From positions 1 through 26,132 of the IMG/VR virus record IMGVR_UViG_3300010885_041446: a stretch of DNA of 26,132 nucleotides; one strand, 5' to 3'. This document shows, piece by piece, positions 1-26,132 of the stretch. This DNA is from a virus. The notes beneath the pieces were generated by a model that saw only the letters and a program-made list of their open reading frames with translations, ran no database searches and was not told where the DNA came from. Position 1 is the stretch's first letter, and every line of letters starts with the position of its first letter. Made by a program: the position numbers and the translations under genes.

Positions 1-317
1 CCAAAAATACTGCTGCTTTGACTAGTAAGACCACTAGTCAACGACGAAGGAAAAATTGCTCCCTGAAATGTTGTAGGTACTGTATTTGCTAGACTTGGAA
101 ATACATTAACACCTAAGTTTTTTAATGCTGATAAGGCTGACCCGCCAAGTTGGCCTGCGGCTTTTTCAAGTACACTTGTAATAGTTCCAATGGGATTCAC
201 AGAAGTTAATGCAGATATATTTGCACTCATAGTTGGACTAACTGCAAGGCCGGCATTCTGTAACAAGCCAGAGCCTGCTACCATCATCATCGCACTTAAT
301 ACACCACCACACGCCAT
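1..317 (-). CDS. Virion-associated protein, N-terminal part (runs off left edge)
   Basis: An open minus-strand frame begins with ATG at 317, directly after the stop of the PAAR gene (TAA at 318-320), and stays open to the window edge (105 codons visible). The product starts MACGGVLSAMMMVAGSGLL and is rich in Ala, Gly, Ser, Leu and Thr, with few charged residues. This composition is common in phage tail or baseplate proteins, but I do not recognise a family. The tight coupling to the PAAR spike-tip gene suggests a baseplate or spike-related role. That is inference from position only, and the missing C-terminal part would decide it. Confidence 0.6.
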   Translation of the reverse strand, partial: MACGGVLSAMMMVAGSGLLQNAGLAVSPTMSANISALTSVNPIGTITSVLEKAAGQLGGSALSALKNLGVNVFPSLANTVPTTFQGAIFPSSLTSGLTSQSSSIF

Positions 318-605
318 TTACATACCTACACTGGTATCAAAACTACCCAGTGCCCTTGTGTGACCACAACTATCAAATACCCCAACATAAACCACTGGTT
401 TGCCCTCAGCGGTAACTGATGTACTGCCCCACGTTGTAACGGCAGCACAATGTCTACCACATCCAGGAGCACCACAACATGGATGAGGGGTCACCGGTGA
501 CACGTGTGTACAAATTGGTCGACCGTTCACTAGGACGGAAAAAGCACCTTTTATAACAAGTCCACCTACTTGATTTGGATCACCTACTCTGACTACTGCT
601 GGCAT
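318..605 (-). CDS. PAAR-domain spike-tip protein (T4 gp5.4-like)
   Basis: The 95-residue product is one small PAAR domain. It opens MPAVVRVGDPNQVGG, has a central His/Cys-rich stretch (C32, H34, H41, C43, C44, C49, H52, C53) and a later C80-G-H82. PAAR proteins form a metal-bound cone that caps the central spike of contractile tails; T4 gp5.4 does this on gp5. The three-His/one-Cys site typical of the fold can be drawn from these residues, though exactly which ones bind metal is not certain. The gene lies 3 bp after the small gene at 609-911 and is followed at once by the left-edge virion gene, so it belongs to a tail gene cluster. There are more cysteines than usual for the family. Confidence 0.85.
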   Translation of the reverse strand: MPAVVRVGDPNQVGGLVIKGAFSVLVNGRPICTHVSPVTPHPCCGAPGCGRHCAAVTTWGSTSVTAEGKPVVYVGVFDSCGHTRALGSFDTSVGM

Positions 606-608
606 ATA

Positions 609-911
609 TTACCCTAATATAATTTTTTTCTTATCTAATGTTTTAATTCCAGTGGTTGCTTCAATATAATGCGTCTTAATTGCTTCATTGGTTTCAAAAA
701 TCATTGTGACTGCACTAATATTTAGTCGGACTAATTTGTCCAGATCCATGGTAAATGCACTAGGAATAAGTTGCACTCCGCCATTGCCCGGGGCTATACT
801 CACCGGCGATTTTATCATGTAATGATCAGCCTCAATGTTTTTAACTGTAGCAACAACTTCCTCGCCAGAATTTATTTTAAATGTTACAATATCGTTAATT
901 TCAATTTTCAT
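609..911 (-). CDS. Small beta-rich protein, possibly LSm/SH3-like
   Basis: This 100-residue product starts MKIEINDIVTFKINSGEEVV, with a pattern of short alternating hydrophobic strands and a GEEVVA turn near residue 17. That resembles the small LSm- or SH3-like barrel proteins that recur in T4-type marine phages near structural genes. I base this on pattern, not on a search. A run of G at 914-917 on the coding strand lies just ahead of the ATG and may act as a weak ribosome-binding site. It sits 2 bp after the glutaredoxin gene and 3 bp before the PAAR gene, so the three are probably co-transcribed. Function is unknown. Confidence 0.6.
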   Translation of the reverse strand: MKIEINDIVTFKINSGEEVVATVKNIEADHYMIKSPVSIAPGNGGVQLIPSAFTMDLDKLVRLNISAVTMIFETNEAIKTHYIEATTGIKTLDKKKIILG

Positions 912-913
912 AA

Positions 914-1147
914 TTACCCCTTTAATTCGCTGTCTGATAATCTTGCTAATTCATTGTAGCCATCAACAAACAGTTTGCCATCTTTATAAATTTGCGGAAC
1001 CGACCGATGGCCTTGGCCTACTATAAACTCGTGTGCTTCTATGTTTGTGTCTACATTAATTACCTCAAAGTTAACTCCTTTATTAGTAAGTAATATTTTA
1101 GTTTTTTGACATAATGGACAATTTTCTTTTGAATATACTGTTATCAT
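914..1147 (-). CDS. Glutaredoxin (NrdC-like)
   Basis: The 77-residue protein has a compact thioredoxin fold: strand MITVYSK, redox motif C10-P-L-C13, the conserved V50-P51 cis-proline turn, and a G-Y pair near residue 63. Length fits small phage or bacterial glutaredoxins. T4 NrdC reduces the phage ribonucleotide reductase, and nrdA and nrdB lie a few kb away, so this is the likely electron donor for that enzyme. The active site is CPLC rather than the more common CPYC or CPFC. An AAGG-type ribosome-binding site sits ahead of the ATG. The gene is divergent from the desaturase at 1201, sharing a 53-bp intergenic region with it. Confidence 0.85.
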   Translation of the reverse strand: MITVYSKENCPLCQKTKILLTNKGVNFEVINVDTNIEAHEFIVGQGHRSVPQIYKDGKLFVDGYNELARLSDSELKG

Positions 1148-1168
1148 TTTTTACCTTTTTTGTTATTT

Positions 1169-1177
1169 TTTATACCA
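1169..1177 (-). promoter_or_regulatory. Possible extended -10 promoter for glutaredoxin operon
   Basis: Read on the minus strand this is TGGTATAAA, an extended -10 element about 20 nt ahead of the glutaredoxin ATG. I see no good -35 hexamer at the right spacing, so support is weak. It lies back to back with the plus-strand late promoter at 1188-1195. Confidence 0.3.
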
Positions 1178-1187
1178 CGTTTTAAGC

Positions 1188-1195
1188 TATAAATA
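1188..1195 (+). promoter_or_regulatory. T4-type late promoter ahead of desaturase 1
   Basis: The sequence is exactly TATAAATA, the T4 late promoter box recognised with gp55. It ends 5 nt before the ATG at 1201, so transcription would be expected to start at or next to the start codon and give a leaderless message. No ribosome-binding site could fit between the two. Confidence 0.6.
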
Positions 1196-1200
1196 TAGTT

Positions 1201-2004
1201 ATGACTTTATTACAACCCTTTAAAAATATTTCCAACTTTAACAAAGTTAGGATAGTTCAAGCAGTACTCTATTTAATCACAATATATACCTTGCTTTTAT
1301 TTTTTAATACAACACTATTTTTATTAGGATTAGTTTTATCCTGGTTTTTCTTTGCTTTTGGTGTTTCTATAAGTCTACACAAATATTCAAGTCATAGATC
1401 ATTTGAGCCTAAAAATTTACTAATTAAACATTTTTTACTTTGGTGCGGAACGCAAACCACGCTAGGTACAAGTTTAGAGTTTGCAGCTGGACATAGAACT
1501 CATCACAAACATAGTGACACTGATCAAGATCCATTTGCATTAACTTCATCCTTTAAACACAATTTAAAGTTATGGTTTTTATGGTTTGACACTAGTTTAG
1601 TTAATCCAACTATTATTAAAGATCTTACTAGAGACAGTACTCATAAATTTTATCACAGAAACTATTGGAAGATTTGGGCAATATACCCTGTGGTATTGTT
1701 AATAATTAATCCTTTATATGTGTCTTATTTCTTTGCATTACCAGTTGTTTATTGTTTACTAGGTATGAGTTGGGTAACTGTGATTGCACATAGCCCAACT
1801 CTGCAAAAGTTTTTTATTGGTTCAAAAACTAGTACACAAGATCTAAGTTGGAACAGCGTATTTTTTACTGTGTTATTTGCCGGTGAGGGCTATCATGAAA
1901 TACATCATCAATTTCCTGGAATCAGTGACTACGGAATAAAAAATAACAGATTAGATGTTTCAGGAAAACTTATTAACGTATTGGGTAATCCTAACACTGT
2001 TTAA
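1201..2004 (+). CDS. Fatty-acid desaturase (acyl-CoA/acyl-lipid type), paralogue 1
   Basis: The 267-residue integral membrane protein carries the three histidine boxes of di-iron fatty-acid desaturases: H60-KYSS-H65, H98-RT-H101-H102 and H232-EI-H235-H236. H197 may be a further ligand. Hydrophobic segments near residues 20-58 and 160-197 are the likely membrane hairpins. The family uses O2 and electrons from ferredoxin or cytochrome b5 to place a double bond in acyl chains. In a phage it would alter host membrane lipids, or lipid signals, during infection. It is one of only two plus-strand genes and is driven by its own late-type promoter. Its stop overlaps the stop of the convergent paralogue by 4 bp. 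Residues 59-72 match paralogue 2 almost base for base (see the repeat entries). The substrate and double-bond position cannot be read from sequence. Confidence 0.9.
   Translation: MTLLQPFKNISNFNKVRIVQAVLYLITIYTLLLFFNTTLFLLGLVLSWFFFAFGVSISLHKYSSHRSFEPKNLLIKHFLLWCGTQTTLGTSLEFAAGHRTHHKHSDTDQDPFALTSSFKHNLKLWFLWFDTSLVNPTIIKDLTRDSTHKFYHRNYWKIWAIYPVVLLIINPLYVSYFFALPVVYCLLGMSWVTVIAHSPTLQKFFIGSKTSTQDLSWNSVFFTVLFAGEGYHEIHHQFPGISDYGIKNNRLDVSGKLINVLGNPNTV
1375..1415 (+). repeat. Inverted repeat, left arm (inside desaturase 1)
   Basis: This 41-bp block matches the reverse complement of 2623-2663 with a single mismatch (position 1407, G against A). It encodes the first histidine box and the SFEPK stretch after it, starting at codon 59. 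Flanking bases diverge at once. The two arms are inverted and enclose about 1.2 kb. Confidence 0.9.
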
Positions 2005-2834
2005 GTATGAAAATGTTGATCAAACTCTGTCTGATAATTTTTTCCAATTAGTTTAATCAACCACCAACCAAAGTCCCAATCTTTTTTATTAAACTTATTA
2101 TGTGCGGCTCCTGGGAGTGCGTGGTGATTATTATGATTACCATCTCCGGGTACAAAAATTGCCGCAAGACGACTATTAAATGTTAAGTCTTGACTATCAA
2201 AATTAGTATAACCTATTAATTTATGTAACCATGTTTTATGAGCCAATACTGTAATATAACTAATAGCAGTAAACGCATATACTATAGGCACAAAATAAAA
2301 ATAACCTGCTACCTTAGGTGAAATTAAAAACAATAGTAAGAACCAGCCCAAGTTAATTTTAAAATAATTTTGATGAAAAAATTTGTGCTCTCTATCAATA
2401 CTTAAATCTTTAACGGTTCTTGGATTAATATGATATGTTGGAAAATAATAAAACCATAATCTAATACCACGCCATATACCGCCACCATTTAAGTTAGGAC
2501 TATGTGGATCTTCTTCTTTGTCTGAAAACTTGTGATGCTTTCTATGAGTACACGCCCAACTAATATTGCTACCTAAAGAAAGTACTGTACTTGAAAATAA
2601 CATTAATACTTTCCAGAAAAGGTTTTTAGGTTCAAATGATCTATGACTTGAATATTTGTGTAGTCCGCATGCTGCGCCCATTAAAAATACTAGCCAGGAA
2701 AAAACAAGAGATGCGACTAGCCACACCCAATCAAAGTATACAAACATAGTTACTAGAAAACCTGCATATCCAAATGCCTGTAACAGTTTAACTCTGCTAT
2801 CTAGTGGAAAGAGTTTATAAAACCAATTAAACAT
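2001..2834 (-). CDS. Fatty-acid desaturase, paralogue 2
   Basis: The 277-residue product has the same three histidine boxes as its convergent neighbour: H59-KYSS-H64, H97-RK-H100-H101 and H234-NN-H237-H238. It also shares a VKDLS..HKFFHQNYFKI-like stretch around residues 141-160. The two proteins clearly belong to one subfamily but differ over most of their length. The ATG overlaps the nrdB stop (TAATG), so translation is coupled to nrdB and expression follows the nrdA-nrdB operon, unlike paralogue 1, which has its own late-type promoter. Box 3 is DGNHNNHH here and GYHEIHH in paralogue 1, which may mean different substrates or redox partners. Like nrdB it is a di-iron enzyme. Confidence 0.9.
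   Translation of the reverse strand: MFNWFYKLFPLDSRVKLLQAFGYAGFLVTMFVYFDWVWLVASLVFSWLVFLMGAACGLHKYSSHRSFEPKNLFWKVLMLFSSTVLSLGSNISWACTHRKHHKFSDKEEDPHSPNLNGGGIWRGIRLWFYYFPTYHINPRTVKDLSIDREHKFFHQNYFKINLGWFLLLFLISPKVAGYFYFVPIVYAFTAISYITVLAHKTWLHKLIGYTNFDSQDLTFNSRLAAIFVPGDGNHNNHHALPGAAHNKFNKKDWDFGWWLIKLIGKNYQTEFDQHFHT
2623..2663 (-). repeat. Inverted repeat, right arm (inside desaturase 2)
   Basis: This is the partner of 1375-1415, with 40 of 41 bases identical on opposite strands. On the minus strand it begins at codon 58 of paralogue 2, in the same reading phase as the other arm. Ser, Arg and Leu codons with six-fold choice are the same in both copies, which protein conservation alone would not require. 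Confidence 0.9.
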
Positions 2835-3961
2835 TATAATGAAAATCCTTTAAATGTGTCGTCATCAATGTCATGATGCACTGCGCCAACTGTATAACTA
2901 CTTATTTCAGTTTCCTGAGGGGCTACTTGCACATCACTGCCAGCAATCCATTTTTGTGTCCATGGAAGAGGATTTGACCCACCTTTATACGGACTATCCA
3001 AACCTAATGCAGTCATACGCTTATGTGCAATCCACTCAACGTAATCAGTCAACAATCTTTGATTTAAGCCAATCATTGAACCATCTTTAAATAGATATGT
3101 AGCCCACTCGGACTCTTGTTTGACTGCACTAACAAACATTGTAGTAACTTCTTCTTTGCATTCTTTTTCAATCTTGATATAATCTTTATCGTCTTTGAGT
3201 AATAGTTTCAACATTGTTTGTGTACCAGCTAAATGTAAATTTTCATCACGACAAATTAATTTAATAATTTTTGCATTACCTTCCATTTTTTTAAGTTCAG
3301 CAAATGCCCAGGAACAAGCAAAACTAACATAAAAGCGAACACCTTCTAATATATTAACAGAACTTAAACATAGCCATAGTCGTTTTTTAAGCTCGTATTG
3401 ATTAACAATAACCTCTTGACCGTTAACAGTGTGCGTACCAACACCAAGATAATTATACATAGTAGTATAGTTTATTAGTTCATCGTAGTAGTAACTAATA
3501 TCATGAGCGCAAGACATAATAGGCTCAATATCAGTTATTTCATCAAAAACTTTGCTAGGATCTGAATATATATTACGAATTATATGTGTATAGGATCTGG
3601 AATGTATTGTTTCATTAAATGCCCAAGTTTCAATCCAGGTTTCTAATTCAGGCAAACTTACTATTGGCAAAAACGCAATATTAGGACTACGTCCTTGCAC
3701 TGAGTCTAGTAGAATTTGACGTTTTAAATTACTTGTAAATATATGTTGCTCAAACGATGATAGATCTTTAAAATCTTTTGAGTCTCGAAAACAATCAACC
3801 TCTTCGGGTCTCCAGAAAAAACTTAATTGTTTGTCTGTTAATTTATCAAACTGTCTATACTTAAGAATATCATACCGTTGTAGGCCGTTGCCACCCTGGG
3901 GATCTAGAAAGGCTAGACTTTTTAGGTGGTTCATTTTCTTATTAAGATTTAATACTTTCAT
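2834..3961 (-). CDS. nrdB: Ribonucleotide reductase, class Ia, beta (small) subunit
   Basis: The 375-residue product (E. coli NrdB has 376) carries the full radical and di-iron site: D86 in [11 protein letters not shown]117 and H120 in [10 protein letters not shown], the radical tyrosine Y124, E207 in ILEGVRFY, and E240 and H243 in RDENLHLAG. The acidic, hydrophobic-ended tail (TFKGFSL) is the part expected to dock on NrdA. It generates the tyrosyl radical for dNTP synthesis in the cytoplasm. The ATG at 3961 has no clear ribosome-binding site and a second Met lies at residue 10, so the true start could be slightly internal. It follows nrdA by 12 bp and its stop overlaps the start of desaturase 2. 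Confidence 0.96.
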
Positions 3962-3973
3962 AGTTTTATTAGA

Positions 3974-6271
3974 TTAAAGCTTACAACTTTCGCAATCATC
4001 GTCGTCGTTTACTGATATTTCAACAGGACTTTCTATATCGCGATCGATGGCTATTTCCCCTTGGCCATCATTGGTATTATTATAATATAGTTGCTTTCCA
4101 CCATATTTATAAAATGATACTATATGTTTAATAAGTTCACTCATTGGTATTTTATCATCTTCATAAAACACTGGATTATATGAGGTGTTAACTGAAATGC
4201 CTTGATCGATATACTTCTGAAGAACAGCCATAATCTTTAAATATCCATCAGGGCTCTTTTGATCCCATAACAATTCATATTTATTTTTTAACCGTCTAAA
4301 CTCAGGCACTACTTGTTTTAGTGCGCCATGTTTACTTTGTTTAACCGAAATATAACTTCTGGGGGGCTCAATACCATTCGTACTGTTTGAAATTTGCGCA
4401 CTGGTCTCAGCTGGCATTAATGCCATTAGCGTTGAATTTCTAATACCTGTTTGTTTTAATTGTTCACGTAGGCCTGCCCAATCTACAAGGTCCTTGTGTG
4501 GTACTAAGTCATCTACATCTTTTTTATATGTGTCAACTGGTAATATTCCTAAATGATATTTTGTTTCATTGCTCTTAGGACAGGCACCAAATTCTATTGC
4601 TAAATCTGCACTAGCTTTAATTAAATAATAAGACCAATATTGCATCCATCTATCTATCTCGGGCAAACAACTTGGGTCACTGTAAGTGAAATCGTTTTTA
4701 GCTAACCAATAAGCAAAATTAATAATACCAATACCTAAAGGTCTGCGACTCTCTGTTGAGTTACGTGCAGCAATAACTGGATAATCTTGATAACTTAACA
4801 ATGCATCTAATCCACGCACTGCTAATGTACAGGCTCTTTGCATTTCTTCAGGTGTTCTAAATACTCCCCAATTAATTGCGCTAAGGGTACATAATGCAAT
4901 TTCGCCTAATGGATCATTTAAATCATTTAATGGTTTAGTGGGTAGATCAATCTCACAACATAAATTCGACATACGGATCGGTGCTAATTCAGGAATAAAT
5001 GCACCGTGACTATTAGCATGATCAACATTCATAAGATAAATTCGACCAGTATCTTTACGCTCTTGAATAAATTGACTAAACAAATCACTGGCTTTAATTT
5101 TTTTCTTACGAAGCTTTGTGTTACGTTCTGCTATTTCATAAAGTTCTTTAAATTTGTCGTTATTGCTAAAAAATGCGTCATATATTTCTGGAACGTCGTG
5201 GGGACTGAATAAAGTAATATCTCCACCGGATAGTAAACGTTCGTACATTGTTTTATTAAATTGAACACCATAATCCATATGGCGTACACGATTATCGTCA
5301 GTACCTTTATTATTTTTAAGTACCAACAAGTCTTCTACTTCTAAATGCCACAGTGGATAGTACAATGTAGCAGCACCATTTCGCACGCCACCTTGTGAGC
5401 ATGATCTTGTTGCCGCCTGGAATAATTTAAAAAAAGGAACAACCCCGGTATGATAAGCATCACCATTTCTAATAGGACTTTTGATAGCACGAATACTGCC
5501 TGCACCTATGCCAATGCCAGCTTTTTGACTCACATATCTAACAATAGAACTTGTGGCTGCATTAATAGAATCTAAACTGTCATGTACTTCAAGTAATACA
5601 CACGATGAAAATTGACGTTGTGCTGTTCTTACCCCGGCCATGACTGGAGTAGGTAATGATATCTGATGAGTTGATATTGCATCATAATAATCTTTAATCC
5701 AGGTTAATCTTGTTGCTGGTGGATACTTGCTAAACAATACTGCTGCAATTAATAGATAACAAACTTGAGGTGTTTCATATATCTGTTCCGTGACACGATT
5801 TTGCACAAGATACTTACCGCGAAATTGTTCCATTGCCACATACGTCAGAGTCTCATCACGGTCATGTTTAATAAAATTATTAATTAATTTCCACTCTTCT
5901 TCTGTGTATAGAACTAATAGACCAGGGTCATATAAACCCAAAAGAACATTCTTTTTAATAATATCAATGAGAGGGCCAGGAGTAAATGCACCGTAAACCA
6001 TTTTACGCAGGTGATATGTAATTAAGCGGCCGGCAACATATTGGTAATTAGGATTTTCTTCTGTAATTAAATCAGCACCCGACTTAATTAATGTTTCTTG
6101 AATATCTGCTGTTTTGATGCCGTTATAGAATTGAAGATGACTTTTAATTTCGAGCTCACTTGCTGAAACTCCTGTAATTCCTTCAGTTGCCCACATTACA
6201 ACTTTATGTAATTTATCAATATCTAAAGGTTCTTTACTTCCATTACGCTTAGTAACTAAAATTTCACTCAT
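3974..6271 (-). CDS. nrdA: Ribonucleotide reductase, class Ia, alpha (large) subunit
   Basis: The 765-residue product (E. coli NrdA has 761) begins with an ATP-cone region (residues 1 to about 95). It keeps the catalytic set: C224 in FSSCVLLE, N436, C438 and E440 in SNLCCEID, C461 in IALCTLS, and Y729-Y730 in KQLYYNNT for radical transfer. The C-terminal redox pair is C760-ES-C763, a CxxC, whereas E. coli has CxxxxC. That pair would be reduced by glutaredoxin, probably the one at 914-1147. No intein or intron is visible. A strong ribosome-binding site (AAGGTGA) lies 5 nt ahead of the ATG. The gene is 8 bp downstream of a small unknown gene; I did not find a clear promoter of its own. Confidence 0.97.
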   Translation of the reverse strand: MSEILVTKRNGSKEPLDIDKLHKVVMWATEGITGVSASELEIKSHLQFYNGIKTADIQETLIKSGADLITEENPNYQYVAGRLITYHLRKMVYGAFTPGPLIDIIKKNVLLGLYDPGLLVLYTEEEWKLINNFIKHDRDETLTYVAMEQFRGKYLVQNRVTEQIYETPQVCYLLIAAVLFSKYPPATRLTWIKDYYDAISTHQISLPTPVMAGVRTAQRQFSSCVLLEVHDSLDSINAATSSIVRYVSQKAGIGIGAGSIRAIKSPIRNGDAYHTGVVPFFKLFQAATRSCSQGGVRNGAATLYYPLWHLEVEDLLVLKNNKGTDDNRVRHMDYGVQFNKTMYERLLSGGDITLFSPHDVPEIYDAFFSNNDKFKELYEIAERNTKLRKKKIKASDLFSQFIQERKDTGRIYLMNVDHANSHGAFIPELAPIRMSNLCCEIDLPTKPLNDLNDPLGEIALCTLSAINWGVFRTPEEMQRACTLAVRGLDALLSYQDYPVIAARNSTESRRPLGIGIINFAYWLAKNDFTYSDPSCLPEIDRWMQYWSYYLIKASADLAIEFGACPKSNETKYHLGILPVDTYKKDVDDLVPHKDLVDWAGLREQLKQTGIRNSTLMALMPAETSAQISNSTNGIEPPRSYISVKQSKHGALKQVVPEFRRLKNKYELLWDQKSPDGYLKIMAVLQKYIDQGISVNTSYNPVFYEDDKIPMSELIKHIVSFYKYGGKQLYYNNTNDGQGEIAIDRDIESPVEISVNDDDDCESCKL

Positions 6272-6279
6272 AATTCACC

Positions 6280-6708
6280 TTAATAAGTTTTTAATTGGGT
6301 ACAATCATATGTATTTTTAATAACAAAATTACATTCTTCTGTATTTAACACAGTATTAATATCCCAGTTAAGAATATAATAATTGTTTACTAACACAATT
6401 ATACAGTCATTACCAAATTCATCAACCGCTTGAGCTATAACAACGTTAGCTGAAAAAGTTTCATTTAAAATAATAGTATAAACTATTCCAAGGGCTGAAG
6501 CAAGCTCACAATAGCTATCATTAGCCAAAAGTTCCCAAGGGGATGGCCAATTTTTATTATCGGACCAGTGTATAATATGATTGGTAATGGGTGCCTTGCC
6601 CCACCATTCTGCAGTCAACTTGAGTTGATCGATAAGATCAATAGTTGCAATATTTTCTCTTAATACTGACCAGGATTGTAAACGATCCTGGTATTCAATT
6701 TGCCACAT
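6280..6708 (-). CDS. Conserved-type phage protein of unknown function
   Basis: The 142-residue product is rich in Trp and Asn, with a central WPSPWELL...YCELASALGIVYTI segment (residues about 54-78) and a C-terminal half of alternating hydrophobic strands. I recognise the general look from T4-type marine phages but know no assigned function. The invariant-looking Cys in YCELA followed by strand-rich sequence is a little like small cysteine-protease or transglutaminase folds, but no catalytic triad can be argued. It starts 6 bp after the tail-fibre stop, so it is likely co-transcribed with it. A fibre-associated or chaperone role is possible by position only. Confidence 0.6.
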   Translation of the reverse strand: MWQIEYQDRLQSWSVLRENIATIDLIDQLKLTAEWWGKAPITNHIIHWSDNKNWPSPWELLANDSYCELASALGIVYTIILNETFSANVVIAQAVDEFGNDCIIVLVNNYYILNWDINTVLNTEECNFVIKNTYDCTQLKTY

Positions 6709-6714
6709 TGATTA

Positions 6715-8304
6715 TTAAATTAAATGATGAGATATACTATAATTTATAATACCAGAAACTGTATTAGTACTAGTATACCCAAACAATACATTTGTGCCAG
6801 ATACTGATGCTGTTAGGGTGATACCACTAACTGCATTTTCTGTGTATTCATCAGTAAATTTTATTCCACCTGCACCACTGGTAGTAGCCGCAGTGAACGT
6901 GCCTGTTCTATAATACGTGTCACGTGTAATGCTATAATTAATGTTAAATGATTTAAAATCAGTTACTGGTACTGAAACAATAGTAGCCACTGAACTTTGA
7001 TTATTGGCTAATGTCATTTGAATACCGCTACCCCGACAATAAGTGCCAATAGCTAATTCTTTTGAATTATTAAAATATATACCACGCTTGTTTGAACTAA
7101 GAAAAACTCTTGATTCAATTTGATCATCAGAGTCTGATCTTGCGAACACATCACCTACACTGATATTATCATTTTCTAAGATCTGAATTACACTTTCGGT
7201 TGGGTTACCATCACCATTGAATGTGTTGGCTACATCTAAAAATAAATTAAATGCACTAATATTATTTGTAACATTATCAAAAACTATACCGCTATCAGAA
7301 ATTGAATCAAATTGATTAGAAGTAATTCTAAAACCAGTAGGACCTGTATCACCAGGTTGTAGATCCTCGCCGAGACTAACTCCCCTGAATAATGTATCGA
7401 ATCGACTCATAGTAATTGTTATAGCAGAAGAGTTCTCATCAACCTTAACTCCATATACTGCATTTTTAAAAACGCATTTATCAAAATTAATCATCAATGG
7501 AGGTGCTGCAGGTGTGCCTTGCACCTTAATGCAACCTGTGCCCAAAGCAGCATTTGATAAATCAACTTTTTGTGTATTTCCAGAAAAACTAACACTTTCA
7601 AAAAGACACTGTTCTGCAGCATCTATTAAACAAATATCTGTGGTTATCAAACTTTCAAAACTCATACTACTTACTTCAATATTTTTTGGTAATATTGCAG
7701 AATTTTGACCAATATTAGTATCAGTTTGTTGTAGGCTGTCTGTAGTTCTAACTACATAATCCGGAACTGAACTATTGTCTGGGTCTAATCTAATAATAGT
7801 ACTGTTAATTCCTTCACCCCAAACTTTGGCATAAGGAGGAATCAGAACAGTATCTGATGTTCTATAAACTCCGGCTGGAAAATATAAACTTTTGCGTACT
7901 TCTGCATTTTTTTCACGACAAAATATTTGATAAAATGCACGATTAATAGCACTAGTATCATCAGTTTCTCCATCACCAACAGCACCAAAGTCTTTAACTG
8001 AAACAAAATCATCTAACTTTGCACTCATTGATCGTGTTATTGGAGCAGCAGTAGCACCAGTTTGTGCGGTGTATCCTGCGCTGTCGCCTTTGTATGTATA
8101 AGAACTAGCTAACTCTAATACATCACTAAATTCTGTTAAAATTTCAGTATTACCAATTACTGGAGCACCGTCGGTAAGTGTTCCGTTGCCGATATACAGT
8201 TTGCGTTGATCTATACTCCACCCTAGCTCAGAGCCTGCTAATTGGGGTAAATTTTCCTGAAGACCGGATCTATGTTGAATTCTTGATATTTGTATAATTG
8301 CCAT
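6715..8304 (-). CDS. Tail fibre/tailspike with pectin-lyase fold
   Basis: The 529-residue protein starts with the module common at the N-terminus of phage fibres (HRSGLQENLPQLAGSELGWS then KLYIGNG, residues 11-41). It then has the entry motif of right-handed beta-helix proteins, VKDFGAVGDGETDDTSAI (about residues 103-120), and a long Asn/Ser/Thr-rich region of beta-helix rungs to about residue 420, ending in a beta-sandwich-like tail. Such proteins bind, and often cleave or deacetylate, host surface polysaccharide. No catalytic residues can be assigned here, so it may only bind. A late-type promoter variant (GATAAATA) lies 28 nt ahead of the ATG. The following small gene is probably in the same transcript. 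Confidence 0.82.
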   Translation of the reverse strand: MAIIQISRIQHRSGLQENLPQLAGSELGWSIDQRKLYIGNGTLTDGAPVIGNTEILTEFSDVLELASSYTYKGDSAGYTAQTGATAAPITRSMSAKLDDFVSVKDFGAVGDGETDDTSAINRAFYQIFCREKNAEVRKSLYFPAGVYRTSDTVLIPPYAKVWGEGINSTIIRLDPDNSSVPDYVVRTTDSLQQTDTNIGQNSAILPKNIEVSSMSFESLITTDICLIDAAEQCLFESVSFSGNTQKVDLSNAALGTGCIKVQGTPAAPPLMINFDKCVFKNAVYGVKVDENSSAITITMSRFDTLFRGVSLGEDLQPGDTGPTGFRITSNQFDSISDSGIVFDNVTNNISAFNLFLDVANTFNGDGNPTESVIQILENDNISVGDVFARSDSDDQIESRVFLSSNKRGIYFNNSKELAIGTYCRGSGIQMTLANNQSSVATIVSVPVTDFKSFNINYSITRDTYYRTGTFTAATTSGAGGIKFTDEYTENAVSGITLTASVSGTNVLFGYTSTNTVSGIINYSISHHLI

Positions 8305-8331
8305 TTTTTAATCCAAATTAAACTTTCTTTG

Positions 8332-8339
8332 TATTTATC
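8332..8339 (-). promoter_or_regulatory. Late-type promoter variant for tail fibre
   Basis: The minus strand reads GATAAATA, one base off the T4 late box, 28 nt ahead of the tail-fibre ATG. It is followed by CAAAG, as is the box at 23234-23241, which supports a shared promoter form. Confidence 0.5.
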
Positions 8340-8345
8340 CTCAGC

Positions 8346-9059
8346 TTATATCATTTTATAATACGACTCGACTCGTTGCCACCAAAGGTCCCGCCACATG
8401 TTGAATTCTACTCCCTCAGATATGAACTCTAAGTATTGTGGTTCTCCCCATACGCCAGGTTGGATCTCTGGTGGCTGTACACACATTAAGATTACGCCTT
8501 TACATATCTTAGTACCATGTACTTCATTATGAGCTTCAGCATACGCAGCTAATTGTAAAAAATAATCTTCAATCCATTCACGTTTTTTTGGTTTATTTGT
8601 TTGTTTAAAATCTAGAATACTTTCACAATTATTGTGAATCCCCACACAATCTGTTGTTCCTGCATAAATTTTAGGGAAATATAATGGCACTTCTGTGCCC
8701 CAAACTTCATTAACATGTACTAAACCATTGGCAATTACAGTTTTTGCCATGGTCAAACTTTGCTGGGCAAAGGGATTACTAACTGTATCTTTAAGTTGAA
8801 TACCGTTAATATGATCTTCAAGGTATTTGTGCATACGTGTACCACGATTTGCAGCTTCAGTAGTGATTTGTTTTGCTTTATCGGTACCTACACGTTTTCG
8901 CCAATTAGCTAGAGCTTCTTGTTTTTCTTTAGGTTTAGTTTTATCAAGAATTGTTGTTACTGATGGCACCTGAGAACCATCGGGCAAACAATAATGTCGT
9001 TTACCATCTTTGTCGGTGTCTCGGGATAATTGAGTATAATTGTATTTTTGAGTTAGCAT
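8346..9059 (-). CDS. PD-(D/E)XK nuclease (RecB/Cas4-like exonuclease)
   Basis: The 237-residue product carries the PD-(D/E)XK nuclease core: H77 in RGTRMHKYLE, E123 in the strand before the core, D137 in GTTDCVG, D150-F-K152, and Q169xxxY173 in QLAAYAEA. An N-terminal VPSVTTILD segment (31-39) is typical of phage exonucleases of this family. It probably degrades or resects DNA during replication and recombination; exact polarity is unknown. There are five scattered cysteines (C24, C138, C145, C186, C193), but they lack the C-terminal cluster pattern of Fe-S Cas4/AddB enzymes. It has its own near-consensus sigma70 promoter with only 6 nt between -10 and ATG, so the message is probably leaderless. 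Confidence 0.82.
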   Translation of the reverse strand: MLTQKYNYTQLSRDTDKDGKRHYCLPDGSQVPSVTTILDKTKPKEKQEALANWRKRVGTDKAKQITTEAANRGTRMHKYLEDHINGIQLKDTVSNPFAQQSLTMAKTVIANGLVHVNEVWGTEVPLYFPKIYAGTTDCVGIHNNCESILDFKQTNKPKKREWIEDYFLQLAAYAEAHNEVHGTKICKGVILMCVQPPEIQPGVWGEPQYLEFISEGVEFNMWRDLWWQRVESYYKMI

Positions 9060-9065
9060 CTTACT

Positions 9066-9094
9066 AGTATATATTAGTAATTAAGAGATGTCAA
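9066..9094 (-). promoter_or_regulatory. Sigma70-type promoter for the nuclease gene (leaderless)
   Basis: Minus strand: TTGACA (9089-9094), a 17-nt spacer, TATACT (9066-9071), then 6 nt and the ATG at 9059. The predicted transcription start coincides with the ATG. The -35 is perfect and the -10 matches five of six. Confidence 0.8.
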
Positions 9095-9106
9095 CTATTA
9101 TTAGAA

Positions 9107-9427
9107 TTAAACAGTAAAACTTTCTCCGCAACCGCATTCAGCTTTGGCATTGGGATTTTGGAATTCAAATCCTTCGTTAAGTCCTTTTTTGGCATAGTTG
9201 ATTTCCATACCCTGTAGATAAACTATATCTTTTTTATCAATTAATAAAGTAACACCACGTTCATCTATTTTAATATCATGCTCACGTACTTCATCAGCAA
9301 ATTCTAACACATAAGCAAAGCCACTACATCCAGCAGTGCGCACACCGATACGCATGCCAATACCATGACCGCGATTATATAATGCATCTTGCATGTGTTT
9401 AGCGGCTATTTCAGTTAAACTAATCAT
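9107..9427 (-). CDS. iscA: A-type iron-sulfur carrier (IscA/ErpA/SufA family)
   Basis: The 106-residue protein is a full-length A-type carrier with the three ligand cysteines: C34 in TAGCSGFAY, and C98 and C100 in AECGCGESF. These hold an Fe or Fe-S unit between scaffold and target apoprotein. The family is widespread and IscA, ErpA and SufA cannot be separated by motif alone; the symbol is chosen because iscU is in the same operon. The ATG overlaps the stop of the monooxygenase gene (ATGA), and AAAGGA lies about 11 nt upstream inside that gene. No cysteine desulfurase, ferredoxin or HscBA is present in the window, so the host must supply sulfur and chaperones. Confidence 0.93.
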   Translation of the reverse strand: MISLTEIAAKHMQDALYNRGHGIGMRIGVRTAGCSGFAYVLEFADEVREHDIKIDERGVTLLIDKKDIVYLQGMEINYAKKGLNEGFEFQNPNAKAECGCGESFTV

Positions 9428-10749
9428 TTAAATATCATTCCTTTTTTTAGATTACAAAATTTAAACACAATCCAATCTTTGTAGTAATTTTGATAATGTC
9501 TCCACGATCTACCAGGATATAATTCATTTGATCTAACAAGATAATTTGATATCATTGGCAAATTGAATGGTACACTATCTTTATCTAATATATACGGAGT
9601 ACATATACGAAGATTCTTTTTCTTCATATAATTTAGTACTCGAACAATATATCTGCTAATTAATTCACATCGTAATATCCAACTATGATTCACATAGCCA
9701 ACAGTTGCAGCTAAGTTAGGAATACCAGTAAACATTGTGCCTCGATAAAATATTGTATCATGAATATTAATTAATTTTCCATCGACTATTACAGTAACAC
9801 CGCCCATTAATTTTGTATTAATGCCTGTAGCAGTAACTACAATATCACTAAGCACAATTTGACCCGAAGTAAGTTTAATTCCATTATCAACATAACTATC
9901 TATTGTACTTGTTATTAGTTTTATTTTTCCACTGTCTACACATTCAAAAAATTCATTATCTACAGTGACACATACTCGTTGCTCCCATGGGTAATAATTG
10001 GGTTTATCGTATCTAGTTAATAATTTTTGGGCGGCTTCTGGATTATTTCGACAATATCGTAGAAATTTGAATCCTTCGTATATTTTTTTGTATCTAGAAC
10101 CAGTTTGTTGTTTGGGTGCGTTTACTATATACCCAGGGCTACGTTGAATTACTGTTATGGATTTTGCTTGTTTAGCAAGCTCAGGAGCCAACGTAACCAT
10201 AGTTGCGCCACTACCAATAATAGTAATGTCTTTATCTTTATAATCAAGTTCTTGCCAATGTTGTGGATGTACTATCTTGCCTGCATATCGAGCGGTATCT
10301 TTAATATCGGGGGTATGCGGATTTTCATAATTAAAATATCCAGCACACATTATAATAAAATGACAAGTGACCGTTGGTTGATTTTCTAACGTAATGTACC
10401 AGCGATCAGTTTTCCATTCTAATCCAGTCACTAAGTGATTAAATCGAATCTGCTGACTGATGTTATATTTTTCTGCTGTTTGTTTAATATAATTTTTAAT
10501 ATCGGCGCCATTAGCAATTTCATTTTGCCCAGGCCATGGATTAAATGTATATCCATAGGTATACATGTCAGAGTCGGATCTAACGCCAGGATATTTGAAT
10601 AGATCCCAGGTACCCCCTAAATCTTGTCGAGATTCTAATATAACAAAAGAATGCTCCGGGCAATCACGTTGCAAATAATACGCTGACTGAATTCCGGCCA
10701 GGCCGGCGCCAACTATTATAACATCGAAGTGTTCCATTTCTTTTGCCAC
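9424..10749 (-). CDS. Flavin-dependent monooxygenase, Baeyer-Villiger type
   Basis: The 441-residue product has an FAD-binding Rossmann motif (G14-A-G16-L-A-G19), the GGTWD segment at 45-49 followed by YPGVRSDSDMY, and a second NAD(P)H motif G179-S-G181. Between them lies a fingerprint of Baeyer-Villiger monooxygenases, Y155-A-G...H161...W165. Such enzymes use NADPH and O2 to insert oxygen into ketones, or oxidise N or S atoms. It is shorter than typical BVMOs of about 500 residues. The frame can start at GTG 10749 or at ATG 10737 (MEHFDVIIVGAG); the latter looks more natural, but neither has a clear ribosome-binding site. It is sandwiched between iscU and iscA and overlaps iscA by 4 bp, an unusual setting. 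The substrate is unknown. Confidence 0.85.
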   Translation of the reverse strand: MAKEMEHFDVIIVGAGLAGIQSAYYLQRDCPEHSFVILESRQDLGGTWDLFKYPGVRSDSDMYTYGYTFNPWPGQNEIANGADIKNYIKQTAEKYNISQQIRFNHLVTGLEWKTDRWYITLENQPTVTCHFIIMCAGYFNYENPHTPDIKDTARYAGKIVHPQHWQELDYKDKDITIIGSGATMVTLAPELAKQAKSITVIQRSPGYIVNAPKQQTGSRYKKIYEGFKFLRYCRNNPEAAQKLLTRYDKPNYYPWEQRVCVTVDNEFFECVDSGKIKLITSTIDSYVDNGIKLTSGQIVLSDIVVTATGINTKLMGGVTVIVDGKLINIHDTIFYRGTMFTGIPNLAATVGYVNHSWILRCELISRYIVRVLNYMKKKNLRICTPYILDKDSVPFNLPMISNYLVRSNELYPGRSWRHYQNYYKDWIVFKFCNLKKGMIFK

Positions 10750-10750
10750 A

Positions 10751-11134
10751 CTATTGGGTAATCTGCTTACTTTTGTAATCTGCTATAGCCGCACGTATAC
10801 TATCTTCTGCTAACACGCTGCAGTGAATTTTTACAGGAGGTAATGAAAGTTCTTCTGCGATGTGTGAATTTTTAATTGTTCCGGCTTCCTCTAGTGTTTT
10901 ACCTTTGAGCATGGTTGTTACCAATGAACTTGACGCAATCGCACTGCCACATCCATAGGCCTTAAACTTGGCATCAGTGATAATTCCATCATGTATTTCT
11001 ATCTGTAATTTCAGAACATCTCCACAAGCCGGGGCACCTACTAGGCCTGTGCCTACGTCTTTTGAGTTTTTATCTAAAATACCAACATTACGAGGGTGTT
11101 CGTAATGATCTAAAACTTGTTCTGAATAAGCCAT
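10751..11134 (-). CDS. iscU: Iron-sulfur cluster scaffold protein IscU
   Basis: The start MAYSEQVLDHYEHPRNVG is the classical IscU N-terminus, so I choose ATG 11134 (GGAGA at 11143-11147 is its ribosome-binding site) and not the TTG at 11149. The product is then 127 residues. Ligands are C37 (with D39), C62 and C105 (with H104), close to E. coli C37, C63 and C106. The segment L98-P-P-V-K102 is the HscA chaperone-recognition motif. IscU assembles 2Fe-2S clusters on sulfur from IscS and passes them on via HscA/HscB and A-type carriers. A phage copy that keeps both cluster ligands and chaperone site is probably functional and dependent on host IscS and HscA. It is the first gene of the operon and has a sigma70-type promoter. 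Confidence 0.95.
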   Translation of the reverse strand: MAYSEQVLDHYEHPRNVGILDKNSKDVGTGLVGAPACGDVLKLQIEIHDGIITDAKFKAYGCGSAIASSSLVTTMLKGKTLEEAGTIKNSHIAEELSLPPVKIHCSVLAEDSIRAAIADYKSKQITQ

Positions 11135-11161
11135 ATTATGGATCTCCAATAGTATAGTACT

Positions 11162-11190
11162 ATGCTACAGTATTTAGCTGCAGGTGTCAA
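11162..11190 (-). promoter_or_regulatory. Sigma70-type promoter for the iscU operon
   Basis: Minus strand: TTGACA (11185-11190), 17-nt spacer, TAGCAT (11162-11167, four of six to TATAAT), 27 nt ahead of the iscU ATG. This one leaves a short leader with a GGAGA ribosome-binding site. No IscR-like operator could be recognised with confidence. Confidence 0.65.
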
Positions 11191-11200
11191 CCGTTAGTTC

Positions 11201-11223
11201 AAAAAAAATCACCTATTAGGTGA
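11201..11223 (-). terminator. Intrinsic terminator after 11249 gene
   Basis: On the minus strand a 6-bp stem (TCACCT/AGGTGA, 3-nt loop, 11209-11223) runs into eight T residues. It lies 26 bp after the stop of the gene at 11249 and separates the late virion block from the iscU operon promoter. Confidence 0.75.
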
Positions 11224-11248
11224 CAAGACACAGTAATTTTAATATTGG

Positions 11249-11581
11249 TTATTTTGCTCGATTCATTGATCTCTTTGCCATTTTTTTAACTATATCTCTG
11301 GCTTTATCAACTGGCATTGTAAGATTTTGGCCTTCGCCACCAAAAGATAGTTTATCAGAGCCCAAACTGGTTATCATATTTTTCAATGGTTGTTTTTGAG
11401 CCAATGATTGAAGTTGACTCCACGAAATATTTAAGCCTAAATCGCCCGACATTTTTAAAAAAGTTTTTGTGTTAATAGTCGGTGACGTATTGAGAGATGA
11501 TGCTCTTGAAATTAAATATTGTACTAAAGCAGTTAGTTCGTTTACTTGTTGAGTTGAGCTGTCAATCTCAGTAAAAATCAT
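11249..11581 (-). CDS. Small phage protein of unknown function
   Basis: The 110-residue product is mostly predicted helical, Ser- and Gln-rich in the first half (MIFTEIDSSTQQVNELTALV) and basic at the C-terminus (KKMAKRSMNRAK). I recognise no family. Its ATG overlaps the stop of the 308-residue gene upstream (TAATG), so the two are translationally coupled and probably act together, perhaps in head or internal-protein assembly. An intrinsic terminator follows it, so it is the last gene of the late block. Confidence 0.6.
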   Translation of the reverse strand: MIFTEIDSSTQQVNELTALVQYLISRASSLNTSPTINTKTFLKMSGDLGLNISWSQLQSLAQKQPLKNMITSLGSDKLSFGGEGQNLTMPVDKARDIVKKMAKRSMNRAK

Positions 11582-12507
11582 TAGCGTTTATCTCTACCAA
11601 AGTTTTTAACTAATTCAGGCTCATCTTCATCTGTTGGTAGGCTATCTGCTGGCGGCAATGAAGGTTCATCAATCTCTGGTGATGCTAATGCTGCTGTATC
11701 ATCTGCTGTTTTAAAATCTACTGGATCAATCATTTCTTGTCCTGTAATAGAAGACATTGCTACATCCATTGATTGTTTAGCTTGATTTAATGCTCCAACT
11801 AGTGTTGATAATGTTTGTAATTGAGTATCAAAGTATGTTTGTGTTGCATTAATACCTAATTCTTCTTTCATACTAGTTGCTAAACTTGGAAGATCTTTGT
11901 ATTGCATTTCTGCAACTTCCTCATACATTTTTTGTATACGATCAACCATATCCTGTGCTGCTAGAACTACTTGCGCTGTGGTTACTTCAGATTCCATAAC
12001 AGAACGTTTATCATTCATTACTAATTGTTTAAGTTTTTGTGCTTTGTTTGGGTCTGCTAGAGCTTTCCCTATACTACCAGATAGTTGACCTAATGCTGCT
12101 TTTTCTTGGCCGCCCATCGGCTGTCCTTGAGATGATGCAGTTAGCCCTTTAATTAGAGCCGCTGGCTTAGCACCAAACGCTGCTGCCGTTTTTTGTACAC
12201 CCTGGGTTAAATCTTTAGTATCAATTGGTTCAGGATAAGGATTTTTTTGATCTGCGCCGTATTCATTGAGATAAGCTTGAAGAGATTGTTCAATAATTAA
12301 TGCTTGTAAATATGCTGGGTTTTTTTCACTAGAATGAAATTTTGTTGAATTTGTTACTTCTTTGATTAAATTCTGTGTTTTAGTTAGCATTGATGTAGCT
12401 TGCTCAACCGTTAAGGCTGTTACATTTAACTTTTTGCCAAAGAAACTTTCTACTATTTGACTAAGTTGCTCTGATTTTTTTGGTGTTGATAACTCTTGCA
12501 GTTTCAT
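11581..12507 (-). CDS. Probable virion or scaffold-like protein (308 aa)
   Basis: The 308-residue product is largely helical, with an N-terminal region, an Ala/Gln-rich middle (about 105-165), and a coiled-coil-like stretch about residues 175-265 containing AAQDMVDRIQKMYEE and QYKDLPSLATSM. The tail is acidic and Pro-rich. Similar-looking proteins occur in the structural region of T4-type cyanophages; function is not assigned. It opens MKLQEL, matching the MK(I/L)xE start of two other proteins in this window and the (L/I)xE signature of T4 gp21 prohead-protease sites. It overlaps the upstream gene by 47 bp and its own stop overlaps the next ATG. Confidence 0.65.
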   Translation of the reverse strand: MKLQELSTPKKSEQLSQIVESFFGKKLNVTALTVEQATSMLTKTQNLIKEVTNSTKFHSSEKNPAYLQALIIEQSLQAYLNEYGADQKNPYPEPIDTKDLTQGVQKTAAAFGAKPAALIKGLTASSQGQPMGGQEKAALGQLSGSIGKALADPNKAQKLKQLVMNDKRSVMESEVTTAQVVLAAQDMVDRIQKMYEEVAEMQYKDLPSLATSMKEELGINATQTYFDTQLQTLSTLVGALNQAKQSMDVAMSSITGQEMIDPVDFKTADDTAALASPEIDEPSLPPADSLPTDEDEPELVKNFGRDKR

Positions 12508-12964
12508 GTTTTATAAATCCTTGTTGTTGAAAGTATTTAGCTAAACCCACCCTTTCAGTTAATTGTTTTCTTAGACAAGATCGAGTAACTACACTGTTCT
12601 CAGCCTTCATGATCATTATCTCTCTTTTATTAATATCCTGGGTTTTATTAATAATATTCTTTGCTACTGCTAAATCAAATTCAGTACTTTTTAGTTTTCT
12701 ATCTAATGTTTTTACTGCTGCCGCTTCATCATTACGACGATATTTGTCAAATATACACCAAGCTAATGCATTACGACTATTACTAAAATCATGTACTAAC
12801 TTATCATCCTTAAAGACTATAAAATAACTGTTATCGGGTGTAATACTATATTGTTCAAATACTATATAGTTATTTTTCTTTTTAATTATGATATTTTTAG
12901 ATAACTCTTGTAATGTGGTATTAGCAAGACTCTTAAGGAGATCAAAAGATGACTGGGCAGACAT
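12461..12964 (-). CDS. Phage protein of unknown function (167 aa)
   Basis: The frame is open from 13003, but I choose ATG 12964 (MSAQSSFDLLKSL), which lies one base after the stop of the upstream 87-residue gene (TAAGATG) and fits coupled translation. The product is highly charged and helical, with KNIIIKKKNN near residue 24 and many Lys, Arg and Asn residues. A C-terminal LTERVGLAKYFQQQGF segment follows. No known motif is seen. Its 3' end overlaps the next gene by 47 bp, a long overlap in this window. Confidence 0.6.
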   Translation of the reverse strand: MSAQSSFDLLKSLANTTLQELSKNIIIKKKNNYIVFEQYSITPDNSYFIVFKDDKLVHDFSNSRNALAWCIFDKYRRNDEAAAVKTLDRKLKSTEFDLAVAKNIINKTQDINKREIMIMKAENSVVTRSCLRKQLTERVGLAKYFQQQGFIKHETARVINTKKIRAT

Positions 12965-12965
12965 C

Positions 12966-13229
12966 TTAACTATTGATAACAAATTTAACAATAAAATAGC
13001 CAATAATTGCTAACAATGTTCCTATGGTTGTGCCTGCATATTTAATTATTTGATTATTTCGACTGTTGGCCATTTCCCCAAGCATGTCTCTGAGTTCACC
13101 AATAACAATTTCTAAAGCAGTGACTTTGTGACCAGTACTATCAAGCTTTTCCATCATTGTTTTGTATCGTTCAGCGCAAAGTTCAACATGCGCCTCTAAA
13201 TTTTCTTTTTCTATCTTCGTTACGGCCAC
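12966..13229 (-). CDS. Small coiled-coil membrane protein (XhlA/holin-like layout)
   Basis: The 87-residue product has a heptad-like helix (about 8-58) and one C-terminal membrane segment (about 66-85, AGTTIGTLLAIIGYFIVKFV). This layout matches XhlA-type haemolysin or holin-accessory proteins, so a lysis or membrane role is possible, but the layout is not specific. The start is GTG (MAVTKIEK), supported by GGAGA about 8 nt upstream, and it overlaps the end of a short upstream frame (13220-13333) by 10 bp. No lysis enzyme is visible in the window. Confidence 0.6.
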   Translation of the reverse strand: MAVTKIEKENLEAHVELCAERYKTMMEKLDSTGHKVTALEIVIGELRDMLGEMANSRNNQIIKYAGTTIGTLLAIIGYFIVKFVINS

Positions 13230-13333
13230 AGTATTTCTCCATAAGTATGCTTTGCACTATACTGTTTAGAGTTAAGAGTTGAGCCATAAAATGTGCCATA
13301 ATAAGATGTATAAAGTACATGCTGAATATTCAA
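13220..13333 (-). CDS. Possible 37-residue protein with TTG start
   Basis: An open minus-strand frame ends with TAA at 13220-13222, overlapping the GTG start of the next gene by 10 bp. It reads like protein, ending TYGEILWP after a Tyr/Gly/Ser-rich stretch (YYGTFYGSTL). There is no ATG; TTG at 13333 is the best start and lies just downstream of a late-type promoter box (13357-13364). An in-frame TAG lies upstream at about codon -12. This may be a real small virion gene or the tail of a decayed one. Confidence 0.35.
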   Translation of the reverse strand: MNIQHVLYTSYYGTFYGSTLNSKQYSAKHTYGEILWP

Positions 13334-13356
13334 CCATAGCTGAATATCTTGTATGT

Positions 13357-13364
13357 TATTTATC
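13357..13364 (-). promoter_or_regulatory. Late-type promoter variant (GATAAATA)
   Basis: Minus strand GATAAATA, the same variant as ahead of the tail fibre. It would serve the short frame at 13220-13333 and the genes down to the terminator at 11201. Confidence 0.45.
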
Positions 13365-13381
13365 TAAAGAATGCAATATTC

Positions 13382-13798
13382 CTAAATAAAGTAGGTGTTA
13401 CATAAGGCGCCAGTAGTGACAATTGTGTTAGGTATCCTAGCTGTCTCTTCCAGATTTGTAAGTATTGGCACATCATTAAAATCTTGAACTAATATATTTC
13501 GATGATAAGAATAATCAATGTTAGAAGTTATGTGTTCAATATCAAATTTAAAATACCATACACGATAGGTAAATCCCACGCTTGGCATAAAATAGCTACC
13601 AAATTGATAATTCTCAATATTAATATCAGCTAATAATGTAGGATAGGCAATAATAGTTGGTTGATTTCTTAAAGATATTAGTTGGATAAATGTTTCAAAA
13701 TTTCTTTCTTGATTCCTTAATTTATATTGGTTAGAATCTTTAGGTTTTCTAATAAAACTAGTATGTGTGATATCACAAAGAGTATAACAAGTTATCAT
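13382..13798 (-). CDS. Conserved-type T4-like marine phage protein (138 aa)
   Basis: The product opens MITCYTLCDITHTSFIRKP, then has RNQERNFETFIQLISLRNQP (about 29-48) and aromatic, strand-rich sequence with FGSYFMPSVGF. This opening and the ISLRNQP block resemble an uncharacterised protein often found among structural genes of T4-type cyanophages; I rely on memory of the pattern, not a search. Its ATG overlaps the stop of the 76-residue gene upstream (ATGA). A virion or assembly role is inferred from position among late genes. Confidence 0.65.
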   Translation of the reverse strand: MITCYTLCDITHTSFIRKPKDSNQYKLRNQERNFETFIQLISLRNQPTIIAYPTLLADINIENYQFGSYFMPSVGFTYRVWYFKFDIEHITSNIDYSYHRNILVQDFNDVPILTNLEETARIPNTIVTTGALCNTYFI

Positions 13799-14025
13799 TT
13801 TATTAGCGCCACAGTAATTAATAGATTTTCTAATTGTTCTTTAATGCAGGGATATTGATTTGCCAGGGTATCCCATTTACTATGATACATCCACATGTGA
13901 TCACTATAATAAGAACTTTTGGATGGCGTCCTTATTTGTTCTCTCTTAAGAGAGCCAAATGGTCTTCGATAAATTGTTTCACCACGGTCGGGACTTTCAT
14001 AAATCCATTTATTATTTGTATCCAT
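13795..14025 (-). CDS. Small conserved-type phage protein (76 aa)
   Basis: The product starts MDTNNKWIYESPDRGETIYRR and ends with a helix (CIKEQLENLLITVAL). The WIYESPD.G.T.YRR opening is a pattern I associate with short uncharacterised proteins of T4-type marine phages. The frame lies just downstream of the intrinsic terminator at 14044-14073, so it needs its own promoter. A partial late-like box (GTAAATA) sits a few bases ahead of the ATG but is weak. It is coupled to the next gene through ATGA. Confidence 0.6.
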   Translation of the reverse strand: MDTNNKWIYESPDRGETIYRRPFGSLKREQIRTPSKSSYYSDHMWMYHSKWDTLANQYPCIKEQLENLLITVALIK

Positions 14026-14043
14026 GCTAGTATTTACGTCAAT

Positions 14044-14073
14044 AAAAAACCCCAGCTAAAAAACCGGGGTTTT
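14044..14073 (-). terminator. Intrinsic terminator after the 118-aa virion gene
   Basis: Minus strand: an 8-bp stem AAAACCCC/GGGGTTTT (14046-14053 with 14066-14073) followed by a T-rich run. It lies 31 bp after the stop at 14105 and could also work in the other direction. Confidence 0.8.
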
Positions 14074-14104
14074 ATTTTACTTCGTGGTCTATAAAATTAA
14101 GCTA

Positions 14105-14461
14105 TTATACAGCTGCTGCTGTTAAGATAGCTAATTTAGTTGCTGTTACTGTTGTGCTTGATAAATCAACACCGTCAACTGTGCCTAATGCTCGAATAGC
14201 TGTTTGAAGAGTAGCTACAACTACTGAATCAGTGCCTTCTGTAGCAAACGTTTGTTGAGTGTTTGAATCAGCTAATGGACCTGCCGCAACTATTGTAGCT
14301 GTTGTTCCAATTGTACTAAGAACTGCAGCTTGCGCACCTTCTGGACCTGCTGAACCGTTAATTGCGTTAACATAATCTACAGTGAAAAATTGTAGATCTT
14401 TACCTAACGATTCCCAATTAGTTGTTGTTGATACTGGATTTACTCGTGTTAATATTGCCAT
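14105..14461 (-). CDS. Probable abundant virion protein (118 aa)
   Basis: The 118-residue product is Ala/Thr/Val-rich with almost no Lys or Arg after residue 25 (MAILTRVNPVSTTTNWESLG...). It looks like a small beta-structured decoration or fibre-type virion protein. It stands alone as a transcription unit: an exact late promoter TATAAATA at 14500-14507, an AGGAGA ribosome-binding site about 8 nt ahead of the ATG, and an intrinsic terminator 31 bp downstream. That arrangement fits a protein made in large amounts late in infection. Identity as head or tail component cannot be told from sequence. Confidence 0.65.
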   Translation of the reverse strand: MAILTRVNPVSTTTNWESLGKDLQFFTVDYVNAINGSAGPEGAQAAVLSTIGTTATIVAAGPLADSNTQQTFATEGTDSVVVATLQTAIRALGTVDGVDLSSTTVTATKLAILTAAAV

Positions 14462-14499
14462 TTTAATTCTCCTAGTTTGTGGACTTTACGTCCTACACT

Positions 14500-14507
14500 T
14501 ATTTATA
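14500..14507 (-). promoter_or_regulatory. T4-type late promoter for the 118-aa virion gene
   Basis: Minus strand is exactly TATAAATA, 38 nt ahead of the ATG at 14461, leaving room for an AGGAGA ribosome-binding site. Confidence 0.75.
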
Positions 14508-14520
14508 CATTTGAGTCAAA

Positions 14521-15090
14521 TTATACAGGGTCAGGTGATATTCTTGTGGCTGTTTGTAGTAACATATAAAGGTCGCTATTAGTGGGTCGACGGACAGTTT
14601 GCAATAATCGTGTTAATACAATGTGTTTGTCAGTCCTGGTTCGTCGTTTCCAATCACCAACTAGTCGTCGCATCCACATTTGATCTCCAGTTAATTTTTT
14701 AAATCTACGTTGGAGGAGCATTAATAATTGATCAAAATCATCATTGTCTATGTCGCCTGATGCTAATGTGCGAAGAACTCTTTTAACTCTGAGTTCAGGA
14801 ACAACTATATCCCAATCATTAAAAATTTTATCTGCAAAGTCTTTCTGTTGTATAACTAACACTAAAAGGTTATAAAGATCAGGCATACTAGCCCTAAAAC
14901 TAGTAAAATTTTGATTAGCCATAATATCGTTGGCATAATTAACTGCCTTTGGTTTATCAATATAATACAATACTCGCAACATAATAAGATGATCAAAAAT
15001 TAATCCACTAAGTGTTGCAATATTAGTGCCTTGAATTTGATCAAGACGGCGATATATTCGAGAATCAGTTAATTGTTTAATAAACTCCAT
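14521..15090 (-). CDS. Phage protein of unknown function (189 aa)
   Basis: The helical, strongly basic C-terminal half (RRFKKL, KRRTRTDKH) suggests nucleic-acid contact. It opens MEFIKQLTDSRIYRRLD, similar in style to the short leader of T4 internal head proteins. It overlaps the 601-residue gene by one base (TAATG) and so is translationally coupled to it. No enzymatic motif is seen. A role as packaged DNA-binding protein is possible but unproven. Confidence 0.6.
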   Translation of the reverse strand: MEFIKQLTDSRIYRRLDQIQGTNIATLSGLIFDHLIMLRVLYYIDKPKAVNYANDIMANQNFTSFRASMPDLYNLLVLVIQQKDFADKIFNDWDIVVPELRVKRVLRTLASGDIDNDDFDQLLMLLQRRFKKLTGDQMWMRRLVGDWKRRTRTDKHIVLTRLLQTVRRPTNSDLYMLLQTATRISPDPV

Positions 15091-16895
15091 TATGAATTCC
15101 TAGCAAAATTTGCTCGACTAAACCTAAGTCTATCAACTAATTTTAGTGGTTGTTGGGCGGTTGAAGTCACATAACCTTCGTGACCGGGTTCTTGATCTAC
15201 ACTAGCAGTAATATGAGTTGTGCTAACATCAAGTTGTCGGACCACACGTGTTTTAATAAGTTGTATAGTATCAAATAGCATGAATATTAATGCTAATGCT
15301 TTACGATTTTGCTGTAAAAATTGATCTATTCTTTTTAATTTGGGCTCACTAACAGACGCTTCTGCCCAAGTAATAAACTCGCTGGCCATATTCTCAAAGT
15401 TTCCCTGACGCACCTTATGATTACCGTATTGTTTCATTAACGCCGGTAAATTAGCTAGTTTAAGATCACGCAATACCTGTGGATTAAACAGTTGATCTAT
15501 TAGATTACTGTGTTTAGTAACAATGTCACTTAGTTTATTTAAATCTGTTAATGGTATTGTAATTGTTGGTGTTTCAACTAATTTAGGACTCAGAATTAGT
15601 ATTTGGCCTGAACTTAATGTATTAGTATCACTAAATGCAGTTCCTGCGTCGTCGGGTGATTTTTTAAATGTATGAATAACCACAGCTGCAATACTATTTT
15701 CAATCTGCTTTCCTATGTCTGAATCTTTTTGTACTTTATATTGAACTGTATTTGGTTGGAATATCCACTCGTTGTTAATCATATTTGGGGTGCCAACATA
15801 TAATAAATCACCCTGAATGAAACCACGAAAATCTTTTGGAGTTTGCTTTTCTAAAGGAGTCCAGAGAGTCTTATACATATTAATTAATTCTTCTCTATTA
15901 CCACCACGTTGCAACATAATTTTTTCAAGTTGTCCAGGGGTTGTTGCTAGTCCCTGATATGATTTAGAAGTAAATCCAGACTTGTCTGTTAGTACAAACT
16001 GTCCTTGGCCATTTCGACCAAATATAATTGCTGGCCTGCCATCCCACTTAATAGTTATGTGTTTGGCCTGCTTTGGTAATTGTCTCAGCATATTAATTGC
16101 TTCTTCTGCGCCTCGACTACCTTTTTCAAATATTAAATCCTCAGGGTGTTCTATTCTTGCGGCTTCAACAATAATTTGCATACCTTGATTTATTATACGA
16201 TCTCGTAAACGGGCCATGGCGTTTGTTTCATTAAAAGCAACACCATCTTTCTCAAATGCTTCGCGTGCATCTTTAACTAAAATATCATAATCAGAGCGTG
16301 TTTTAATTTTGTTAATTATTGTTTCAACACTACTAAGATCAGCAACAGTTCCATTGATTAATCTTTTAGCTATCATTGTTGGTTCTTTTGAAATAACTTT
16401 ATTGGTTTCTCTATCCATTAAGCCATTTTTGTATGACCATTTCATACCTTGCGCTTTAGCAATTGATGCTAACAATATTGCACGATGAACACCTTTGTAA
16501 TTACTTTCTCCAGTGTTAAGTGCAAATTTTTGAAACTCTGGATCACCAAACATAAAGTCTGTTTGTACATATCCATTGTTAGCATCACCTAAGATAGGAG
16601 TTTTAAGATGTACGCTATCCCCTGACTTGCGAATGTCTTCTACTTTAATACCACGTTTTAATAATTGTTGTATTAATACATCTTTAGTAATCTTTGTTTT
16701 GTCAACACCTAAATCTAAATCACCACTTGTTTCTTTACGACCAGTTGAACCTAGCATATTATCTAATAGATTTAGTCCTGTAAGTTGTTCTAACCACTGA
16801 ACTGTGGGTATTACGTTTTCACGAGCAACACGAGTGGTAGCTGGGTTACCTTCAGCTGTTTTAAATACATTGCCACCTTCGTTTAATAACTCCAT
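15090..16895 (-). CDS. Two-domain nucleotidyltransferase-like protein (Pol-beta-like + ligase-like)
   Basis: The 601-residue product appears to join two nucleotidyl-transfer domains. Residues about 45-240 carry a Pol-beta-type signature: S57-G-D59-L-D61 and a third acid in QTD113FMF. Residues about 270-410 look like the covalent nucleotidyltransferase fold of ATP-dependent ligases and capping enzymes: K283-W-D-G-R-P (motif I), RGFIQGDLLY (358-366, motif III-like), a QYKVQK stretch (385-390) and AAVVIH (403-408, motif IV-like). The C-terminal 170 residues are helical. Substrate could be RNA, tRNA, DNA or protein. The start MELLNEG contains an (L/I)xE site like T4 prohead-protease targets. AAAGG lies ahead of the ATG. 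It is flanked by unknown late genes. Both domain calls rest on motifs read by eye. Confidence 0.65.
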   Translation of the reverse strand: MELLNEGGNVFKTAEGNPATTRVARENVIPTVQWLEQLTGLNLLDNMLGSTGRKETSGDLDLGVDKTKITKDVLIQQLLKRGIKVEDIRKSGDSVHLKTPILGDANNGYVQTDFMFGDPEFQKFALNTGESNYKGVHRAILLASIAKAQGMKWSYKNGLMDRETNKVISKEPTMIAKRLINGTVADLSSVETIINKIKTRSDYDILVKDAREAFEKDGVAFNETNAMARLRDRIINQGMQIIVEAARIEHPEDLIFEKGSRGAEEAINMLRQLPKQAKHITIKWDGRPAIIFGRNGQGQFVLTDKSGFTSKSYQGLATTPGQLEKIMLQRGGNREELINMYKTLWTPLEKQTPKDFRGFIQGDLLYVGTPNMINNEWIFQPNTVQYKVQKDSDIGKQIENSIAAVVIHTFKKSPDDAGTAFSDTNTLSSGQILILSPKLVETPTITIPLTDLNKLSDIVTKHSNLIDQLFNPQVLRDLKLANLPALMKQYGNHKVRQGNFENMASEFITWAEASVSEPKLKRIDQFLQQNRKALALIFMLFDTIQLIKTRVVRQLDVSTTHITASVDQEPGHEGYVTSTAQQPLKLVDRLRFSRANFARNS

Positions 16896-16905
16896 ATTGC
16901 CTTTA

Positions 16906-17646
16906 TTATAATGAATATTTTGGTTCTTCTTTAACTCTGCCTAAATCTGCAGCTTGATTATAGAAGGTATTAAATTTACTAATGTTTGAGGATTTTAATA
17001 CTGGATAAAGCCTTGTTGTTTTGTCTCTTAATACTTGACCGCGCATTGCTGCAGGTAGTTTATCTAAAAACCATCCGTCTTTTCTAACTATAATATTAAT
17101 ACCTTCATCTCTATAATCAGGGTGAGCAAATTTATATTGTGAATCTGCATCTATTACACTTCTAATATCTTCCGCAGGACCGCCAGAAACACCAGAAGCC
17201 GAAGGCTCGTTAATTTGTTTTCCTGCCGTAACTGCTGTAATAATATTTTTAAATTGTTCGGGTGTTGCGTTGGTATCAGCTTTATTATTAACTAAGTTTT
17301 TTACAGCTACATCAATTTCTTTTTTTATATCAGAATTTAAATGAGACATATCATCAAATCCGGTTAATGTATTATTGATAAATTTTAATAGTAAATTTCT
17401 GTATGCATTATTATCAAGCTCTTGATTATTATTTGCTGTCATTGCCTTTTGTAATACACCTTGCCAGGCTGAAGCAGCAGTTTTACCCATGGTATCAAAT
17501 ACTTTATTTTTACGGATCTGTTGTATTTTTTGACTAAATGTAGCATTGTCTGGTAGACCCTTGATATCTGATGTTGCTAAGACCTTGCTGGCACCTTTAG
17601 CTAGATCCCAAAGTGGTCCTTCTATTAAAATCTCATTAATCTTCAT
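16906..17646 (-). CDS. Possible internal virion protein (246 aa)
   Basis: The helical, Asn/Lys/Ala-rich product opens MKINEILIEGPLW. This has two (I/L)xE sites (INE and LIE) in the first nine residues, in the style of T4 capsid-targeting leaders cut by gp21. The C-terminal third is different, with an IIVRKDGWFLDKLPAAMRGQ stretch (about 184-203) that looks like a small globular domain. No known family is recognised. It overlaps the 81-residue gene upstream by 11 bp and lies in the transcript from the late promoter at 18221-18228. Confidence 0.6.
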   Translation of the reverse strand: MKINEILIEGPLWDLAKGASKVLATSDIKGLPDNATFSQKIQQIRKNKVFDTMGKTAASAWQGVLQKAMTANNNQELDNNAYRNLLLKFINNTLTGFDDMSHLNSDIKKEIDVAVKNLVNNKADTNATPEQFKNIITAVTAGKQINEPSASGVSGGPAEDIRSVIDADSQYKFAHPDYRDEGINIIVRKDGWFLDKLPAAMRGQVLRDKTTRLYPVLKSSNISKFNTFYNQAADLGRVKEEPKYSL

Positions 17647-17881
17647 CTTTTTTTCTCAATGATCGCGAAAACTTATGTATATCTCTTGCACGAATAGCAT
17701 TAACAAACTTACGTTGTAAATCTTCAGAGTCTTCGGAATTATAAAGTTTTTCAATTTGTTCAAATAAATGAATAGCGGATTGAATAACATTTCTGCCACG
17801 GGTCTCAATGACATGATTTTTGTCTCGAACAATATATAGATCGTTGAGTTCGTCTAAGATGCTTTTTGTGTGTTTTTGCAT
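17636..17881 (-). CDS. Conserved-type small phage protein (81 aa)
   Basis: The all-helical product opens MQKHTKSILDELNDLYIVRD, then HVIETRGRNVIQSAIHLFEQ (23-42) and a basic end (ARDIHKFSRSLRKKDED). I associate this pattern with a small uncharacterised protein of T4-type marine phages. It is 10 bp downstream of the 100-residue gene and overlaps the next gene. Function unknown. Confidence 0.65.
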   Translation of the reverse strand: MQKHTKSILDELNDLYIVRDKNHVIETRGRNVIQSAIHLFEQIEKLYNSEDSEDLQRKFVNAIRARDIHKFSRSLRKKDED

Positions 17882-17891
17882 ATATTAGCTA

Positions 17892-18194
17892 TTACACACT
17901 CCAGAATTGTTTCAGATGCATTAGAGTTGCGTCTAAATCGCCCTTATCATTAATCTCACCGTCTTCATCGTAAAACGCTTCTTGTGCTGAAATGTATGCT
18001 TTATTTCTAGCATCATAGACACTACTAGGAATCATCTCATCATCATAGTCTGCTCTTAGAGCATCTTCTGTAAAATCCATGGCCCATTCTAAAGTACGAG
18101 CATTTGCTTGTGGTGCTAGTAATATGCTTTTTAGACGTTTGCTGGTCAAATGATCAAACGTTGGCTGTGTTTGTGTTACTTCAAATATTTTCAT
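17892..18194 (-). CDS. Small acidic late protein (100 aa)
   Basis: The 100-residue product opens MKIFEVTQTQPTF, again an MK(I/L)xE start, and is acidic and helical in its second half (FTEDALRADYDDEM). An exact late promoter TATAAATA (18221-18228) and an AAAGG ribosome-binding site precede it. It heads the late operon running to 14521. No known motif. A role as internal or scaffold component is inference from start and position. Confidence 0.6.
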   Translation of the reverse strand: MKIFEVTQTQPTFDHLTSKRLKSILLAPQANARTLEWAMDFTEDALRADYDDEMIPSSVYDARNKAYISAQEAFYDEDGEINDKGDLDATLMHLKQFWSV

Positions 18195-18220
18195 TTTTTT
18201 GCCTTTTACTGGTTGTTGTA

Positions 18221-18228
18221 TATTTATA
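18221..18228 (-). promoter_or_regulatory. T4-type late promoter for the 18194-14521 gene block
   Basis: Minus strand is exactly TATAAATA, 26 nt ahead of the ATG at 18194. It overlaps the end of the broken radical SAM gene. Confidence 0.75.
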
Positions 18229-18511
18229 TATTTTGCCCGCAGACCGTGTCACAAATAACCAGTCTACCTGTTTCAAATGATGGCTTAGACCAGGACTCTT
18301 CTACTTTATTAAACCAGGTTATGCACTGTGCTAAACTATATTCTATAGCATTATTCTTTTGAATTAGATCTTTAAATTGTGCGTTGGCGGCCTGGTGATA
18401 CATGCCTGTACCGTATGTTTTTGGTTGAAACCCAAGATAACAACAAGGGTATATGTCGCCGAGAGATGAAACGTATAGTGATTTTTGTTTTTTAACTTGA
18501 CAAGATATAGT
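18224..18511 (-). pseudogene. SPASM/twitch C-terminal part of the broken radical SAM gene
   Basis: After the TAA at 18512-18514 the same reading frame stays open for 95 codons to TAA at 18224-18226. It encodes what looks like the auxiliary-cluster domain of a radical SAM/SPASM protein: C243 (ISCQVK), YP-C262-C263-YLGF, C302 (AQCITWF), and C326-DTV-C330, numbered through the stop. There is no ATG near its beginning. It is therefore either dead, read by stop-codon suppression, or the stop is a sequencing or assembly error. It fills the apparent gap between 18195 and 18511. Confidence 0.8.
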
Positions 18512-18540
18512 TTATGCGGGTATTGTTGAAACTATATCTT
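18502..18540 (-). repeat. 12-bp perfect inverted repeat around the in-frame stop
   Basis: The arms AAGATATAGTTT (18502-18513) and AAACTATATCTT (18529-18540) are exact reverse complements with a 15-nt loop. The TAA that breaks the radical SAM gene sits on the loop-stem border (18512-18514). No T-run follows, so it is not an ordinary terminator. Confidence 0.85.
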
Positions 18541-19228
18541 CAAGTAAAATTTCGTCTGTGGTTGCTGATTTAAATAATACTTTAAAATTAGTTTCTTTTG
18601 GCTTTCCTAACGTATGAGATAAATTTCCTTTTCGATCAAATACCGGTCCGGTGTCACGACCGTCATTTACTATTAAAAATTCTTTAAAACCCAACTTAAT
18701 AGATAATGCTCGGCAGTCAGCAAGTTGATGATTATTATGATCAAACTGAATCATTTTCCAAGTAGCTCGGCCTCCCGCTGATATAAATGTTTGAGCATTT
18801 TTAATTATTTTTTTCCAGTTTGTATCTTGCCTATATAAATGATGTGTGTCTTCAAGACCATCTAAGCAAAAAATAACCTGGGCATTAAGTTGCGCTAATT
18901 TAGTCCAAAATACTTTATTTCTTGCACTGCCGTTGGTACTAATTTGTATTACTAAGTTTTTATTAAGGTTGCGGAAATATTCAATGATATTAGTTGTATA
19001 AGGATTCATTATTGCATCGCCAAAATTTCCATTTATATAAACTGTGTTAAGTTGTTTAACAAATGAAGGTGAAAATATTTTTTTAATTTCAGCTAACGTT
19101 AAATTTTTTTCAGTATAGCCATGATTATGTGGATACCCATGAAAATTTCTTGGACACTTAGGGCAGCGAGCATTACATAGACTACTAACCTCTAAGTGAA
19201 TATGTTTAATTTCATCAATATTATACAT
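18512..19228 (-). CDS. Radical SAM protein, catalytic part (truncated by in-frame TAA)
   Basis: The 238-residue open frame has the radical SAM cluster motif C18-NAR-C22-PK-C25 near its start, preceded by IHLEVSSL. Later segments typical of the barrel are GNFGDAIMNP (residues about 68-77), ISTNGS (97-102) and FCLDGL (120-125). The family uses a 4Fe-4S cluster and S-adenosylmethionine to make a radical. SPASM members often modify peptides or other enzymes. The frame stops at TAA 18512-18514, yet the same frame continues into a clear SPASM-like region, so the ancestral protein was about 334 residues. It follows the helicase gene by 13 bp and is probably in the primase-helicase transcript. Whether the truncated form is active is unknown. 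Confidence 0.8.
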   Translation of the reverse strand: MYNIDEIKHIHLEVSSLCNARCPKCPRNFHGYPHNHGYTEKNLTLAEIKKIFSPSFVKQLNTVYINGNFGDAIMNPYTTNIIEYFRNLNKNLVIQISTNGSARNKVFWTKLAQLNAQVIFCLDGLEDTHHLYRQDTNWKKIIKNAQTFISAGGRATWKMIQFDHNNHQLADCRALSIKLGFKEFLIVNDGRDTGPVFDRKGNLSHTLGKPKETNFKVLFKSATTDEILLEDIVSTIPA

Positions 19229-19241
19229 TGATGTTGATGTC

Positions 19242-20651
19242 TTAACTTGACTTAATTTGATTTAACAAACTTTTTAGTTTTGCACTTTGAAAATCTGCGG
19301 CAACTTTGCCAGTGGGCTCGCTAGATTCTAATGACGTATCATTAAAACTTGAAGATGTTTTTATGGATGATAGTGTTGATAGAGTACTTGAATTATTGCT
19401 ATGATGTGCGGCCTGTTGTGATTCCTCACCAAGGTCAGAAATTCTTAATGTGTCAACATTAAATTCTAAATCAACTTTCATACCTACACCACTACTTGAC
19501 CGTGTCTTCATTAATTGAATTTGATAGCGGCCACGCTCACGCATTGCTCTACTAGTAAAGATACCAAATACGTTGTCTGCCGTATTAATTTTTGATAAGC
19601 CACCTGCAATATGACTGTGATCAAACTCAACTTCTTCTACAGCTGATCTATTTAACTGTGACGCAGTTACAAATAATACATCTAACTCGCGCGATAAATT
19701 ACGTAATTCTTCACTTACATATTTGTCTTTAACAAATAAATCATTTGGACTAACTTTAGCACTAACCGGCATTAATAAATCTAAATAATCTACTAATAAG
19801 AAGTCAACTTTTACTTTAGTTTGAATTTCTAACTCTTTTAAATATGCTCTAATGTCATTGACTGTGCTTTGTGCTGGGAGATACTTAATCCGTAAATTGC
19901 CAGCTTTTCTAGCTAATAATTTAACTTTCATTTCAACATTATCAATGTCTCTAAATATTTCCTTAGATGATGTATTTGTCATCATTGAATCCATGCGCAT
20001 TGATGCAAGGCCTTCACTTAATTCTAATGTCACATAAGCCCCACTAAGCCCAGCTTGCGCCCAATTTACTGCTAAATTTTGCATGAATAATGATTTGCCA
20101 CTACCCGATCCGCCTGCAAAAATGTTTAGTTCACCTCGATTAAATCCACCATACAATAATCGATCTAACGTTGGCCAACCTGTCGATAATTGTCCGTTAC
20201 TATTTTTAAGTGCCAATAATCTTGCTTTAGGGTCATCAAAATAGTCTGTGCCCATATCTTTAGTTAGACTTATCTGAACGGCATCTTTGATAAGTTTTTC
20301 TACTGGGTCATAGTTACCTTTTTCTAATAAATCCGCAGATTTAAGAATTGCACGTTCTAGTTCATAACGTCGTGTAAAACCTTCAAATTCTGATAGAAAC
20401 CAATCATAATGATGTTCACCAACATCTGGCACATGGTCTAATTTAAGTTTAGTAATTGCATATATCTGTTCAATTGTTGGTAGTGTTTTGAATTTATCAA
20501 CATGTTCCTGGATAAATCTAGCAGTGGGTTGCAACGTTCGATCAAAATTCTCTGGATTAAAGATATTTTGCACACGTATATAACTTGCTGAGTCTTGCAA
20601 CATCATCTCAAGTAATAGTTTTTGTAAATCGATTGAATAGTCTTTTGTCAT
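19242..20651 (-). CDS. Replicative DNA helicase (T4 gp41/DnaB-like)
   Basis: The 469-residue product has an N-terminal helical domain and a RecA-like core with Walker A G180-GSGSG-K186-S, catalytic-type E210 in VTLELSE, Walker B LLVD288YLDLL, an SQLNR motif around 336-340 and an arginine-finger region (RGRYQIQLMKTR). This is the hexameric helicase that unwinds the fork with primase. The C-terminal 65 residues are Ser/Thr-rich and look disordered, ending in a short basic helix, which may contact primase or loader. Three tandem AATAAAC repeats lie directly ahead of the ATG. It follows the primase by 46 bp. Confidence 0.93.
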   Translation of the reverse strand: MTKDYSIDLQKLLLEMMLQDSASYIRVQNIFNPENFDRTLQPTARFIQEHVDKFKTLPTIEQIYAITKLKLDHVPDVGEHHYDWFLSEFEGFTRRYELERAILKSADLLEKGNYDPVEKLIKDAVQISLTKDMGTDYFDDPKARLLALKNSNGQLSTGWPTLDRLLYGGFNRGELNIFAGGSGSGKSLFMQNLAVNWAQAGLSGAYVTLELSEGLASMRMDSMMTNTSSKEIFRDIDNVEMKVKLLARKAGNLRIKYLPAQSTVNDIRAYLKELEIQTKVKVDFLLVDYLDLLMPVSAKVSPNDLFVKDKYVSEELRNLSRELDVLFVTASQLNRSAVEEVEFDHSHIAGGLSKINTADNVFGIFTSRAMRERGRYQIQLMKTRSSSGVGMKVDLEFNVDTLRISDLGEESQQAAHHSNNSSTLSTLSSIKTSSSFNDTSLESSEPTGKVAADFQSAKLKSLLNQIKSS

Positions 20652-20652
20652 A

Positions 20653-20673
20653 GTTTATTGTTTATTGTTTATT
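20653..20673 (-). repeat. Three tandem AATAAAC repeats ahead of the helicase ATG
   Basis: Minus strand shows three perfect 7-bp copies of AATAAAC ending one base before the helicase start codon. They occupy the place of a ribosome-binding site and would be unstructured in RNA. They may be a translational operator of the T4 RegA or gp32 kind, or simple slippage repeats. Confidence 0.75.
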
Positions 20674-20697
20674 AATATAGTTATACCATTATTTTCA

Positions 20698-21663
20698 TTA
20701 TACATATAATTTCTTTTTTGCCATTTCAATTTTAATTTTACTAGACTCTTTATGTTGCATTATACTCATAAGTGTACCCACTAGACCATAATATAATACT
20801 GCATCATTAACATCTTTAATTGTTGGATCCCAGGGAGGGATACTCACACTCCAGCCTAGTTCAACAGCACGGTTAATAATAGTTACACCAGCGCGATCTC
20901 GATCAGGAACAACAATAATTTCTTTCTGTAAACTGTTGATCAATTGTGCTTGTTTATCATTAATAGTATTATGTAAAACTGCTAATCCATTGATAGACAA
21001 TGCGTCAAATACTCCTTCTACTACAATTGCCTGTGTCCAATGCTCTTGTTGTAGGTCAACCCCAAACACATACCCGGGCTGTTGCTCATTTATATATTTT
21101 GGTTTTTTATCATCAAGATATCGTGAACTACTTCCAACAATCCGACCATCATAAGTATATGGTATAACGATACGATTAGATTGTCGACCTGTTTCATCAG
21201 GACTTACCATATATGGATATGCTCTATAATCTAATCCTCGACTGTTAAGATAATCAACAAACTGTTGATCCTCTGAAGATAATAACCGTAATTCTTTTGG
21301 CAACTCATAATCAGTGAATTCAATTTTAGTTATTTTTCGTAGGGCTCGTTCTTCTGCTACTGTATTAAGATCTTTATGTTTTAAACTATCTAAATTAATA
21401 ACAGAAATAGTTGAGCTATCAACCCCAAGCCAGGATAATAGTTTTCTAGCCTTAAATGATAATGTTCTGCCCAGCGTAAAACTTGCAGTGTATCCACAAT
21501 TAAAACAATGATAGCTCCAATTATTACCTTCAGGACGGATTCCGCCGCGCTGACGTGTGTCTGGTCGCTCACCAACATGTTGGCAACATACAGCATTAAA
21601 GCTCAACCATCCACTAGCTGTTCTTTTGTGTTTTTTAGGAAGTAAAGATACAATATCTAACAT
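20698..21663 (-). CDS. DNA primase (T4 gp61/DnaG-like)
   Basis: The 321-residue product opens with a zinc-binding domain (C26/C27, H29, C53-FN-C56) and a Toprim catalytic core: E216 in IVVEGVFDAL and D254-R-D256 in VVPDRDRAG. NRIVIPY (163-169) fits the RNA-polymerase subdomain. It makes RNA primers for lagging-strand synthesis and works with the helicase encoded next. A sigma70-like promoter lies directly upstream with only 6 nt from -10 to ATG, so the message is likely leaderless. Confidence 0.92.
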   Translation of the reverse strand: MLDIVSLLPKKHKRTASGWLSFNAVCCQHVGERPDTRQRGGIRPEGNNWSYHCFNCGYTASFTLGRTLSFKARKLLSWLGVDSSTISVINLDSLKHKDLNTVAEERALRKITKIEFTDYELPKELRLLSSEDQQFVDYLNSRGLDYRAYPYMVSPDETGRQSNRIVIPYTYDGRIVGSSSRYLDDKKPKYINEQQPGYVFGVDLQQEHWTQAIVVEGVFDALSINGLAVLHNTINDKQAQLINSLQKEIIVVPDRDRAGVTIINRAVELGWSVSIPPWDPTIKDVNDAVLYYGLVGTLMSIMQHKESSKIKIEMAKKKLYV

Positions 21664-21669
21664 TATGTT

Positions 21670-21698
21670 ATTTTAGCATAGTCCAGCTCAACAATCAA
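21670..21698 (-). promoter_or_regulatory. Sigma70-type promoter for the primase operon (leaderless)
   Basis: Minus strand: TTGATT (21693-21698), 17-nt spacer ending in the extended -10 element TGC, TAAAAT (21670-21675), then 6 nt and the ATG at 21663. Predicted transcription start equals the ATG. Confidence 0.6.
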
Positions 21699-21734
21699 TG
21701 CTTTTGATAGCATATCTTCATAATTTTGGTTGTG

Positions 21735-22475
21735 TTAAAAACCGTGACGGTTAATTTCAGCTAGCAATAATTCTGCTATAATTTTATGACCTTGCTCGTT
21801 TGGGTGCCGTTCCGGAGCATGTATTTGTTGTGCATCATCTCTATTTAAAAGGCGATCTTTTAATGGTTGTTCTTCCCATATAAGAGTTTTATATGTTACA
21901 CCCGGAATAGGTTGGTGTAAATGAAATATATTAAATTGTAATAAATTGAGATGCTGCGTTTCTGCAATGCCATTAAAGAACAAAACTGTTTGTTGATAAT
22001 TTAATTCAGATAATATATCACAATTGCTTAATGCTGTATATTGCTTACCAAAATCTTGCCAAATTTTTGGAACTACACTAGACTTAGCTTGAATCCAAGT
22101 TGAATGAATATATCTATGCCAGTCTTTGTCATTTTCATACACTCGGTGTTGCGGATTATACCAACTTTGACGATCGGGGCTAGTTAATGCAACTAGGATA
22201 ATAGCGTCTTCGCTATAGCAATTTTTTAACCACCAAAGAAAAGTCCATACTGTAGATTGTAAACTTGCCCCAGGCTGTCCATAATTTTCATATTCAAGAC
22301 CAAGTTGTTTAGATAACAGACCGCCATAACAATGATTAACTCGATATGTATCATTGTCTTTAAAAGAACAAAGTTTCTGAGTTGAATTTGGATATTTTTT
22401 AACTAATTCAGGATCAACTAACTCATCACCATGGCACCAACTATCACCAAATACAATAAGTTTTCTAACTGACAT
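21735..22475 (-). CDS. SGNH/GDSL-type hydrolase
   Basis: The 246-residue product has the SGNH hydrolase blocks: G10-D11-S12 in VFGDSWCHG with nucleophile S12, G66 in YGQPGAS, an ALTSPDR strand end (96-102), and H224 in RHPNEQGH. The residue two before the catalytic His is Glu (E222), where Asp is usual. The family contains esterases, and O-acetyl removal from polysaccharides is one known use. In a phage it might act on host surface glycans or on the virion fibre, but no signal peptide is visible. It is 2 bp after the virion protein gene upstream, so the two are co-transcribed, which favours a virion-linked late role. Confidence 0.78.
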   Translation of the reverse strand: MSVRKLIVFGDSWCHGDELVDPELVKKYPNSTQKLCSFKDNDTYRVNHCYGGLLSKQLGLEYENYGQPGASLQSTVWTFLWWLKNCYSEDAIILVALTSPDRQSWYNPQHRVYENDKDWHRYIHSTWIQAKSSVVPKIWQDFGKQYTALSNCDILSELNYQQTVLFFNGIAETQHLNLLQFNIFHLHQPIPGVTYKTLIWEEQPLKDRLLNRDDAQQIHAPERHPNEQGHKIIAELLLAEINRHGF

Positions 22476-22477
22476 AC

Positions 22478-23134
22478 CTATCTTACTGTAATGCTAGTAA
22501 TGTTTCCAGAAGTTTTGCTGATATTAAATCTTAGATACGGATGGTATCCATTGATATTAATATATTTGGTCTGACTTTCTGCGGTTAACGACACTGCTGA
22601 GCCAATATCGTACCATAATCCACCATCGTCTACACTTCCTTGTATTTTTACTGTTCCAGTAAATACACTAGGAATATATTGAACTGTTTGTAAATTTACT
22701 CCGTCACTTTGCCACTCACTCGAATTGTAAACTGTATCAGAACCGTGTGCTGGAATAGTAACTATTTGACTAATTACGTGCTTAGGCATAACAGATTCTA
22801 AAATTTCAACAACACCGCGACCACCAGCATTGTCATCTACAAAGGCAGCATCATTGAGATCAGATGAAGTTACTGATCTTTCTATACTATAACTAGCGTT
22901 TTGCGCCGTGATACTATCTAACTCTGATTCAGAAATTATTACTTTAAGTTTACCGCGTGTTGCATCTAACGTTATGCCGGTTTTAGTTAGTAATACATTT
23001 TCGCCTTGGCTGTCAATTAGTCTAAATGTGAATGTTGCTGTGCCAATACTCACTGGTTTTTGATCTTGATTGACAAAAGAAAACGTTAATACGTTATCTG
23101 TACCTTTATGTAATTTTAATTTTTTTGCGTACAC
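22478..23134 (-). CDS. Virion protein with BppU-like/Ig-like N-terminal domain
   Basis: The frame is open from ATG 23227, but I prefer GTG 23134 (MYAKKLKLHKGTDN), because AGGTGG lies 6 nt upstream and the 31 extra residues look unlike coding. The 218-residue product begins with a beta domain (LTFSFVNQDQKPV) in the style of baseplate-upper-protein N-termini and ends with a second beta sandwich (VKIQGSVDDGGLWYDIG). It is probably a baseplate, neck or fibre component. A late-type box AATAAATA lies at 23234-23241. The SGNH hydrolase gene follows by 2 bp. Confidence 0.68.
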   Translation of the reverse strand: MYAKKLKLHKGTDNVLTFSFVNQDQKPVSIGTATFTFRLIDSQGENVLLTKTGITLDATRGKLKVIISESELDSITAQNASYSIERSVTSSDLNDAAFVDDNAGGRGVVEILESVMPKHVISQIVTIPAHGSDTVYNSSEWQSDGVNLQTVQYIPSVFTGTVKIQGSVDDGGLWYDIGSAVSLTAESQTKYININGYHPYLRFNISKTSGNITSITVR

Positions 23135-23201
23135 GGGACTCCACCTCACTGATGTTAAACTACTACTAACTGTATTTAATAAGACAATTAGATTCTGCTG
23201 A

Positions 23202-23209
23202 TATAAATA
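23202..23209 (+). promoter_or_regulatory. T4-type late promoter for the plus-strand gene at 23247
   Basis: Plus strand is exactly TATAAATA, 37 nt ahead of the ATG at 23247. It lies inside the predicted leader of the minus-strand virion gene, face to face with the box at 23234-23241. Confidence 0.65.
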
Positions 23210-23233
23210 GATTTGTGATGTAAACATACTTTG

Positions 23234-23241
23234 TATTTATT
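23234..23241 (-). promoter_or_regulatory. Late-type promoter variant for the virion gene at 22478
   Basis: Minus strand AATAAATA followed by CAAAG, the same continuation as at the tail-fibre promoter. If translation starts at 23134, this leaves a leader of about 95 nt. Confidence 0.5.
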
Positions 23242-23246
23242 AATCT

Positions 23247-23624
23247 ATGGCCAATGAGTTCTTTTATCAATTATCTGAAAAATACCCGTTTATAACGGTT
23301 TGTCTTTACGGCAACATAGAATACCTAGGTATTATTCAGAATCAAGACAGCACAGTGACTACTATGTATGACTTTGGCAAGATTATTAATCTTGAAGAAA
23401 AACAAATATTTTTAGAAAAAGCTAATATATGGTGGTGGGAGTCAAATCGTTCAATCCCAATTAATATCTTTTTACGGGAAGATTGGGCAATGTTTAAACC
23501 CTATTTACAGACATTTATCAACAAAGATCTACATATACTCTACGGACCTTGTACTAGTTTAAGTGATCTTACTAGAAAAAGAACAAAGAAAAAATCTATT
23601 ACCTTAGTTCGTCGATTTGACTAA
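23247..23624 (+). CDS. Plus-strand late protein of unknown function (125 aa)
   Basis: The 125-residue product has an aromatic core (ANIWWWESNRSIPINIFLRE, about 59-78), a GPCTSLSDL segment (100-108) and a very basic end (RKRTKKKSITLVRRFD). It is one of only two plus-strand genes and has an exact late promoter 37 nt upstream. Its 3' end overlaps the end of the convergent DnaE-like gene by 21 bp. I recognise no domain. The basic tail may bind nucleic acid. The style resembles uncharacterised proteins of other T4-type marine phages. Confidence 0.68.
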   Translation: MANEFFYQLSEKYPFITVCLYGNIEYLGIIQNQDSTVTTMYDFGKIINLEEKQIFLEKANIWWWESNRSIPINIFLREDWAMFKPYLQTFINKDLHILYGPCTSLSDLTRKRTKKKSITLVRRFD

Positions 23625-24185
23625 TTCATCAAGTAATTTCATATGTAGTGTCACCAACACTGCATAACTAATGGCATGACTTTGTTTAAAATAATAAATG
23701 TCATCATCGGGTTTAATCCATATTTCTTTAGCAATTTCATCCCACGGTCTTCCAACTAAATGTCGTTTTCCTGGACGTATTAATGCTAAAAACATTGCCA
23801 TGCGTGGAATAGAATCTATCACAAGCCCGTTCATAAGGTCCCCATGATTATTAATATGAATAAGCTGCTTGATAAATTCTTTATCATTTAATTGTTCCCA
23901 GGGCGTGGGCCTGCTTAATAAAGAATCATAATGTTGTTGATCTTTAATCATCTTATATACACTGACATTTAAAAAGTCTATCTTAAAATACCCTCTTTCT
24001 TCTGCTAGTTTATAGTCTAAACTTGAGGCATTTATCAAGGGATCATAAGGAATGTCAGTGACGTACACTCCCGAATTGTGTGGTCGGGGCTCATCGTTGT
24101 GCAGTTGCATTGCCGAGGTGTGACGTATTAGAGATAAAATATCTAATCGATCTGCAAAGTCTATATCAATATCTGTTTGTTTCAT
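23604..24185 (-). CDS. Very small DnaE-like (DNA polymerase III alpha-like) protein
   Basis: I start at ATG 24185 (MKQTDIDIDF) and not the upstream TTG, giving 193 residues. The protein shows, in order, what look like C-family polymerase motifs: D7 and D9 in DIDIDFADR (compare DFDVDF in DnaE), D70 in GYFKIDFLNV (compare VKFDFLGL), ALIRPGK (about 134-140; compare ALYRPGP), and K167-QSHAISYA (compare KSHAxAYA). All three catalytic aspartates of DnaE have a match, but the spacing between motifs is far shorter than in DnaE. It may be a reduced polymerase relative, a regulator, or a relic. It overlaps the zinc-finger gene start-to-stop, in an operon with the perfect sigma70 promoter at 25821-25849. 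Confidence 0.7.
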   Translation of the reverse strand: MKQTDIDIDFADRLDILSLIRHTSAMQLHNDEPRPHNSGVYVTDIPYDPLINASSLDYKLAEERGYFKIDFLNVSVYKMIKDQQHYDSLLSRPTPWEQLNDKEFIKQLIHINNHGDLMNGLVIDSIPRMAMFLALIRPGKRHLVGRPWDEIAKEIWIKPDDDIYYFKQSHAISYAVLVTLHMKLLDELVKSTN

Positions 24186-24187
24186 TA

Positions 24188-24877
24188 TTACCAACCTGCT
24201 TGTTTTAACATTTCTTTAACGTACTCGGTATCACCAGAATAATCTTTAAATATCTTTTGCCATTTATCTGGACTAATGTAATCAAAAATAATTGCTAACT
24301 GTTCAGGGTTCAAATTATTAAGAAACTCATGTCCTGATTCGCTGTTAAAAATAACCCACCCTGTAATTTTTCCACTGGTAATTAAGTGACAAATTTTATT
24401 TGGGTTCCCATAACGTAAAAAATGTTGGCTAGGGTTATTTGTTTCTTCGGACCATACAATACTTGCTTCTAAAGACCTTGCCATGGCGTCGCTGGAATTT
24501 TCTTTAAAAATATAAGTCTGAAGAAACTCTTCATAAAGCTTATCGCTTGCCCAATAGTCTATACGTTTATTATTTTTAAGTAACCATTCAGTATACCTAG
24601 CAGGATTAATTACCTTAGACGAAACACAATAGTTTCCATATTTAACAAATGCTTTGTAATACGGACTTGTAGCAAAGTCATCGTATGTTTTAAGTTTTGA
24701 ACTTCCTTGAGTTGTTTCATAGAACTTAAGAAAGTTTTGAAAGCCCATTCTATTAGCAGGATCGTCTTTGTGTTGGAATCGAATTTTTTGTTCGCACACA
24801 TGCACCGATAAAGTAGTTTCACGAGAAAACTCTCTCTGACAATACTTACATTTAAATTTTAAGTTCGAGTCCGGCAT
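24188..24877 (-). CDS. Zinc-finger protein of unknown function (229 aa)
   Basis: The 229-residue product starts with a CCHC-type zinc finger (C10-KY-C13 ... H26-V-C28; FKCKYCQREFSRETTLSVH) followed by an all-helical region rich in Tyr, Lys and Asn. The finger suggests DNA or RNA contact. It overlaps the gene upstream by 26 bp and runs to 2 bp before the ATG of the small DnaE-like gene. This neighbourhood, with uvsW nearby, points to replication or recombination, but no defined role can be given. Confidence 0.7.
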   Translation of the reverse strand: MPDSNLKFKCKYCQREFSRETTLSVHVCEQKIRFQHKDDPANRMGFQNFLKFYETTQGSSKLKTYDDFATSPYYKAFVKYGNYCVSSKVINPARYTEWLLKNNKRIDYWASDKLYEEFLQTYIFKENSSDAMARSLEASIVWSEETNNPSQHFLRYGNPNKICHLITSGKITGWVIFNSESGHEFLNNLNPEQLAIIFDYISPDKWQKIFKDYSGDTEYVKEMLKQAGW

Positions 24878-25313
24878 CTTTAAAGTGCTCTGTTAATTCT
24901 TTAGGTGAGTTTATTTTTAATAATACATCAATATCATCTTGCTTTTTATTAGGAAATAGATTGCACAATGCTGCATTGTGTTTACTTAAACTGGTACCTT
25001 CTTTCTTTTTTGCTGCCAACCAATAATGTCTTTTAGTTCCTGTACCCGGACTTACTGTAGTACACATTAACCATTGTAGTTTTGTATGTTTATTTAATTC
25101 AAAGAAATGTTTGTTTACTTGTTCATTTAACGCCATTAAATAATACGCCTGAAGTGGCGGCGGACCTTCAACACTGGCCCCGTAACGCAACATTAAATAG
25201 GTGCTGAATCGTTTCTTTTCTTCATCAGTAAACTTATCATAGTAGTTTCGATCTTTTCGATCAAACGCAGCCATTTCGTTACCAATGTATAATGGATCAC
25301 TATTTGTTGACAA
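24852..25313 (-). CDS. Conserved-type phage protein, replication region (153 aa)
   Basis: The start appears to be TTG 25313, directly after the previous stop, with AAGGCG 6 nt upstream; the next ATG (25274) would cut off a stretch (YIGNEM) that looks conserved. The product is helical, with FTDEEKKRFSTYLMLRYG (28-45), LQAYYLMALNEQVNKHFF (54-71), LQWLMCTTVSPGTGTKRHYW (79-98) and a C-terminal INSPKELTEHF. I associate this pattern with T4-type marine phages but know no function. A DNA replication partner role is inferred from neighbours. Confidence 0.66.
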   Translation of the reverse strand: MSTNSDPLYIGNEMAAFDRKDRNYYDKFTDEEKKRFSTYLMLRYGASVEGPPPLQAYYLMALNEQVNKHFFELNKHTKLQWLMCTTVSPGTGTKRHYWLAAKKKEGTSLSKHNAALCNLFPNKKQDDIDVLLKINSPKELTEHFKDAGLELKI

Positions 25314-25814
25314 TTAAAACGCCTTATGGTACAATACAACCTCACAGTTGCGACTTATATCTTTAACAAAATAAATGCACGGTGGTTTTTCTTCATCGCC
25401 TAATGGAACACATAACAATTGTCCATTTTTTAATTTGGGCGAATACCAATTAACATCATGGTACACATCTAATATTTCTATATCTAAAAAGCTTGGTCGG
25501 AAACCGGTTAGCGGATTAAATTGAAATGCTTTGAATCCTCGATCATTGATTGATGTTAGTGGTAAGCATTCTAAATTTCCGCAATCAGGCTCACCAATTA
25601 ATATTTGCCAATCTATAGGCATTTTAATTACATCTTTACCAATACGCAGTACAAGTGCCGGGCTGTTAAACGATTCTAAAAATATCAATGGCACCCAATG
25701 ATAATCAGGATTTAGTGGATCTGAATTATCTAATATACTAAAACGCATGTCCTCAATTTCATCTGGCAATGCATCTAATTCATATCTTATATTTTCTAAC
25801 GTTAAAATTCTCAT
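25314..25814 (-). CDS. Conserved-type phage protein, replication region (166 aa)
   Basis: The 166-residue product is strand-rich: VLRIGKDVIKMPIDWQILIG (about 55-74), LPLTSINDRGF (84-94), FNPLTGFRPSFLDIEILD (98-115) and GQLLCVPLGDEEKPPCIYFV (130-149). It has no known catalytic motif. I associate this arrangement with an uncharacterised protein near uvsW in T4-type marine phages. It leads a four-gene operon (to 23604) and is driven by a perfect sigma70 promoter placed so that transcription starts at the ATG, so it should be expressed early in infection. Confidence 0.66.
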   Translation of the reverse strand: MRILTLENIRYELDALPDEIEDMRFSILDNSDPLNPDYHWVPLIFLESFNSPALVLRIGKDVIKMPIDWQILIGEPDCGNLECLPLTSINDRGFKAFQFNPLTGFRPSFLDIEILDVYHDVNWYSPKLKNGQLLCVPLGDEEKPPCIYFVKDISRNCEVVLYHKAF

Positions 25815-25820
25815 TAATTT

Positions 25821-25849
25821 ATTATACCTGAATATTTTGTAATTGTCAA
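25821..25849 (-). promoter_or_regulatory. Perfect-consensus sigma70 promoter (leaderless)
   Basis: Minus strand: TTGACA (25844-25849), 17-nt spacer, TATAAT (25821-25826), then 6 nt and the ATG at 25814. Both hexamers and the spacer match consensus exactly, and the expected +1 is the A of the ATG. Confidence 0.88.
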
Positions 25850-25862
25850 CATCTACTTAAAC

Positions 25863-26132
25863 TTAATCCTGCCATTCAGTTTTTTCTACAGCAAATGGAT
25901 AATTAGCTTCTTTATAGAATTGCTTACGCTTGGTTAAATGTCGTTTGGCAAACTTACAGGTACTGGTTATATCCCATATTTGGACGAAGTCTTTGTCTTC
26001 CGCTTTGCGAATGCCACGCCCGATACTCTGGATGACCCGAACAAAGCTTTTGCCAGGTTCCAGCAACACAAGATTAAAAATTCTAGGAATATTAATACCA
26101 ACACTAGCAACCCCATAAGTGGCAACAATAAC
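25863..26132 (-). CDS. uvsW: UvsW-type DNA helicase, C-terminal part (runs off right edge)
   Basis: The last 89 residues of a superfamily 2 helicase are visible. TYGVASVGIN near the edge is motif V, and VIQSIGRGIRK is motif VI with its arginine fingers. A basic tail follows (KFAKRHLTKRKQFYKE), as in T4 UvsW. UvsW remodels recombination and stalled-fork structures and helps shift replication from origin- to recombination-driven start. The frame continues past 26132, so length and the Walker motifs cannot be checked. Confidence 0.82.
   Translation of the reverse strand, partial: VIVATYGVASVGINIPRIFNLVLLEPGKSFVRVIQSIGRGIRKAEDKDFVQIWDITSTCKFAKRHLTKRKQFYKEANYPFAVEKTEWQD

Follow-up and report, generated by a model that had tools for sequence, protein, structure and literature searches.

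The window, by which we mean the whole stretch of DNA analysed here, was the complete IMG/VR virus record IMGVR_UViG_3300010885_041446 of 26,132 bases, perhaps a genome fragment. It is a metagenome-derived phage contig, and the phage is environmental and probably T4-like. The features discussed are listed in Table 1. The gene of interest was a minus-strand frame with its ATG at 19228 and its final TAA at 18224-18226. As the sequence-only reading had it, this frame ran for 238 codons, met an in-frame TAA and went on in the same phase for another 95 codons, which contained six cysteines. The coordinates likewise agreed with the earlier description of a TAA straddling the border between the loop and one arm of an inverted repeat, whose arms were 100% complementary.

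Table 1. Position of the interrupted gene, its parts and other genes in the window
Feature	Coordinates	Strand	Remarks
Front part: ATG-started radical SAM core of 238 codons, CxxxCxxC present	18515..19228	-	Pfam Radical_SAM, E 6.4e-5
In-frame TAA in the linker between core and SPASM	18512..18514	-	Sense codon in 74/74 aligned relatives
Rear part, SPASM-like, 95 codons in the same phase plus terminal TAA	18224..18511	-	Pfam SPASM, E 0.001
Perfect 12-bp inverted repeat with 15-nt loop	18502..18540	-	Arms 18502-18513 and 18529-18540
DnaB-like helicase	19242..20651	-	Directly upstream of the radical SAM gene
Virion structural protein (phrog_11854)	17636..17881	-	Adjoins the radical SAM gene in relatives too
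A-type carrier (Fe-S_biosyn)	9107-9427		Phage-borne Fe-S gene
IscU (NifU_N)	10751-11149		Phage-borne Fe-S gene
Glutaredoxin	914-1147		Phage-borne Fe-S gene

The earlier assignment to a radical SAM gene with a SPASM-like tail was supported by the Pfam matches of the window, by those of its relatives and by the fold matches of an intact relative, L008. The Pfam matches of the window were below the curated cut-offs, with 23.6 vs. 29.5 bits for Radical_SAM in the front part and 19.8 vs. 21.5 bits for SPASM in the rear part. The SPASM match of L008 was above the latter cut-off (23.2 bits). When 15 intact relatives were compared with Pfam, Radical_SAM was matched in all 15 and SPASM in 10 (E 0.001). 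The three cysteines of the cluster motif, C18, C22 and C25, were invariant in the 15 relatives and kept in the window. Thus, the gene has the CxxxCxxC motif in a partial TIM barrel by which members of the radical SAM superfamily are recognized. SPASM domains are C-terminal, rich in cysteine and house auxiliary Fe-S clusters, with the pattern CX9-15GX4C ... CX3C. The first half of this pattern and a final CX3C were seen, while the full cysteine set was not. The structure model of L008 (mean pLDDT 75, pTM 0.81) matched the radical SAM enzymes BlsE, SuiB, SkfB, MoaA and anSME, and NifB and viperin were also among its matches. Similar to the solved radical SAM/SPASM enzymes BlsE, SuiB, SkfB and anSME, the gene has CxxxCxxC, a SPASM-like tail and, as modelled for L008, the same overall fold; different from them, its core and SPASM parts are separated by a stop in the window. 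None of the NCBIfam models came near its own cut-off with this gene, and its substrate is therefore unassigned.

Scans of viral_contigs and genome_contigs yielded 139 loci with a match, some of which were one contig fetched twice. They comprised 121 loci with an intact gene, defined as an open frame of at least 300 amino acid residues (82 distinct proteins), two with a frameshift (L012 and L072), five cut at a contig end (L013, L022, L046, L090 and L194) and 11 that were too distant and were set aside. One of the viral_contigs scans contributed the best 80 of 565 loci by score, a choice that disfavours broken copies. For the column of the stop and for the bases of the hairpin arms, 74 distinct relatives of at least 320 residues from viral_contigs were aligned, with the genome_contigs copies omitted, and every one of the 74 had a sense codon in place of the TAA. 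The nearest relatives of the window were about 62% identical to its front part and up to 70% identical to its rear part. Neither an exact pattern spanning the stop, with NNN in its place, nor a degenerate SPASM-motif pattern had a match among the viral_contigs records open to the search. Searches of phage records gave three matches only, all from Campylobacter phages; in CP220 and F379, the radical SAM gene was 28% identical over residues 1-165 only.

Both parts of the interrupted gene were intact. In a comparison of the window with 64 other representatives, all less than 90% identical to one another, the window kept every near-invariant column, 63 of 63 ahead of the stop and 24 of 24 behind it. 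In the trees of the two halves, the end branch of the window was 0.40 for the front and 0.33 for the rear. The scaled ratio of the two, 0.75, ranked 19th across the 50 end branches whose front-tree length exceeded 0.1, and the rear part evolves no faster than the front part. By our own estimate (exp(-24d) = 0.05), the lack of any loss in 24 columns makes it unlikely that the rear part has drifted neutrally by more than about 0.12 replacements per site. Given the 24 columns kept and the ordinary branch ratio, the stop must be young, suppressed or an error, and the earlier impression that the tail still looks coding, so that the break is recent or suppressed, was borne out by the same two results. 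The linker between the core and SPASM, in which the stop lies, varied in length among relatives. In the L008 model, linker residues 222-239 were disordered, with pLDDT below 50, and the stop position comes before the first SPASM cysteine. The linker of the window was as long as that of L008; thus, nothing has been inserted at the stop. The nearest relatives of the two halves also differed, being L132 for the front (no firm clade) and L111 and L008 for the rear, which may reflect recombination at the linker, the tree support being weak and the rear alignment having 95 columns.

To judge from the gene content of related loci, the gene is accessory, or optional, in this phage group. Among 80 loci with the helicase, the radical SAM gene was found downstream of it in 14 and was absent from 51 with at least 1 kb of downstream sequence; 14 others were too short, and the last (L099) had an upstream, distant match only. 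Moreover, 13 of 14 larger records from the set lacking the gene were without a match anywhere, and one had only a match of 19%. The helicase gene itself was unbroken in all of 92 loci (83 distinct). With the radical SAM gene broken in three cases (window, L012 and L072) against 82 distinct intact copies, it is not clear that breaks are in excess of those in the helicase. The single frameshifts of L012 (283-560) and L072 (2819-3100) both lay between approximately residues 50 and 65 and could be errors or true lesions.

The TAA lies in a variable linker between two intact parts and is found in none of the aligned relatives. We consider it most probable (roughly 0.72) that it arose by a recent nonsense mutation, private to the window, in an accessory radical SAM/SPASM gene of the phage, with the hairpin being incidental. 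The TAA would have been acquired recently on the lineage of the window. Translation would end there, and the resulting radical SAM core, lacking SPASM, would probably be inactive in the reaction of the family. No ATG, GTG or TTG precedes codon 37 of the rear part, a point beyond its first three cysteines; separate translation of this part was rejected on this ground, and it is probably left untranslated. The phage would tolerate the truncation because the gene is optional in its group. Three results count against this interpretation: even the nearest relatives of the window are too remote to separate an error from a mutation, the rear part is without any decay, and the hairpin overlaps the stop and folds stably relative to its shuffles (see below). 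The last of these leaves room for a hairpin-linked cause of the stop.

The main rival, ranked next, is that the gene of the phage itself is whole and that the TAA stems from a base-level mistake in sequencing or assembly or from the consensus taken over a mixed population. The contig comes from a metagenome, both halves look fully intact, and two other copies are frameshifted once each, the frameshift of L012 adjoining a run of six C. However, the window contained no other interruption, and the largest gap between its listed ORFs was the one behind the TAA stop. The unbroken helicase copies, moreover, indicate that errors are rare in such contigs. An error is a possible, though unlikely, source of the stop.

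The hairpin was the only perfect repeat of at least 12 bp (loop 3-40) across the window. Such a repeat occurred in 9 of 60 first-order Markov simulations of the window. When codons were resampled with the protein kept, a repeat of at least 12 bp appeared somewhere within the gene in 6 of 600 draws and overlapped the stop in 61 of 20,000 draws, from which the chance of the coincidence is about 0.3%, as judged after the fact. The RNA fold of the 91-nt region had a z of -4.3 against its own shuffles, but 593 of 1737 equal-sized windows of the same strand were as stable or more so. A conserved hairpin was rejected: for 66 of the 69 scored relatives (six further distinct copies were missed by the motif), the longest repeat in the linker was 4-7 bp; two others had one of 8 bp and the last had one of 10 bp, so that only 3 of the 69 reached 8 bp. 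The 10-bp repeat, in the intact gene of L169, was a different perfect inverted repeat in the same linker. The arms of the hairpin in the window sat on conserved codons, those for E-D-I and I-S-C. Because these codons can pair with certain synonymous choices, the hairpin is most likely incidental.

The hairpin could also be tied to the origin of the stop, if a template switch between imperfect arms perfected the repeat and made the TAA, a route compatible with a recent mutation. Template switching between the arms of inverted repeats has been documented in yeast, as the portions consulted of the two sources describe (PMC8604942; PMC3820800), and a perfect 12-bp repeat overlaps the stop here, where resampling rarely puts one. 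Nevertheless, each base of the arms was present at its aligned position in at least 8 of the 74 relatives, so no private block of changes marks an arm as copied. The outer 7 bp also stand in the intact relative L123, and, together with the bases shared by relatives, they imply that the arms could have come from ordinary codon choice. The nearest relatives are, in addition, too far from the window to reveal the ancestral arms. We regard a template switch as doubtful.

The truncated protein could instead be functional as a core-only radical SAM enzyme, with its SPASM part on the way to being lost. There are radical SAM enzymes that lack a full SPASM domain. In the window, the core and its CxxxCxxC motif are intact, and the fold matches of L008 included MoaA, NifB and viperin. 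Against this stand the undecayed rear part and the open frames of at least 300 residues in all 82 distinct copies called intact, which make a core-only enzyme highly improbable.

Readthrough of the UAA, programmed or tolerated and helped by the hairpin, would make the full-length enzyme, and its programmed form had been offered earlier; it would suit a rear part that keeps its phase and conservation but lacks its own start, and a hairpin that overlaps the stop. It found no support when relatives were compared for a sense codon and a hairpin, since all 74 had sense and 66 of 69 had at most 7 bp of repeat; where readthrough is maintained, the stop and a stimulating structure are expected to be kept, and here the stop recurred in 0 of 74 and a hairpin of at least 8 bp in 3 of 69. 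TAA is also the usual terminator in the window, ending 30 of its 36 listed ORFs, and an alternative code with TAA reassigned was rejected for the same reason. A ribosome halted at the stop would, moreover, probably hold the 5' arm of the hairpin inside or behind it. No tRNA gene was found in the window (a partial genome), nor was any Rfam family. In bacteria, readthrough is reported, in the part of the source consulted, to be lowest at UAA (PMC5289835). Such readthrough is thus extremely improbable, and we would scarcely expect its more elaborate form, in which lineage-specific, regulated UAA readthrough at a stop bordering an RNA hairpin switches the enzyme between core-only and SPASM-bearing states.

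In T4 gene 60, also a gene of a phage, a stop codon likewise lies beside a stem-loop; there, according to the section of the source consulted, the stop adjoins the take-off codon and a gap of 50 nt is skipped (PMC5009743). Different from gene 60, the gene of the window has no coding gap, its frame is unchanged and its linker equals that of L008 in length. Translational bypass was rejected, as there is no extra non-coding stretch, and no sign of a recoding device was found.

If the stop is real, phages in nature can lose this optional enzyme, and the locus is a caution against taking a hairpin-adjacent stop as evidence of recoding. The radical SAM/SPASM family of such phages merits more study than the stop, because its substrate is unassigned and it is almost absent from the searched phage records.

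The setting of the gene can be compared with that in the environmental phages of Nishimura et al. (2017; PMC5332604). The window resembles those phages in gene content. As far as the portion consulted goes, T4-like environmental phages carry Fe-S genes and many radical SAM genes (PMC5332604), and the window likewise has IscU, an A-type carrier, glutaredoxin and a radical SAM gene; the interrupted gene is not described in section 14 of that paper. Of the records that have the radical SAM gene, 11 of 16 (the window counted) also had IscU, vs. 5 of 14 of those without it, a difference that is small and, the records being incomplete, not firm. The IscU match in record G005 that carried a TAG flag turned out to be an ordinary whole ORF. 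For the 246-aa ORF of the window, no relatives were found in the search for them. Two fatty-acid desaturase genes of the window, at 1201-2004 (plus strand) and 2001-2834 (minus strand), were convergent, with their ends overlapping. Finally, the 100-aa ORF behind the radical SAM gene (17892-18194) had relatives of 57-79% identity in nine other loci, in which neither a radical SAM gene nor the helicase was found, and this ORF seems to move between gene neighbourhoods.

Follow-up and report, generated by a model that had tools for sequence, protein, structure and literature searches.

A minimal form of the DNA polymerase III (Pol III) alpha subunit has been described in silico in group 2.2 jumbo phages. 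It is split into an N-terminal protein that binds NTP and a C-terminal one that binds Mg and template; their genes lie far apart, the phages also have a family B polymerase (PolB), and the split form possibly serves one strand or repair (Iyer et al. 2021, PMC7824862). A 172-residue "truncated" alpha subunit and a DnaQ-type epsilon subunit appear in the paper on CBB (PMC5259590), and alpha and epsilon subunits were noted in that on Atu_ph07 (PMC6102473). A literature search found no experimental study of a split minimal Pol III.

The DNA analysed here, referred to as the window, is a virus record of the IMG/VR type with 26,132 bases. An ORF of 193 residues at 23604-24185 had been put forward in an original prediction made from the sequence; the ORF exists, but it reads on the minus strand only, from an ATG at 24185 to a stop ending at 23604. 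Its product is termed the C-half below, as it corresponds to the C-terminal half of the split protein (Table 1). The gene is located in a replication module between helicase and primase genes, in the order end of a helicase gene, three genes of unknown function, C-half, small convergent gene, one conserved gene, GDSL-like gene, primase and DnaB-type helicase. The same order is displayed by six cultured reference phages, namely Klebsiella phage RaK2, Pseudomonas phage PA5oct, Agrobacterium phage Atu_ph07, Xanthomonas phage XaC1, Sinorhizobium phage Phosso and a Vibrio phage. The interrupted helicase is of the UvsW type by position, uvsW being found at the equivalent place in RaK2. Only 2 nt separate the C-half start from the stop of the upstream gene, whose product has a weakly C2H2 zinc-finger-like N-terminus. 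At its 3' end, the C-half gene is overlapped by 21 nt of the convergent gene, an equivalent of which is annotated on the opposite strand in all six reference phages and overlaps in five of them.

Table 1. Features of the window around the C-half gene
Feature	Position	Strand	Evidence or remark
C-terminal half of split minimal Pol III alpha (PHROG 11778)	23604..24185	-	PHROG, hhalign, AF2, structural matches, invariance
C-half key residues: D5/D7/D9, H36, K68, D70, R137-P138, K167/H170			
Upstream gene, same operon, 229 aa, PHROG 11058	24188..24877	-	context only
Small convergent gene, 125 aa, PHROG 11637	23247..23624	+	part of syntenic block
DNA primase, DnaG/gp61-type, PHROG 47	20698..21663	-	order as in reference phages
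DnaB-like replicative helicase, PHROG 19	19242..20651	-	order as in reference phages
Helicase gene, C-terminal end, cut by window end	25863..26132	-	PHROG 9690/16 DNA helicase

Other parts of the window carry genes of different kinds. A radical-SAM-like protein (18512-19228, minus strand; PF04055 below the curated cut-off) adjoins the replicative helicase. Two adjoining genes of convergent orientation encode members of the fatty acid desaturase family (PF00487; 1201-2834), which is unusual for a phage. An iron-sulphur assembly row (9107-11149) consists of an IscU-like NifU_N protein, an A-type Fe-S carrier and an FMO-like flavoprotein, and NrdA, NrdB and glutaredoxin (914-6271) are encoded near it. 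A PAAR-motif protein (PF05488; 318-605, minus strand) is probably a tail spike tip.

Homology of the C-half to DnaE is evident from profile comparison. The window protein matches PHROG 11778 ("DNA polymerase") with an E value of 3.2e-58; because this match merely names the family, a direct test against DnaE was made. When an alignment of the C-half family (52 homologues) was compared with nine DnaE proteins by hhalign, the match had a probability of 96, an E value of 4.8e-9 and a score of 73, whereas the best of 60 column-shuffled alignments reached a score of 28.9 and an E value of 0.009, and the reversed alignment a score of 22. The resemblance exceeds chance, and the DnaE-like order of motifs, previously matched by eye, is borne out. 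A search of the PDB with the C-half profile (hmmsearch) returned Pol III alpha chains only, up to an E value of 10; it serves only as a specificity check, because none of these chains is individually significant or has an E value below 0.33. Neither Pfam nor NCBIfam recognises the C-half alone, and a single C-half sequence found no match in the PDB with phmmer. The relation to DnaE is visible only through family profiles and structure.

Four of the conserved blocks in the C-half had been recognised earlier: DIDIDF (residues 5-10), FKIDFLN (67-73), IRPGK (136-140) and FKQSHAISYA (166-175). A fifth, HNSGVYV (36-42), had been missed and matches DnaE HAGGVV. In E. coli DnaE the corresponding blocks are PDFDVDF (400-406), HAGGVV (511-516), KFDFL (from 553), RPGP (from 639) and KSH (from 758). 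The alignment equates D5 with D401, D7 with D403, D9 with D405 and D70 with D555. D401, D403 and D555 are the catalytic triad of the E. coli enzyme. The original prediction was right that all three catalytic aspartates have counterparts but had assigned them to D7, D9 and D70; with PDFDVDF at 400-406 they are D5, D7 and D70.

Structure prediction gives the same picture. An AlphaFold2 model of the C-half has a pLDDT of 91.9 and a pTM of 0.83, and its 10 best Foldseek matches are all Pol III alpha. After re-scoring of the Foldseek candidates by VIA-align, the first 15 rows belong without exception to Pol III alpha or PolC (Z 6.3-9.8), most of them aligned over 187-190 of the 193 residues, which in E. 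coli DnaE corresponds to about 399-781; the best unrelated chain has a Z of 3.3 over 45 residues. The two checks proposed with the original prediction, profile-profile search and structure prediction, thus both lead to the DnaE/PolC palm. Family profile and predicted model show the window protein to be a true C-family (DnaE/PolC) palm of very small size, and the fold match implies that D5, D7 and D70 should cluster in space.

Because the C-half begins at the first catalytic strand, it is without the GRGS phosphate-binding part of the palm. This motif is absent from the C-half chain and in relatives is encoded by a separate protein, the N-half. The second small gene was found with PF07733 in all six reference genomes; its product (PHROG 11127) is a protein of about 172 residues with the motif WG(V/L)GRGSS, ending in YDLDxxEFLK. 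An N-half profile aligns with DnaE 318-395 in hhalign (E value 3.5e-12), and in an N-half model with a pLDDT of 88, residues 79-173 are placed on E. coli 279-393 with a Z of about 10-12, the first 78 residues being outside the placement. Together, the halves tile E. coli DnaE as 279-393 plus 399-781, with the break between 393 and 399. When a fused form was sought, every N-half ORF found stopped within a few residues of the EFLK-like motif, and the N-half ends showed no trace of an intein. In isolates the two genes are about 15 to 180 kb apart (in RaK2, NC_019526, the N-half gene lies at 148852-149367 and the C-half gene at 115150-115788), and both halves were present within one locus in none of the loci first examined. 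The minimal nucleotidyltransferase suggested earlier is not supported as a stand-alone enzyme, since in relatives a second gene encodes the GRGS half of the palm that this protein lacks.

The two genes travel together. In a search of 50,697 phage records, the C-half was found in 63 and the N-half in 63; among the 60 matches listed for each search, 59 records are common to both, the two exceptions being a 109-kb partial record and a record that may be among the remaining matches. Of the IMG/VR contigs matched by the N-half, seven measure 200 kb or more, and the C-half is present in every one of them. A scan of genome contigs for the C-half gave five matches, all MAG contigs, which are interpreted as phage DNA assigned to bacterial or archaeal bins. 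The longest, the 335-kb contig PBPT01000016.1, is filed under Neomarinimicrobiota, bears both halves and is probably a jumbo phage genome, so that, with IMG/VR and MAG contigs taken together, all eight contigs of 200 kb or more have both halves. Four further MAG contigs besides this one carry the C-half. PolB is present in all six reference phages, PolA (family A) in none. The N-half was not found within the 26-kb window, probably since the window is a fragment of a genome. Nor was it found in the contigs closest to the window (the largest 152 and 112 kb), an absence that is uninformative because all are fragments of at most 152 kb and the halves can be as far apart as noted above for isolates.

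The residues expected to matter for catalysis are conserved. D5, D7, D9, H36, K68, D70, R137 and H170 are invariant in 79 C-half sequences (61 distinct), K167 is present in 78 of the 79, and GRGSS is invariant in 48 N-halves. The C-half is under purifying selection (median pairwise dN/dS 0.117 over 115 pairs). Its family is abundant, with 476 relatives in one scan of viral contigs, and uniform, the relatives being about 190 residues long with the same break point. The window protein is at most 48.9% identical to that of any phage of the isolate collection and 63% identical to the closest viral contig. A degenerate relic of a formerly complete DnaE, one of the fates first envisaged for this gene, would account for the several-fold reduction in size, PolB having presumably taken over. 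However, the low dN/dS, the number of relatives and their uniform length and break point largely refute this reading, which is also disfavoured by the invariant catalytic residues in both halves and the near-complete co-occurrence of the two genes; it is highly improbable.

The same observations weigh against a decoy or inhibitor that imitates part of DnaE and blocks the host replicase, which had also been considered at the outset. Jumbo phages often interfere with host replication, and the C-half is a fragment of a host-type replicase, both of which fit such a role. A decoy, however, could do without an intact metal site and without a second half inherited alongside it, and invariant catalytic residues in both halves, a dN/dS around 0.12 and near-complete gene co-occurrence are what is found. 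Moreover, the gene is part of the conserved primase-helicase module and not among early host-takeover genes, the phages that carry the C-half have hosts from many genera, and no beta- or tau-binding part remains to compete for. A decoy is thus very unlikely.

The preferred reading, a catalytic module shared by two chains, has to accommodate the extent of what has been lost. As had been anticipated, this is not an ordinary full-length polymerase: the window protein has 193 residues and is without PHP, thumb, beta-binding and C-terminal domains. Compared with E. coli DnaE, even the pair of halves is without the PHP domain, the thumb, the fingers segment with LRRAMG (708-713), the beta- and tau-binding parts and all that follows about 781. 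The distance from DIDIDF to HNSG is about 26 residues versus about 105, including the thumb, in E. coli, and that from RPGK to KQSH about 30 versus about 117. In the absence of the LRRAMG segment, dNTP binding must go differently or not at all. Loss of the thumb and of much of the fingers, in phages that already have a complete PolB, is what would be expected if the halves formed a pseudo-polymerase, an inactive regulator or scaffold that binds primer-template or replisome parts without synthesis. On the other hand, a dead enzyme needs none of the metal aspartates, GRGSS, K68, R137, K167 and H170, all of which vary little or not at all among very diverse phages, and an inactive protein is regarded as unlikely.

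Activity of another kind has also to be weighed. A core without a thumb resembles small nucleotidyltransferases of the pol-beta fold, a group with many members that are not polymerases. The Pol III palm could by this analogy have become a template-independent or non-DNA nucleotidyltransferase, modifying for example ends, nucleotides or protein. This is a somewhat weaker candidate than an inactive scaffold, as the gene stands among replication genes and the protein keeps RPGK and KQSHA outside the metal site, motifs assigned to the template-binding part by Iyer et al. (PMC7824862). Both the inactive scaffold and the alternative nucleotidyltransferase overlap in part with the preferred reading.

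In the mechanism proposed here, jumbo phages of the RaK2, PA5oct and Atu_ph07 kind divide a minimal C-family (DnaE-type) DNA polymerase catalytic module between two proteins, and the C-half would be its C-terminal part, which binds metal and template. Since related phages encode the other half far off in the genome, the two proteins probably join into one small enzyme. The N-half would supply the GRGSS (phosphate-binding) part of the palm, and the halves may bind each other to rebuild a single pol-beta-type active site in which D5, D7 and D70 hold two metals and the GRGSS loop of the N-half holds the dNTP phosphates. With no thumb, PHP, beta-clamp- or tau-binding part, the enzyme should be a distributive nucleotidyltransferase. 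Its task, the least certain step of the proposal, would most likely be to fill short gaps or ends, alongside PolB, during repair or recombination linked to replication. Taken together, the C-half is probably one half of a heterodimeric, distributive pol-beta-fold nucleotidyltransferase that carries out gap or end synthesis beside the PolB replicase. A stronger version is more tentative: the pair may be an active, thumbless, two-chain C-family polymerase beside a family B replicase, the smallest known of its kind and with a task unlike that of any cellular DnaE, for example the filling of gaps or ends when replication is driven by recombination.

If active, such a pair would represent the palm of a replicative polymerase cut to its core and shared between two genes, beside a T4-like PolB. 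It would show how much of Pol III catalysis can dispense with, and would put to the test the proposal of Iyer et al. (PMC7824862) that such forms are models for the ancestral bacterial replicase.

The E. coli enzyme is one chain of 1,160 residues, whereas the phage pair consists of two chains of 193 and about 172 residues. Its likeness to DnaE/PolC lies in the palm, with counterparts of D401, D403 and D555 and the HAGG, KFDFL, RPGP and KSHA blocks in order, and it differs from the bacterial proteins in being without the PHP, thumb, LRRAMG fingers segment, beta-binding, OB and tau-binding parts. In cyanobacteria, two separate genes likewise encode DnaE, the break there being made by a split intein. 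The phage break, in contrast, separates E. coli residues 393 and 399 within the palm, and the N-halves stop immediately behind the EFLK-like motif, free of any intein sequence.

The closest system is the split Pol III of Iyer et al. To its published description, the present analysis adds the exact break point, the structural tiling of both halves, selection estimates, a much broader sampling in which both half-sites prove invariant, and a quantified co-occurrence. The window protein differs as a new sequence whose own N-half is outside the 26-kb fragment or absent. Its relatives share with the described system the two-gene layout, the distant location of the genes, the domain content and the company of PolB, and the window protein is a direct homologue of the described C-half (PHROG 11778, with PHROG 11127 as the N-half), in the same neighbouring gene order.
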